Shown here piece after piece: positions 1 through 35,248 of a stretch of 35,248 nucleotides of DNA. The position numbers and the translations under genes were made by a program. How positions within the stretch are numbered: position 1 is the stretch's first letter; each line of letters starts with the position of its first letter. The notes under the pieces were generated by a model. The model was not told the origin of the DNA and made no database searches. It saw only the letters and a list, made by a program, of their open reading frames with translations. The stretch is from a bacterium. Lineage in GTDB: Bacteria > Bdellovibrionota_C > UBA2361 > OMII01. The stretch covers positions 1 through 35,248 of the forward strand of contig JAFMJG010000011.1 of NCBI GenBank assembly GCA_017853605.1, in the 5' to 3' direction.

Positions 1-115
1 GTATGTTGCACCTTTCAAAGGGGTGCCGGTAGAGGGAAACGAGCGGCCCCCGTTTGCGCTCAAGCAACCCAAGCCCCTGCCCGATAGCAGTGGTAGGAAG
101 GGAGGCCACATACTC

Positions 116-628
116 ATGAAAATCAAACGGCAGTTTGCAAAACTCGCTCTCGTGCTCACTGCCTGTGTGGCCGCTGGTGCCCTGCCGCATGAGGCCGGCG
201 CCCAGGTCCAGTCGTACGAGGGGATCGAGGGCTTCGTTGACTACAAGAACAGGGGGCCGGTGCTGACGATCAACACCGAGTACTTCGGCGCATCAACGAG
301 CGAGGCCAAGAGCTGGGGTGGCGCCTTCTCGCGCATCCTCGCGGACGCCTACATCCCCAACGGCGACTACCAGGAGTACCCGATCCGCTTCGACTTCTTC
401 ATCAACAGGGAGCTCGTCTCCTCGCAGCTGCGCTCGCCGGCGCAGCCGGGCGCGATCGGGCTGATTCTTCCCGTAAAGACTACGGCGCCCCCTTTCACCT
501 ACTCAGTGATTGCAACGCTTCTGTATCCTAACCGGAGCTTCTCAACCGTAATCAACGGCACCTTCACTGAAAACGGGTCTGTGACGCCAACTCCGACACC
601 AACCGCAACGGGCACGCCCAGCGAGTAA
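116..628 (+). CDS. Secreted protein of unknown function, Thr/Pro-rich tail
   Basis: I do not recognise this 170-residue protein. It begins with a clear Sec signal peptide: a basic MKIKRQ start, a hydrophobic stretch (LALVLTACVAAGAL) and a likely cleavage after AGA near residue 29. The mature part is about 120 residues with alternating polar and hydrophobic segments that suggest a beta-rich fold. It ends in a low-complexity Thr/Pro tail (TPTPTPTATGTPSE), as in linkers or glycosylated tails. There is no lipobox and no later membrane segment, so a periplasmic or exported location is inferred. An ATG at 116 is chosen over an upstream in-frame start at 23 because a GGAGG lies about 11 bases before it and the signal peptide starts there. 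It converges on lgt with 23 bases between the stops. Function unknown. Confidence 0.72.
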   Translation: MKIKRQFAKLALVLTACVAAGALPHEAGAQVQSYEGIEGFVDYKNRGPVLTINTEYFGASTSEAKSWGGAFSRILADAYIPNGDYQEYPIRFDFFINRELVSSQLRSPAQPGAIGLILPVKTTAPPFTYSVIATLLYPNRSFSTVINGTFTENGSVTPTPTPTATGTPSE

Positions 629-651
629 CGCCGCAGCACGCGCACAGGGAG

Positions 652-1419
652 CTAGGTGATAGCGCGCTGCAGCGCCGGGCGCACCATGAGCAGCGATCCG
701 AGCGCCAGAAAGAGAAGCCCAATGAACTGCGCCTCGCTCAGGCCGGCGACGAGCTCCGGGTTGGGGCGCAGCGACTCAACCCACACGCGCTCAAGCGAGA
801 TCAGGGCGAGGTAGAGGCCGAAGCGCTGGAAGGCGCCCGTGAGGATCGTCGGCCGGCCCTCGACGCGCGTCAGCAGCCACAGCACAAGCAGGCTGACTGA
901 CGACTCGAAGAGGGGCGTGGGGTACACGTACTGGCCGGGAAGGGTCGGCACCACGCCCGTGCTGTACGACATCGACCAGAAGCCGTCGTTGGTGATTCCG
1001 TAGTCCCCGTCACCAGAGAGCTGACAGCCGAGCCGGCCCACGGCGTACCCGAGCGCCAGGCAGGGCCCGAGCGCGTCGCACAGCTTGCCGATATCAACCC
1101 GATCGCGCCACGCCATGAAGATAACCACGCCCGACCCGATGATGAACCCTCCGTAGAAGGTGAATCCAGCGCTGGCGAAGAGGGCCGCAACGAGATCGCC
1201 GCGGAATTCGCCCCAGTGCTCCCCGATAAACCACAGCCGGGCTCCAGCGAGGCCCGATATGCCGGCCGCTGTGACGTAGCGCTCTGCAAGGCGCGGATCG
1301 ATGCCGCAGAGGCGGAAGCTCTTTGCCAGCCGCATGCCGCCAGCGATGAGCGCCAGGGCGACCATCAAGCCGAAGCTGCGGATCGGGAGGGGGCCGATTT
1401 CAATGAGCGTTGGGATCAT
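652..1419 (-). CDS. lgt: Prolipoprotein diacylglyceryl transferase
   Basis: Lgt transfers diacylglycerol from phosphatidylglycerol to the lipobox Cys of prolipoproteins in the inner membrane, the first step of lipoprotein maturation. The 255-residue protein has the usual length, about seven hydrophobic segments, and the family start (MIPTLIEIGPLPIRSFGLM). The signature region reads GRLGCQLSGDGDYG, with the conserved Arg, instead of the enterobacterial GRxGNFxNxE form; this Cys/Asp-rich form is one I associate with Bacteroidota and some other phyla. The second essential Arg region is recognisable as RVWVESLRPNP. Its ATG overlaps the stop of the upstream TlpA-like gene by four bases (ATGA), which suggests translational coupling. 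Several lipoproteins in this window would be its substrates. Confidence 0.96.
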   Translation of the reverse strand: MIPTLIEIGPLPIRSFGLMVALALIAGGMRLAKSFRLCGIDPRLAERYVTAAGISGLAGARLWFIGEHWGEFRGDLVAALFASAGFTFYGGFIIGSGVVIFMAWRDRVDIGKLCDALGPCLALGYAVGRLGCQLSGDGDYGITNDGFWSMSYSTGVVPTLPGQYVYPTPLFESSVSLLVLWLLTRVEGRPTILTGAFQRFGLYLALISLERVWVESLRPNPELVAGLSEAQFIGLLFLALGSLLMVRPALQRAIT

Positions 1420-1961
1420 GGCCTACTTGCACCCACAGACGAGAGCACCTGGGCTGCCCAGCTTTGGCCCCACTCACGCGGGCCGATGATGCGCGTGACG
1501 GGACCACTCTTTCCGTCTGGGTCGAGAACCACCTGCACGAGCTGCTCGCCGTTGAGCACAAACGACTCGGGCAGCCCCTTCACCTCAAAGCGGCGCTTGC
1601 TCTGCGAGTCGCTGTCTATGATGATCGGGTAGGTCAAGCCGAAGGTCTCCTGCGCGCGCTTGACGCCGTCGGGAGCATCATCAACCGCCACGCCAACAAC
1701 GGTGAAGCCCTGGTCCTTGAGCTGCGAGTAGAGCGCCTGCAGCGCTGGAAGCTCGGCCATGCAGGGAGCGCACCACGTGGCCCAGAAGTTCACTAAGATC
1801 GCCCTGCCCTGCACCTGCCTGAGCGAAACCTGCGCGCCGGAGCTGTCGGTGCCCTTGATGTCGGGTGCCTTGTCCCCCGGGCTAAGCCCGGTGCGTTCGC
1901 CGGAACACGCGCAGAGAACCGCGAGCACCACTGAAGCTAGCGCCCGTGATACTCGTGGCAT
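1416..1961 (-). CDS. TlpA/ResA-like thioredoxin-fold lipoprotein
   Basis: A 181-residue membrane-anchored thiol-disulfide oxidoreductase of the TlpA/ResA group (AhpC/TSA-Redoxin fold). The N-terminus is a signal peptide ending in a plausible lipobox (LCAC, Cys near residue 19), so it should face the periplasm on a lipid anchor. The active site is WATWCAPCMAELP, a CxxC with the Trp and cis-Pro context of the family. The central insert typical of TlpA/ResA (GFTVVGVAVDD) is present, and the C-terminal beta-strands end near IIGPREWG. Such proteins reduce cytochrome c or copper-protein thiols, but no cytochrome maturation gene is close, so the partner is open. It sits between rpmE (21-base gap) and lgt (4-base overlap) in one transcriptional direction. 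Confidence 0.88.
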   Translation of the reverse strand: MPRVSRALASVVLAVLCACSGERTGLSPGDKAPDIKGTDSSGAQVSLRQVQGRAILVNFWATWCAPCMAELPALQALYSQLKDQGFTVVGVAVDDAPDGVKRAQETFGLTYPIIIDSDSQSKRRFEVKGLPESFVLNGEQLVQVVLDPDGKSGPVTRIIGPREWGQSWAAQVLSSVGASRP

Positions 1962-1982
1962 GAGCTCTCTCTCGGAATGCGG

Positions 1983-2216
1983 TTACTCTGTGGGAGTAGT
2001 TGGAGCAGAAGTGGTTGCCTTGCCGTACTTCTTCTTGAAGCGATCAACGCGACCCTCGGTATCGAGGAGCTTCTGCTTGCCGGTGTAGTACGGGTGGCAC
2101 TGAGAGCACACACCCACTCGGATCTCAGGGATTGTCGCGCCGGTGACGAAGGTGCCGCCGCAGCCTCCGCAATACACTGTGGCGTCGTAGTAGGTTGGAT
2201 GGATGTTCTCTTTCAT
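1983..2216 (-). CDS. rpmE: 50S ribosomal protein bL31
   Basis: bL31 is a small protein of the large ribosomal subunit that contacts both subunits at the central protuberance. This 77-residue copy has the family start (MKENIHPTYYDATVYC) and the four Cys of the zinc-binding (C+) form, in two CxxC pairs (YCGGCGG and CSQCHPYYTGKQK). The KxKLLDTEGRVDRFKKKYG block matches the family C-terminal part. A short Ala/Thr/Pro tail follows. It lies 34 bases downstream of the thioesterase gene and 21 bases upstream of the TlpA-like gene, so it may be read with them. A zinc-type L31 is often replaced by a Cys-free paralogue under zinc limitation; none is seen here. Confidence 0.97.
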   Translation of the reverse strand: MKENIHPTYYDATVYCGGCGGTFVTGATIPEIRVGVCSQCHPYYTGKQKLLDTEGRVDRFKKKYGKATTSAPTTPTE

Positions 2217-2250
2217 AGCGGCGGAAGGGTACTGTACCCAGAAATCGGTG

Positions 2251-2655
2251 TCAACTTCCGGCCCAGGCCAAAAAAGCCTTGAGAAACTCAGGGGGTGGCT
2301 CCATTCCCCGCCTGCTTTTAGCGTCCATAAATACAGATTCGATCACCAGCTCAACGGCCGGCTTTCCCCTCTCGTTTGCCAGGGTCTGGTGGATAATGAG
2401 GGTCCGGTCCCGAACCTCCCCCCGGGTGCAGGTTACCGTCGCGGCGCCCCGCTTCACCTCGCGCTTGTAGGTGGCATCCACGTGGGTAATGACGAGCACC
2501 TTTCCCTCGGCCAAGAGATCCTCGTTTGGGAAGCCGATGTGGGCCAAGAGCGCACACCGGGCCCGCTCGAAGAGGGAGAGGCAGCGGCCGTGGTGCACGT
2601 GCTCGTACACCGGCTCAACCCAGGCATCATCGATATCGACCGTGATTGAGAACAT
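2251..2655 (-). CDS. Hotdog-fold acyl-CoA thioesterase, 4HBT/YbgC-like
   Basis: A 134-residue single hotdog domain of the 4-hydroxybenzoyl-CoA thioesterase type, which hydrolyses acyl-CoA or acyl-ACP thioesters in the cytoplasm, usually as a tetramer. The family pattern is visible: a first strand (FSITVDIDDAWVEP), a YEHVHHGRCLSLFERAR helix carrying the Glu/Arg expected at the active site, and the strand pair VITHVDATYKREV followed by IIHQTLANERGKPAVE. The usual Asp/Asn-Y/H-x-x-V active-site start is changed to EPVYEHVHHG, so substrate is not predictable. An ATG at 2655 is preferred to a start 25 codons earlier because GGAGG lies about 9 bases upstream of it and homology begins there. It is first in the minus-strand cluster with rpmE, the TlpA-like gene and lgt. 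Confidence 0.8.
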   Translation of the reverse strand: MFSITVDIDDAWVEPVYEHVHHGRCLSLFERARCALLAHIGFPNEDLLAEGKVLVITHVDATYKREVKRGAATVTCTRGEVRDRTLIIHQTLANERGKPAVELVIESVFMDAKSRRGMEPPPEFLKAFLAWAGS

Positions 2656-2804
2656 AGGGCGCTTCCTCCGAACGGCATGCTGGCTCAAGCGCCCGCCATG
2701 AGTCAAATGCCGGCAGGCTCGGCAAGCCATGGGCGAAAACCACCATGCGGCGGCCCCGCAATCGTGCTTAGATGGGAGGCAAACTACGTAAGGATCTGCG
2801 CCAC

Positions 2805-4088
2805 ATGAAGAAGATATACCGCTCCCGGATCAGCAAGGCCCTCGCCCTCCTCAAGCGCTCTGGCCAGAGGGAGGCGCTCATCATTTCAAGCAACCCCCAG
2901 GCGGTGCGATCTCGGGACACCCACTTCCCGTACCGGGCGAACAGCGACCTCTTCTACCTGACCGGCAGCCACGCCGAGCAGCTCACCCTGGTGCTGCGCC
3001 CCCACGCCGCCGAGCCGGTGGTGCTGCTCGCCTATCCTGAGGACAAGCACAAAACCCTGTACGAGGGCGCGCAGCCCCCGGTGAAGCCGCTCGCGCGGGC
3101 GATCGGGGCGGAGGTGATCGCCTCGGCTGATCACCTCAAGGCCCTGCTGGCGCTCGTGCGGGGCTGCGACGTGGCGTACCTGCAGTCGATCCCCGGCACG
3201 GCGAGCGCTGCGCTCAAGGGCGAGCTCGCAGGCCGAAGCTCCTATGCAAACCGCGCTCTCCCGCTAACCCTCGTTGAGGCAGAGCGGCTCACCTCGCGCC
3301 TGCGCGCCATCAAGGATCCGCACGAGGTTGCCCTCATCCGTGAGGCGGCAGCGCTCACTTCGGAGGCGATGCTTAACCTCATTCCTCTCTTCACCAAGGG
3401 CACCTCCGAGCGAGAGATCGCCTCGTTCCTCGACTACTACTACCGCGCCAACGGGGCTGAGCCCGCGTTCAGCACGATCGTCGCCGCTGGCCGCTCTGCG
3501 GCGACCCTGCACTACCACTCGCTCTCTCGCAAGCTTAAGGAGGGGGAGTTCGTGCTGATCGACAATGGCTGCGAGCTCAACATGTACTGCAGCGACGTCA
3601 CCCGCACGATCCCGGTCGGAGAGTCCCTGGCGCCCCAGCTGCGGGACCTCTACGACATCGTGCTCAGGGCCCAGATGATTGCGATAAAGAAGGCACGTGC
3701 CGGCGCCCGCATGAGCGAGCTCTTTAACGCCGCAGCGCGCGAGCTCACAATCGGGCTCAAGTACCTGGGCATCCTCAAGGGGCCGATCGCTGATCTCATG
3801 AAGAAACAGGCGTACCGCCCCTTCTTTCCCCACAGCCTCGGGCACTCGCTGGGCATCGATGTTCACGATGCCGCACCGGGCACAAACGACAGGATTGAGC
3901 ACCTCGAAAAGGGCATGGTTGTCACGATTGAGCCGGGCCTATATTTCGCCAAGCCCGTCGGGCCGCTGCCCGCCTGCGGAGTGCGTATCGAGGATGATAT
4001 CCTTATCACGCAGCGTGGGTGCGAGGTGCTGACGGCGGGCGTCTTTCCCAAGGGGCTCGACACCCTGCTAGAGGTGGTGAATCGCTAA
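2805..4088 (+). CDS. pepP: Xaa-Pro aminopeptidase (aminopeptidase P, M24B)
   Basis: Aminopeptidase P removes an N-terminal residue that precedes Pro from peptides, in the cytoplasm with two metal ions. The 427-residue protein has the two expected domains: an N-terminal AMP_N domain (about residues 5-150, with the FPYRANSDLFYLTG block) and a pita-bread catalytic domain. All five metal ligands can be read in order: Asp in LIDNGCEL, Asp in YCSDVTRT, His in HSLGHSLGIDVHD, Glu in MVVTIEPGLYF and Glu in GVRIEDDI. The start at 2805 is chosen because AAGGA precedes it at a usual distance; an in-frame ATG at 2772 would add 11 residues and cannot be excluded. It converges on the lytic transglycosylase gene with six bases between the stops. 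Confidence 0.94.
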   Translation: MKKIYRSRISKALALLKRSGQREALIISSNPQAVRSRDTHFPYRANSDLFYLTGSHAEQLTLVLRPHAAEPVVLLAYPEDKHKTLYEGAQPPVKPLARAIGAEVIASADHLKALLALVRGCDVAYLQSIPGTASAALKGELAGRSSYANRALPLTLVEAERLTSRLRAIKDPHEVALIREAAALTSEAMLNLIPLFTKGTSEREIASFLDYYYRANGAEPAFSTIVAAGRSAATLHYHSLSRKLKEGEFVLIDNGCELNMYCSDVTRTIPVGESLAPQLRDLYDIVLRAQMIAIKKARAGARMSELFNAAARELTIGLKYLGILKGPIADLMKKQAYRPFFPHSLGHSLGIDVHDAAPGTNDRIEHLEKGMVVTIEPGLYFAKPVGPLPACGVRIEDDILITQRGCEVLTAGVFPKGLDTLLEVVNR

Positions 4089-4094
4089 CGGAGG

Positions 4095-4859
4095 CTAACC
4101 AACCGCCTTCGACACGGGGCTGAAGCCGTAGCGGGATGGGTTGCCCACAATGAGCGAGAGCGCTATCACGCGCGGCACAAAGCGCCGGGTCTCGCCTGGC
4201 AGCTGGCCGCCACGAGCGAGCTCCCAGAAGTCTGCATCTGAGTTCCTTGCGAGGACCTTGCCGACGGCGCCACTGCCAGCGTTGTAGGCCGCCAGCACCA
4301 GGTGCCAGTCGTTAAATTTGGCAAAGAGATCGCGCAGGTGCTTCGCCGCCGCCTGGGTGGACCGCTCGGGGTCGAGCCGGTCGTCGCGGCCTGAGGTGAC
4401 CTTGAGGCCATAGAGCTGCGCCGTGGTGCGCATGAACTGCCACATCCCCCGCGCTCCAGCTGGGCTGGCCGCCTTTGGGTTGAGGCCACTCTCTACCGCC
4501 GCCACAGAGAGCAGCTCGGTCGGCACGCCCTCCCCTGCAAACACCTCTCCCATCCTCTCAAGCTGGTCTGAGTTGTGCTGCAAAACCCGCTCAACCGTGC
4601 CGCGGTCGCTGTTCATGAACCGGTCGAGCTCGAGCTGAACCTCCGGAGTGACCCCAAAATCGGGCTTAGGGAGGACGCGAGCAGTCTGTAGAGAGAGCTG
4701 GTGCGCAGAGTTTGGGCCCGAGAGAGAATCCTCATCCTCTCCCGCCAGGAAGAGGTCTCCAGCGCCGAGACCGCGGGATATGAACCCGCACCCCACCGAT
4801 GGAAGCACCATTACGAGCACGGATGCGGCCAAAAAGAGGCGGCCCAGGAGTGTTTTCAT
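4095..4859 (-). CDS. Lytic transglycosylase lipoprotein, SLT domain
   Basis: A 254-residue membrane-bound murein lytic transglycosylase of the Slt70/MltD type, which cleaves the MurNAc-GlcNAc bond to give 1,6-anhydro ends in the periplasm. The N-terminus is a lipoprotein-type signal peptide (start MKTLLGRLFLAAS, likely lipid Cys in PSVGCGF). The SLT domain occupies about residues 105-245: the catalytic Glu is in LLSVAAVESGLNP, followed by SPAGARGMWQFM, the DDRLDPERS block and the VLAAYNAGSG motif, all typical of the family. No LysM repeats follow, so it is shorter than MltD. A start 31 codons further upstream lies in frame, but the signal peptide places the start at 4859. A near-perfect palindrome lies 27 bases upstream of the start. 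It is divergent from an L,D-transpeptidase-like lipoprotein gene. Confidence 0.9.
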   Translation of the reverse strand: MKTLLGRLFLAASVLVMVLPSVGCGFISRGLGAGDLFLAGEDEDSLSGPNSAHQLSLQTARVLPKPDFGVTPEVQLELDRFMNSDRGTVERVLQHNSDQLERMGEVFAGEGVPTELLSVAAVESGLNPKAASPAGARGMWQFMRTTAQLYGLKVTSGRDDRLDPERSTQAAAKHLRDLFAKFNDWHLVLAAYNAGSGAVGKVLARNSDADFWELARGGQLPGETRRFVPRVIALSLIVGNPSRYGFSPVSKAVG

Positions 4860-4886
4860 AGCTAACGGTCCAACAGCAATAAGTAC

Positions 4887-4914
4887 GAGCAGGGGGCAAG
4901 ATTGCCCGCTGCTC
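4887..4914. promoter_or_regulatory. Near-perfect 28-bp palindrome in transglycosylase leader
   Basis: Arms GAGCAG and CTGCTC enclose a G/G mismatch and an inner stem GGGCA/TGCCC with loop AGAT. It lies 27 bases upstream of the transglycosylase start on the minus strand. It could be a protein operator or an RNA hairpin in the leader. It is not followed by a T-run in either direction, so an intrinsic terminator is unlikely. Confidence 0.55.
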
Positions 4915-5057
4915 AGCCCCCCAAGTACAGCCCAAGTCATAGTGCGAGGCAACCCGAGCTTAATCGCAACCCGAGGTCAAGCCCACGTTAAGTTCGTTAA
5001 GACATTGTAATAGTTGCCCGATTCAGGATTGAACTACCGTTCTGATTTTCCGCGCTC

Positions 5058-5105
5058 CGGGCTGTCACAAACACGCTGTATCTGGGTCAATCTGCTTACA
5101 GCCCG
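5058..5105. repeat. Spaced 8-bp inverted repeat
   Basis: CGGGCTGT at 5058-5065 is matched exactly by its reverse complement ACAGCCCG at 5098-5105, with 32 bases between. It is upstream of the L,D-transpeptidase-like gene. The arms are exact but short and widely spaced, so this may be chance; a bound protein or a long-loop RNA stem are alternatives. Confidence 0.35.
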
Positions 5106-5150
5106 AATGCATCTTAACCTCTGCATCAAAGTGGGTTTTTTGCTCAATCA

Positions 5151-5168
5151 GCCCCGTCAAAACGGGGC
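5151..5168 (+). promoter_or_regulatory. Strong hairpin in leader of L,D-transpeptidase-like gene
   Basis: GCCCCGT and ACGGGGC form a perfect 7-bp GC-rich stem with the tetraloop CAAA. The hairpin ends 32 bases before the ATG at 5201. No T-run follows it, so it is more likely a 5' leader element or operator than a terminator. Confidence 0.5.
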
Positions 5169-5200
5169 CAGGGTGGGCGCCAATTTCGGCGAAACGGTTT

Positions 5201-5851
5201 ATGAGCGTAACCAGGACTGCGGGGTTGTCTTCGGCGAGCCGAGCGCTAGCTCGTGCTGCGCTCGCGGCAGCTATCCTGCTCTGCTGCTCAGCAACGCTCG
5301 GAGGGTGTGGTTTTCTAGGCGGCCTCTCGGGCACCTCCTCGGACCGCCATCGTGCCTGGCTGAACGACGGATCCTTGGCGATCTCGCGTCCCCTCCCGCT
5401 CGCCAGCGGGCTCGCCTCGGCCCGCTCGCGGATGAACCCGAACCAGGCAACCGGCCCGATGCAATCCAGCGCAGCGTCGCTCCGCATCGACCGCGTAGCC
5501 GGTGTCCTGACGATACAGTCGCCAGGAGCCGCTCCGCTCTCAATCAACGCCCAGGTGGCTAGCTCAATGCGCCCCGGCCGCTACACAGTCGCCCTTAAAC
5601 AGGCCAACCCGCTCTGGTACGCACCCGCAAGCTACTTCACGCAACGCTCGCTCCCTGTGCCCGCAGAGGGGAGCCGCGAGCGTTTCAAGCGGGGCGCCCT
5701 CGGCTCCTACGCCATATTCCTGAACGAGCAGACCCCTATCCACACCGGGCCGGTGGGGATGCCGGAGATCGGTGGACTCAGAATTAGCCCACAGGAGATG
5801 AGCCAGATCTTCGAGGCCATCGAGGTCGGCGCCCCTGTGGAAGTGCGTTAA
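5201..5851 (+). CDS. L,D-transpeptidase-like (YkuD-fold) lipoprotein lacking the catalytic Cys
   Basis: A 216-residue lipoprotein: hydrophobic signal peptide then lipobox LGGC with Cys36. Residues about 95-216 follow the YkuD/L,D-transpeptidase pattern block by block: an RIDRVAGVLTI strand, RPGRYTVALK (usual TPxGxF/Y), NPLWYAPASYF (usual NPxWxxPxSYF), GALGSYAIFLNEQTPIHTG (usual GxLGxYxIxLxxxxxIHG) and EIGGLRISPQEMSQIFEAI then VGAPVEV (usual SHGCIRLSPEDMxxLF and VGTPV). In the last block the catalytic SHGC-I/L-R reads EIGGLR, so both the catalytic Cys and the preceding His are lost (Cys to Gly192). The protein should not form 3-3 crosslinks; binding peptidoglycan or regulating another enzyme is an inference. 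The divergent neighbour is a lytic transglycosylase, also an envelope lipoprotein. The start has only a weak ribosome site. Confidence 0.75.
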   Translation: MSVTRTAGLSSASRALARAALAAAILLCCSATLGGCGFLGGLSGTSSDRHRAWLNDGSLAISRPLPLASGLASARSRMNPNQATGPMQSSAASLRIDRVAGVLTIQSPGAAPLSINAQVASSMRPGRYTVALKQANPLWYAPASYFTQRSLPVPAEGSRERFKRGALGSYAIFLNEQTPIHTGPVGMPEIGGLRISPQEMSQIFEAIEVGAPVEVR

Positions 5852-6100
5852 ATCGGCTACTTGCCCACTTGGTGCAGCACGCGAGGCAGCTGGCCGAAAA
5901 GTTCGACTTGCAACCCAGAACGGGGGTATAACCGCCAAAGTGCCCGTTCGGTCTCCCTCGTTTCGGAAGCGTTCGCAAGGACGCCCGATTGCGGCGAGAG
6001 GCGGCAATGGGTACGTTTCAACCACGTTCTTATTTGAGTAGACGGGATCCCTCTAGCTCGGCCGATACAACTGTGGCCCGGGGAGAGGACAGGAGGAACC

Positions 6101-6823
6101 ATGAAGTACGAGGAGCTCGGTGGCGGTTTTATCAAGAAGCGAGAGAAGCGGGTCGTTGGCCTCTTCATAGACGGCACCGGCCTGGATCGCGCCACCAGAC
6201 GCATCAACCGCAAGGTGGACATGAGCGCCCTCGTCCGGGGAGTTACCTCCGGCCTGACCCCCGTCGTCGCCCGTTACTACACCCTCATCCCGTACGAAGA
6301 TGACTCGCGCCAGCGCGCCTTTCTCGACGCCGTTGCGCGCGCGGGCCTAACCGTCATCGTGAAGCGGCTCCCGCCCAAGGGCATCACCCGGCAGGTCAGC
6401 GTGGATCTTGAGATGGCCGCCGACATCGTGGCCTTTTCGCTAGGGCTTTCGTCGTTCAGCAAAGAGAATGAGTACATGCCCGCTGAGCAGTTCCCACGGG
6501 CGTCGGCGGCGATGGCCGCGCCAGCGAGCCAGCCGGTGGCGAATTTTGGCCGCAGGAAGTCGCCAGCTCCGGCAGCGGCTCCGGCTGCAGCGACAGACTC
6601 GGGAGATCGGGCGCTCCTCGCACGTGACGCGGATCTCTCGGCGCAGCGATCAATCGTCGTGGTATGCCCGAGCCGGGAGCTCGCCTATCCTCTCGGCATG
6701 GTGAAGGACCTCGGCTGTGACACAACCTCGGCTGACTTCGGGCAGTTCAACACGGGCGACGTCCTTAAGTCTGCGGCGAAGTGGATCGATCTCTCAGACT
6801 CCGAGACTATCTGGCGCGACTAG
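6101..6823 (+). CDS. NYN/PIN-like domain protein with Ala/Pro linker
   Basis: A 240-residue cytoplasmic protein whose N-terminal half looks like a NYN (LabA/YacP-like PIN nuclease) domain. The first strand reads VVGLFIDGTGLDRA with the acidic Asp24, and QVSVDLEMAADIVAFS carries Asp102 and Asp108, the usual DxxMAxD pattern. The final Rossmann-like part (SIVVVCPSRELAYPL, residues 184-198, then VKDLGCDTTSADFG) corresponds to the canonical SGDxDFxPL strand but has lost both acidic residues. An Ala/Pro/Ser-rich stretch (about 120-183) separates the two halves, an unusual insertion. RNA cleavage is therefore uncertain; RNA binding or a pseudo-nuclease role is possible. AGGAGG lies five bases before the ATG, a strong ribosome site. 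A clear intrinsic terminator follows, so it is likely a single-gene transcript. Confidence 0.68.
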   Translation: MKYEELGGGFIKKREKRVVGLFIDGTGLDRATRRINRKVDMSALVRGVTSGLTPVVARYYTLIPYEDDSRQRAFLDAVARAGLTVIVKRLPPKGITRQVSVDLEMAADIVAFSLGLSSFSKENEYMPAEQFPRASAAMAAPASQPVANFGRRKSPAPAAAPAAATDSGDRALLARDADLSAQRSIVVVCPSRELAYPLGMVKDLGCDTTSADFGQFNTGDVLKSAAKWIDLSDSETIWRD

Positions 6824-6850
6824 CCCGCCCGAGGACCGGATCGCCACGGC

Positions 6851-6884
6851 GCCCCGCAAAAACACCGATTTTTGTTGGGCTTTT
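6851..6884 (+). terminator. Intrinsic terminator after the NYN-like gene
   Basis: GCCCCGCAAAAA (6851-6862) pairs with TTTTTGTTGGGC (6869-6880) over 12 positions with one mismatch and one G-U pair; the loop is CACCGA and TTTT follows directly. The hairpin begins 28 bases after the stop at 6823. Confidence 0.75.
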
Positions 6885-6906
6885 ATGTCGGTTTTAGCTG
6901 CTCTCG

Positions 6907-6935
6907 AAGCCACACCAGCGCCATTTTTGTGGCTT
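6907..6935. repeat. Perfect 8-bp inverted repeat
   Basis: AAGCCACA at 6907-6914 and TGTGGCTT at 6928-6935 are exact reverse complements with a 13-base loop containing T5. It lies between the terminator of the NYN-like gene and the inverted repeat before the 749-residue orphan gene. It may be a second stop structure or part of the next promoter region. Confidence 0.45.
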
Positions 6936-6980
6936 AAATCCAGCCCCTTACCGCAAAAATCCCTTCTGCGGCTGCCCTAG

Positions 6981-7014
6981 CTATTGTGTGAGGGTACGAG
7001 TCAGAACACAATAG
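6981..7014. promoter_or_regulatory. Perfect 9-bp inverted repeat, candidate operator
   Basis: CTATTGTGT (6981-6989) and ACACAATAG (7006-7014) are exact reverse complements separated by 16 bases, so arm centres are 25 bases apart. The repeat ends 23 bases before the preferred GTG start at 7038. AT-rich arms in a GC-rich region and the position just before a gene fit a dimeric repressor site. A stem with a 16-base loop in the mRNA leader is the alternative. Confidence 0.5.
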
Positions 7015-7037
7015 GGGCGCCAAATCCGGAAATATTT

Positions 7038-9287
7038 GTGATTCGACTTTTAGGTGACGATTCGCGCTTTCCCCAAGGCTCCGTGCCTACCGGAGAGGAC
7101 CAAACATTGCACCACGCCAGAGGCGTGATCCGCCAAACGGATGCATACCTCGCCTTCCCGCCATGCATCGACATGAAGGTGGTCGAGGGGCGTCGCGCAA
7201 CGATCGAGTCGATCCTGCACCACTTCATCGACGATGAGGGCCGCCCCTCCGGCGAGGTTCTCTCTCTCACGGTCAAGGGCGTTTCGCGCAGCGGCACGCC
7301 GGTGGTCCGCTACGATCTCCCAACCTCTATTGGCAGGGCTCTCGCGCAGAGCCTCGCCCGCGTTATCCTCTCTGCCGCAGGGCAAGGCGCCGCCAACAGC
7401 CCGGGGCAGCCCTCCTCAGAACAGCCACCTGCCGCGACAGGCTCAGGGGCCAAGAAGGCGGCTGACGACATCCTTCTCGATCTTCACCGTCGCATCTCTG
7501 CATATCCAGAGGTGGCATGGAAGGTTTCTCCGATGACTTCGCCCAGAAATGGGAAGGTCCCTGAATTCGGGGCCGCTTCGGCCTCTGCAGGGGCTCAGGA
7601 ACGCCAGCTGCCTGCCAGGCTGGATGGCGTGGAGCCACGGCACCGCGACCGATTCATGGAGCGCGTGGCTCCAGGGTTTGCGGAGTTTGCCCAGAGTCCA
7701 GCCTTTGCGCTCGATCGTCGCTGGGTGTCTGAACACCAGACGGCCAGCGGCTGGGCAAAGGTAGAGGGCACGATCCTTCTCGACCGGCAGAGGGTTGCGC
7801 TCGATGTTGAGGTCGTGGATGCGGAGGACGAGCTCGTTCTTGAGGACTCATTCGCAGTTCCGCTCCCGCCACGGGATGCCAGCCGCCCCCTGTCGCCAGA
7901 AGCCCTCCACATCGCGCTCGAAGACCTGGTGAACGGCGCGCTCCATGAGTTTAGGAGGTCCGGCGTTGAAGGGATGCGCGAGATGCTCTCTTCGCGAGGG
8001 CGCGAAAGGCAGCCGCAAGAGACCGAAGGTTCGGCTGCAAGAGGCCGTTCCCGTAGCCAGCAGAGCGCGGCGTCGGAATCCGACAGCAGGATCCTGGAGG
8101 GGGATCTCGCCGAGGGGACGACGACCTTCTTCCGCGCGCTGCCGTCCGGCGCCCAGATCCTGATCAACGCAGGCGAGAACGCCGCCGCCCTCATCGTGCG
8201 AGCCTCCAGCTCTGAGTTTTCGGCGGCGGTTGCGTGGCCCATCCGTGACGCCCAGGGGATTGATCGCCCAAACTCTACGGCCTTTCACGGTCTGCGCCGG
8301 GCGGCAGACCTCCTTGCAACAGGCAACCTGGAGCAGAGGCGCGCCGTGCTCACATTCCTGGAAAAGCTCACGAAGGACACGACTGGGCGGCCTCCGATCC
8401 GGTCCGGATGCTCCGTTGAGTCGCTCCTCGGTGCGGAGATGCTCGATGAGATGCGCTCGCTCTACCACATACAGGTGAGCAACCCAGCCGCGGAGCGGGA
8501 TGATGAGGTCATCGAGCTCATGAACGGCATCCAGTCGTTCAAGATCCACCTCAAGAACCCAGCGCTGCGGGGGAGCGCCCTCACGGGGTTCCCGGTGCTG
8601 CGGTTCGGGCTTTTTCCGGATGAGTCGCTCTATGTGCGCGCGAGCAATCCAGTGGGGGGGCAGCTCAAGGCGTTCATCTCCGCAGCGAGCTGCGGCAAGC
8701 TTGGCGGCTTCCAGGAGGTGGTGCGCTCTATCGCAGAGGAGCTAGGAGAGAGCCGCACACCGTCAGAGACCCGGGTGCGCGTGTACTCCGTGTTGGAGGA
8801 TATCTTTAAGCGCGACGTGATAAGCAACGCCCTGGTGTCGCCCTACAGCCGGATGGGCCGCATGGTGCCGCCACCCTCACGGCACCTTGCACAGCAGGCG
8901 TATGATCTGGGCGGCAAGGTAGCTCGCGTGTGGAGCGCAGGTGGCGTCCAGCAGCCGGGCGATGTCAAGGTAGAGTGGATCCGTGACACCGACCGCTGCC
9001 GCGTGTCGGTTGGCGAGCCTGGCGAACGGGGATCGTTCGTCGAGCTGGACATGAGCCACAAGGGGATCACCAAGATGGAGTTCTTCTTGGCCTATGGGGA
9101 GCAAGAGGACCAGGTTCAGCAGGCGCACGTGGAGCTGGACCTCGTTGCGGCGAAGGGGGAGCCGTCGGCCGACTTCGCCCAACTCTCGTCGCTCCTGTCA
9201 AAGCTGAGCGAGCTGATTGACTCGCGCCCCGCAAGCCTGCACGAGCTTGAGCGTTCAGCCCTCTTTCGCGCTATAACAACCCTCTAG
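7038..9287 (+). CDS. Large soluble protein of unknown function (749 aa)
   Basis: I do not recognise any family. The protein has no signal peptide or membrane segment and should be cytoplasmic. It divides into an N-terminal block (about 1-115, FVIRLLGDD to RVILSAAGQG), a low-complexity Gly/Ser/Pro linker (about 116-140), a middle block with DRRWVSEHQTASGW (about 195-310), a charged Arg/Gln/Ser linker near 325-360 (RGRERQPQETEG, RGRSRSQQS), and a long C-terminal region of mixed helix and strand ending in helices. The start is uncertain: GTG at 7038 has GGAAA five bases upstream and lies just after a perfect inverted repeat; a TTG at 6984 would add 18 residues but would put the repeat inside the gene. 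It lies upstream of dnaB in the same direction, 243 bases away. Coding character matches the neighbours. Confidence 0.7.
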   Translation: MIRLLGDDSRFPQGSVPTGEDQTLHHARGVIRQTDAYLAFPPCIDMKVVEGRRATIESILHHFIDDEGRPSGEVLSLTVKGVSRSGTPVVRYDLPTSIGRALAQSLARVILSAAGQGAANSPGQPSSEQPPAATGSGAKKAADDILLDLHRRISAYPEVAWKVSPMTSPRNGKVPEFGAASASAGAQERQLPARLDGVEPRHRDRFMERVAPGFAEFAQSPAFALDRRWVSEHQTASGWAKVEGTILLDRQRVALDVEVVDAEDELVLEDSFAVPLPPRDASRPLSPEALHIALEDLVNGALHEFRRSGVEGMREMLSSRGRERQPQETEGSAARGRSRSQQSAASESDSRILEGDLAEGTTTFFRALPSGAQILINAGENAAALIVRASSSEFSAAVAWPIRDAQGIDRPNSTAFHGLRRAADLLATGNLEQRRAVLTFLEKLTKDTTGRPPIRSGCSVESLLGAEMLDEMRSLYHIQVSNPAAERDDEVIELMNGIQSFKIHLKNPALRGSALTGFPVLRFGLFPDESLYVRASNPVGGQLKAFISAASCGKLGGFQEVVRSIAEELGESRTPSETRVRVYSVLEDIFKRDVISNALVSPYSRMGRMVPPPSRHLAQQAYDLGGKVARVWSAGGVQQPGDVKVEWIRDTDRCRVSVGEPGERGSFVELDMSHKGITKMEFFLAYGEQEDQVQQAHVELDLVAAKGEPSADFAQLSSLLSKLSELIDSRPASLHELERSALFRAITTL

Positions 9288-9302
9288 GCGAGGCGCCCTC
9301 GC
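9288..9302 (+). terminator. Short hairpin directly after the 749-aa gene
   Basis: GCGAGG and CCTCGC form a 6-bp stem with loop CGC starting at the base after the stop codon. There is no T-run behind it, so termination is only a possibility. Confidence 0.25.
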
Positions 9303-9417
9303 TGCTTGCTGGGGTGACCCTTATAGGCGCGGCTCGCCCCCTCTCCCTGCCTTAGGCACCACCCAGCGGACTCAAGCGTTTGGCGGGATATGGGGCGCTC
9401 TTCCAGCCAGCGGGGCA

Positions 9418-9436
9418 GAGGAGGGCAGGCCTCCTC
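9418..9436 (+). promoter_or_regulatory. GC-rich hairpin upstream of dnaB
   Basis: GAGGAGG and CCTCCTC form a perfect 7-bp stem with a 5-base loop, followed after four bases by TTTT. It lies about 95 bases before the dnaB start. It could end transcripts from the upstream gene or act in the dnaB leader. The rest of the 243-base gap (9288-9530) shows nothing else. Confidence 0.35.
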
Positions 9437-9530
9437 GAGGTTTTCTCCGGGTTAAAGCCCCCTTTGGCGTTGACCTGTCCCCTCCCGTGTCCGATACTCC
9501 AGGGCCCGTAGATCCACCCCCTGAAGACGT

Positions 9531-10949
9531 ATGGAAAACGCCCGCCGGTACCGCGAAAAGCAGCGCCCTGACTCGCAGCAGTCGCTGCCTCCAGGCCGAA
9601 TCCCCCCGCAATCGCTTGAGGCAGAGGAGTCCGTGCTGGGCAGCGTCCTGCTCGACAACCAGGCGATCAACATCTGCCTTGAGCGCATCCGCGCCGAGGA
9701 CTTCTACAAGACGGGACACCAGACGATCTTCGAGGCGATGAGCATCCTCTCGGACCGCCGTGAGCCTATCGACATCGTAACCCTGGGGCAGCAGCTCCGC
9801 TCAATGGGCCAGCTTGAGAACGTTGGCGGCGCCCAGACGCTCTCCTACCTGGCATCGTCGGTGCCAAACGCGGCGAATGTCGGCTACTACGCCCGCGTCA
9901 TCAAGGAGATGGCGATCCGGCGTCGCCTCATCCACGAGTCCAACGACATCATAAACTCGGCGTTCAACCTTGAAGGCGAAATTGAGGAATTTCTCGACGG
10001 AACGGAGCAGCGCATCCTGGCGGTCTCTGACTTCCGGGTAAACGCGTCGTTCCACCGCGTCGGAGACGTGGTGCAGGACTCAATACGGCTCGTCGAGAAG
10101 CTGTACGACCAAAAAGAGCCCGTTACAGGGGTAGCGAGCGGCCTCGACAAGCTCGACAAGCTCACTGCCGGATTCCAGCCCTCTGACCTCGTTATCGTCG
10201 CGGCCCGCCCCTCGATGGGCAAGACGGCCCTGGTGCTTGGCTGGAGCCAGTACGTGGGCATTTACACCCGCAAGCCGGTGGCGTTCTTCTCGCTCGAAAT
10301 GTCGAAGGAGCAGCTTGTGCTGCGCATGCTGTGCAGCGAGGCCCGCATCAGCAACTCCAAGGTTCGCACCGGAGACCTCTCTGAGCGCGACTTTGCGAGG
10401 ATCGTCGACGGCGCAAGCCGCATCTCTGAGGCGGAGATCTTCATCGACGACACGCCTGCGCTCACGATCACCGAGCTGCGCGCCAAGGCGCGCAGGCTGC
10501 ACCGGGATGCCCCCCTGGGGCTCGTCATCGTGGACTACCTGCAGCTGCTGCGAAGCCCTGCCTACAGCCACTCGCGCGAGCAAGAGATCTCGGATATCTC
10601 GCGCTCGCTCAAGGCGCTCGCCAAGGAGCTTCACGTGCCGGTCGTGGCCCTCTCGCAGCTCAACCGGTCGGTAGAGTCGCGCAACGACAAGCGCCCGATG
10701 ATGTCCGACCTGCGCGAGTCAGGCGCGATTGAGCAGGATGCGGATCTCATCATGTTCATCTACCGGGACGAGGTCTACAACAAGGAGTCTCCAGACAAGG
10801 GGGTGGCCGAGATCATCATCGCCAAGCAGCGCACCGGCCCGACGGGGGCTGTTCGCGTGGCCTTCTCGGGCGAGCACACCCGCTTTGACAACCTTGAGGA
10901 GTCCGAGTTCGGCACGCTGGTTGAGCCGGAGTCTGTGGGCGAGTTCTAG
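9531..10949 (+). CDS. dnaB: Replicative DNA helicase DnaB
   Basis: DnaB is the hexameric ring helicase that unwinds DNA at the replication fork, moving 5' to 3' with ATP and recruiting primase. The 472-residue length and both domains match: the N-terminal primase-interacting domain (about 22-125, starting PQSLEAEESVLGSVL) and the RecA-like C-terminal domain from about 200. Walker A reads ARPSMGKTA (Lys231), Walker B IVDYLQLL, and the arginine-finger/H4 region includes DLRESGAIEQDAD. No intein or insertion is present. The ATG at 9531 has only a weak ribosome site. The gene is not next to rplI or alr as in many bacteria. It converges on a TPR lipoprotein gene with 18 bases between stops. Confidence 0.97.
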   Translation: MENARRYREKQRPDSQQSLPPGRIPPQSLEAEESVLGSVLLDNQAINICLERIRAEDFYKTGHQTIFEAMSILSDRREPIDIVTLGQQLRSMGQLENVGGAQTLSYLASSVPNAANVGYYARVIKEMAIRRRLIHESNDIINSAFNLEGEIEEFLDGTEQRILAVSDFRVNASFHRVGDVVQDSIRLVEKLYDQKEPVTGVASGLDKLDKLTAGFQPSDLVIVAARPSMGKTALVLGWSQYVGIYTRKPVAFFSLEMSKEQLVLRMLCSEARISNSKVRTGDLSERDFARIVDGASRISEAEIFIDDTPALTITELRAKARRLHRDAPLGLVIVDYLQLLRSPAYSHSREQEISDISRSLKALAKELHVPVVALSQLNRSVESRNDKRPMMSDLRESGAIEQDADLIMFIYRDEVYNKESPDKGVAEIIIAKQRTGPTGAVRVAFSGEHTRFDNLEESEFGTLVEPESVGEF

Positions 10950-10950
10950 T

Positions 10951-10964
10951 GAGCGCAGCCGCTC
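10951..10964. terminator. Small hairpin between convergent genes
   Basis: GAGCG and CGCTC form a 5-bp stem with loop CAGC, filling the 18-base gap between the dnaB stop and the stop of the opposing TPR gene. It is symmetric and could act in both directions, but there is no T-run. Confidence 0.25.
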
Positions 10965-10967
10965 GCG

Positions 10968-11990
10968 CTACTCCGGCAGCTTGAGCGCGTTAATCTCAGC
11001 CCTCAGCGCGGGGGGCCAGGTCATGACCTCAAACGGCGACCTCTCGCGAAAGCCGACCGCTGCCTCGATGTGCTGCTCCTCGATCTCCTCATCGAGGACA
11101 TCCTCCTCGGCAGTGGCGGCCTGGGCCCTCTTCTGCATGAGGTAGCCCGCTGCGTCGATTTCAGCGCTCAGCTCTGGCGCAAGGGAGACGAGATCCGACG
11201 CCATGCTCTCTGCTTGCGCCGCGCCCTTGAAGTCACCCTGCGCGTAGCGCGCCAGCGCCAGCGAATGCTGCACGGTGGGGTGCTGCGCCAGGGCCCGGAC
11301 AGCAGAGATCTTCTTCTCGACCACCTCCTCTGCCTCGGGGAAGAAGTTAAGCGCGACGAGCAGCCTTGCGTGCCAGCCCAGCTGCTCCGGGACCTCAAGG
11401 AGCGCGAGCGCCTCGTACGAGTAGCACAGCGCTTCCTGCTCGCGCCCGTCGATAAAAGCCAAGTTCGAGATAGACCTCGCGGTTCGGGAGGCCTTCAAGA
11501 GGTTTCTGGCTTGGCGGTACTGCTCGAACGCCGCCTTGAGCCTCTCCTTGGCCTTGGCGTGGTCGCCGAGCGCAAAGTCGATGTCGGCCAGGAGAGCCAG
11601 GATGGCTGGGTCGTTGGGCTTGCGTGCCAGGAGCTTTTCCGCCAGCGCCATGGCCTCCTCGTGCTGCCCGGTCTGGTTCATCGCCACAGCCAGGTTGAAC
11701 TCCGTGCGCGCGTTGCCCGGATTGAGGTAGTCGGACTGCCTCAGCCGGCTCTCTGCCTCAAATAGCCGGCTCTGTTTCGTGAGCGCCAGCGCCTCAATCG
11801 TTAGGCCGGCGATGTAGAGGTCCTGCGTTGACGCAAACACCTCGGCTCCCTCGTCAACACCTGGAACGGAAAAGGAGCGGTGCGACACCGGCACGGCACA
11901 GCCGGCAGCGAGGATTGCGCAGGCTAGTGCGCCGGCCACGAGGGCCCGCAGCGGGGGGTTGGGGCTTGGTCTTAGGCTCGGAGCTCCCAT
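10968..11990 (-). CDS. TPR-repeat lipoprotein
   Basis: A 340-residue lipoprotein with a classic lipobox (LAAGC, Cys near 31 from this start), so it is anchored on the periplasmic side of a membrane. The rest is alpha-helical with tetratricopeptide repeats: SRLFEAESRLRQSDYLNPGN, ARTEFNLAVAMNQTGQHEEA and PNDPAILALLADIDFALGDH are recognisable units, followed by further helices. TPR lipoproteins act as scaffolds for envelope assembly or glycan machinery. The start at 11990 lies 8 bases after the stop of the HAD-UbiA gene; an ATG at 12014 would overlap it and add 8 residues before the signal peptide. The tight spacing indicates co-transcription with the arabinose-lipid enzyme, which hints at a role with the same surface glycan. 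Specific function unknown. Confidence 0.82.
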   Translation of the reverse strand: MGAPSLRPSPNPPLRALVAGALACAILAAGCAVPVSHRSFSVPGVDEGAEVFASTQDLYIAGLTIEALALTKQSRLFEAESRLRQSDYLNPGNARTEFNLAVAMNQTGQHEEAMALAEKLLARKPNDPAILALLADIDFALGDHAKAKERLKAAFEQYRQARNLLKASRTARSISNLAFIDGREQEALCYSYEALALLEVPEQLGWHARLLVALNFFPEAEEVVEKKISAVRALAQHPTVQHSLALARYAQGDFKGAAQAESMASDLVSLAPELSAEIDAAGYLMQKRAQAATAEEDVLDEEIEEQHIEAAVGFRERSPFEVMTWPPALRAEINALKLPE

Positions 11991-11997
11991 TCGGGGC

Positions 11998-13449
11998 CTA
12001 CCACTTAGCGGCAAAGAAGATTACGAATCCTATAGCAGCCACAACATACGTGACCTTGTCGCGGAGCGCAAAGACGAGGGGATCGTCGTGCACCAAGCCG
12101 CGCCGCGCGAGGAGCCAGATCCGGCTCACCCAGTAGAGCAGGAGCGGGCACGCCAGGTATACGACCTCTGGGGTCTTGTAGAGGGCCGAGATCTCGCGGC
12201 TGCTTACGTAGAGGGCCAGAACGAGAACCGAGATATAGGCACTGGAGGAGCCAAATGCCGAGACCTGCTCAAGGTCCCCGACAGAGTACCCCCTGCCCCA
12301 CGTCTTGCTCTCGTTGCGCTGCTGCAGCACCAGCAGCTCAGAGAAGCGCTTGACGCACGCAAGGCTGAGGAAGAGAAACATCGAGAGGCCCAACAGCCAC
12401 TGCGAGAGGGGGATGTTGCTCGCAATGCCGCCCGCGACGATCCGGATTGTGTAGAGGATGGCGAGCAGGATGATGTCGATGAGCGCCACGGCCTTGAGCC
12501 GAAATGAGTAGGCGCTCGTAAGCAGGAGGTAGATTGCGAGCACCGACACGAACCCGAGATTTACCGTGAACGCGAGCCCAAACGCGAGAAGGAAGAGGGC
12601 CGGCGTCAGCGCCATGGCAACGTCGAGGGGCATCCTGCCGGCCGCGCAGGGACGCCGCCTCTTGCGCGGGTGCTTGCGATCCGCCTCAAGGTCGAGCAGG
12701 TCGTTCATCAGGTACACCCCGGATGCGCAGAGCGAAAACGAGATGGCCGCCAGGACGGTGGCACGCAGGGCATGCATGTTGAGCCACTGGTGGGCGAGTA
12801 TGATTGGCGCAAACAGCAGGAGGTTCTTGAGCCACTGGTGAACCCGCAGGGCCTTGAGCAGCACCGCAGCAGAGAACCGGGGCTTGGAGATCACCTTGGC
12901 GCCAGGATATGCGGCCTCCACGCGCCGGGCGAAGCCGTCACGCGAGGCCACGCACACCACGCTCGTTGCCTCACGCCAGACATCCATGTCGGCAGAGGAG
13001 TCCCCTACGTACTCCCACGCGGTGTCGCCAACCTGCTGGCGTATGGCCTGCGCCTTCGCTGACCCCTTGCAATTGGCGCCCCCATCCGTGGCTATTACCC
13101 CGGAGACGAATCCGAGCCGCTTGGCGATCGGCTCCACCAGCGAGCGGTGAGAGGCCGACGCCAGGAGCACACGCTGGCCCTCAGACGCCGACTGCCGCAG
13201 GTAATCGACCACCCCGTCATGCAGGGGCAGGAGGTCAAACGCAAGGGACTGGGCGCGCCGGGCGAGCATCTCCTTCAGGAAGGGCCTGCCACGCATAAGC
13301 CAAAACGGCAGGGCCAGCAGGGTGAGAGGCTCGCGCTTCACGACGAACAGCAGCGACTCGTACAGCAGGTCAGTGGCCAAGATTGTGCCATCCACGTCAG
13401 CACAGATGACCGGGGTTTTTGGCTCTCGTTGCAACGTCTCTCCCTGCAT
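11998..13449 (-). CDS. HAD phosphatase-UbiA prenyltransferase fusion; polyprenyl-phosphate phosphoribosyltransferase type
   Basis: A 483-residue inner-membrane protein with two catalytic parts. Residues about 12-185 are a HAD phosphatase: motif I DVDGT (18-22), motif II Ser in LLASAS, and motif IV GDSSAD (149-154). Residues about 200-483 are a UbiA-family polytopic domain with about eight membrane helices and the substrate motif NDLLDLEADRKHP (249-261) then RKRRRP, the form typical of decaprenyl-phosphate 5-phosphoribosyltransferase (Rv3806c-like) rather than of quinone prenyltransferases. The UbiA part would attach 5-phosphoribose from PRPP to polyprenyl phosphate and the HAD part could remove the 5-phosphate, giving the DprE1 substrate. 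DprE1 and DprE2 genes are divergent, 162 bases away. The start at 13449 is preferred over one 29 codons upstream because homology begins there; its ribosome site is poor. Confidence 0.85.
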   Translation of the reverse strand: MQGETLQREPKTPVICADVDGTILATDLLYESLLFVVKREPLTLLALPFWLMRGRPFLKEMLARRAQSLAFDLLPLHDGVVDYLRQSASEGQRVLLASASHRSLVEPIAKRLGFVSGVIATDGGANCKGSAKAQAIRQQVGDTAWEYVGDSSADMDVWREATSVVCVASRDGFARRVEAAYPGAKVISKPRFSAAVLLKALRVHQWLKNLLLFAPIILAHQWLNMHALRATVLAAISFSLCASGVYLMNDLLDLEADRKHPRKRRRPCAAGRMPLDVAMALTPALFLLAFGLAFTVNLGFVSVLAIYLLLTSAYSFRLKAVALIDIILLAILYTIRIVAGGIASNIPLSQWLLGLSMFLFLSLACVKRFSELLVLQQRNESKTWGRGYSVGDLEQVSAFGSSSAYISVLVLALYVSSREISALYKTPEVVYLACPLLLYWVSRIWLLARRGLVHDDPLVFALRDKVTYVVAAIGFVIFFAAKW

Positions 13450-13611
13450 GCCCCCGTTATAGCAGGCGAAAACCCGGTCGTCACCGCACAAACCGGCGCT
13501 CTGTGCCCCCGGCAGTTCTTCTGATTGCGCCGCCAATTGCCTGCCGCTATCCTCCCTTCAGCCCCGCGTGCAGTCGCTCCGTTGGGCGCTCACTTATCTT
13601 GAGGCTGGCGC
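13450..13611. promoter_or_regulatory. Divergent promoter region of the arabinose-lipid genes
   Basis: These 162 bases separate the divergent starts of the HAD-UbiA fusion and dprE1, which act in one pathway, so a shared control region is likely. No clear operator palindrome or -35/-10 pair was seen. Confidence 0.4.
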
Positions 13612-14922
13612 GTGAATACCTTCGAATCATGGGGCAGGTTCCCCAAGCTACAGAACCAGCAGGTGCTGCCCCTCCCGTCTCCGCACAACGCCCTCCCATT
13701 CCCGCCGGAGGGACGAACGGTGCTGCCGTACGGTCTTGGCAGGAGCTACGGGGACAGCTGCATCAACAACGGAAACGCCATTATTCCCACCGCTGGCCTG
13801 TCGTGCTTCATCGACTTCGATCCGCAGCGCGGGATCGTCAAGGCCGAGGCTGGCGTGAGCCTGGCGACGATCCTGGACGTGTTTGTTCCCCGCGGCTGGT
13901 TCCTCCCGGTCACTCCAGGAACGAAGTTCGTCACCCTGGGCGGGGCGATAGCCAACGACATCCACGGCAAGAACCACCACAAGGCGGGAACGTTCGGCCG
14001 GCACGTGCTGAGCTTCGGGCTGCTGCGCTCGGACGGCGCTCACCACACGTGTTCGCCCTCCGAGAACGGGCCCCTCTACTGCGCCACCATCGGGGGGCTC
14101 GGGCTGACTGGGCTGATAACGTGGGTAGAGCTGCAGCTGACGCCGATACAGTCGCCGTACCTGGACACCCGCACAATCAAGTTCCGGAACCTCGATGAGT
14201 TTTTTGACATCTCTGTCGAGAGCGACGCGCTCTTTGACTACAGCGTTTCATGGGTCGACTGCACCTCCGAGGGCGACAGGCTCGGCCGAGGGCTCTTCAT
14301 GGCGGGCAACTTCTCGTCCCGCTCGAAGCGCAAGAAGCGCCCCAACCTGGCGCTGCCCTTCCCATGCGAAGCGCCCTCTTGGCTCCTCAACTCTCTCTTT
14401 ATGAGGTCCTTCAATAACCTCTACTACAACAAGCAGCTCAGCCGAACGGTTGACGCGCTGACGCACTACGAGCCCTTCTTTTACCCGCTCGATGCTATCC
14501 TCAACTGGAACAGGATGTACGGAAAGCGTGGCTTCTTCCAGTACCAGCTCGTCGTGCCGTTCGAGCACGACAGGAACATCATCAAGGAGATCTTTCGCCG
14601 CATCACGCGCTCAAAGCGGGCGTCGTTCCTGGCGGTGCTCAAGACCTTCGGGGACATTGAGTCCCCGGGAATGATGTCGTTCCCGACCAAGGGGGTGACG
14701 CTGGCTCTCGACTTCCCCAACGATGGCAAGCCCACCCTGGCGCTCATGGACGAGCTCGATTCCATAGTCAAGGACGCACACGGGCGCATTTACGCCGCGA
14801 AGGACGCCCGCATGTCCCCTGAGATGTTCCGCCTTTCGTACCCGCGGGTAGGCGAATTTGCGCCCTTCATCGACCCGAACTTCTCTTCCAGCCTCTGGCG
14901 GCGCGTTATGGAGCCTGCATGA
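13612..14922 (+). CDS. dprE1: Polyprenylphosphoryl-beta-D-ribose 2-oxidase (DprE1-like)
   Basis: DprE1 uses FAD to oxidise the 2-OH of polyprenyl-phosphoryl-ribose to the 2-keto intermediate on the way to polyprenyl-phosphoryl-arabinose. The 436-residue protein shows the VAO-type FAD-binding domain: GLGRSYGDS (41-49), VTLGGAIANDIHGKNHH (107-123, with His118 matching the mycobacterial His132) and AGTFG. The substrate domain contains FYPLDAILNWNRMYG and GFFQYQLVVP, and IYAAKDAR with Lys397 matching Lys418 of the M. tuberculosis enzyme. The mycobacterial Cys387 (NICVDFP), the covalent target of benzothiazinones, is Ala365 here (TLALDFP). The GTG start at 13612 is supported by GAGG seven bases upstream and by the SWGRFP start block. 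Its stop overlaps dprE2 by four bases (ATGA). Confidence 0.9.
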   Translation: MNTFESWGRFPKLQNQQVLPLPSPHNALPFPPEGRTVLPYGLGRSYGDSCINNGNAIIPTAGLSCFIDFDPQRGIVKAEAGVSLATILDVFVPRGWFLPVTPGTKFVTLGGAIANDIHGKNHHKAGTFGRHVLSFGLLRSDGAHHTCSPSENGPLYCATIGGLGLTGLITWVELQLTPIQSPYLDTRTIKFRNLDEFFDISVESDALFDYSVSWVDCTSEGDRLGRGLFMAGNFSSRSKRKKRPNLALPFPCEAPSWLLNSLFMRSFNNLYYNKQLSRTVDALTHYEPFFYPLDAILNWNRMYGKRGFFQYQLVVPFEHDRNIIKEIFRRITRSKRASFLAVLKTFGDIESPGMMSFPTKGVTLALDFPNDGKPTLALMDELDSIVKDAHGRIYAAKDARMSPEMFRLSYPRVGEFAPFIDPNFSSSLWRRVMEPA

Positions 14923-15656
14923 AAAAAGTAGTTATTGTTGGTGCCACTTCAGCGATCGCGGCGGAAGCCGCCAGAGCGCTCGCCCTCGACGGGGCGTCCC
15001 TGTTTCTCATTGGCCGCAACAGCGACAAGCTTGAGCGGCTTGCCGGCGACCTACGGGTCAGAAGCGGCGCCGAGGTGCACACGGCGGCCTTTGAGGCGCA
15101 CGACCTGCATGGGGCGTCCCGGGTGCTTGAGCAAGCCCGTTCGGCGCTGGGGGAGATCGATGCCGCCCTCGTCGCGCACGGCGACCTGCCCGACCAGCGC
15201 GCCTGCGAGCACGATTGGGCCGCTGCTGAGCGCTCGCTCGTCACAAACTTCATGAGCCCAGCGGCGTTCCTTACCTGGCTTGCCAACTATTTTGAGGGCC
15301 GCAAGCAGGGCAACATCACCGTCATCTCCTCGGTCGCTGGGGACCGCGGTCGCCAGAGCAACTACATCTATGGGGCAGCAAAAGGCGGGCTCACGGTGCT
15401 GCTCCAGGGCCTCAGGAACCGTCTTGCCCATCACGGGGTGTCGGTCACGACCATCAAGCCGGGGTTCGTTGACACCCCTATGACTGCGCATATCAAGAAG
15501 GGGCCCCTCTTTGCTTCCGCCGAGGCGGTGGGGCGCAGGACTGCGAAGGCGATGCGCCGGGGAGAGTCGGTTGTGTACGCGCCGGGCTTCTGGCTGCCGA
15601 TCATGCTCATCATCAGGCACATCCCGGAGTGCATCTTCAAGAAGCTGCGCCTCTGA
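14919..15656 (+). CDS. dprE2: Decaprenylphospho-2-keto-pentofuranose reductase (DprE2-like SDR)
   Basis: DprE2 reduces the keto product of DprE1 with NAD(P)H to polyprenyl-phosphoryl-arabinose, completing the ribose-to-arabinose epimerisation. The 245-residue protein is a classical short-chain dehydrogenase: cofactor motif VGATSAIAAEAAR (6-18), catalytic Ser in ISSVAGDRG, and YGAAK with the YxxxK pair. The C-terminal part is diagnostic: PGFVDTPMTAHIKKGPL, VYAPGFWLPIMLIIRHIP and IFKKLRL match mycobacterial DprE2 (MSAHLKEAPL, RHIPRSIFRKL). The hydrophobic C-terminus suggests peripheral membrane contact. It overlaps dprE1 by four bases and is almost certainly translated with it. It converges on the MazG-like gene with 41 bases between stops. 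Confidence 0.9.
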   Translation: MKKVVIVGATSAIAAEAARALALDGASLFLIGRNSDKLERLAGDLRVRSGAEVHTAAFEAHDLHGASRVLEQARSALGEIDAALVAHGDLPDQRACEHDWAAAERSLVTNFMSPAAFLTWLANYFEGRKQGNITVISSVAGDRGRQSNYIYGAAKGGLTVLLQGLRNRLAHHGVSVTTIKPGFVDTPMTAHIKKGPLFASAEAVGRRTAKAMRRGESVVYAPGFWLPIMLIIRHIPECIFKKLRL

Positions 15657-15697
15657 GATCGCCAACAGGCTGTGCGCCCAAGGCTGTGGCCCCGCCG

Positions 15698-16045
15698 CTA
15701 CAGCTCCGAATACTTCTTGCTTGAGCCGCGAGCCCGGTCGACTGGGTACTTGGCCTCATTTTCGGCCATCTTTTCGGCGAACGCAGCGCCCAAATCTACC
15801 CCTGAGTCGTTCGCCATAAGCAGCACCCAGTAGAGAACGTCCGAGAGCTCACGCCCGAGCTTGCCCCTCAGCGAGCTCATCGAGCCCTCAATCTCGCTGT
15901 CACCCTTCCACTGAAAGAGCTCGGCGACCTCCGCGCTCTCAAGCATGAGCGAGAGCGCCATGTCTTTTGGCTTATGAAACTGCTTCCAGTCGCGCGCGTC
16001 CCGAAACGCCACAATTCGCCCTGTAAGTTCCTGCAGCGTGCCCAT
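15698..16045 (-). CDS. MazG-like nucleotide pyrophosphohydrolase (dCTPase type)
   Basis: A 115-residue single MazG/RS21-C6-type all-alpha domain, which splits (d)NTPs to (d)NMP and pyrophosphate and cleans the nucleotide pool. The metal-binding pattern is present: ESAEVAELFQW (ExxE-type helix) and RELSDVLYWVLLM (E-x-x-D helix). KPKDMALSLMLESAE and the LFQWKGDSE block are typical of the DCTPP1 group, which prefers dCTP and modified dCTP. The length fits this group rather than the double-domain MazG. It lies between the arabinose-lipid operon and GDP-fucose synthase; on the minus strand it is 135 bases downstream of the latter, so cotranscription is possible but not evident. Confidence 0.88.
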   Translation of the reverse strand: MGTLQELTGRIVAFRDARDWKQFHKPKDMALSLMLESAEVAELFQWKGDSEIEGSMSSLRGKLGRELSDVLYWVLLMANDSGVDLGAAFAEKMAENEAKYPVDRARGSSKKYSEL

Positions 16046-16180
16046 GACACCCTCCCTCGCATAGTAGCCCGACGGCGAGAGCCTACACCTGCAGGAGGCC
16101 CTTTTCTAGCGCCTTGGGGCGCCCCGCCCGCGCGCTCATGGCGCAACAGCGGGGGAAGGGCTCGTCTCTTTGGGGCCTGG

Positions 16181-17173
16181 CTAGCGGGCCTCAGCCCCCT
16201 GCGCAGCCGGCAAGTCGAGCCGCCCATGCTGCAGCGCCCAAGCGTAGGCGCGCGCCAGCCCCTCAGCCAGCGGCACGGACGGCGCCCAGCCGAGGCTTAA
16301 GACACGATCGACGTTCAAGACCTTGCGCGGAGTGCCGTCTGGCTTGGAGGCATCGAAGCGTATCTCACCCTGGTACCCAACAACGGACCGCATCTGCTCG
16401 GCGAGGTGCCGAATCGTGACATCTTCGCCGGTGCCCACGTTGAGCGTCACCGGCTCATCGTAGTGCTCCATCACCATCAGGCTGGCCTCTGCGAAGTCAT
16501 CAACATACAGGAACTCACGGCGTGGCGAGCCGGTGCCCCACACGGTGACCGAGGGCGCCCCGGAGAGCTTTGCCTCGTGGAAGCGCCGCATCATGCCGGG
16601 GATGACATGCGAGTGTTCGGGATGAAAGTTGTCGTTCGGGCCATACATGTTGGTCGGCATCACCGACACGAACCGCTTGCCGTACTGCTGGCTGTACTTT
16701 TCGCACAGCTTCAGGCCTGCGATCTTCGCAAGCGCATACCCCTCATTCGTGGGCTCGAGGGGCCCCGAGAGCAGCGCCTCTTCGGGGATCGGCTGCGGCG
16801 AGAGCTTCGGATAGATACAGGAGCTGCCAGTGTAGAGCAGCTTCTCGACACCGTTGTCTGCCGCCGCCTTGATGACATTGGCGGAGATCATCAGGTTCTC
16901 ATACAGAAAGTCGGCCTGCTGGCGCGCGTTTGCGAGGATGCCGCCAACCTTTGCTGCGACGAGAAAGACGTACTGAATCCCCTCCTGGGCGAAGAACTGC
17001 TGCACCGCAGCCTGATCGAGGAGGTTGAGCTCTGCGCGGGTGCGCAGCACGAGGTTGCCGTACCCGTAGCGCTGCAGGGCGCGCACGATCGCCGAGCCGA
17101 CTAGCCCCGTGTGGCCGGCAACAAACACCCGTGAGTCGTGGGAGAATCGCTGAAAAATGCGGGTTGGAATCAT
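16181..17173 (-). CDS. fcl: GDP-L-fucose synthase
   Basis: Fcl (WcaG) converts GDP-4-keto-6-deoxy-D-mannose to GDP-L-fucose by 3,5-epimerisation and NADPH reduction, feeding surface polysaccharides. The 330-residue protein is an extended SDR: cofactor motif [14 protein letters not shown] (17-30), [11 protein letters not shown], the catalytic Ser in [10 protein letters not shown], and YALAK with the catalytic Tyr/Lys. [15 protein letters not shown] and [15 protein letters not shown] are characteristic of this enzyme and separate it from UDP-sugar epimerases. GDP-mannose 4,6-dehydratase, its usual partner, is not in the window. Together with the neighbouring arabinose-lipid genes it suggests this region serves a cell-surface glycan, though cotranscription with them is not possible from the strands. 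Confidence 0.94.
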
Positions 17174-17551
17174 CGTATCGGATTAGGATTCGCGCCCCCA
17201 TTTTGAAGATTCGGTCCTGTTTGATGCAGATCGAAGCTGTCTGATTCGTCAGTTACTTTGGGCGCTTAGGTGAGTATTGCGGGCCTTCTCGCCATACTAC
17301 AGGGGCTAGCAGGAGAGTGCATCTCCCCCGCCGGCTGTTCATTGACATCCCCATATGGGCGCCTCTTAGGCCGTAAAGGTTCCTAGATGCGCGATGAGTA
17401 GTGGTCCCTTCTAATGCTTCACACCGAAGCCGCTGCACCCTTAGGCGGAAACGCCCCGTTTCTCCTTAAGGGTGTAGCGAACTCTCGACTGTGTAGCTCG
17501 AGCTGTTCTCTGCCCCTCCCCGCCGCGAGTAGCCGGCTGATCGAGGAAAGC
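17174..17551. other. Intergenic region with a long structured hairpin
   Basis: This 378-base stretch lies between the divergent fcl and the small Pro-rich lipoprotein gene. Open frames through it are short and lack coding character. Its outstanding element is the 47-base hairpin at 17432-17478. The base composition is less GC-rich than the surrounding genes. It could carry promoters for both genes, a long 5' leader, or a small RNA; none can be demonstrated from sequence alone. Confidence 0.5.
17432..17478 (+). promoter_or_regulatory. Long near-perfect hairpin in lipoprotein gene leader
   Basis: The sequence folds into one continuous stem: GCTGCACCCTTAGG on the left pairs with CTTAAGGGTGTAGC on the right, and the inner part GGAAACG pairs with CGTTTC plus C around a CCC loop. 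I count 21 pairs (two G-U) with single-base bulges at 17446 and 17463. It ends 73 bases before the lipoprotein ATG. No T-run follows it, so it is not a standard terminator; a regulatory leader, an RNA-processing signal or part of a small RNA are candidates. Confidence 0.6.
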
Positions 17552-17860
17552 ATGAAAGTAGCATCCGTCCTATTGGGTATTGTGGCGCTGTTTGCAAACA
17601 TCTCCATTTCGGGGTGCCAAACAGCCCCAAAGCAGAGTAACTGCTTGCCGGTCATCGTGGACGCACCGCCGCCTGGCGCCCGGATCATTCCAGGACCGGT
17701 GTACCCCGTGGCCCCTGGGCCCGTGGTCACACCGCCGGTGGTCGTGCCTCAAGCACAACCGTATGCGGCTCCGGATCGGGTTCTTCCCGCTCCGACCCAA
17801 AACCCAAAAACGGGATTTACGCCCCCTCAGGTGCCCATAGCACCCCAGCGGATCGCGTGA
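17552..17860 (+). CDS. Small Pro-rich lipoprotein
   Basis: A 102-residue predicted lipoprotein with no family I recognise. The signal peptide (MKVASVLLGIVALFANIS) ends in lipobox ISGC, with the lipid Cys at about residue 22. The mature part is low-complexity and rich in Pro, Val and Ala (APPPGARIIPGPVYPVAP, TPPVVVPQAQPY), probably extended rather than folded, as in spacers that span the periplasm. GAGGAAAG directly upstream of the ATG is a strong ribosome site, which also decides against longer upstream starts. The gene stands alone, flanked by a 47-base hairpin before it and a 76-base hairpin after it. Confidence 0.75.
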   Translation: MKVASVLLGIVALFANISISGCQTAPKQSNCLPVIVDAPPPGARIIPGPVYPVAPGPVVTPPVVVPQAQPYAAPDRVLPAPTQNPKTGFTPPQVPIAPQRIA

Positions 17861-17866
17861 TGCCGT

Positions 17867-17942
17867 AGGAAGGGACACCTCTCATAGCGCCACTTTTGAA
17901 CTCAGGTTCTTTGTGTTGCGCTATGAGGTGCCCATCCTTCCT
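17867..17942. repeat. 76-base imperfect inverted repeat between convergent genes
   Basis: The left arm AGGAAGG-GA-CAC-CT-CTCATAGCGC (17867-17890) pairs with GCGCTATGAG-GTG-CCCAT-CCTTCCT (17918-17942): blocks of 10, 3 and 7 perfect pairs with small internal loops. The 27-base apex contains a smaller hairpin, GAAC-TCAG-GTTC flanked by CAC/GTG. It begins six bases after the lipoprotein stop and lies before the stop of the opposing response regulator. It could stop transcription in both directions, but lacks T-runs; a mobile repeat element or an RNA 3' end are alternatives. Confidence 0.6.
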
Positions 17943-18004
17943 CTTCCCACCAGCATGCTGCTTGACAGACTTTCTCAGAGGCGTGGCAGCTTGTTGCCGC
18001 GGGC

Positions 18005-18517
18005 CTACATCTCGAGCAGGAAGCGGATCTGCTTGGCGAGCAGGGCATCGGCGCGGTACTTCTCGCAGAACATGTCAGCGCCCCGCTCTAGCGCGGCGAA
18101 CTCGAGGTCATCTCCGCACGCAGTCAAAAGGATCACGGGGACATCAGCCATCGACCAGTCGGTCTCGAGGCCCCGCAGTGCCTGCAGGAACTCAAACCCG
18201 TTCATCTCCGGCATCTTGTAGTCAGAGACGATCACGCTGAACTGCTTTTCAGCGACCATTCCGAGCGCCTCCAGAGGCGACGTGCACGACATGACGTGGT
18301 ACCCGGCTTTCTGGATAATCCTCTCAAGCATCCTCGCCTGGTCCGGGTCGTCGTCCACTACCAACACGGAGTTGTGGCCGGGGTTTATCGACCGCAGCCC
18401 GAATCCCCCTTGAGCCTCGCTCTCTGCATGTCCCTGGCCCTCTAACGAGCCATAGCCCTGAAGATCCTCTGGGGTGTCGCTCAGGAAGCGCTTGTTATTT
18501 CCACGAACCTGGCCCAT
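18005..18517 (-). CDS. Single-domain response regulator with N-terminal extension
   Basis: A 170-residue cytoplasmic CheY-like receiver without an output domain. Residues about 50-170 form the receiver: the acidic pocket is in VLVVDDDPDQARM, the phosphoryl-accepting Asp in VIVSDYKMPEMNG, the conserved Thr in VILLTACG, and the conserved Lys in FCEKYRADALL. All key residues are intact, so phosphorylation is expected. The first 50 residues are polar and likely disordered. No histidine kinase gene is in the window. Single receivers usually act by protein contact, in chemotaxis, phosphorelays or adaptor roles. The ATG at 18517 is preferred to a start 23 codons earlier because an AGAGG lies 11 bases upstream and the upstream residues look non-native. 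Confidence 0.85.
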   Translation of the reverse strand: MGQVRGNNKRFLSDTPEDLQGYGSLEGQGHAESEAQGGFGLRSINPGHNSVLVVDDDPDQARMLERIIQKAGYHVMSCTSPLEALGMVAEKQFSVIVSDYKMPEMNGFEFLQALRGLETDWSMADVPVILLTACGDDLEFAALERGADMFCEKYRADALLAKQIRFLLEM

Positions 18518-18986
18518 ATGCTCACTCGCCTCTTTTCTCACCTTTGCAGTTGCGCCACCGTGGCAGAAGTCGCGTCCGTGAGACAAAATCCTGCTCCGTT
18601 TCAGCGAAGGGGCCCGTAGCCCCCTCTCGGCGCCGCTCCCTCTACAGGGGCTCGCCGCGCCGCCCGCTACAGATCCTTTCGGCAGAGTTGCCAGGGGGCT
18701 TAGTGACGGGGCGCTTTTTTGTGAAAAACCCCCGAAATTGCCCTGCCAAAAGTGGGTTGCACGCCATCCGCGCTGCTCTTCGGCACTGGATACGCACCCA
18801 AAAAGGGCGCCGGACAGGGCCCTTGCAGAGCCCTGCTGCGCAATTTGCCCAGCGATGTAGGGGAAATCGGTATGCCCCAGCCGGGGTGCCGCTGGGCGCG
18901 CCGGAGCTTTGATTTGGGGCTGAGAACCCGGTACTCTCCCCTACCCCGGCAGCACCCAGCTTCCGGGGAGATTCTTTGGTGCTCGC
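18518..18986. other. 469-base intergenic region with several hairpins
   Basis: The region separates the divergent response regulator and GNAT acetyltransferase genes. Open frames in it on both strands read as low-quality, Arg/Pro-rich sequence and I reject them. Four stem-loops can be written: 18609-18623 (GGGGC/GCCCC), 18708-18732 (GGGG plus TTTTT pairing with AAAAA plus CCCC), 18815-18835 (CAGGGC/GCCCTG) and 18876-18896 (CCCAGC/GCTGGG). This density of structure could reflect a small RNA or a long argC-operon leader. I see no match to tRNA, 6S, SRP or RNase P RNA motifs. Confidence 0.45.
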
Positions 18987-19382
18987 GTGGTTCGAAAAGC
19001 TGTACTTGATGACATCCCTGCAATCTTGGAGCTCGTCTCTGCTAATCCGGACACGCTCCTGCCGCGCTCTGCGGATGAGTATCGGGAGCTGCTTCCAACT
19101 ACGTGGGTTGCCGAGCGCCACGGGAGGATCGTTGGCAGCTGCGTCTTAGAGGTGTATAGCCCCAAGATAGCCGAGCTCAGGTCCTTTGTGGTTCACCGGG
19201 AGTTCAGGGGACAGGGTGTTGGCAAGGAGCTGGCGAAGGCCGCTGTGGAAGAGGGCAATCGCCTCAATATCCGCGAGATCCTGGTCGTGACCTCGGCGCC
19301 GGACTACTTCAAGAAACTCGGCTTTGGAGACTGCCTCCATGAAAAGTACGCTCTCTTCTTCACAGGAAAAAAAACGGGCTAG
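18987..19382 (+). CDS. Short GNAT acetyltransferase, probable N-acetylglutamate synthase
   Basis: A 131-residue single GNAT domain. The acetyl-CoA site is VVHREFRGQGVGKELAK (RxxGxG/A form), preceded by the VAERHGRIVGSCVLEVY strand pair and followed by LVVTSAPDYFKKLGF, a close match to the end of the ArgA acetyltransferase domain (xxFxxxGF). It lies directly before argC and argB and overlaps argC by 44 bases, so it most likely makes N-acetylglutamate, the first step of arginine synthesis, as a stand-alone short NAGS like those of mycobacteria. It lacks the amino-acid-kinase domain that binds arginine in E. coli ArgA. The GTG start at 18987 has no close ribosome site. The gene ends just after an A8 run. 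Confidence 0.78.
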   Translation: MVRKAVLDDIPAILELVSANPDTLLPRSADEYRELLPTTWVAERHGRIVGSCVLEVYSPKIAELRSFVVHREFRGQGVGKELAKAAVEEGNRLNIREILVVTSAPDYFKKLGFGDCLHEKYALFFTGKKTG

Positions 19383-20424
19383 GCGCTTCGGGATCGCGAT
19401 CGTCGGCGGCAGCGGCTACGGCGCGGGAGAGCTGCTCCGCATGCTCGCGCACCACCCGGAGATCGAGGTGTGCAGCGTCACCTCCCGCTCGCACGCAGGG
19501 AAGCCGGTCGAGCAGGTCCATACCCACTTAAGCGGCACCACGCGCCTCTCCTTTGACTCCGTGCCTGATATCGGCCGGCTCGCCGGGTATGAGGGAGCCG
19601 CGGTTGTTCTCGCCATGCCCACCGGACAGGCCGTGCCTGCTCTCAAAGAGCTCCTCGGCACAGGCTTGCCGGACACCGTTCGCATAGTTGACCTCTCCGG
19701 CGACCTGCGGTTATCCGACCCAGAGCAGCACGGGCGCTTCTACCCGGAAGTGAGCTTTGAGCCCGAGCTCAGATCGCGCTTCGTCTATGGCCTCACGGAG
19801 CTCTCACGGGCCGCGATTCAGGCCGCTCGTTTCGTCTCTAATCCGGGCTGCCTCTCAAGCGCCGCCATCCTGGCGCTCGCGCCGATCGCCCCACTCGGGC
19901 GGCTGGGGGGCGTGGTGGTTGACGCCAAGACCGGCACCTCGGGGGCGGGCCGGGAGCCGCAGCCCACGATGCACCACCCTGGGCGCGCCTCAGACTGCAC
20001 GGCCTACAAGGTGCTCCAGCACCGCCACGAGCCCGAGATCCTTCAGGCGCTCGGCCCAACCTTTGAGCCCAATAGCTTTGTGTTCGTGCCGCACCTGCTG
20101 CCGGTATCGCGCGGCATCCTTGTGTCGGCTTACCTGACGCTGGCAGAGCCCTCTTCAACGGGGGAATTGGCGGCGCGCTACGGGGATTTCTACCGCCAGT
20201 CCCACTTCATCCGGATGAGGAGCAGCCCCCCCAGACTAGCTGACGTTGTGGGCACAAACTTTTGCGACATCGCGGTGACGGTGCGCGGCCGCCAGGCAGT
20301 CGTCATGAGCGCCATCGACAACCTGGGCAAGGGAATGGCAGGGGCCGCCATCCAGAACATCAACTTGATGCTTGGGCTTCCTGAGGAGCTCGGGCTAATG
20401 CTGCCGGCCATCGGGCCGGTGTAG
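19339..20424 (+). CDS. argC: N-acetyl-gamma-glutamyl-phosphate reductase
   Basis: ArgC reduces N-acetylglutamyl phosphate to N-acetylglutamate semialdehyde with NADPH, the third step of arginine synthesis. The 361-residue protein carries the NADP motif FGIAIVGGSGYGAGELLRML near residue 18, the catalytic Cys in FVSNPGCLSSAAI, and the family block DAKTGTSGAGREP; the C-terminal GKGMAGAAIQN block is also present. The ATG at 19339 has GGAG eight bases upstream. The first 15 residues overlap the GNAT gene in another frame and are not conserved-looking; the conserved part begins nine bases after the GNAT stop. An A8 run lies in the overlap. argB follows after 98 bases, in the order expected for an arginine operon. 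Confidence 0.95.
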   Translation: MKSTLSSSQEKKRARRFGIAIVGGSGYGAGELLRMLAHHPEIEVCSVTSRSHAGKPVEQVHTHLSGTTRLSFDSVPDIGRLAGYEGAAVVLAMPTGQAVPALKELLGTGLPDTVRIVDLSGDLRLSDPEQHGRFYPEVSFEPELRSRFVYGLTELSRAAIQAARFVSNPGCLSSAAILALAPIAPLGRLGGVVVDAKTGTSGAGREPQPTMHHPGRASDCTAYKVLQHRHEPEILQALGPTFEPNSFVFVPHLLPVSRGILVSAYLTLAEPSSTGELAARYGDFYRQSHFIRMRSSPPRLADVVGTNFCDIAVTVRGRQAVVMSAIDNLGKGMAGAAIQNINLMLGLPEELGLMLPAIGPV

Positions 20425-20522
20425 GGGGCGTAACGGGGGCATTGCTGAGCCCTGGCCACCCGGGGTTGCCGATTGTGCAAAAGCGAGCTACCTAGAGCCC
20501 TGAGAGAGCAACGGAGGGATGG

Positions 20523-21437
20523 ATGAAGCCGGTGACCCCATGTGAGATTACAAGCACCTTTCCCCTCGCAGCGCAGCTGGCCGGCCGGCGCTTCCTCGTG
20601 AAGTATGGCGGCGCGGCGATGGAGGACGAGAGCATCAAGGAGCGTGTGTGCTCGGAGGTCGCTGCCCTTGCGCAGCTGGGCGCAAAGGTGGTTGTTGTCC
20701 ACGGAGGAGGCAAGGAGATCTCTCGCCTGCTCGAGCGCCTCGGCATCCAGTCGTGTTTCATCGATGGCCTGCGGGTGACAGACGACGAGACCATGCGCGC
20801 GACAGAGATGGTGCTGTCGGGCTCAATCAATAGCGACCTAGCCTCGCGCATAACCCGCCTCGGAGCGCCAGCAGCGGGGCTCACCGGGCGCGATTCCGGC
20901 CTTTTGACCGCACAGAGGCTGCGGGGCAAACGGGGGGAGGACCTCGGGCGCACCGGGGAGGTTGTCAGATCTGATCCGCGTGCCATCCTCGCTCTTGAGC
21001 ACTCCGGCATCGTTCCGGTGGTAAGCCCGGTCGGGCAGGACAGCGAGGGAGCAGCGCTTAACCTGAACGCCGACTACGCCGCAGCAGCCCTGGCGGGCTC
21101 TATCCGCGCTGAAGCGTGCCTGTTCCTGACAGATGTTCCTGGCGTCAAGCGGGACGGGCGGGTTATCCCCTCCCTCTCCAGCCGGGAGGCTGTAGCGCTG
21201 ATCGCAGAGGGCATTGTGTCGGGCGGGATGATTCCAAAAGTTGAGTGCGCGCTGCGCGCGCTCGATGCGGGCTGCCCTCGCAGCGTAATAGCTGATGCGG
21301 CAACGCGCTGCATCATCACCGCGAGCCTCCTTGAGTCTCCTGGCTGCGGCACGACCCTCAGTGGACGCACGGCGCTGTCTAGCCCTACGCAGGACCGTCC
21401 AGCCCAGGGAGAGCCCCACGGGCTGCCCCTCGCCTGA
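20523..21437 (+). CDS. argB: Acetylglutamate kinase
   Basis: ArgB phosphorylates N-acetylglutamate with ATP, the second step of arginine synthesis and often its feedback point. The 304-residue protein has the amino-acid-kinase fold: phosphate-binding FLVKYGGAAM near residue 25, VVVHGGGKEISRLL near 60, and later LNADYAAAALAGSI and FLTDVPGVKRDGRVI. The last block, SGGMIPKVECALRAL, is the ATP-site Lys/Gly motif. The start is fixed by GGAGG five bases upstream of the ATG. About 20 residues at the C-terminus (from ALSSPTQDRP) look non-conserved. I see no N-terminal helix of the kind linked to arginine-sensitive hexamers, so it may be arginine-insensitive; this is an inference. Confidence 0.95.
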   Translation: MKPVTPCEITSTFPLAAQLAGRRFLVKYGGAAMEDESIKERVCSEVAALAQLGAKVVVVHGGGKEISRLLERLGIQSCFIDGLRVTDDETMRATEMVLSGSINSDLASRITRLGAPAAGLTGRDSGLLTAQRLRGKRGEDLGRTGEVVRSDPRAILALEHSGIVPVVSPVGQDSEGAALNLNADYAAAALAGSIRAEACLFLTDVPGVKRDGRVIPSLSSREAVALIAEGIVSGGMIPKVECALRALDAGCPRSVIADAATRCIITASLLESPGCGTTLSGRTALSSPTQDRPAQGEPHGLPLA

Positions 21438-21504
21438 GCGGGGCGCGCGCCTCAGCCTTCAGTTCGACACGACGGCGGCCTCCTTGCCCCTTGGTATCCG
21501 CCAG

Positions 21505-21523
21505 AACAGACTGCTGTTTTTTT
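21505..21523 (+). terminator. Candidate intrinsic terminator after argB
   Basis: AACAG and CTGTT form a 5-bp stem with loop ACTG, extendable by a G-U and an A-T pair, followed directly by a run of seven T counted from the stem end. It lies about 70 bases after the argB stop. The stem is short and AT-containing, so strength is uncertain. The rest of the 241-base gap to yebC shows only a small palindrome (TGCTGACAGCA near 21562). Confidence 0.5.
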
Positions 21524-21678
21524 GCCAAAGGCCCGCCACAGCCCCGCCTGCGCGGCCACTGCTGACAGCAGGCGCGGCTCACTCCACCCAAAATAGCTGC
21601 CCTAACAGGTATTTGCCTCAATCGGCTCTTAGCGTTACTCTCCTCCCGTTGTAGGCAACCCTGTCCGGAACGATCGCT

Positions 21679-22398
21679 ATGGGACGCATATTTGAGAAGC
21701 GCAAAGACCGCATGTTCGCCCGATGGGCGAAGACCGCCAAGGCCTTTACGAAGCTCGGCAAGGAGATCGCCATCGCCGTAAAGCTCGGCGGCCCGGAGCC
21801 AACGAGCAACCCGCGGCTGCGCATGGCGATGCAGACAGCCCGGTCGCTCAACATGCCCAAGGACCGCATCGAGGCCGCTATCAAGCGGGCGTCGTCGAAG
21901 GATGCGGCGGAGCTCACTGAGGTGGCCTATGAGGCATTCGCTCCACACGGAGTTGGGCTGTACATCGAGGCCGCCACTGACAACGGCACCCGCACAGTCG
22001 CAAACGTCCGCAACATCGTCTCCAAGAACGGCGGCAACCTGGCCACCTCCGGGGCCCTCGACTACATCTTCGACCGCAAAGGGGTCTTCAAGATCGTGCC
22101 TCCTTCAGGGGACATGGATGAGCTTGAGCTTGAGCTGATCGATCACGGCCTTGAGGATATCTTTGAGGCGGATGACGGGCTGCTGCTTTACTCAAGCTTT
22201 AGGCAGTTCGGTGATCTGCAGAAGGTGCTTGAGGCGCACAATATCGAGGTCAAGAGCGCCGCCCCGCAGCGTATCCCTGCCAGCTATGTGAAGGTCAGCG
22301 CCGAGCAGGAGCAGGAGATCCAGAAGCTCATTGAGCGCCTCGAGGAGGATGACGACGTCCAAACCGTCTTCCACAACATGCAGGCCGAGGGAGAGTAG
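21679..22398 (+). CDS. YebC/TACO1-family protein
   Basis: A 239-residue YebC/TACO1-type protein. Members bind ribosomes and help translation of Pro-rich stretches, and older work calls them transcription regulators. The family blocks are present: MGRIFEKRKDRMFARWAK start, KEIAIAVKLGGPEP, SNPRLRMAMQTARSLNMPKD, IEAAIKRA, and the second-domain block YEAFAPHGVGLYIEAATDN. The start differs from the E. coli-type MAGHSKW and is the kind I associate with Bacteroidota and some other phyla. Length is normal. A GGAA a few bases before the ATG is the only ribosome-site candidate. It converges on the HEAT-like gene with 13 bases between stops. Confidence 0.93.
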   Translation: MGRIFEKRKDRMFARWAKTAKAFTKLGKEIAIAVKLGGPEPTSNPRLRMAMQTARSLNMPKDRIEAAIKRASSKDAAELTEVAYEAFAPHGVGLYIEAATDNGTRTVANVRNIVSKNGGNLATSGALDYIFDRKGVFKIVPPSGDMDELELELIDHGLEDIFEADDGLLLYSSFRQFGDLQKVLEAHNIEVKSAAPQRIPASYVKVSAEQEQEIQKLIERLEEDDDVQTVFHNMQAEGE

Positions 22399-22411
22399 CT
22401 CCGCGCCCCGT

Positions 22412-23761
22412 CTAGCGCTGCAGGATGTGCCGGGCTGAAGCCGCAACTCTCTCATATGGGACGGTAGAGAGGTACTCAAGGAGCTCACGAGCGCTTGCGG
22501 CCACCTCTGTGCACTCGGGCGTGAGGCCGCCGATAAGCACCACAAGGGCGTGCAGCACGTCGGGGTCCTGGCCCGGAGACGCGAGCTCAGCGCACCGTCC
22601 GACAAGCTCCCCCTGGAAGCGCTGCAGGGCGACAAACGGCTCAGTGACTGAGAGAACGATGGCCCTCCCCTCGCCCGCCCTCGCCACGAGGGATGCCAGC
22701 AGGGAGTCCAGGATCCTCATGCCGACGCCGTCGCGCACGTGGCCAAGGAGGATCACAAGGTTTGAGGCTGCGCCGTGCACCGTCGTTGCGTTCGGCGACC
22801 ACAGCATCTCTGAGAGGCGGTCGACCGCTGCCACAGGATCGCCATTGCGGGCCAGGTACACAGCGGTAAAATCCCGCGCCATCTGCAGGTCCGCGTCGTC
22901 GGAGAAGCGCAGGGTCTCTACCATCGGCGCCAGCTCTGCGGGCATCTCTGATGCCCGAACCAAGTGGAGGAACTCATGCTGGCGAACCGTCGTCTCTCGC
23001 TCAACATCAGCCGAGATGAAGCTCAGCCCTCCCCACAGCAGCTTCTGGCGCTCGCGCGCAAACGAGTCGGCGTACGCGGTAAGAACCTTTGCTGAAAAGC
23101 GGCGCACCGCAATGCCTGGCGAGCACAGCCCAACGAGGAGGTGCGCAAACTGCTCATCGCACAGCTCACGAGGGCCATCGGCGACGAGGCGCTTGAGAAG
23201 CTCCCGCTGTGCCCGCTCAGAGAGAGAGAGGTTCTCCTCAACAATCCGGCGGATGCGCTCGCTCTGCGCACCCTGAAAATCGAGGTAGGCTTCAACGCGC
23301 GCATCTCTCGCGCGCGCAGTGGTCTTCGCCAGGACATGCATCGGGATGATCGCCGCCTCTCCCAAGTCCCGCCCCTCCGCAAGCGCCCGCGCCGCATCGA
23401 CTGCGATCCCCGCCCGCTGATCCCACAACATGCGGAGGCACACCGGCGCACCGAGCCCTTGGCCATCCGGCACCTGACCAACAAACGACAGGAGCGACGA
23501 GACGGCCTCTGCATCGGGCTCCTTGGGGATACGGGCGAGCACCCGGGCAGGAATCGACGGAAACAGCCCGGCGCTGTTGGTTAGAAAGTCAGCTGACGCA
23601 CGCCGGACGGTGATTGAGGGATCCGCGAGAAAGGACACTGCGAGCTCCGCCCGCTGCTTCCAGCCCGCCCCGGCGAGCGCCGCCAGCGGACTCGAGGAGG
23701 CGCCCTCAATGCGGGGGGCCTTTTTTGGAAGAATGGGGTCCATTCCGGGATTGTGCAACAT
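22412..23761 (-). CDS. Helical-repeat (HEAT-like) protein of unknown function
   Basis: A 449-residue soluble protein with no signal peptide or membrane segment. It is almost wholly alpha-helical with paired helices at about 35-45 residue spacing, for example ELAVSFLADPSITVRRASADFL, LRMLWDQRAGIAVDAARALAEG and LVGLCSPGIAVRRFSAKVL; the recurring D/SPxxxVRRxSAxxL pattern is typical of HEAT/ARM-like repeats. Such proteins serve as protein-binding scaffolds. I recognise no catalytic motif. An in-frame ATG at 23743 would remove six residues; neither start has a good ribosome site. It is in the same direction as, and about 200 bases downstream of, the kinase-CHASE2 gene, so it might be expressed with it, but no direct link is shown. 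Confidence 0.72.
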   Translation of the reverse strand: MLHNPGMDPILPKKAPRIEGASSSPLAALAGAGWKQRAELAVSFLADPSITVRRASADFLTNSAGLFPSIPARVLARIPKEPDAEAVSSLLSFVGQVPDGQGLGAPVCLRMLWDQRAGIAVDAARALAEGRDLGEAAIIPMHVLAKTTARARDARVEAYLDFQGAQSERIRRIVEENLSLSERAQRELLKRLVADGPRELCDEQFAHLLVGLCSPGIAVRRFSAKVLTAYADSFARERQKLLWGGLSFISADVERETTVRQHEFLHLVRASEMPAELAPMVETLRFSDDADLQMARDFTAVYLARNGDPVAAVDRLSEMLWSPNATTVHGAASNLVILLGHVRDGVGMRILDSLLASLVARAGEGRAIVLSVTEPFVALQRFQGELVGRCAELASPGQDPDVLHALVVLIGGLTPECTEVAASARELLEYLSTVPYERVAASARHILQR

Positions 23762-23943
23762 TAGGCGGGCTCATACTACCACCGGGGGCAGGCAGGGGCG
23801 CCAATCCGGCCCACCGCCGATGCCTCCCAGGCCGGTTGAGTCCGTATCTGTCCTAAACGGAAGTGTAAGTTGCTTATGCTCCTCTGTCCGCTGCCATCGT
23901 TTTGCGCGCCCGGGGCACGAGCCCGCTGGCCGGCGGCACAGTG

Positions 23944-23957
23944 GGGCCAGGAGGCCC
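23944..23957 (-). terminator. Hairpin abutting the kinase gene stop
   Basis: GGGCC and GGCCC form a 5-bp stem with loop AGGA, two bases beyond the stop of the kinase-CHASE2 gene. On the gene strand no T-run follows, so it may instead protect the mRNA end. The 198-base gap to the HEAT-like gene shows nothing else convincing. Confidence 0.3.
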
Positions 23958-23959
23958 TT

Positions 23960-26062
23960 TTACCTGCGCCGCCAACCTGAGGCTGCCGTCTGGGAGAAGA
24001 GGAGGCGCAGGAAGAGCCCCGAAAAGAGCCCCCACAGGATAGGGCACGCCAGCGGGACCAGCGCACCGAACAGGAAGAGGATGTACTGAAGCGCAAAAGC
24101 CCCCACCACAGCCAGGCAGAGGGACAAGACCGCTTTGGCGCCGGAGAGCGTCAGGATAAGGAACGCCATGCAGGCCGCCAATCCGAAGCAGACAGCGAGC
24201 CTACCGCTCCCCTGCACCTCCTCGACCCAGTCTCGGTTGAGTATGTTGGAGGTCGCAGTAGCGTGAATCTCCGTCCCGAACATGCCCTGGTCAAATGGGG
24301 TGACGAACGACTCCCGCTGGGAGGGGCCGGTGCGGCTCCGCAGCCCCAAGCCCACAAACACGATCTTTCCGGTGAACGTGCCGGCCGGGAGGCTCTTGGT
24401 GTCATCAACAACGAGCTGGTAGGGGACCGTGGGGATCGTGCGCGCATCCCCATAAAAGTTGATCAGGGAATTCCTGTCCGGCAGCTCCTTGTCTCCCTTC
24501 GGCGGCATCGCTCCAGCCTCCGCGAGTGATGGGACATCCGGGAAGAGATCGGATCGCTCAACATTAAACTGCCGCACTCGCCCAAATCGTTGAGGCAAGC
24601 CGACGAGCCCGATGCCAACTGCCGCATCCTCAAAAACAGCCGCCGGACGGATCAGCTCCTCAAGAAGGAAGGTCCCGTTGAGGGTCGCCTGCTGAGTGGT
24701 GCCCGACGCAGCCGCCAAAACAGTCGGCACCCTTTTCATCGCCGCCGCCAAGTCGGCATCCACCGACTGGTCGGCTGAGACATCGCTAAAAATGATGTCG
24801 AACACCACGCGCTTCGCCTTGTCGTCTGCCAGGCGAGTGAGGAGCTTTGTGTGAAGCTGCCGGGGCCAGGCTCCGGTCACTGGCACTCCAAGAGTCGAGT
24901 AGCTCGTCTCGTCCATCGAGATCACCATAACGTCCGGTGAAGGATCGCGCATACCGCGCAGCCTAAAGAGGTTGTCGCTCTGCGCAAACTCCATCCCGAC
25001 GAAGGTGTCAGTGGTGCTCAATGGCACCGAGAAGAGGGCCAACAGGGCCCCAAACATGAGCCGCGTGGTGAGGTGCCCCTGTGCAACGCGGCGATAGATG
25101 CGGGTGTGGAGCGGCGCATCATCGAGCAGCTTGTCGAGCGTAATCGTGTTGTTTATCAGGCCCGCCACGAGGCCTTCGTCGAGCTGCCGGGGAGCCTTGG
25201 CATCCAAGTTGGCAGCGAACGTCGGCAACGAGCGCATTCGAAGCTTTGGGTCGATCTCAAGCAGGCTGAGCAGGCCATGCGCCAGCCACTCTGGCACGTC
25301 GGGCCGCAACTCGCGCGGGTCCGGCGGCATCTCCTCAACCTTGCGCATGATAAGGCGCGCCGGCACGTCGTCATCGATCGGCGGCCGCCCTGTCAGGAGC
25401 TGGTACAGGATCGCGCCAATCGCGTAGTAATCGACCGCTATCGATGACTCTTCGCCAATCAGGGTCTCGGGGGCGAGGTAGGCGATAGTGCCCACGATCT
25501 CCCCAGACACGGCGGTCAGGTTTGACACGCCTCCGCGTGAAATGCCGAAGTCGGTGATCTTGAGGCTTCCCTGCTCCAGGATCATGATGTTCGCCGGCTT
25601 TATGTCGCGGTGGATAACCCCCACTGCGTGAACCGCCGATATTCCCCGCATGAGCTGCACTGCCACCCCGAGGACACCCTCGAGCGGCATAAGCTCAGAA
25701 GAAACGAGCGACTCTAGGGTACGGCCCGAGAGGTACTCCATGGTGTAGTAGAGGGTGTCGCCATCCTGGCCGAAGTCGAAGGTTCGCACCACGTTCTCGT
25801 GGTTAATCTTGTGGGTGAGGCGCACTTCCCGAAGAAAGCGGTGAACGAGATCCTCCTTGAACTGCCCCCCCTGCCGCAAAACCTTAATCGCAACATTGGT
25901 CTCGCCGAGCACGATGTCTTCGGCGAGGTACACCGACGCCATTCCGCCTGTCCCAAGCGGACGAAGGATCTTGTAACGGTTGGCGATGACGTGCCCTGCT
26001 GAGAGGAACTGATGTCCCTCCGTTCCGGCTGAAACCATACCCCTCTTTTTGGCGACACCCAT
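23960..26062 (-). CDS. Membrane Ser/Thr protein kinase with CHASE2 sensor domain
   Basis: A 700-residue inner-membrane receptor kinase. Residues about 27-290 are a complete Hanks-type kinase: Gly loop GTGGMASVY (37-45), Lys60 in VAIKVL, HRDIKPANIM (151-160), DFG (171-173), APE (197-199) and Asp211. A membrane helix follows (about 333-350), then a periplasmic CHASE2 domain (about 355-605; DVMVISMDETSYSTLG, RVVFDIIFSDVSAD, IVFVGLG, and the MFGTEIHATATSNIL block), then three helices at the C-terminus. In most CHASE2 proteins the output follows these three helices; here nothing follows and the output is the N-terminal kinase. All catalytic residues are intact. A start at 26038 (eight residues shorter) has AGAGGGG just before it and is an alternative. 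It is divergent from the FecR-TPR-barrel gene. Confidence 0.9.
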   Translation of the reverse strand: MGVAKKRGMVSAGTEGHQFLSAGHVIANRYKILRPLGTGGMASVYLAEDIVLGETNVAIKVLRQGGQFKEDLVHRFLREVRLTHKINHENVVRTFDFGQDGDTLYYTMEYLSGRTLESLVSSELMPLEGVLGVAVQLMRGISAVHAVGVIHRDIKPANIMILEQGSLKITDFGISRGGVSNLTAVSGEIVGTIAYLAPETLIGEESSIAVDYYAIGAILYQLLTGRPPIDDDVPARLIMRKVEEMPPDPRELRPDVPEWLAHGLLSLLEIDPKLRMRSLPTFAANLDAKAPRQLDEGLVAGLINNTITLDKLLDDAPLHTRIYRRVAQGHLTTRLMFGALLALFSVPLSTTDTFVGMEFAQSDNLFRLRGMRDPSPDVMVISMDETSYSTLGVPVTGAWPRQLHTKLLTRLADDKAKRVVFDIIFSDVSADQSVDADLAAAMKRVPTVLAAASGTTQQATLNGTFLLEELIRPAAVFEDAAVGIGLVGLPQRFGRVRQFNVERSDLFPDVPSLAEAGAMPPKGDKELPDRNSLINFYGDARTIPTVPYQLVVDDTKSLPAGTFTGKIVFVGLGLRSRTGPSQRESFVTPFDQGMFGTEIHATATSNILNRDWVEEVQGSGRLAVCFGLAACMAFLILTLSGAKAVLSLCLAVVGAFALQYILFLFGALVPLACPILWGLFSGLFLRLLFSQTAASGWRRR

Positions 26063-26200
26063 GGGTTACACGCGTGCGTACAGGACTAGTCGGCAGGAGC
26101 AGGAAAAAAACTTAGTTCGTCTCACACAAATTCTGATGCCGCATGGGGTGCTCACGCATCCTCATCTATGAGGGAATTGTACGCGCTGGAGGCTAAGCGT
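26063..26200. promoter_or_regulatory. Shared divergent region of kinase and FecR-barrel genes
   Basis: About 138 bases separate the kinase start from the preferred start of the FecR-TPR-barrel gene. Both promoters must lie here, so joint control is plausible. It contains an A7 run (26103-26109) but no clear palindrome or -35/-10 pair that I would defend. Confidence 0.4.
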
Positions 26201-29200
26201 TTGAACTTCCTAAGCCGTCGGATAATCCAGGTTGCCATCCTGCCTGTCTTGGCCGTCCAGCTCCTGCGGCCGTGCCCCGCCCTCGCCGAGCCCCAAGGGG
26301 TTGCCAGCCTGTATGCCGCCGAGGGGGATGTCGCGGTGCGCAGGGCAGGAAGCCAGGACTGGGGGGGCACCAAGACCGGAGACCAGTTCCGGGAGGGAGA
26401 CACGATCCGTACAGGAACCGACGGGAAAGCCGCCCTCCAGTTTGTTGATGGGGCGCTCGTTCGCCTGGGCCGCTTCTCTGCCCTAACGTTTGAAAAGGTC
26501 TCGCCTGCCGGAAACCCGGCAGTCACCCACACCGAGGGCAAGGCCTACTTCTTCTCGCGCGGGGCGCGGCGTGAGCCTGAGATCCGCACTAAGAACGTCA
26601 ACGCAGCGATCTTCGGCACAGAGCTGGTAGTAGAGACCTCAGCTGCTGAAACGACGATTGATGTCCTGCACGGAACGGTAAATGCCTTCAACGCCAAGGG
26701 CTCTGTTTCGCTGTCACCGGGAGAGCGGGCAACGGCGCTCGCTGGAGAAGCCCCAACCAAGTCCATCCTTGTCCGGCCGGCAGAGTCCGTCCAGTGGATG
26801 GTAAACTTCCCAATGCTCCTCGTGGAGAGCGACTTTATCGCTTCGCCTGATCCTGGCTGCCCTGCATCATGCGCTTTGGCCGTGCGGCAGGCGCTGAATG
26901 AGTCCGCAAATGGGCGCTCGCTGCTTGAGGCGCTGCAGGGGGGCGGCCGCGCTCTCGAGGGAACGCAGCGCGGCGCGATCCTCAGGGCTATAGGTCTCTG
27001 GCGTGCGGGAGCTCCGGCTGCAGCGGAGGCAACTCTCGGCTCCCTCCAGGGGGGCGGCAGCCCAACTGACAACGCCCTGCGCGAGCTCGTCGCTGGCTTC
27101 ACCGCCCTGGTTCGCGGGAACACCAACGGCGCGAATGAGCGCCTACAAGCCGCCGTGGCCTACCGCCCAGGGCTGGCAAACGAGCAGCTGCTCAAGTCCT
27201 ATGTCCTGCAGTCTCGCGGAGACCTCGAGGGTGCGCTGGCCGCAATTTCGCTAGCGCGCCAAGAGCACCCAAAGCTGCCGGCGCTGTACGACAGGGAGGC
27301 CGAGCTGCTCCTCTCGTTCAACCGCTACGATGACGCCACTGCCCTCCTCGCGGATCGCCAGCGGGAGTTTGGCCACAGCGCCATGAACTCGGTGCTGGCG
27401 GGCTTTGCCGCGCTTGCCCGCCATGAGTTTGCCGAGGCAGAGGCCGACTTCACCCTTGCACAGCGCGAGGATCCATCGCAGTCGCTCGCCTACCTTGGCC
27501 AGGCCCTCGTGAAGGTAAACGACCAGGACTATGCGGCAACAAAGGAGCTCCTTTCAAAGGCCGTCCAGCTGGATCCCGCTGTGTCATCCTACCGCTCCTA
27601 CCTCGGCAAGCTGTTTTTTGATGACGAGCACTCTGACAAGGCTCGGCAAGAGTACAACGCTGCCATCGAGCTGGACGAGAACGATCCAACCCCCTTCCTC
27701 TACCGCTCGTACGTCGACGTCGCCCAGAACGACGTGATTGGCGGCCTCGCCGACGTTGAGCAGTCGATTAAGCTCAACAACAACCGTGCCGTGTACCGTT
27801 CCTCGCTGATGCTTGACAGGGACCTCGCCGTGCGCGGGGCCGGGCTCTCGCGCGTCTTTACCGAGCTAGGGTTCGACCAGATCGCGCGGGTCGAGGCGGT
27901 CAAGTCTATCAGCGACGACTACAGCAACTTCTCTGCGCACCGCCTGCTGTCTGATGCGTACGAGTCTATCATCGATGTGGATGCGAGAGTCTCGGAGGAT
28001 CGGATTGCAAACCTCCTCTCTCCGCTCAGCTTCAACATCTTCAACAGCATCGGCGAGTCAGTGGCGCTGGGCGACTACAACGCCCTCTTTGACAAGAAGG
28101 AGAACCGGGAGGCCGTATCAGCCCGCTGGGTAAGCAACCAGAACCAGGTGGGCGCCCAGCTCCTCACCACCGGAAAGACTGACACGTTTGGATGGCTCTT
28201 TAGGTACCAGCCCTTCTACCTGAACACATCCCAGAACAACGCCCACCAGGCAGAGAACCGCATTAGGGGGGCAATTCAGTACGAGGTGACCCCCGACGAC
28301 CGCCTGGTGCTTGAGGGCAACTTCAACTCGTACGGCGACAGGTCGTCCGACTCGATACCGACCTCTGCGGGCCCCGTTGAGCTATCGGACTCCTCCGACG
28401 TGAAGCTCGGAAACGTGCTGCTGGGCTACAACCACAGGTTTTCGGCCCAGACAACCCTGCTCGTGCAGGGCGAGTACGCGCGTGACAGCTCCAAGACCTC
28501 GGTCACAAACGACAACCGCCAGAACTTCCTTTCGCTTCCTTCAGCGCCGGAGGACTACTACCCGAGCGTGCTAAGCCTGCAGCAAGGGGCCAATGAGGTC
28601 ACGAACCGCGGCGGCCTCTCGGCGCAGGTTATCTACGCATCGAAGTACGTGGACTCAGTCAGCGGCGCACAGGGTCTCTACGTCGATCCCAACCGCCAAG
28701 AGAGCTCCCCCCTCTACGCGCTCGACGCCTGTGGCGCCTTTGAGCCCCCATGCGCTGGGGGCGTGAACGGCCTGATCTCCACCAGCGCCTCAACCAGCCT
28801 AACCTCTGGAACGGCGTACGAGTACCTGTCGCTCAAGATACCCCAGCGGGCTAACCTTACGCTCGGCTTGGCAGCCACCTCCGTGCAGTACGATCTGACC
28901 GAGGTCCCCCCCTTCCTCTCAGGGCGCGGCAGGGAGAGCAAGCTCGACCCAAAGATCGGCCTCCTCACCACGCCGACCTCGTGGCTCACAACTCGCGCTG
29001 CCTACTTCGAGACGCTCGGAAAGTCGGTGCTTGAGGACCAAAGCTCCCTTGAGCCAACGCTCGTCGGCGGCCTCAACCAGGACTTCAACGACCTGCCGGG
29101 TGCCGAGAGCCGCAACTATGCCTTCGGCCTAGACGCGAAGCTCCCCAACGTAGTGTACGCCGGCGCCCAGTACACCCACCGCAACATCCGCGAGCCCCTT

Positions 29201-29725
29201 GGGGATGTCTCGCAGCTCACCCTTCTCGATGGCGACAACCTCTCCCTCACGCGCCTCTACAACGGCGGCTTCCTTAACTCCGATTCGGAATCGCAGCTCC
29301 TGCGAAGCTACATTTATGGCGTGCTAACCGAGTCAACCGTGCTCACCGCAGACTCACTGATAAACTGGTACAACCTGACCGACCCAGGCGAGAGTCCGGG
29401 ATATATTGACACTCGGCGCTTGCGCCTCGGCGCGCGACAGTACTGGGGCAAGCACCTCTCCTTTACGGCCCAAGGCACCTACCGAAACCAGGACACCGCC
29501 GGCATCCAGAGCGCGCTTGTGCCCGGAGACCTGAGCGCCGGTGGCGGCTTCTGGCTCTTTGATGCCGCCGTCTCCTACCGCTTTCCTGAACAGCACGGAA
29601 ACCTGTTCTTCCGCGTTGACAACGTTCTCAACAGGTCATTTGAGTACGACCAGTCCCCCGGCATTGAGCCCCTCCTGCTAGAGGGGCGCTCCTTTATCCT
29701 GGGGGTTAACTACAACTTCTTCTAG
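26201..29725 (+). CDS. FecR-TPR-outer-membrane beta-barrel protein
   Basis: A protein of 1,174 residues with a signal peptide (cleavage after PALA) and three parts. A FecR domain (about 35-185) contains EGDVAVRRAG, GDTIRTGTDGKAALQF, IRTKNVNAAIFGTELVV and SLSPGERATA. TPR-like helical repeats follow (about 215-560; for example LAYLGQALVKVNDQDYAAT). From about 625 to the end is a beta-barrel of alternating strands with Asn/Asp-rich loops, closing with FFRVDNVLNRSFEYDQ and RSFILGVNYNFF, the end pattern of TonB-dependent receptors with a final Phe. No plug domain or TonB box is seen. A TTG at 26201 is preferred as start: GGAGG lies eight bases upstream and it gives a normal signal peptide; an ATG at 26168 has no ribosome site. 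Substrate and function are unknown; periplasmic FecR parts are known to relay signals in FecA-type systems. Confidence 0.85.
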   Translation: MNFLSRRIIQVAILPVLAVQLLRPCPALAEPQGVASLYAAEGDVAVRRAGSQDWGGTKTGDQFREGDTIRTGTDGKAALQFVDGALVRLGRFSALTFEKVSPAGNPAVTHTEGKAYFFSRGARREPEIRTKNVNAAIFGTELVVETSAAETTIDVLHGTVNAFNAKGSVSLSPGERATALAGEAPTKSILVRPAESVQWMVNFPMLLVESDFIASPDPGCPASCALAVRQALNESANGRSLLEALQGGGRALEGTQRGAILRAIGLWRAGAPAAAEATLGSLQGGGSPTDNALRELVAGFTALVRGNTNGANERLQAAVAYRPGLANEQLLKSYVLQSRGDLEGALAAISLARQEHPKLPALYDREAELLLSFNRYDDATALLADRQREFGHSAMNSVLAGFAALARHEFAEAEADFTLAQREDPSQSLAYLGQALVKVNDQDYAATKELLSKAVQLDPAVSSYRSYLGKLFFDDEHSDKARQEYNAAIELDENDPTPFLYRSYVDVAQNDVIGGLADVEQSIKLNNNRAVYRSSLMLDRDLAVRGAGLSRVFTELGFDQIARVEAVKSISDDYSNFSAHRLLSDAYESIIDVDARVSEDRIANLLSPLSFNIFNSIGESVALGDYNALFDKKENREAVSARWVSNQNQVGAQLLTTGKTDTFGWLFRYQPFYLNTSQNNAHQAENRIRGAIQYEVTPDDRLVLEGNFNSYGDRSSDSIPTSAGPVELSDSSDVKLGNVLLGYNHRFSAQTTLLVQGEYARDSSKTSVTNDNRQNFLSLPSAPEDYYPSVLSLQQGANEVTNRGGLSAQVIYASKYVDSVSGAQGLYVDPNRQESSPLYALDACGAFEPPCAGGVNGLISTSASTSLTSGTAYEYLSLKIPQRANLTLGLAATSVQYDLTEVPPFLSGRGRESKLDPKIGLLTTPTSWLTTRAAYFETLGKSVLEDQSSLEPTLVGGLNQDFNDLPGAESRNYAFGLDAKLPNVVYAGAQYTHRNIREPLGDVSQLTLLDGDNLSLTRLYNGGFLNSDSESQLLRSYIYGVLTESTVLTADSLINWYNLTDPGESPGYIDTRRLRLGARQYWGKHLSFTAQGTYRNQDTAGIQSALVPGDLSAGGGFWLFDAAVSYRFPEQHGNLFFRVDNVLNRSFEYDQSPGIEPLLLEGRSFILGVNYNFF

Positions 29726-29742
29726 CAGCGCAGAGTCGCCCG

Positions 29743-30603
29743 CTATCGCTGCGCCGCCGCCGGCCACTCGAGCGCCTCGGCATCGAGCTCGCCGTCGCAG
29801 ATGTGCGTGACGGGTCCGGTCATCTTGATGCCGAAGCTTCCATCAACGCAGATCGAGAGGCTCCCTCCCGGCATGCGGACCGTGACGTCTTCGCCCACGA
29901 GGCCAAGCCTCTTTGCTACTGCAGCTGCAGCAGAGCTGCTGCTTCCTGACGCCAGCGTATAGCCAGCGCCACGCTCCCAGATCTCGAGCTGAATCTCATT
30001 GCGGGAGAGCACCTTGAGGAGCTGCACGTTCGTCCTGTTCGGAAACAGCGGGTGCCTCTCTAGGAGCGGTCCAAGACGCTCGGCATTTTCCCTTGTTGGG
30101 TCGACGTTGAGCACGACACAGTGGGGGTTGCCGACGGTTGCCGCGCAAAAGAGAACCTCCGTGCCGCCCGCTACAATCGACTCTTCAATAACCTCCCTCT
30201 GCTCGCCCGCCACAGGGATGCGCGCGCTGTCAAAGCTCACCGTTCCCATCTCTACCGTGACGATCCTGCCCCCTTCCGCAACGCGGCAGGCAACCCGCCC
30301 GCCCGCTGTCTGCACAGCGAACGGCTCCGAGCCAACGAGGCGATGGTCCCACAGGTAGCGGGCAAAGATCCTTAGGCCGTTCCCGCTCTTCTCCGCCCGT
30401 GAGCCATCTGGGTTAAAAATTGTGAGGGCGAAAGCGTTGTCACCCTCCTCCTGCCCCTCGCGCACGAGGATCCCATCCGAGCCAATCCCGAAGTTCCGGT
30501 GGCAGAGCCGCTGCACAACCTGTCCGCTCAGACTCCATGGCAGCGCCCGGCGTTCCACGACGATGTAGTCATTTCCCAGGGCGTGGTAGCGGCTGAATTT
30601 CAT
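29743..30603 (-). CDS. DapF-family epimerase homologue with both catalytic Cys replaced by Ser
   Basis: The 286-residue protein matches diaminopimelate epimerase in length and layout: two similar halves, HALGNDYIVV start, FNPDGSRAE, VGNPHCVV and WERGAGYTLASG. DapF converts LL- to meso-diaminopimelate with two Cys acting as acid and base. Here the first Cys motif (CGNGxR) reads SGNGLR with Ser73, and the second (ACGxG) reads ASGSSSS with Ser219; both codons (AGC, TCA) are clear. The flanking substrate-binding residues, including the ERG, are kept. Either this is an active Ser/Ser variant, an epimerase for another substrate, or a non-catalytic paralogue. The ATG at 30603 is preferred over a GTG six codons earlier because AGGGGA lies about 10 bases upstream. 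It diverges from rlmC. Confidence 0.82.
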   Translation of the reverse strand: MKFSRYHALGNDYIVVERRALPWSLSGQVVQRLCHRNFGIGSDGILVREGQEEGDNAFALTIFNPDGSRAEKSGNGLRIFARYLWDHRLVGSEPFAVQTAGGRVACRVAEGGRIVTVEMGTVSFDSARIPVAGEQREVIEESIVAGGTEVLFCAATVGNPHCVVLNVDPTRENAERLGPLLERHPLFPNRTNVQLLKVLSRNEIQLEIWERGAGYTLASGSSSSAAAAVAKRLGLVGEDVTVRMPGGSLSICVDGSFGIKMTGPVTHICDGELDAEALEWPAAAQR

Positions 30604-30696
30604 GGTCTGGTTCCCCTGCACTGCTGCCTGGAGGCTAGCATCCCTGCCTAGGGAGTTCCATAGCGGCGCATTTAGGGTAAGAATGCGGGAGCCAGC

Positions 30697-31896
30697 ATGA
30701 TTTCAGGAAACGGCAAGACATCTGGAGAAACCCCGCAGGCGCGCATTGAGGGGGCCGAGTGCCGCCTCTACTCGCAGGGCATATGCCGCTCGTGCGGGCT
30801 GCTTGGGCTGCCCTCCGGCGCTCGGCTTGCCTCCAAGGAGCGCTCAATCCTCGAGACCCTCGCAGCGAGCGGAATCTGCCCCTCAAACGTTGAGCAGATC
30901 TGCCTGCCCGACACCCCGTGGGGCTCGCGCTCCAAGACGAAGCTGCTGGTGGGCGGCACGGCCGACAAGCCGCTGCTCGGCGTCGTGAGCCAGTCCCTAG
31001 AGTTTACTGAGCTGGCGCAGTGCCCGCTATCGCCCGGGCCCGTCCGCGACCTTCTCGAGGAGGTACGCCGGCTGATCCCTCTGGCATCACTGGTCCCCTA
31101 CTCGATTCGGGAGCGGCGCGGAGAGCTCAAGGGCCTCACGGTCATGACGAACTCCCCCCTCTCAGGCGGCATCCTGCGCTTCGTGCTGCGCAGCACTGAG
31201 TCCGTTCCGCGCATCCGGAAGATCATTCCGGCGCTCCAGGCCAGCCACCCGTGGCTCAGTGTAGTGAGCTGCAACATCCAGCCGCTCGCCGCTGCGATCC
31301 CTGAGGGCCCGGAGGAGGTTATCCTGACAGCACAGGACCACATCGTGGCAGAGTACGGCCCGGTGCGCCTCTTCCTCTCGCCGCAGTCTTTCATGCAAGT
31401 GACGCCGGAGGTTGCGGCGGCGCTGTATGGGTGCGCGCGCTCGTGGACAGCGGAGAAGCGCGGCGGCAAGGCGCTCGACCTGTTCTGCGGCGTTGGCGGG
31501 TTTGCGCTCGCCGTGGCCCCGCACGTTGACTCCGTCACTGGGATTGAAGCCTCAGCAGTGGCGGTGCGCAACGCGTCGATGGCCGCGGCTGAGGCCGGCC
31601 TCGGAAGCAGCGCTGATTTTGTCGTGGGGGACGCCGAGCGGGCACTCGACACCTCACCGGATGGGCTGGCCCTTGCAATTGTTAACCCGCCCCGGCGCGG
31701 GCTGTCGTCAGGGCTTCGCTCACGCCTGGCTGCGGCAGGACCGGAGAGGATCCTCTACTCCAGCTGCAACCCAGAGACCTTTGCGCGGGACGTTGCCGAC
31801 CTTGCTGCCGGCTATTCGCTCTCGCGCCTCGCGCCCTTCGACATGTTTCCGCTCACGGGACACTGCGAGCTCCTGGGCCTCCTTGAGCGGCGCTAG
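30697..31896 (+). CDS. rlmC: 23S rRNA (uracil-C5)-methyltransferase RlmC-like
   Basis: RlmC (RumB) methylates C5 of a uridine in 23S rRNA (U747 in E. coli) using SAM. The 399-residue protein has the iron-sulfur Cys set of the group: C22, C30, C33 (CRLYSQGICRSCG) and C109 (TELAQCPLSP). The methyltransferase part has SAM motif DLFCGVGGF (261-269), NPPRRG (330-335), the nucleophile Cys357 in YSSCNPETFARD and the base Glu391 in TGHCELLGLLERR. The middle region between is longer and more divergent than in E. coli. RlmCD or TrmA homologues are alternatives, but the short N-terminus with Fe-S Cys and no TRAM domain favour RlmC. Its stop codon directly abuts the opposing gnd stop. Confidence 0.88.
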   Translation: MISGNGKTSGETPQARIEGAECRLYSQGICRSCGLLGLPSGARLASKERSILETLAASGICPSNVEQICLPDTPWGSRSKTKLLVGGTADKPLLGVVSQSLEFTELAQCPLSPGPVRDLLEEVRRLIPLASLVPYSIRERRGELKGLTVMTNSPLSGGILRFVLRSTESVPRIRKIIPALQASHPWLSVVSCNIQPLAAAIPEGPEEVILTAQDHIVAEYGPVRLFLSPQSFMQVTPEVAAALYGCARSWTAEKRGGKALDLFCGVGGFALAVAPHVDSVTGIEASAVAVRNASMAAAEAGLGSSADFVVGDAERALDTSPDGLALAIVNPPRRGLSSGLRSRLAAAGPERILYSSCNPETFARDVADLAAGYSLSRLAPFDMFPLTGHCELLGLLERR

Positions 31897-33318
31897 CTAC
31901 TCCCACTCAGTGTGGTGCGGAGTGCCCGGAGCGTCCTTGCGCTCATACGTGTGCGCGCCAAAGAAGTCACGCTGTGCCTGAGTGAGGTTCTGCGGGAGGT
32001 CCGCCGTGCGGAAGCTGTCGAAGTAGCCAAGTGAGCCGGCAAAGCCGAGAACCGGCACTCCGCGAGAAACCGCGACCCCAACGACCTTCCTGAGGTTCGC
32101 CACGCACCGCACGACCTCCTTCTTCATGAAGGGATCGAGGAGGAGGTTTGTCGGCGCAGGCGTCGATGAGAAGGCCCGACGAATCTCGTCCAGGAACTTG
32201 GCGCGAATAATGCAGCCGCCTTTCCACATCGCCGCGATCTGGTCGAGCTTGAGATCCCAGCTCCAGTTGGCCGACGCCGCCGCAATGAGAGCCATGCCCT
32301 GCGCGTACGACATAATCTTCGAGGCGTAGAGCGCATCGTGCACCGCCTGAATGAACTGCTGCCGATCTCCGGTGAAGTCCTCGAGCGCCGGGCCAGCAAA
32401 CTCTTTCGAGGCCGCCACGCGCTGATCCTTGATGCTGCTGAGCGTCCGCGCATCCACGGCGGCCGAGATCGTCGGTATCGACACCCCGAGGTCTAGCGCG
32501 ACCTGGGCCGTCCAGGTGCCGGTGCCCTTCTGGCCCGCCTTGTCGAGGATCTTGTCCACAAGGTATCCGGCTCCCTGCGCATCCTTCTTGGCGAAGATCT
32601 TCGCCGTTATCTCTATGAGGTACGACGAGAGCACTCCCTTGTTCCAGCCATCAAAGATCGTGGCGAGCTCCTCAGGCTTGCAGCCAGCCACGTTGCGCAG
32701 GATGTCATAGGCTTCCGCAATGAGCTGCATGTCGCCGTACTCGATGCCGTTATGGACCATCTTCACAAAGTGGCCGGCGCCATCGGGGCCAACGTAATTC
32801 GTGCATGGGCCATCCGCCTGGGCGGCGATCTTCTCGAGCATCGGAGCAACGATCTTCCATGCGTCTTTCGGCCCGCCCGGCATCAGGCTTGGGCCCTTGA
32901 GCGCTCCCTCCTCCCCGCCAGAGATCCCGATTCCAAGGAAGTTAAGCCCCATGGCCGTCAGCTTCTGCTCCCGGCGTATGGTGTCCTTGAAGAACGCATT
33001 TCCGCCATCGATGACGATGTCTCCCTTCTCGAGGAGCGGGGCGAGCTGGTCGATCACAGCGTCCGTGCCGGCGCCAGCCTTGACCATGATAAACACCTGC
33101 CGGGGCGCCTGCATGCTCTTTACGAAGTCCTGGAGGGTGGACGAGGCAACAAAGCCCGCAGGCTTCCCGTCGCGGGCCCCGAACTTCTCCATGAACTCCT
33201 TGGTGACTTCGGTGGTGCGGTTATAGACAGCCACTGGAATGCCCCTGCTCTCAATATTGCGGGCGAGGTTAGAGCCCATGACGGCGAGTCCAATCATTCC
33301 AACACTGGGTTTTGACAT
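31897..33318 (-). CDS. gnd: 6-phosphogluconate dehydrogenase, decarboxylating
   Basis: Gnd oxidises 6-phosphogluconate to ribulose 5-phosphate and CO2 with NADP+ in the pentose phosphate pathway. The 473-residue length fits the long dimeric form. Visible motifs are the NADP site GLAVMGSNLARN, IDGGNAFFKDT, GISGGEEGALKGPSLMPGG, the catalytic Lys in HFVKMVHNGIEYGDMQ, GTGTWT, and the C-terminal HGRG-equivalent region ending THTYERKDAPGTPHHTEW (AHTYERKD form). GAGGA lies about seven bases before the ATG. It supplies NADPH and ribose phosphate, the latter also the PRPP source for the arabinose-lipid pathway in this window. It converges on rlmC with no base between the stops; upstream is the phosphatase gene in the same direction, 62 bases away. 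Confidence 0.97.
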   Translation of the reverse strand: MSKPSVGMIGLAVMGSNLARNIESRGIPVAVYNRTTEVTKEFMEKFGARDGKPAGFVASSTLQDFVKSMQAPRQVFIMVKAGAGTDAVIDQLAPLLEKGDIVIDGGNAFFKDTIRREQKLTAMGLNFLGIGISGGEEGALKGPSLMPGGPKDAWKIVAPMLEKIAAQADGPCTNYVGPDGAGHFVKMVHNGIEYGDMQLIAEAYDILRNVAGCKPEELATIFDGWNKGVLSSYLIEITAKIFAKKDAQGAGYLVDKILDKAGQKGTGTWTAQVALDLGVSIPTISAAVDARTLSSIKDQRVAASKEFAGPALEDFTGDRQQFIQAVHDALYASKIMSYAQGMALIAAASANWSWDLKLDQIAAMWKGGCIIRAKFLDEIRRAFSSTPAPTNLLLDPFMKKEVVRCVANLRKVVGVAVSRGVPVLGFAGSLGYFDSFRTADLPQNLTQAQRDFFGAHTYERKDAPGTPHHTEWE

Positions 33319-33380
33319 ACAGAATCCTCAGGTTTTAGCGAATCACAACGCCCTGACAATAGGACGCCGAGCCCCTCAGA

Positions 33381-34154
33381 TCAACCACCCAAGCGGCTTC
33401 TCAGCTCATAGGTGAGGACGCCCGTTTCGCCCCGGGCCACCTGAAAGAGGCGGCCATGAACGAGCTCGACCGCCGAGAGCTTGTTGCCAAAAACAAGCCC
33501 CGTGTCTATGCCGATCTTGAACGGCAGGTGAATGGCCAGATCCTCGAACGGAGTGTGCCCAAAAACGACAGTCTTTCCGAGGGTGTGCTCGTGGTGCAGA
33601 AAATCCCCGCGAATCCACAGCAGGTCTCGACGAAGCTGCTCGCCGAGCTTCCTGGCTGGGTCGACACCTGCATGCACGAAGACAAACTCAGCAAGTGAGG
33701 CCCCAAGCTCAAGGCCCTTAAGGAACGCAAGGTGCTCCGGCGGAAGCGCGGCGATGATGTCATCCCGCGGAGTGAATGGATGGAGGCCGTAGCTCTTAAG
33801 GCACTCCGCGCCGCCATTTTCAAGGTACATCTCGCCGCTTGAGCCCCCAAGACCCAGGTAGTCGAGGAGCATGTCCTCATGGTTGCCGCGCAGAAACACG
33901 GCCTGCGGCAGCGCCCTGCGCAGGTCAATCATAAGGCTGAGCACCTCGCTTGAGTGAGGGCCCCGGTCGATGTAATCCCCGATGAAGACAAGCAGGTCGT
34001 TGCGGCCAAGCCCCTCAACGCTCCTGAGGTGCTGCAGCAGCGCCTCGGCTTCCTTGACACAGCCGTGAATGTCCCCGACCGCAAAGATACGCGAGGGACG
34101 GCCAGGCAGGGCCCGAATCAGGGGCTGGGCTTCATCCGGGCCATGCTGGCTCAT
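33381..34154 (-). CDS. PPP-family metallophosphatase (Ser/Thr phosphatase-like)
   Basis: A 257-residue cytoplasmic phosphatase of the calcineurin-like PPP type. The three signature blocks are intact: GDIHG (28-32), GDYIDRG (near 60) and GNHED (near 92), together with VFVHAG and VFGHTP that supply the remaining metal His. Members include lambda phosphatase-like and PrpA-like Ser/Thr protein phosphatases and also diadenosine tetraphosphatase-related enzymes. Protein phosphatase activity is the more likely reading for this length and spacing, but substrate is not shown. A kinase of the opposite activity is present in the window (23960-26062) but about 7 kb away. It lies downstream of lepA and upstream of gnd in the same direction. 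Confidence 0.85.
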   Translation of the reverse strand: MSQHGPDEAQPLIRALPGRPSRIFAVGDIHGCVKEAEALLQHLRSVEGLGRNDLLVFIGDYIDRGPHSSEVLSLMIDLRRALPQAVFLRGNHEDMLLDYLGLGGSSGEMYLENGGAECLKSYGLHPFTPRDDIIAALPPEHLAFLKGLELGASLAEFVFVHAGVDPARKLGEQLRRDLLWIRGDFLHHEHTLGKTVVFGHTPFEDLAIHLPFKIGIDTGLVFGNKLSAVELVHGRLFQVARGETGVLTYELRSRLGG

Positions 34155-34211
34155 CTCAACTCCTAATCCCTGCAGAGGCGAAACACCCGCATGGTGCGCC
34201 GCCGCACCTCA

Positions 34212-35248
34212 TCAGCTCTCGTCACCCAGCTTGAGAACGGCGAGGAACGCCTCCTGCGGGATCGACACCTTGCCGATCTGCTTCATGCGCTTCTTGCCCT
34301 CTTTCTGCTTCTCCAGCAGCTTGCGCTTGCGGGAGATGTCGCCGCCATAGCACTTGGCAGTCACGTTCTTGCGCAGCGCCTTGACCGTGCTGCGGGCGAT
34401 AATCTTCGCGCCGACGGCGGCCTGGATCGCAATCTCAAACATCTGCCGGTCGATGATGTCCTTGAGCTTCTCTGTCAGCTCCTTGCCCCGGTGAAAAGCC
34501 TTGTCGCGGTGCACAATGATGCTGAGCGCGTCGACAGGATCGCCGTTAAGCTTGATGTCGAGCTTGACGAGGTCCGACTCCTGGTACCCTTCAATCTCGT
34601 AGTCGAACGAGGCATAGCCCTTCGTGAGCGACTTGAGCCTGTCGTGAAAGTCGAGAACGATCTCGTTGAGCGGCAGGTGATACACGATGACCGCCCGCTC
34701 CATCCCGTGAAAGGAGATATTCTCCTGCACTCCCCGGCGGTCCTCGCAGAGCTTGAGCACATTCCCCACGAACTCGCGGGGGCAGTGGATGGTGGCCTTC
34801 ACAATCGGCTCCTCAATCCTCAGGATCTGCCCGACTTCCGGCATCTTGGTGGGGTTGTCAACCAAGATCTCCGTGCCGTCGTTGAGCACCATCTTGTAGA
34901 CCACCGATGGGGCGGTCGTGATCAGGTTAAGCTGAAACTCCCTCTCAAGCCGCTCTTGGACGATCTCCATGTGGAGAAGCCCGAGGTAGCCGCAGCGGTA
35001 GCCGAAGCCGAGCGCTGCCGAGGTCTCAGGCTCATACGTGAAGGCGCTGTCGTTCAGGCTGAGCTTGTCGAGCGCGCTCTTGAGCGCGGCAAAGTCGTCC
35101 GCATCCACCGGGAAGAGCCCCCCGAACACCATGGGCCGAACCTCCTTGAAGCCCGGAAGTGGCGCGGTTGCCGGCTTGCGGACGTGGGTCACCGTGTCGC
35201 CGATGCGGACATCACGCAGGTTCTTGATGGCGGCAGAGAAGTATCCAA
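34212..35248 (-). CDS. lepA: Elongation factor 4 (LepA), partial: 5' part beyond the window
   Basis: LepA/EF4 is a translational GTPase that binds the ribosome and has been linked to back-translocation and initiation. Only the C-terminal part is in the window; the frame stays open to the right edge (reading [19 protein letters not shown] just inside). Visible are the domain II/III junction ([20 protein letters not shown]), [25 protein letters not shown], the domain V block ([22 protein letters not shown]), and the C-terminal LepA-specific domain, including [28 protein letters not shown]. The GTP-binding domain is outside the window. No truncation or frameshift is seen in the part present. Confidence 0.96.

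Follow-up and report, generated by a model that had tools for sequence, protein, structure and literature searches.

A plugless outer-membrane barrel with FecR and TPR domains encoded beside a CHASE2 Ser/Thr kinase, a probable NsrA-type signalling receptor

Described CHASE2 systems and the divergent gene pair

The best known way in which a surface signal crosses the two membranes of Gram-negative bacteria is the route via TonB, FecR and a sigma factor. NsrA of Sinorhizobium meliloti has reportedly another partner, relaying outside signals to an adjoining CHASE2 adenylate cyclase. According to two papers, the cAMP signalling that plant signals elicit requires NsrA together with CyaK/CyaD1/D2 (PMC7529298, PMC13001267). 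In a Campylobacterota CHASE2-cyclase cluster, a FecR outer-membrane protein is clustered with a CHASE2 enzyme, as at the locus described here; there, however, the TPR protein is given as a gene of its own, together with a phosphodiesterase and a cyclase as output (PMC9239204). FecR is also paired with CHASE2 in a Burkholderia biofilm operon, but the LysM-FecR protein there is periplasmic and lacks a barrel, and the operon works with a histidine kinase and a response regulator (PMC5192318). Cyanobacterial CHASE2 Ser/Thr kinases share with our locus the joining of such a kinase to CHASE2, whereas the source mentions no outer-membrane partner and contains the terms "outer membrane" and "FecR" 0 times each (PMC2176072). 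Among the matches listed for titles, abstract starts and passages of the open-licence literature, we found no pair of an outer-membrane protein and a CHASE2 Ser/Thr kinase.

The window, that is, the whole stretch of 35,248 nucleotides that was analysed, comes from a bacterium of the Bdellovibrionota_C (contig JAFMJG010000011.1). It contains an open reading frame of 1185 aa (26168-29725, plus strand) for a predicted FecR-TPR-barrel outer-membrane protein, called the receptor in the following. The frame opens with an ATG at 26168, and the start at 26201 given in the earlier note is an in-frame TTG, which leaves 11 codons of doubt about where translation begins. An intergenic region of 105 bp (26063-26167) separates the receptor gene from a divergently oriented kinase gene. 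A promoter scan of 25900-26300 gave one match (0.1 expected from shuffles), located on the minus strand at 26205-26176, upstream of the kinase gene and within the first codons of the receptor.

The divergent gene (23960-26062, minus strand) encodes a Ser/Thr kinase-CHASE2 membrane protein of 700 aa (PF00069, E 3.8e-46; PF05226, E 1e-31). Its protein kinase domain (residues 30-276; 25235-25975, minus strand) carries VAIK, HRDxKxxN, DFG and APE motifs recognised by eye, and its CHASE2 domain (residues 349-616; 24215-25018, minus strand) would be periplasmic according to the inferred topology. Three putative membrane helices at the C-terminus (residues 618-638, 641-664 and 672-689; 23996-24211, minus strand) are seen in the model and are hydrophobic by eye. 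The kinase domain was poorly modelled in the structure prediction. Foldseek searches with this model returned nothing at E <= 0.001 and no evident CHASE2 relative, which says nothing on novelty; the best rows were PknB-type kinases with E 1.7e-3 and worse. A gene downstream of the kinase on the same strand (22412-23761, minus strand; 449 aa), whose relative at locus L010 matches HEAT_2, encodes a possible accessory protein.

Domain architecture of the receptor

The receptor starts with a putative export signal (residues ~1-41; 26168-26290, plus strand), for which the model has a helix at 6-33 and a cleavage site was placed by eye near the ALA-EP junction. A FecR domain (residues ~42-200; 26291-26767, plus strand) is placed straight after it. 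In the Pfam search, PF04773 matched residues 78-171 above the cut-off (E 1.9e-13), and this part structurally resembles the FecR-type signalling domain of PupR (6ovk; Z 18.0, rmsd 2.1, 136 aligned). The FecR-type fold and the TonB-receptor-like barrel would both fit cell-surface signalling in the style of FecA/FecR, in which the FecR part governs a sigma factor. However, no Pfam anti-sigma domain was matched in the receptor at E <= 0.1, no transmembrane helix is apparent between FecR and barrel in the model or on inspection, and FecR directly follows the export signal. Of 15 Sigma70_r2 matches in the genome, 0 lie on this contig or on that of the paralogue (C192, C104), and the neighbour encodes a CHASE2 enzyme. 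Control of a sigma factor is thus extremely unlikely. The earlier note had proposed a receptor merged with an anti-sigma-like regulator in one chain: barrel and FecR module are indeed joined, but the anti-sigma part has to be dropped, since domain search, model and sigma gene positions all speak against it. By analogy with NsrA/CyaK, the divergent CHASE2 kinase would be a better partner than a sigma factor.

The FecR domain is followed by a TPR superhelix (residues 204-617; 26777-28018, plus strand), assigned from Pfam and NCBIfam matches, alignment, model and structural matches. The individual TPR Pfam models stayed under their cut-offs (best E 5e-4), and the TPR family TIGR02917 matched with E 3.4e-16 but far under its whole-protein cut-off. 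The most conserved stretch of the receptor (residues ~538-557; 27779-27838, plus strand; pLDDT ~61-63) is located in this part and is a candidate contact to a partner. The presence of TPR and barrel in one chain, as well as weak NCBIfam matches to PgaA (E 0.0063) and BcsC (E 0.018), would also be expected of a TPR-porin exporting a polymer. These matches are confined to the TPR part, whereas the FecR as well as the TPR models match 21/21 aligned sequences (the window's receptor counted among them) and the barrel matches TonB-receptor barrels. In addition, a polymer synthase was not found among the 20 window proteins scanned. We therefore reject a PgaA- or BcsC-like exporter as highly improbable.

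A conserved linker (residues 618-645; 28019-28102, plus strand; 627-640 at pLDDT < 50) leads to the first strand of the barrel (residues 646-1185, ending in NYNFF; 28103-29722, plus strand). In the AlphaFold2 model (pLDDT 87.0, pTM 0.83), the barrel spans residues 646 to 1184 and matches TonB-dependent receptors both in Foldseek (E about 1e-14) and by VIA (Z up to 20.4), in agreement with the TonB-receptor-type C-terminal barrel proposed earlier. DSSP assigned 23 strand elements from residue 646 onward, which would correspond to 22 strands if 863-875 and 878-891 form one strand, depending on the placement of a turn. A Pfam barrel match was absent from the window's receptor; PF00593 was found in 11/21 aligned sequences, this one not included.

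PirA, BauA and FecA, like other TonB-dependent receptors, share the barrel fold with the receptor, but FecR and TPR take the place of the plug here, as the earlier note had described. In the Pfam search, Plug (PF07715) had no match in the receptor at E <= 0.1, and it is not among the 25 of 29 Pfam families listed for the 21 aligned sequences; the two Plug matches in the genome fall on other contigs (C117 and C136). The model likewise has no space for a canonical plug, with only 28 residues separating the last long TPR-type helix from the first strand. No TonB box was noticed by eye at the mature N-terminus. The barrel fold could also be that of a TonB-dependent transporter in which the plug has become unrecognisable through divergence, FecR and TPR being an additional N-terminal extension. 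Structural alignments to TonB receptors begin at about model residue 508-585, ahead of the first strand (the alignments give end points only), and some of this part might occupy the periplasmic mouth or the lumen of the barrel, the candidate residues for the lumen being 555-645. The missing profile match and the short distance of 28 residues argue against this explanation, and FecR and TPR make up the remaining chain. While a canonical plug can be rejected, such a hidden one is very unlikely.

Homology to NsrA and linkage to CHASE2 genes

The family profile of the receptor was aligned along almost its full length with an NsrA-type protein of S. meliloti (L029:7944-11519), over 999 columns (hhalign prob 99.9, E 3.2e-33; profile 23-1125 vs protein 20-1176, with the confidence read up to the early barrel part). 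The receptor profile also matched L029 at 953-1070 and 1119-1196. The S. meliloti protein carries both FecR and TPR, and a CHASE2-cyclase gene comes directly after its own; judging from species, gene order and size, we take this unannotated record to be the nsrA-cyaK locus. Pairwise comparison shows a low identity of 26% over 515 FecR/TPR residues and a marginal similarity of the barrels, none of whose pieces scores better than E 0.02. Both proteins have FecR, TPR and a C-terminal barrel region, are similar in length (1192 aa for NsrA, 1185 aa here) and are encoded next to a CHASE2 inner-membrane enzyme. In contrast, this enzyme has a C-terminal cyclase there and an N-terminal Ser/Thr kinase here, and the genes are in tandem there and divergent here. 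Judged by its sequence, the receptor is a relative of NsrA, a little-known signalling receptor of plant-nodule bacteria, with a different predicted output enzyme.

In 27 of the 51 named loci, a CHASE2 reading frame lies no more than 600 bp from the receptor gene, and in 6 more the distance is 1.8-4.2 kb. No such frame was present in 18/51, eight of which extend 1 kb or more on both sides. Numerous lineages show the linkage, and both gene orientations occur. In the source genome, with three CHASE2 matches and two such receptors, each receptor adjoins a CHASE2 gene, that of the paralogue being of the cyclase type. The class-level and phylum-level searches covered the same 45 genomes, with little beyond one class. 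We scanned 31 partners (mostly full-length and non-repeated, some up to 4.2 kb from the receptor): CHASE2 was found in 31/31, Guanylate_cyc in 27/31 and Pkinase in 4/31, and all four kinase partners come from the genus of the window. In the receptor tree, receptors linked to a kinase group together in one clade, adjacent to the cyclase-linked ones of their genus (support 0.91).

Distances in the receptor and CHASE2 trees correlated with r 0.80 for 30 pairs, a value that includes species history, and 2000 permutations reached 0.26 at most. For single domains (28 pairs), partial correlations with the CHASE2 distances, which retain species history, were 0.43 for FecR and 0.42 for the barrel (bootstrap 5-95%: 0.16-0.56 and 0.11-0.64, respectively), and plain rank correlations were 0.66 for the TPR cap, 0.65 for the barrel and 0.53 for FecR. 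The two measures order the domains differently and are suggestive only.

Kinase and barrel might be mere neighbours, or the kinase might control the production of the barrel. Of nine further kinase-type CHASE2 loci, two have an adjoining receptor piece (L087, L092), four have no receptor beside the kinase gene (L085, L086, L089, L090) and three (L088, L093, L097) end too near the contig end to judge. The kinase of L090 even occupies the window's own place, between yebC and dapF, without a receptor. Against this stand the recurrence of the linkage across lineages and orientations and the genetic support for the cyclase version in S. meliloti (PMC7529298). We consider a functionally unrelated neighbourhood or the reverse control unlikely; the receptor probably controls the adjoining membrane kinase.

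A possible relay from the cell surface to the kinase

Taken as a whole, the locus is likely to encode an NsrA-type outer-membrane signalling receptor that acts via CHASE2 on the divergent kinase, with a change of output from cyclase to kinase within the genus. It is best explained as a modular trans-envelope relay leading from the barrel through the FecR/TPR arm and CHASE2 to the enzyme. The computations support its parts by way of the domains, the modelled fold, the homology to NsrA, the linkage to CHASE2 genes and the kinase/cyclase exchange seen in the tree, while the signalling itself is inferred. The TonB-receptor-type barrel would be exposed at the cell surface, and the periplasmic arm of FecR and TPR, in place of the plug, would extend toward the inner membrane and touch CHASE2 in the kinase encoded by the divergent gene. 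Once the outer loops had bound a ligand, perhaps a peptide or macromolecule, the arm and hence the CHASE2 domain would change, and this would activate or silence the cytoplasmic Ser/Thr kinase, presumably independently of TonB. Where the partner of a relative is known, it is mostly a CHASE2 adenylate or guanylate cyclase that the receptor would face; in the genus of the window, the CHASE2 input seems to have been combined with a kinase.

Communication between a plugless barrel and CHASE2 enzymes would be a second route across the envelope, for which NsrA/CyaK is the sole studied example that we found. The locus suggests that many lineages possess this second route and that a Ser/Thr kinase can replace its output enzyme, and it offers a second, independent system in which the contact between receptor arm and CHASE2 may be located. 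We hold in even balance whether the plugless barrel with a FecR/TPR arm touching CHASE2 is a general, TonB-independent chassis with interchangeable outputs (cyclase, Ser/Thr kinase and perhaps histidine kinase). If so, the outer-membrane receptor of the window would directly drive a eukaryotic-like kinase from outside the cell.

Domains and fold of the receptor

The receptor gene extends from 26168 to 29725 on the + strand and encodes 1,185 amino acids counted from the ATG; the start given in the earlier note, position 26201, is an in-frame TTG. FecR was matched at residues 78-171 (Pfam, E 1.9e-13). Taken singly, the Pfam TPR models are under cut-off in this protein, and one TPR family matches it with E 3.4e-16, yet under that family's whole-protein cut-off. 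FecR and TPR models match all 21 aligned sequences, the window's included, and PF00593, the TonB-receptor barrel, matches 11 of the 21 (E <= 0.01 throughout), the window receptor being outside those 11. Plug is absent from the 25 families, of 29, listed for the 21 sequences at the same threshold.

The AlphaFold2 model, built on 48 aligned sequences (pLDDT 87.0, pTM 0.83), shows a beta-rich part (46-200), helices (204-617) and a barrel (646-1184), the last two joined by a linker of 28 residues, and its best Foldseek matches are TonB-dependent receptors (E about 1e-14). In VIA-align the highest score for the barrel was obtained with 5fp2 (Z 20.4, 405 aligned, rmsd 2.9), the FecR part aligned with PupR (6ovk; Z 18.0, 136 aligned, rmsd 2.1) and the TPR part with Tom70/Tom71 (Z about 17.6, repeats often scoring high Z). 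DSSP lists 23 strand elements, which from the placement of the turns we read as a predicted barrel of 22 strands. Since the Plug profile has no match in the window receptor at E <= 0.1 and the model leaves only 28 residues for a plug, the earlier observation of an outer-membrane barrel in which FecR and TPR domains replace the plug is confirmed; neither a confident plug nor a C-terminal part of another fold appeared in profile search or model. The window receptor is a real, well-formed protein. Conservation peaks at residues 538-557, and further highly conserved stretches are 466-515 and, in FecR, around 136-150.

Linkage of receptor relatives to CHASE2 genes

Receptor matches were found in 27 of 37 genomes, the window's included (E <= 0.001), the weakest spanning the TPR part only, and the same genomes contain 0 to 5 CHASE2 matches each. 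The window's genome has a second receptor of this kind, adjoining a CHASE2 cyclase. The genome's third CHASE2 protein (L091, G000:C105, 6199-8346) has a match of the cyclase type, and the 16 kb around it contain no FecR-TPR barrel ORF.

A scan of species genomes yielded 54 loci, which according to their own records belong to Deltaproteobacteria, Bdellovibrionales, Methylococcaceae, Verrucomicrobia, Acidobacteria, Desulfobacteraceae and others. In 51 of them the match to the receptor ORF is longer than 300 residues. A CHASE2 ORF lies within 600 bp of the receptor in 27 of these 51 and at 1.8-4.2 kb in six; the remaining 18 have none, and eight of these, with at least 1 kb of sequence on each side, are as far as that goes real exceptions to the linkage. 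In four loci labelled Methylococcaceae (L051, L053, L057, L058) the CHASE2 gene is 1.9-4.2 kb off on the other strand, not adjacent to the receptor. The receptor gene at L038:6277-9741 diverges from that of a CHASE-PAS hybrid histidine kinase, a protein that carries CHASE, not CHASE2, and is possibly a third output type. All 31 chosen CHASE2 partners have CHASE2, combined with a cyclase domain in 27 and a kinase domain in four.

A kinase in place of the cyclase

The gene divergent from the window receptor, 23960-26062, encodes a Ser/Thr kinase with CHASE2 (PF00069 E 3.8e-46; PF05226 E 1e-31). By eye, its catalytic motifs are present and its first membrane helix lies near residues 331-349; in its model CHASE2 is mostly confident, with three C-terminal helices, and the kinase part is poor. 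Housekeeping genes flank the pair, among them argC, argB, yebC, dapF, an RNA methyltransferase and 6-phosphogluconate dehydrogenase. Downstream of the kinase, a 449-aa gene (22412-23761) keeps its position in same-genus genomes and evolves fast (38% identity with its L010 counterpart and 27% with part of the one in L012); the L010 copy matches HEAT_2, the copy in the window no Pfam family. The 767-aa ORF at 6984-9287 has no Pfam match at E <= 0.001.

The kinase-linked receptors (window, L031, L032, with its kinase cut by the contig end, L011 and L033) form one clade (support 1.00), whose sister group consists of the receptors that are paired with cyclases in this genus (0.91); wherever the partner of a more remote relative is known, it is a cyclase. 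Most simply read, the output changed from cyclase to kinase within the window's genus. The cyclases carry CHASE2 at the N-terminus and this genus's kinases carry it at the C-terminus, and therefore the kinase was joined at the opposite end. Distances on the receptor tree correlate with those on the CHASE2 tree (r 0.80, 30 pairs), the highest value in 2,000 permutations being 0.26; part of the correlation comes from shared ancestry. For single domains (28 pairs), partial correlations with CHASE2 were 0.43 for FecR, 0.42 for the barrel, 0.11 for the TPR cap and -0.12 for TPR, with wide bootstrap ranges, whereas by plain rank correlation the order is different (TPR cap 0.66, barrel 0.65, FecR 0.53, TPR 0.47); thus, the domain-wise test does not fix the CHASE2-facing part.

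Nine further kinase-type CHASE2 loci were examined. Two have an adjoining receptor piece (L087, L092), four have no receptor beside the gene (L085, from another family, L086, L089 and L090), and in three the contig end is too near to judge (L088, L093, L097). In L090 (G004:C271, 3867-6065) yebC and dapF enclose the kinase gene, as they do in the window, and the receptor gene is absent. Several kinase-CHASE2 genes are followed by a gene for a secreted FG-GAP-type or HEAT-like protein, and therefore the kinase may have other inputs. The FG-GAP type, with integrin-like repeats, often follows the same-genus kinases (L086:9765-11519, L088:4412-6199, L087:2686-3630, L011:10240-12001, L089:1-982); Pfam matches it in L088 (E 1.3e-10) and, below cut-off, in L086 (E 0.003), the other three being assigned by eye. 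It is possibly a further signal-binding part.

Relation to NsrA/CyaK and possible signal route

By the features tested, the window receptor qualifies neither as a plug-bearing TonB-dependent transporter nor as an anti-sigma factor. The anti-sigma-like regulator suggested in the earlier note was not borne out by them, and none of the 15 Sigma70_r2 matches in the genome lies on the window contig.

Passages of two papers (PMC7529298, PMC13001267) report that plant-signal responses of S. meliloti require its outer-membrane receptor NsrA together with the CHASE2 cyclases CyaK and CyaD1/D2, ribosomal protein uL2 being the candidate for one signal. In S. meliloti LMB1 a 1.82-Mb plasmid carries a gene (L029:7944-11519), which we take to be nsrA, for a 1,192-aa FecR-TPR protein followed by a CHASE2-cyclase. 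The alignment of the window family profile with this protein spans 999 columns, positions 23-1125 of the profile pairing with 20-1176 of the protein (E 3.2e-33; detail inspected to the early barrel), and pairwise similarity of the two receptors is marginal outside FecR/TPR. Passages of other papers describe gene clusters of Campylobacterota that combine CHASE2 cyclases with an outer-membrane protein bearing a FecR domain (PMC9239204), and list Ser/Thr kinases with CHASE2 in cyanobacteria (PMC2176072). In the titles, abstract beginnings and passages of the open-licence literature, a pairing of an NsrA-type receptor with a CHASE2 Ser/Thr kinase was not found.

We suggest that the barrel would bind something at the cell surface, and that the change would be carried across the periplasm by the FecR/TPR arm, which may act on CHASE2 and thereby on the kinase. 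FecR is a candidate contact, mainly on the ground that its pairing with CHASE2 also occurs without a barrel, as in the LysM-FecR protein and CHASE2 histidine kinase described in a passage of PMC5192318. Residues 538-557 are a second candidate, because they are the most conserved and were modelled at lower confidence (pLDDT about 61-63), as expected of a partner-binding loop. In this reading, the window receptor would work like NsrA, and the one feature of NsrA/CyaK that fails is the output, a cyclase there and a kinase here. Our verdict is that the window system is of the NsrA/CyaK kind, with the kinase output as its new feature.

Follow-up and report, generated by a model that had tools for sequence, protein, structure and literature searches.

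DapF-family proteins with serine at both catalytic cysteine positions

We identified a protein that sequence, fold, binding site and context all place in the DapF family but that lacks the family's defining catalytic feature, having serine (Ser73 and Ser219) at both catalytic cysteine positions. Its gene lies in a 35,248-nucleotide stretch of bacterial DNA (the window; Bdellovibrionota_C, assembly GCA_017853605.1, contig JAFMJG010000011.1). DapF is the classic example of an enzyme in which a thiol/thiolate pair removes an amino-acid proton of pKa about 29, and it is an antibiotic target through its catalytic cysteines. The evidence tips the balance, modestly, towards a working DapF-fold diaminopimelate (DAP) epimerase that would convert LL-DAP to meso-DAP with serine as both acid/base residues. 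Both DAP as its substrate and its role in the pathway are inferred.

A DAP-binding site with two serines

Family membership is supported by several independent comparisons. The 286-residue protein (ATG at 30603, stop at 29743; an in-frame GTG at 30621, 18 bases 5' of the ATG, is a possible alternative start) scored 235.7 bits in a profile search with the DapF equivalog model TIGR00652, against a cut-off of 114.65, and four further members of its clade also scored above the cut-off (210–253 bits). PF01678 was matched twice and was the sole Pfam family matched; by the same search, the protein is no member of the proline racemase family PF05544. Sequence comparison with solved DapF structures gave E-values to 4e-53. 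An AlphaFold model (pLDDT 95) predicts the two-domain DapF fold, and its best Foldseek match in the PDB was the closed, ligand-bound Anabaena DapF 9mro (TM 0.90/0.92).

Ser73 and Ser219 align with the two catalytic cysteines of E. coli DapF and of other solved structures. The original prediction had placed serines at these positions within an otherwise kept site, and it was right on both counts, coordinates and numbering included: the two codons are AGC and TCA, and N11, N64, G74, N75, N159, H161, N192, E210, R211 and G220 are all retained. In Anabaena DapF, DAP is contacted by Asn13, Asn66, Gly76, Asn77, Asn164, Asn197, Glu215, Arg216 and Gly225 (PMC12039745); these map to N11, N64, G74, N75, N159, N192, E210, R211 and G220, every one of them conserved throughout the Ser/Ser clade.

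The original prediction did not include a set of changes near the second catalytic site. Tyr215 occurs in 47/47 Ser/Ser proteins, whereas Cys/Cys proteins have Glu in 21/28 and Tyr in 0/28. Ser222-Ser223 is present in 98% of the Ser/Ser clade, against Gly-Ala in most Cys/Cys proteins, and the counterpart of residue 222 in Anabaena DapF is Gly227, which touches the catalytic sulfur through its backbone NH (PMC12039745). Gln194 is likewise found in 47/47 Ser/Ser proteins, with Glu in 25/28 of the Cys/Cys proteins sampled. These clade-specific changes gather at the second catalytic site. Elsewhere, the window protein has Ile79 where the CGNGxRC motif of DapF has Cys. Such a pattern could mean that the protein is an epimerase with other bases, Tyr215 or the Ser222/Ser223 pair, in which Ser73 and Ser219 are structural only. 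The invariance of Tyr215 in the 47 Ser/Ser proteins and its absence from Cys/Cys proteins fit this idea, but a base is needed on each face and there is no clade-wide candidate near site 73, where Lys72 gives way to Ser in the Anaerolineales Ser/Ser proteins. We consider this arrangement improbable.

Table 1. Positions of the features discussed; rows without a locus name refer to the window.
Feature	Position	Strand	Basis or remark
Ser/Ser DapF homologue	29743..30603	-	TIGR00652, PF01678 x2
Codon 73 AGC (Ser), first catalytic Cys position, SGNG vs CGNG	30385..30387	-	Alignment to solved DapF
Codon 219 TCA (Ser), second catalytic Cys position, ASGSSS vs ACGTGA	29947..29949	-	Alignment to solved DapF
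Codon 215, Tyr, GYT vs GET	29959..29961	-	Clade alignment
Codons 223-222, Ser-Ser	29935..29940	-	Clade alignment; PMC12039745
Codon 194, Gln	30022..30024	-	Clade alignment
RlmC/RumA-type uracil-C5 methyltransferase, divergent neighbour	30697..31896	+	Context only
FecR-domain protein, C-terminal outer-membrane-like region, convergent neighbour	26168..29725	+	Context only
Serine/threonine kinase fused to CHASE2 sensor domain	23960-26062	-	Beside large FecR-domain gene
dapF-less syntenic site, L197 (G001:C135)	3713-4629
dapF-less syntenic site, L198 (G008:C123)	8912-11241

Extent and history of the Ser/Ser clade

A scan of GTDB contigs for relatives recovered 11 at 43-71% identity, from delta-proteobacterial metagenome-assembled genomes of the window's own group, SAR324, a Lentisphaerae bin and Anaerolineales, and 11/11 were Ser/Ser. 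Surveys of 44 genomes of the window's own phylum and 46 of the SAR324 phylum found the Ser/Ser type in 11 and 29, respectively. Its holders thus comprise the window's own genus, another family of its phylum, SAR324, Anaerolineales and the one Lentisphaerae bin. Every relative found at ~43% identity or above is Ser/Ser, and all other DapF homologues found, at ~38% identity or below, are nearly all Cys/Cys. Close relatives with Cys/Cys, named in the original prediction as the sign of decay or sequence error, therefore did not appear.

In an alignment of complete-enough sequences (47 Ser/Ser and 28 Cys/Cys), the 47 Ser/Ser proteins fall on one side of a single branch (support 100/99) with a long stem of 0.93 changes per site, and none of them is a mixed Ser/Cys member. 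Serine is always encoded by AGY at position 73 and always by TCN at position 219. Either box lies a single substitution away from a Cys codon, which makes the double replacement look like a single ancient event, retained ever since. The clade is under purifying selection: dN/dS was 0.06-0.22 over seven pairs, with synonymous sites near saturation in the more distant pairs. The suspicion that the two serines form a coordinated change rather than decay is thereby upheld. We found nothing in favour of a decaying gene or of an error in sequencing or assembly, and the 47 concordant sequences from many assemblies, the invariable use of a different serine codon box at each of the two sites and a dN/dS well below 1 rule this reading out for practical purposes.

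Two further departures from Cys/Cys were observed outside the clade. Three divergent DapF homologues (L024, L026 and L027, in G024, G023 and G026; family f4) form a small separate clade with Cys73 and Ser219. Their Ser219 is coded by AGY rather than TCN, indicating an independent change. Two of the genomes (G023, G026) had no dapB match and G024 had none over the cut-off, and LysA was found in none of the three, which hints that these homologues may have another function. The other is a DapF homologue from the same class of bacteria (L143; G047:C356:846-1667) that has Glu and Phe in place of the two catalytic cysteines and no longer has Asn11; it appears to be a genuine pseudoenzyme.

The Ser/Ser proteins might themselves be non-catalytic and act as binding or regulatory proteins. 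Loss of both cysteines is the simplest pseudoenzyme sign, and a precedent exists in E. coli, whose DapF is reported to bind the RNA pyrophosphohydrolase RppH and to stimulate activity (PMC4227774; PDB 6d13). Yet all other active-site residues, the buried DAP-binding set included, are kept over 43-71% identity, whereas the pseudoenzyme L143 has lost much of that set, and the genomes concerned would be left with no epimerase. A purely non-catalytic role thus seems quite unlikely.

Pathway context and copy number

The genome that carries the window has a DAP/peptidoglycan pathway that needs a DapF. On contig 220, dapA (290 bits, over cut-off) overlaps dapB (151 bits, over cut-off). The genome also encodes a DapL-like aminotransferase (PRK06290, 441 bits, under the cut-off of 585), and its MurE carries DNPR, which we take to be the motif of meso-DAP-adding MurE enzymes. 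Given this motif, we rejected the possibility of a lysine-type MurE, with which meso-DAP would not be required. No DAP dehydrogenase (Ddh) was found in this genome or elsewhere in the genus and, to our knowledge, only Ddh allows DapF to be bypassed. The DapL route had been proposed as an alternative to DapF; this proposal fails because DapL yields LL-DAP, which still requires an epimerase. A recognisable DAP decarboxylase (LysA) was not found in several members of the genus (G000, G002, G011), the window's genome included, which suggests that these bacteria are lysine auxotrophs or have a decarboxylase that escaped recognition. LysA acts on meso-DAP, and it scored over the cut-off in G004, G007 and G033, where the Ser/Ser protein is the sole DapF and Ddh is absent.

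Protein and PF01678 searches of the window's genome (96.6% complete) gave no second DapF, so the protein is its only copy, a case that the original prediction had singled out. PF01678 identified one gene here and in each DapF-bearing relative, and it was single copy in 7/8 Ser/Ser genomes tested from other lineages, SAR324 and Anaerolineales included. The exception is the Lentisphaerae bin, which holds both a Ser/Ser gene (L035, 3386-4243) and a Cys/Cys gene (L209, G042:C137); the former has 71% GC, and its contig may be a binning error. No genome with both types was seen in the own-phylum and SAR324-phylum surveys, in which single-DapF status for most SAR324 genomes comes from a protein search that also detects the Cys/Cys type at 28-34% identity. 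One DapF per genome, Ser/Ser or Cys/Cys and never both, is what would be expected of functional replacement.

Gene order was uninformative within the window and more telling outside it. The window dapF stands alone, with a convergent FecR-domain gene on one side and a divergent RNA methyltransferase gene on the other, and so offered no operon context as a clue to function; the RlmC/RumA-type methyltransferase is conserved beside dapF in the genus and has no functional link to it. The large FecR-domain gene is itself adjoined by a serine/threonine kinase-CHASE2 fusion. In family f17, dapF overlaps an upstream Mur ligase gene nearest Mpl, which recycles the meso-DAP tripeptide (scores of 298 and 316 bits, under the cut-off of 388.7). 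In G073, dapF begins 4 bases after a PBP1-type gene, and in several SAR324 genomes the overlap is with a LysE-family transporter gene, a DapE/ArgE-type deacylase and MurJ being nearby. This linkage points to lysine and peptidoglycan genes; LysE and DapE/ArgE are broad families, making it supporting and not decisive evidence.

Some congeners appear to lack dapF altogether. In G001 (92% complete) and G008 (96%), the syntenic site by the methyltransferase is assembled without dapF and no PF01678 gene occurs elsewhere, while dapB and a DNPR-type MurE are retained, as is LysA in G008. The less complete genomes G003, G005 and G009 are also without dapF. It may be that dapF sits in parts of these genomes missing from the assemblies; otherwise the genus has a different route to meso-DAP, which would weaken the argument from a sole DapF per genome. 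Near dapA-dapB, a 337-residue protein (L211:7118-8128 and L212:9461-10471) occurs, among the loci compared, only in two DapF-less congeners. Considered as a substitute epimerase, the L211 protein (cluster 16, beside dapB) gave no Pfam or NCBIfam match.

These congeners bear on the idea that the Ser/Ser protein binds DAP or a near analogue and carries out another reaction, such as elimination or dehydration of a beta-substituted DAP or lanthionine epimerisation, with meso-DAP supplied by an unrecognised enzyme. G001 and G008 seemingly manage without any DapF, which leaves room for such an enzyme; both epimerase bases are changed, and among enzymes of the proline racemase superfamily a Ser/Thr pair is the sign of a dehydratase (PMC4113996). 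Against this stand the one-for-one replacement of Cys/Cys DapF between lineages, the intact distal DAP-binding set, the presence of LysA in some Ser/Ser genomes, and a window genome without Ddh or another known meso-DAP route. We regard a different reaction as unlikely. Of the two options that had been suggested for this protein, altered chemistry and an altered substrate, the first is likely, given that neither general acid/base residue is the usual one. The second is disfavoured because the residues that grip DAP are kept and the linkage seen is to lysine and peptidoglycan genes.

Epimerisation without a thiol pair and comparison with known enzymes

If the Ser/Ser protein is a DAP epimerase, substrate recognition would proceed as in DapF, via the kept DAP-binding residues, and proton transfer would run through groups other than thiols. 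We surmise that Ser73 and Ser219, at the N-termini of the two central helices, move the alpha proton face to face, perhaps assisted by helix dipoles and backbone NH groups. The Tyr215/Ser222/Ser223 cluster would probably assist as well and is the obvious candidate for compensating changes; in a variant of this scheme, Tyr215 rather than Ser219 would be one of the two bases.

Serine catalysis in a DapF is surprising given the losses seen in Cys-to-Ser mutants of its relatives. Single Cys-to-Ser mutants of PddB retain <0.1% activity, a >1000-fold loss (PMC8225329), a similar loss is cited in the same paper for Mycobacterium DapF, and the activity of HisR mutants is greatly reduced (PMC11602996). 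The clade must accordingly have compensating changes or do something else. By analogy, the proline racemase superfamily includes a natural 4-hydroxyproline 2-epimerase of the Ser93/Cys255 type, which shows that two-base epimerisation can operate with Ser at the first position, while in Agrobacterium t3HypD the second Cys is lost and the reaction is a dehydration instead of an epimerisation (PMC4113996). We found no report of a natural Ser/Ser DapF, a two-serine racemase or epimerase, or a SAR324 DapF in the open-licence literature.

A Ser/Ser epimerase would mean that the thiol pair is dispensable, and would show how it can be replaced, in a large natural clade in whose genomes it is the sole DapF. 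Such an enzyme should withstand oxidation as well as DapF inhibitors that target thiols. If the protein is no epimerase, many marine and freshwater bacteria would make meso-DAP by an undescribed step. Databases annotate these proteins as DapF without comment, so the anomaly is easily overlooked.

Compared with canonical DapF (TIGR00652; E. coli 4ijz, H. influenzae 1gqz, Anabaena 9mro), the window protein is alike in fold (TM 0.90 to 9mro), length, DAP-contacting residues, H161/E210/R211, single copy per genome and a surrounding DAP pathway. It differs in having Ser for both catalytic Cys, Tyr215 for Glu, Ser222-Ser223 for Gly-Ala, Gln194 for Glu, and Ile79 for the Cys of CGNGxRC. The same two residues have been changed to Ser, singly, in H. 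influenzae DapF C73S (2q9h) and C217S (2q9j), engineered mutants reportedly made for crystallography; in the window protein, by contrast, both serines are natural and their surroundings have co-evolved with them. The Ser/Cys 4-hydroxyproline 2-epimerase and the Ser/Thr trans-3-hydroxyproline dehydratase (PMC4113996) share a natural Ser at the first catalytic position and the same overall fold, but they belong to another superfamily branch with another substrate, their epimerase keeps one Cys, and the Cys-less enzyme among them is a dehydratase. HisR/CntK, PddB and the O-ureidoserine racemase DcsC resemble the window protein in fold and general two-site layout; HisR, CntK and PddB keep Cys/Cys, whereas the window protein keeps the DAP-binding residues without the cysteine pair.
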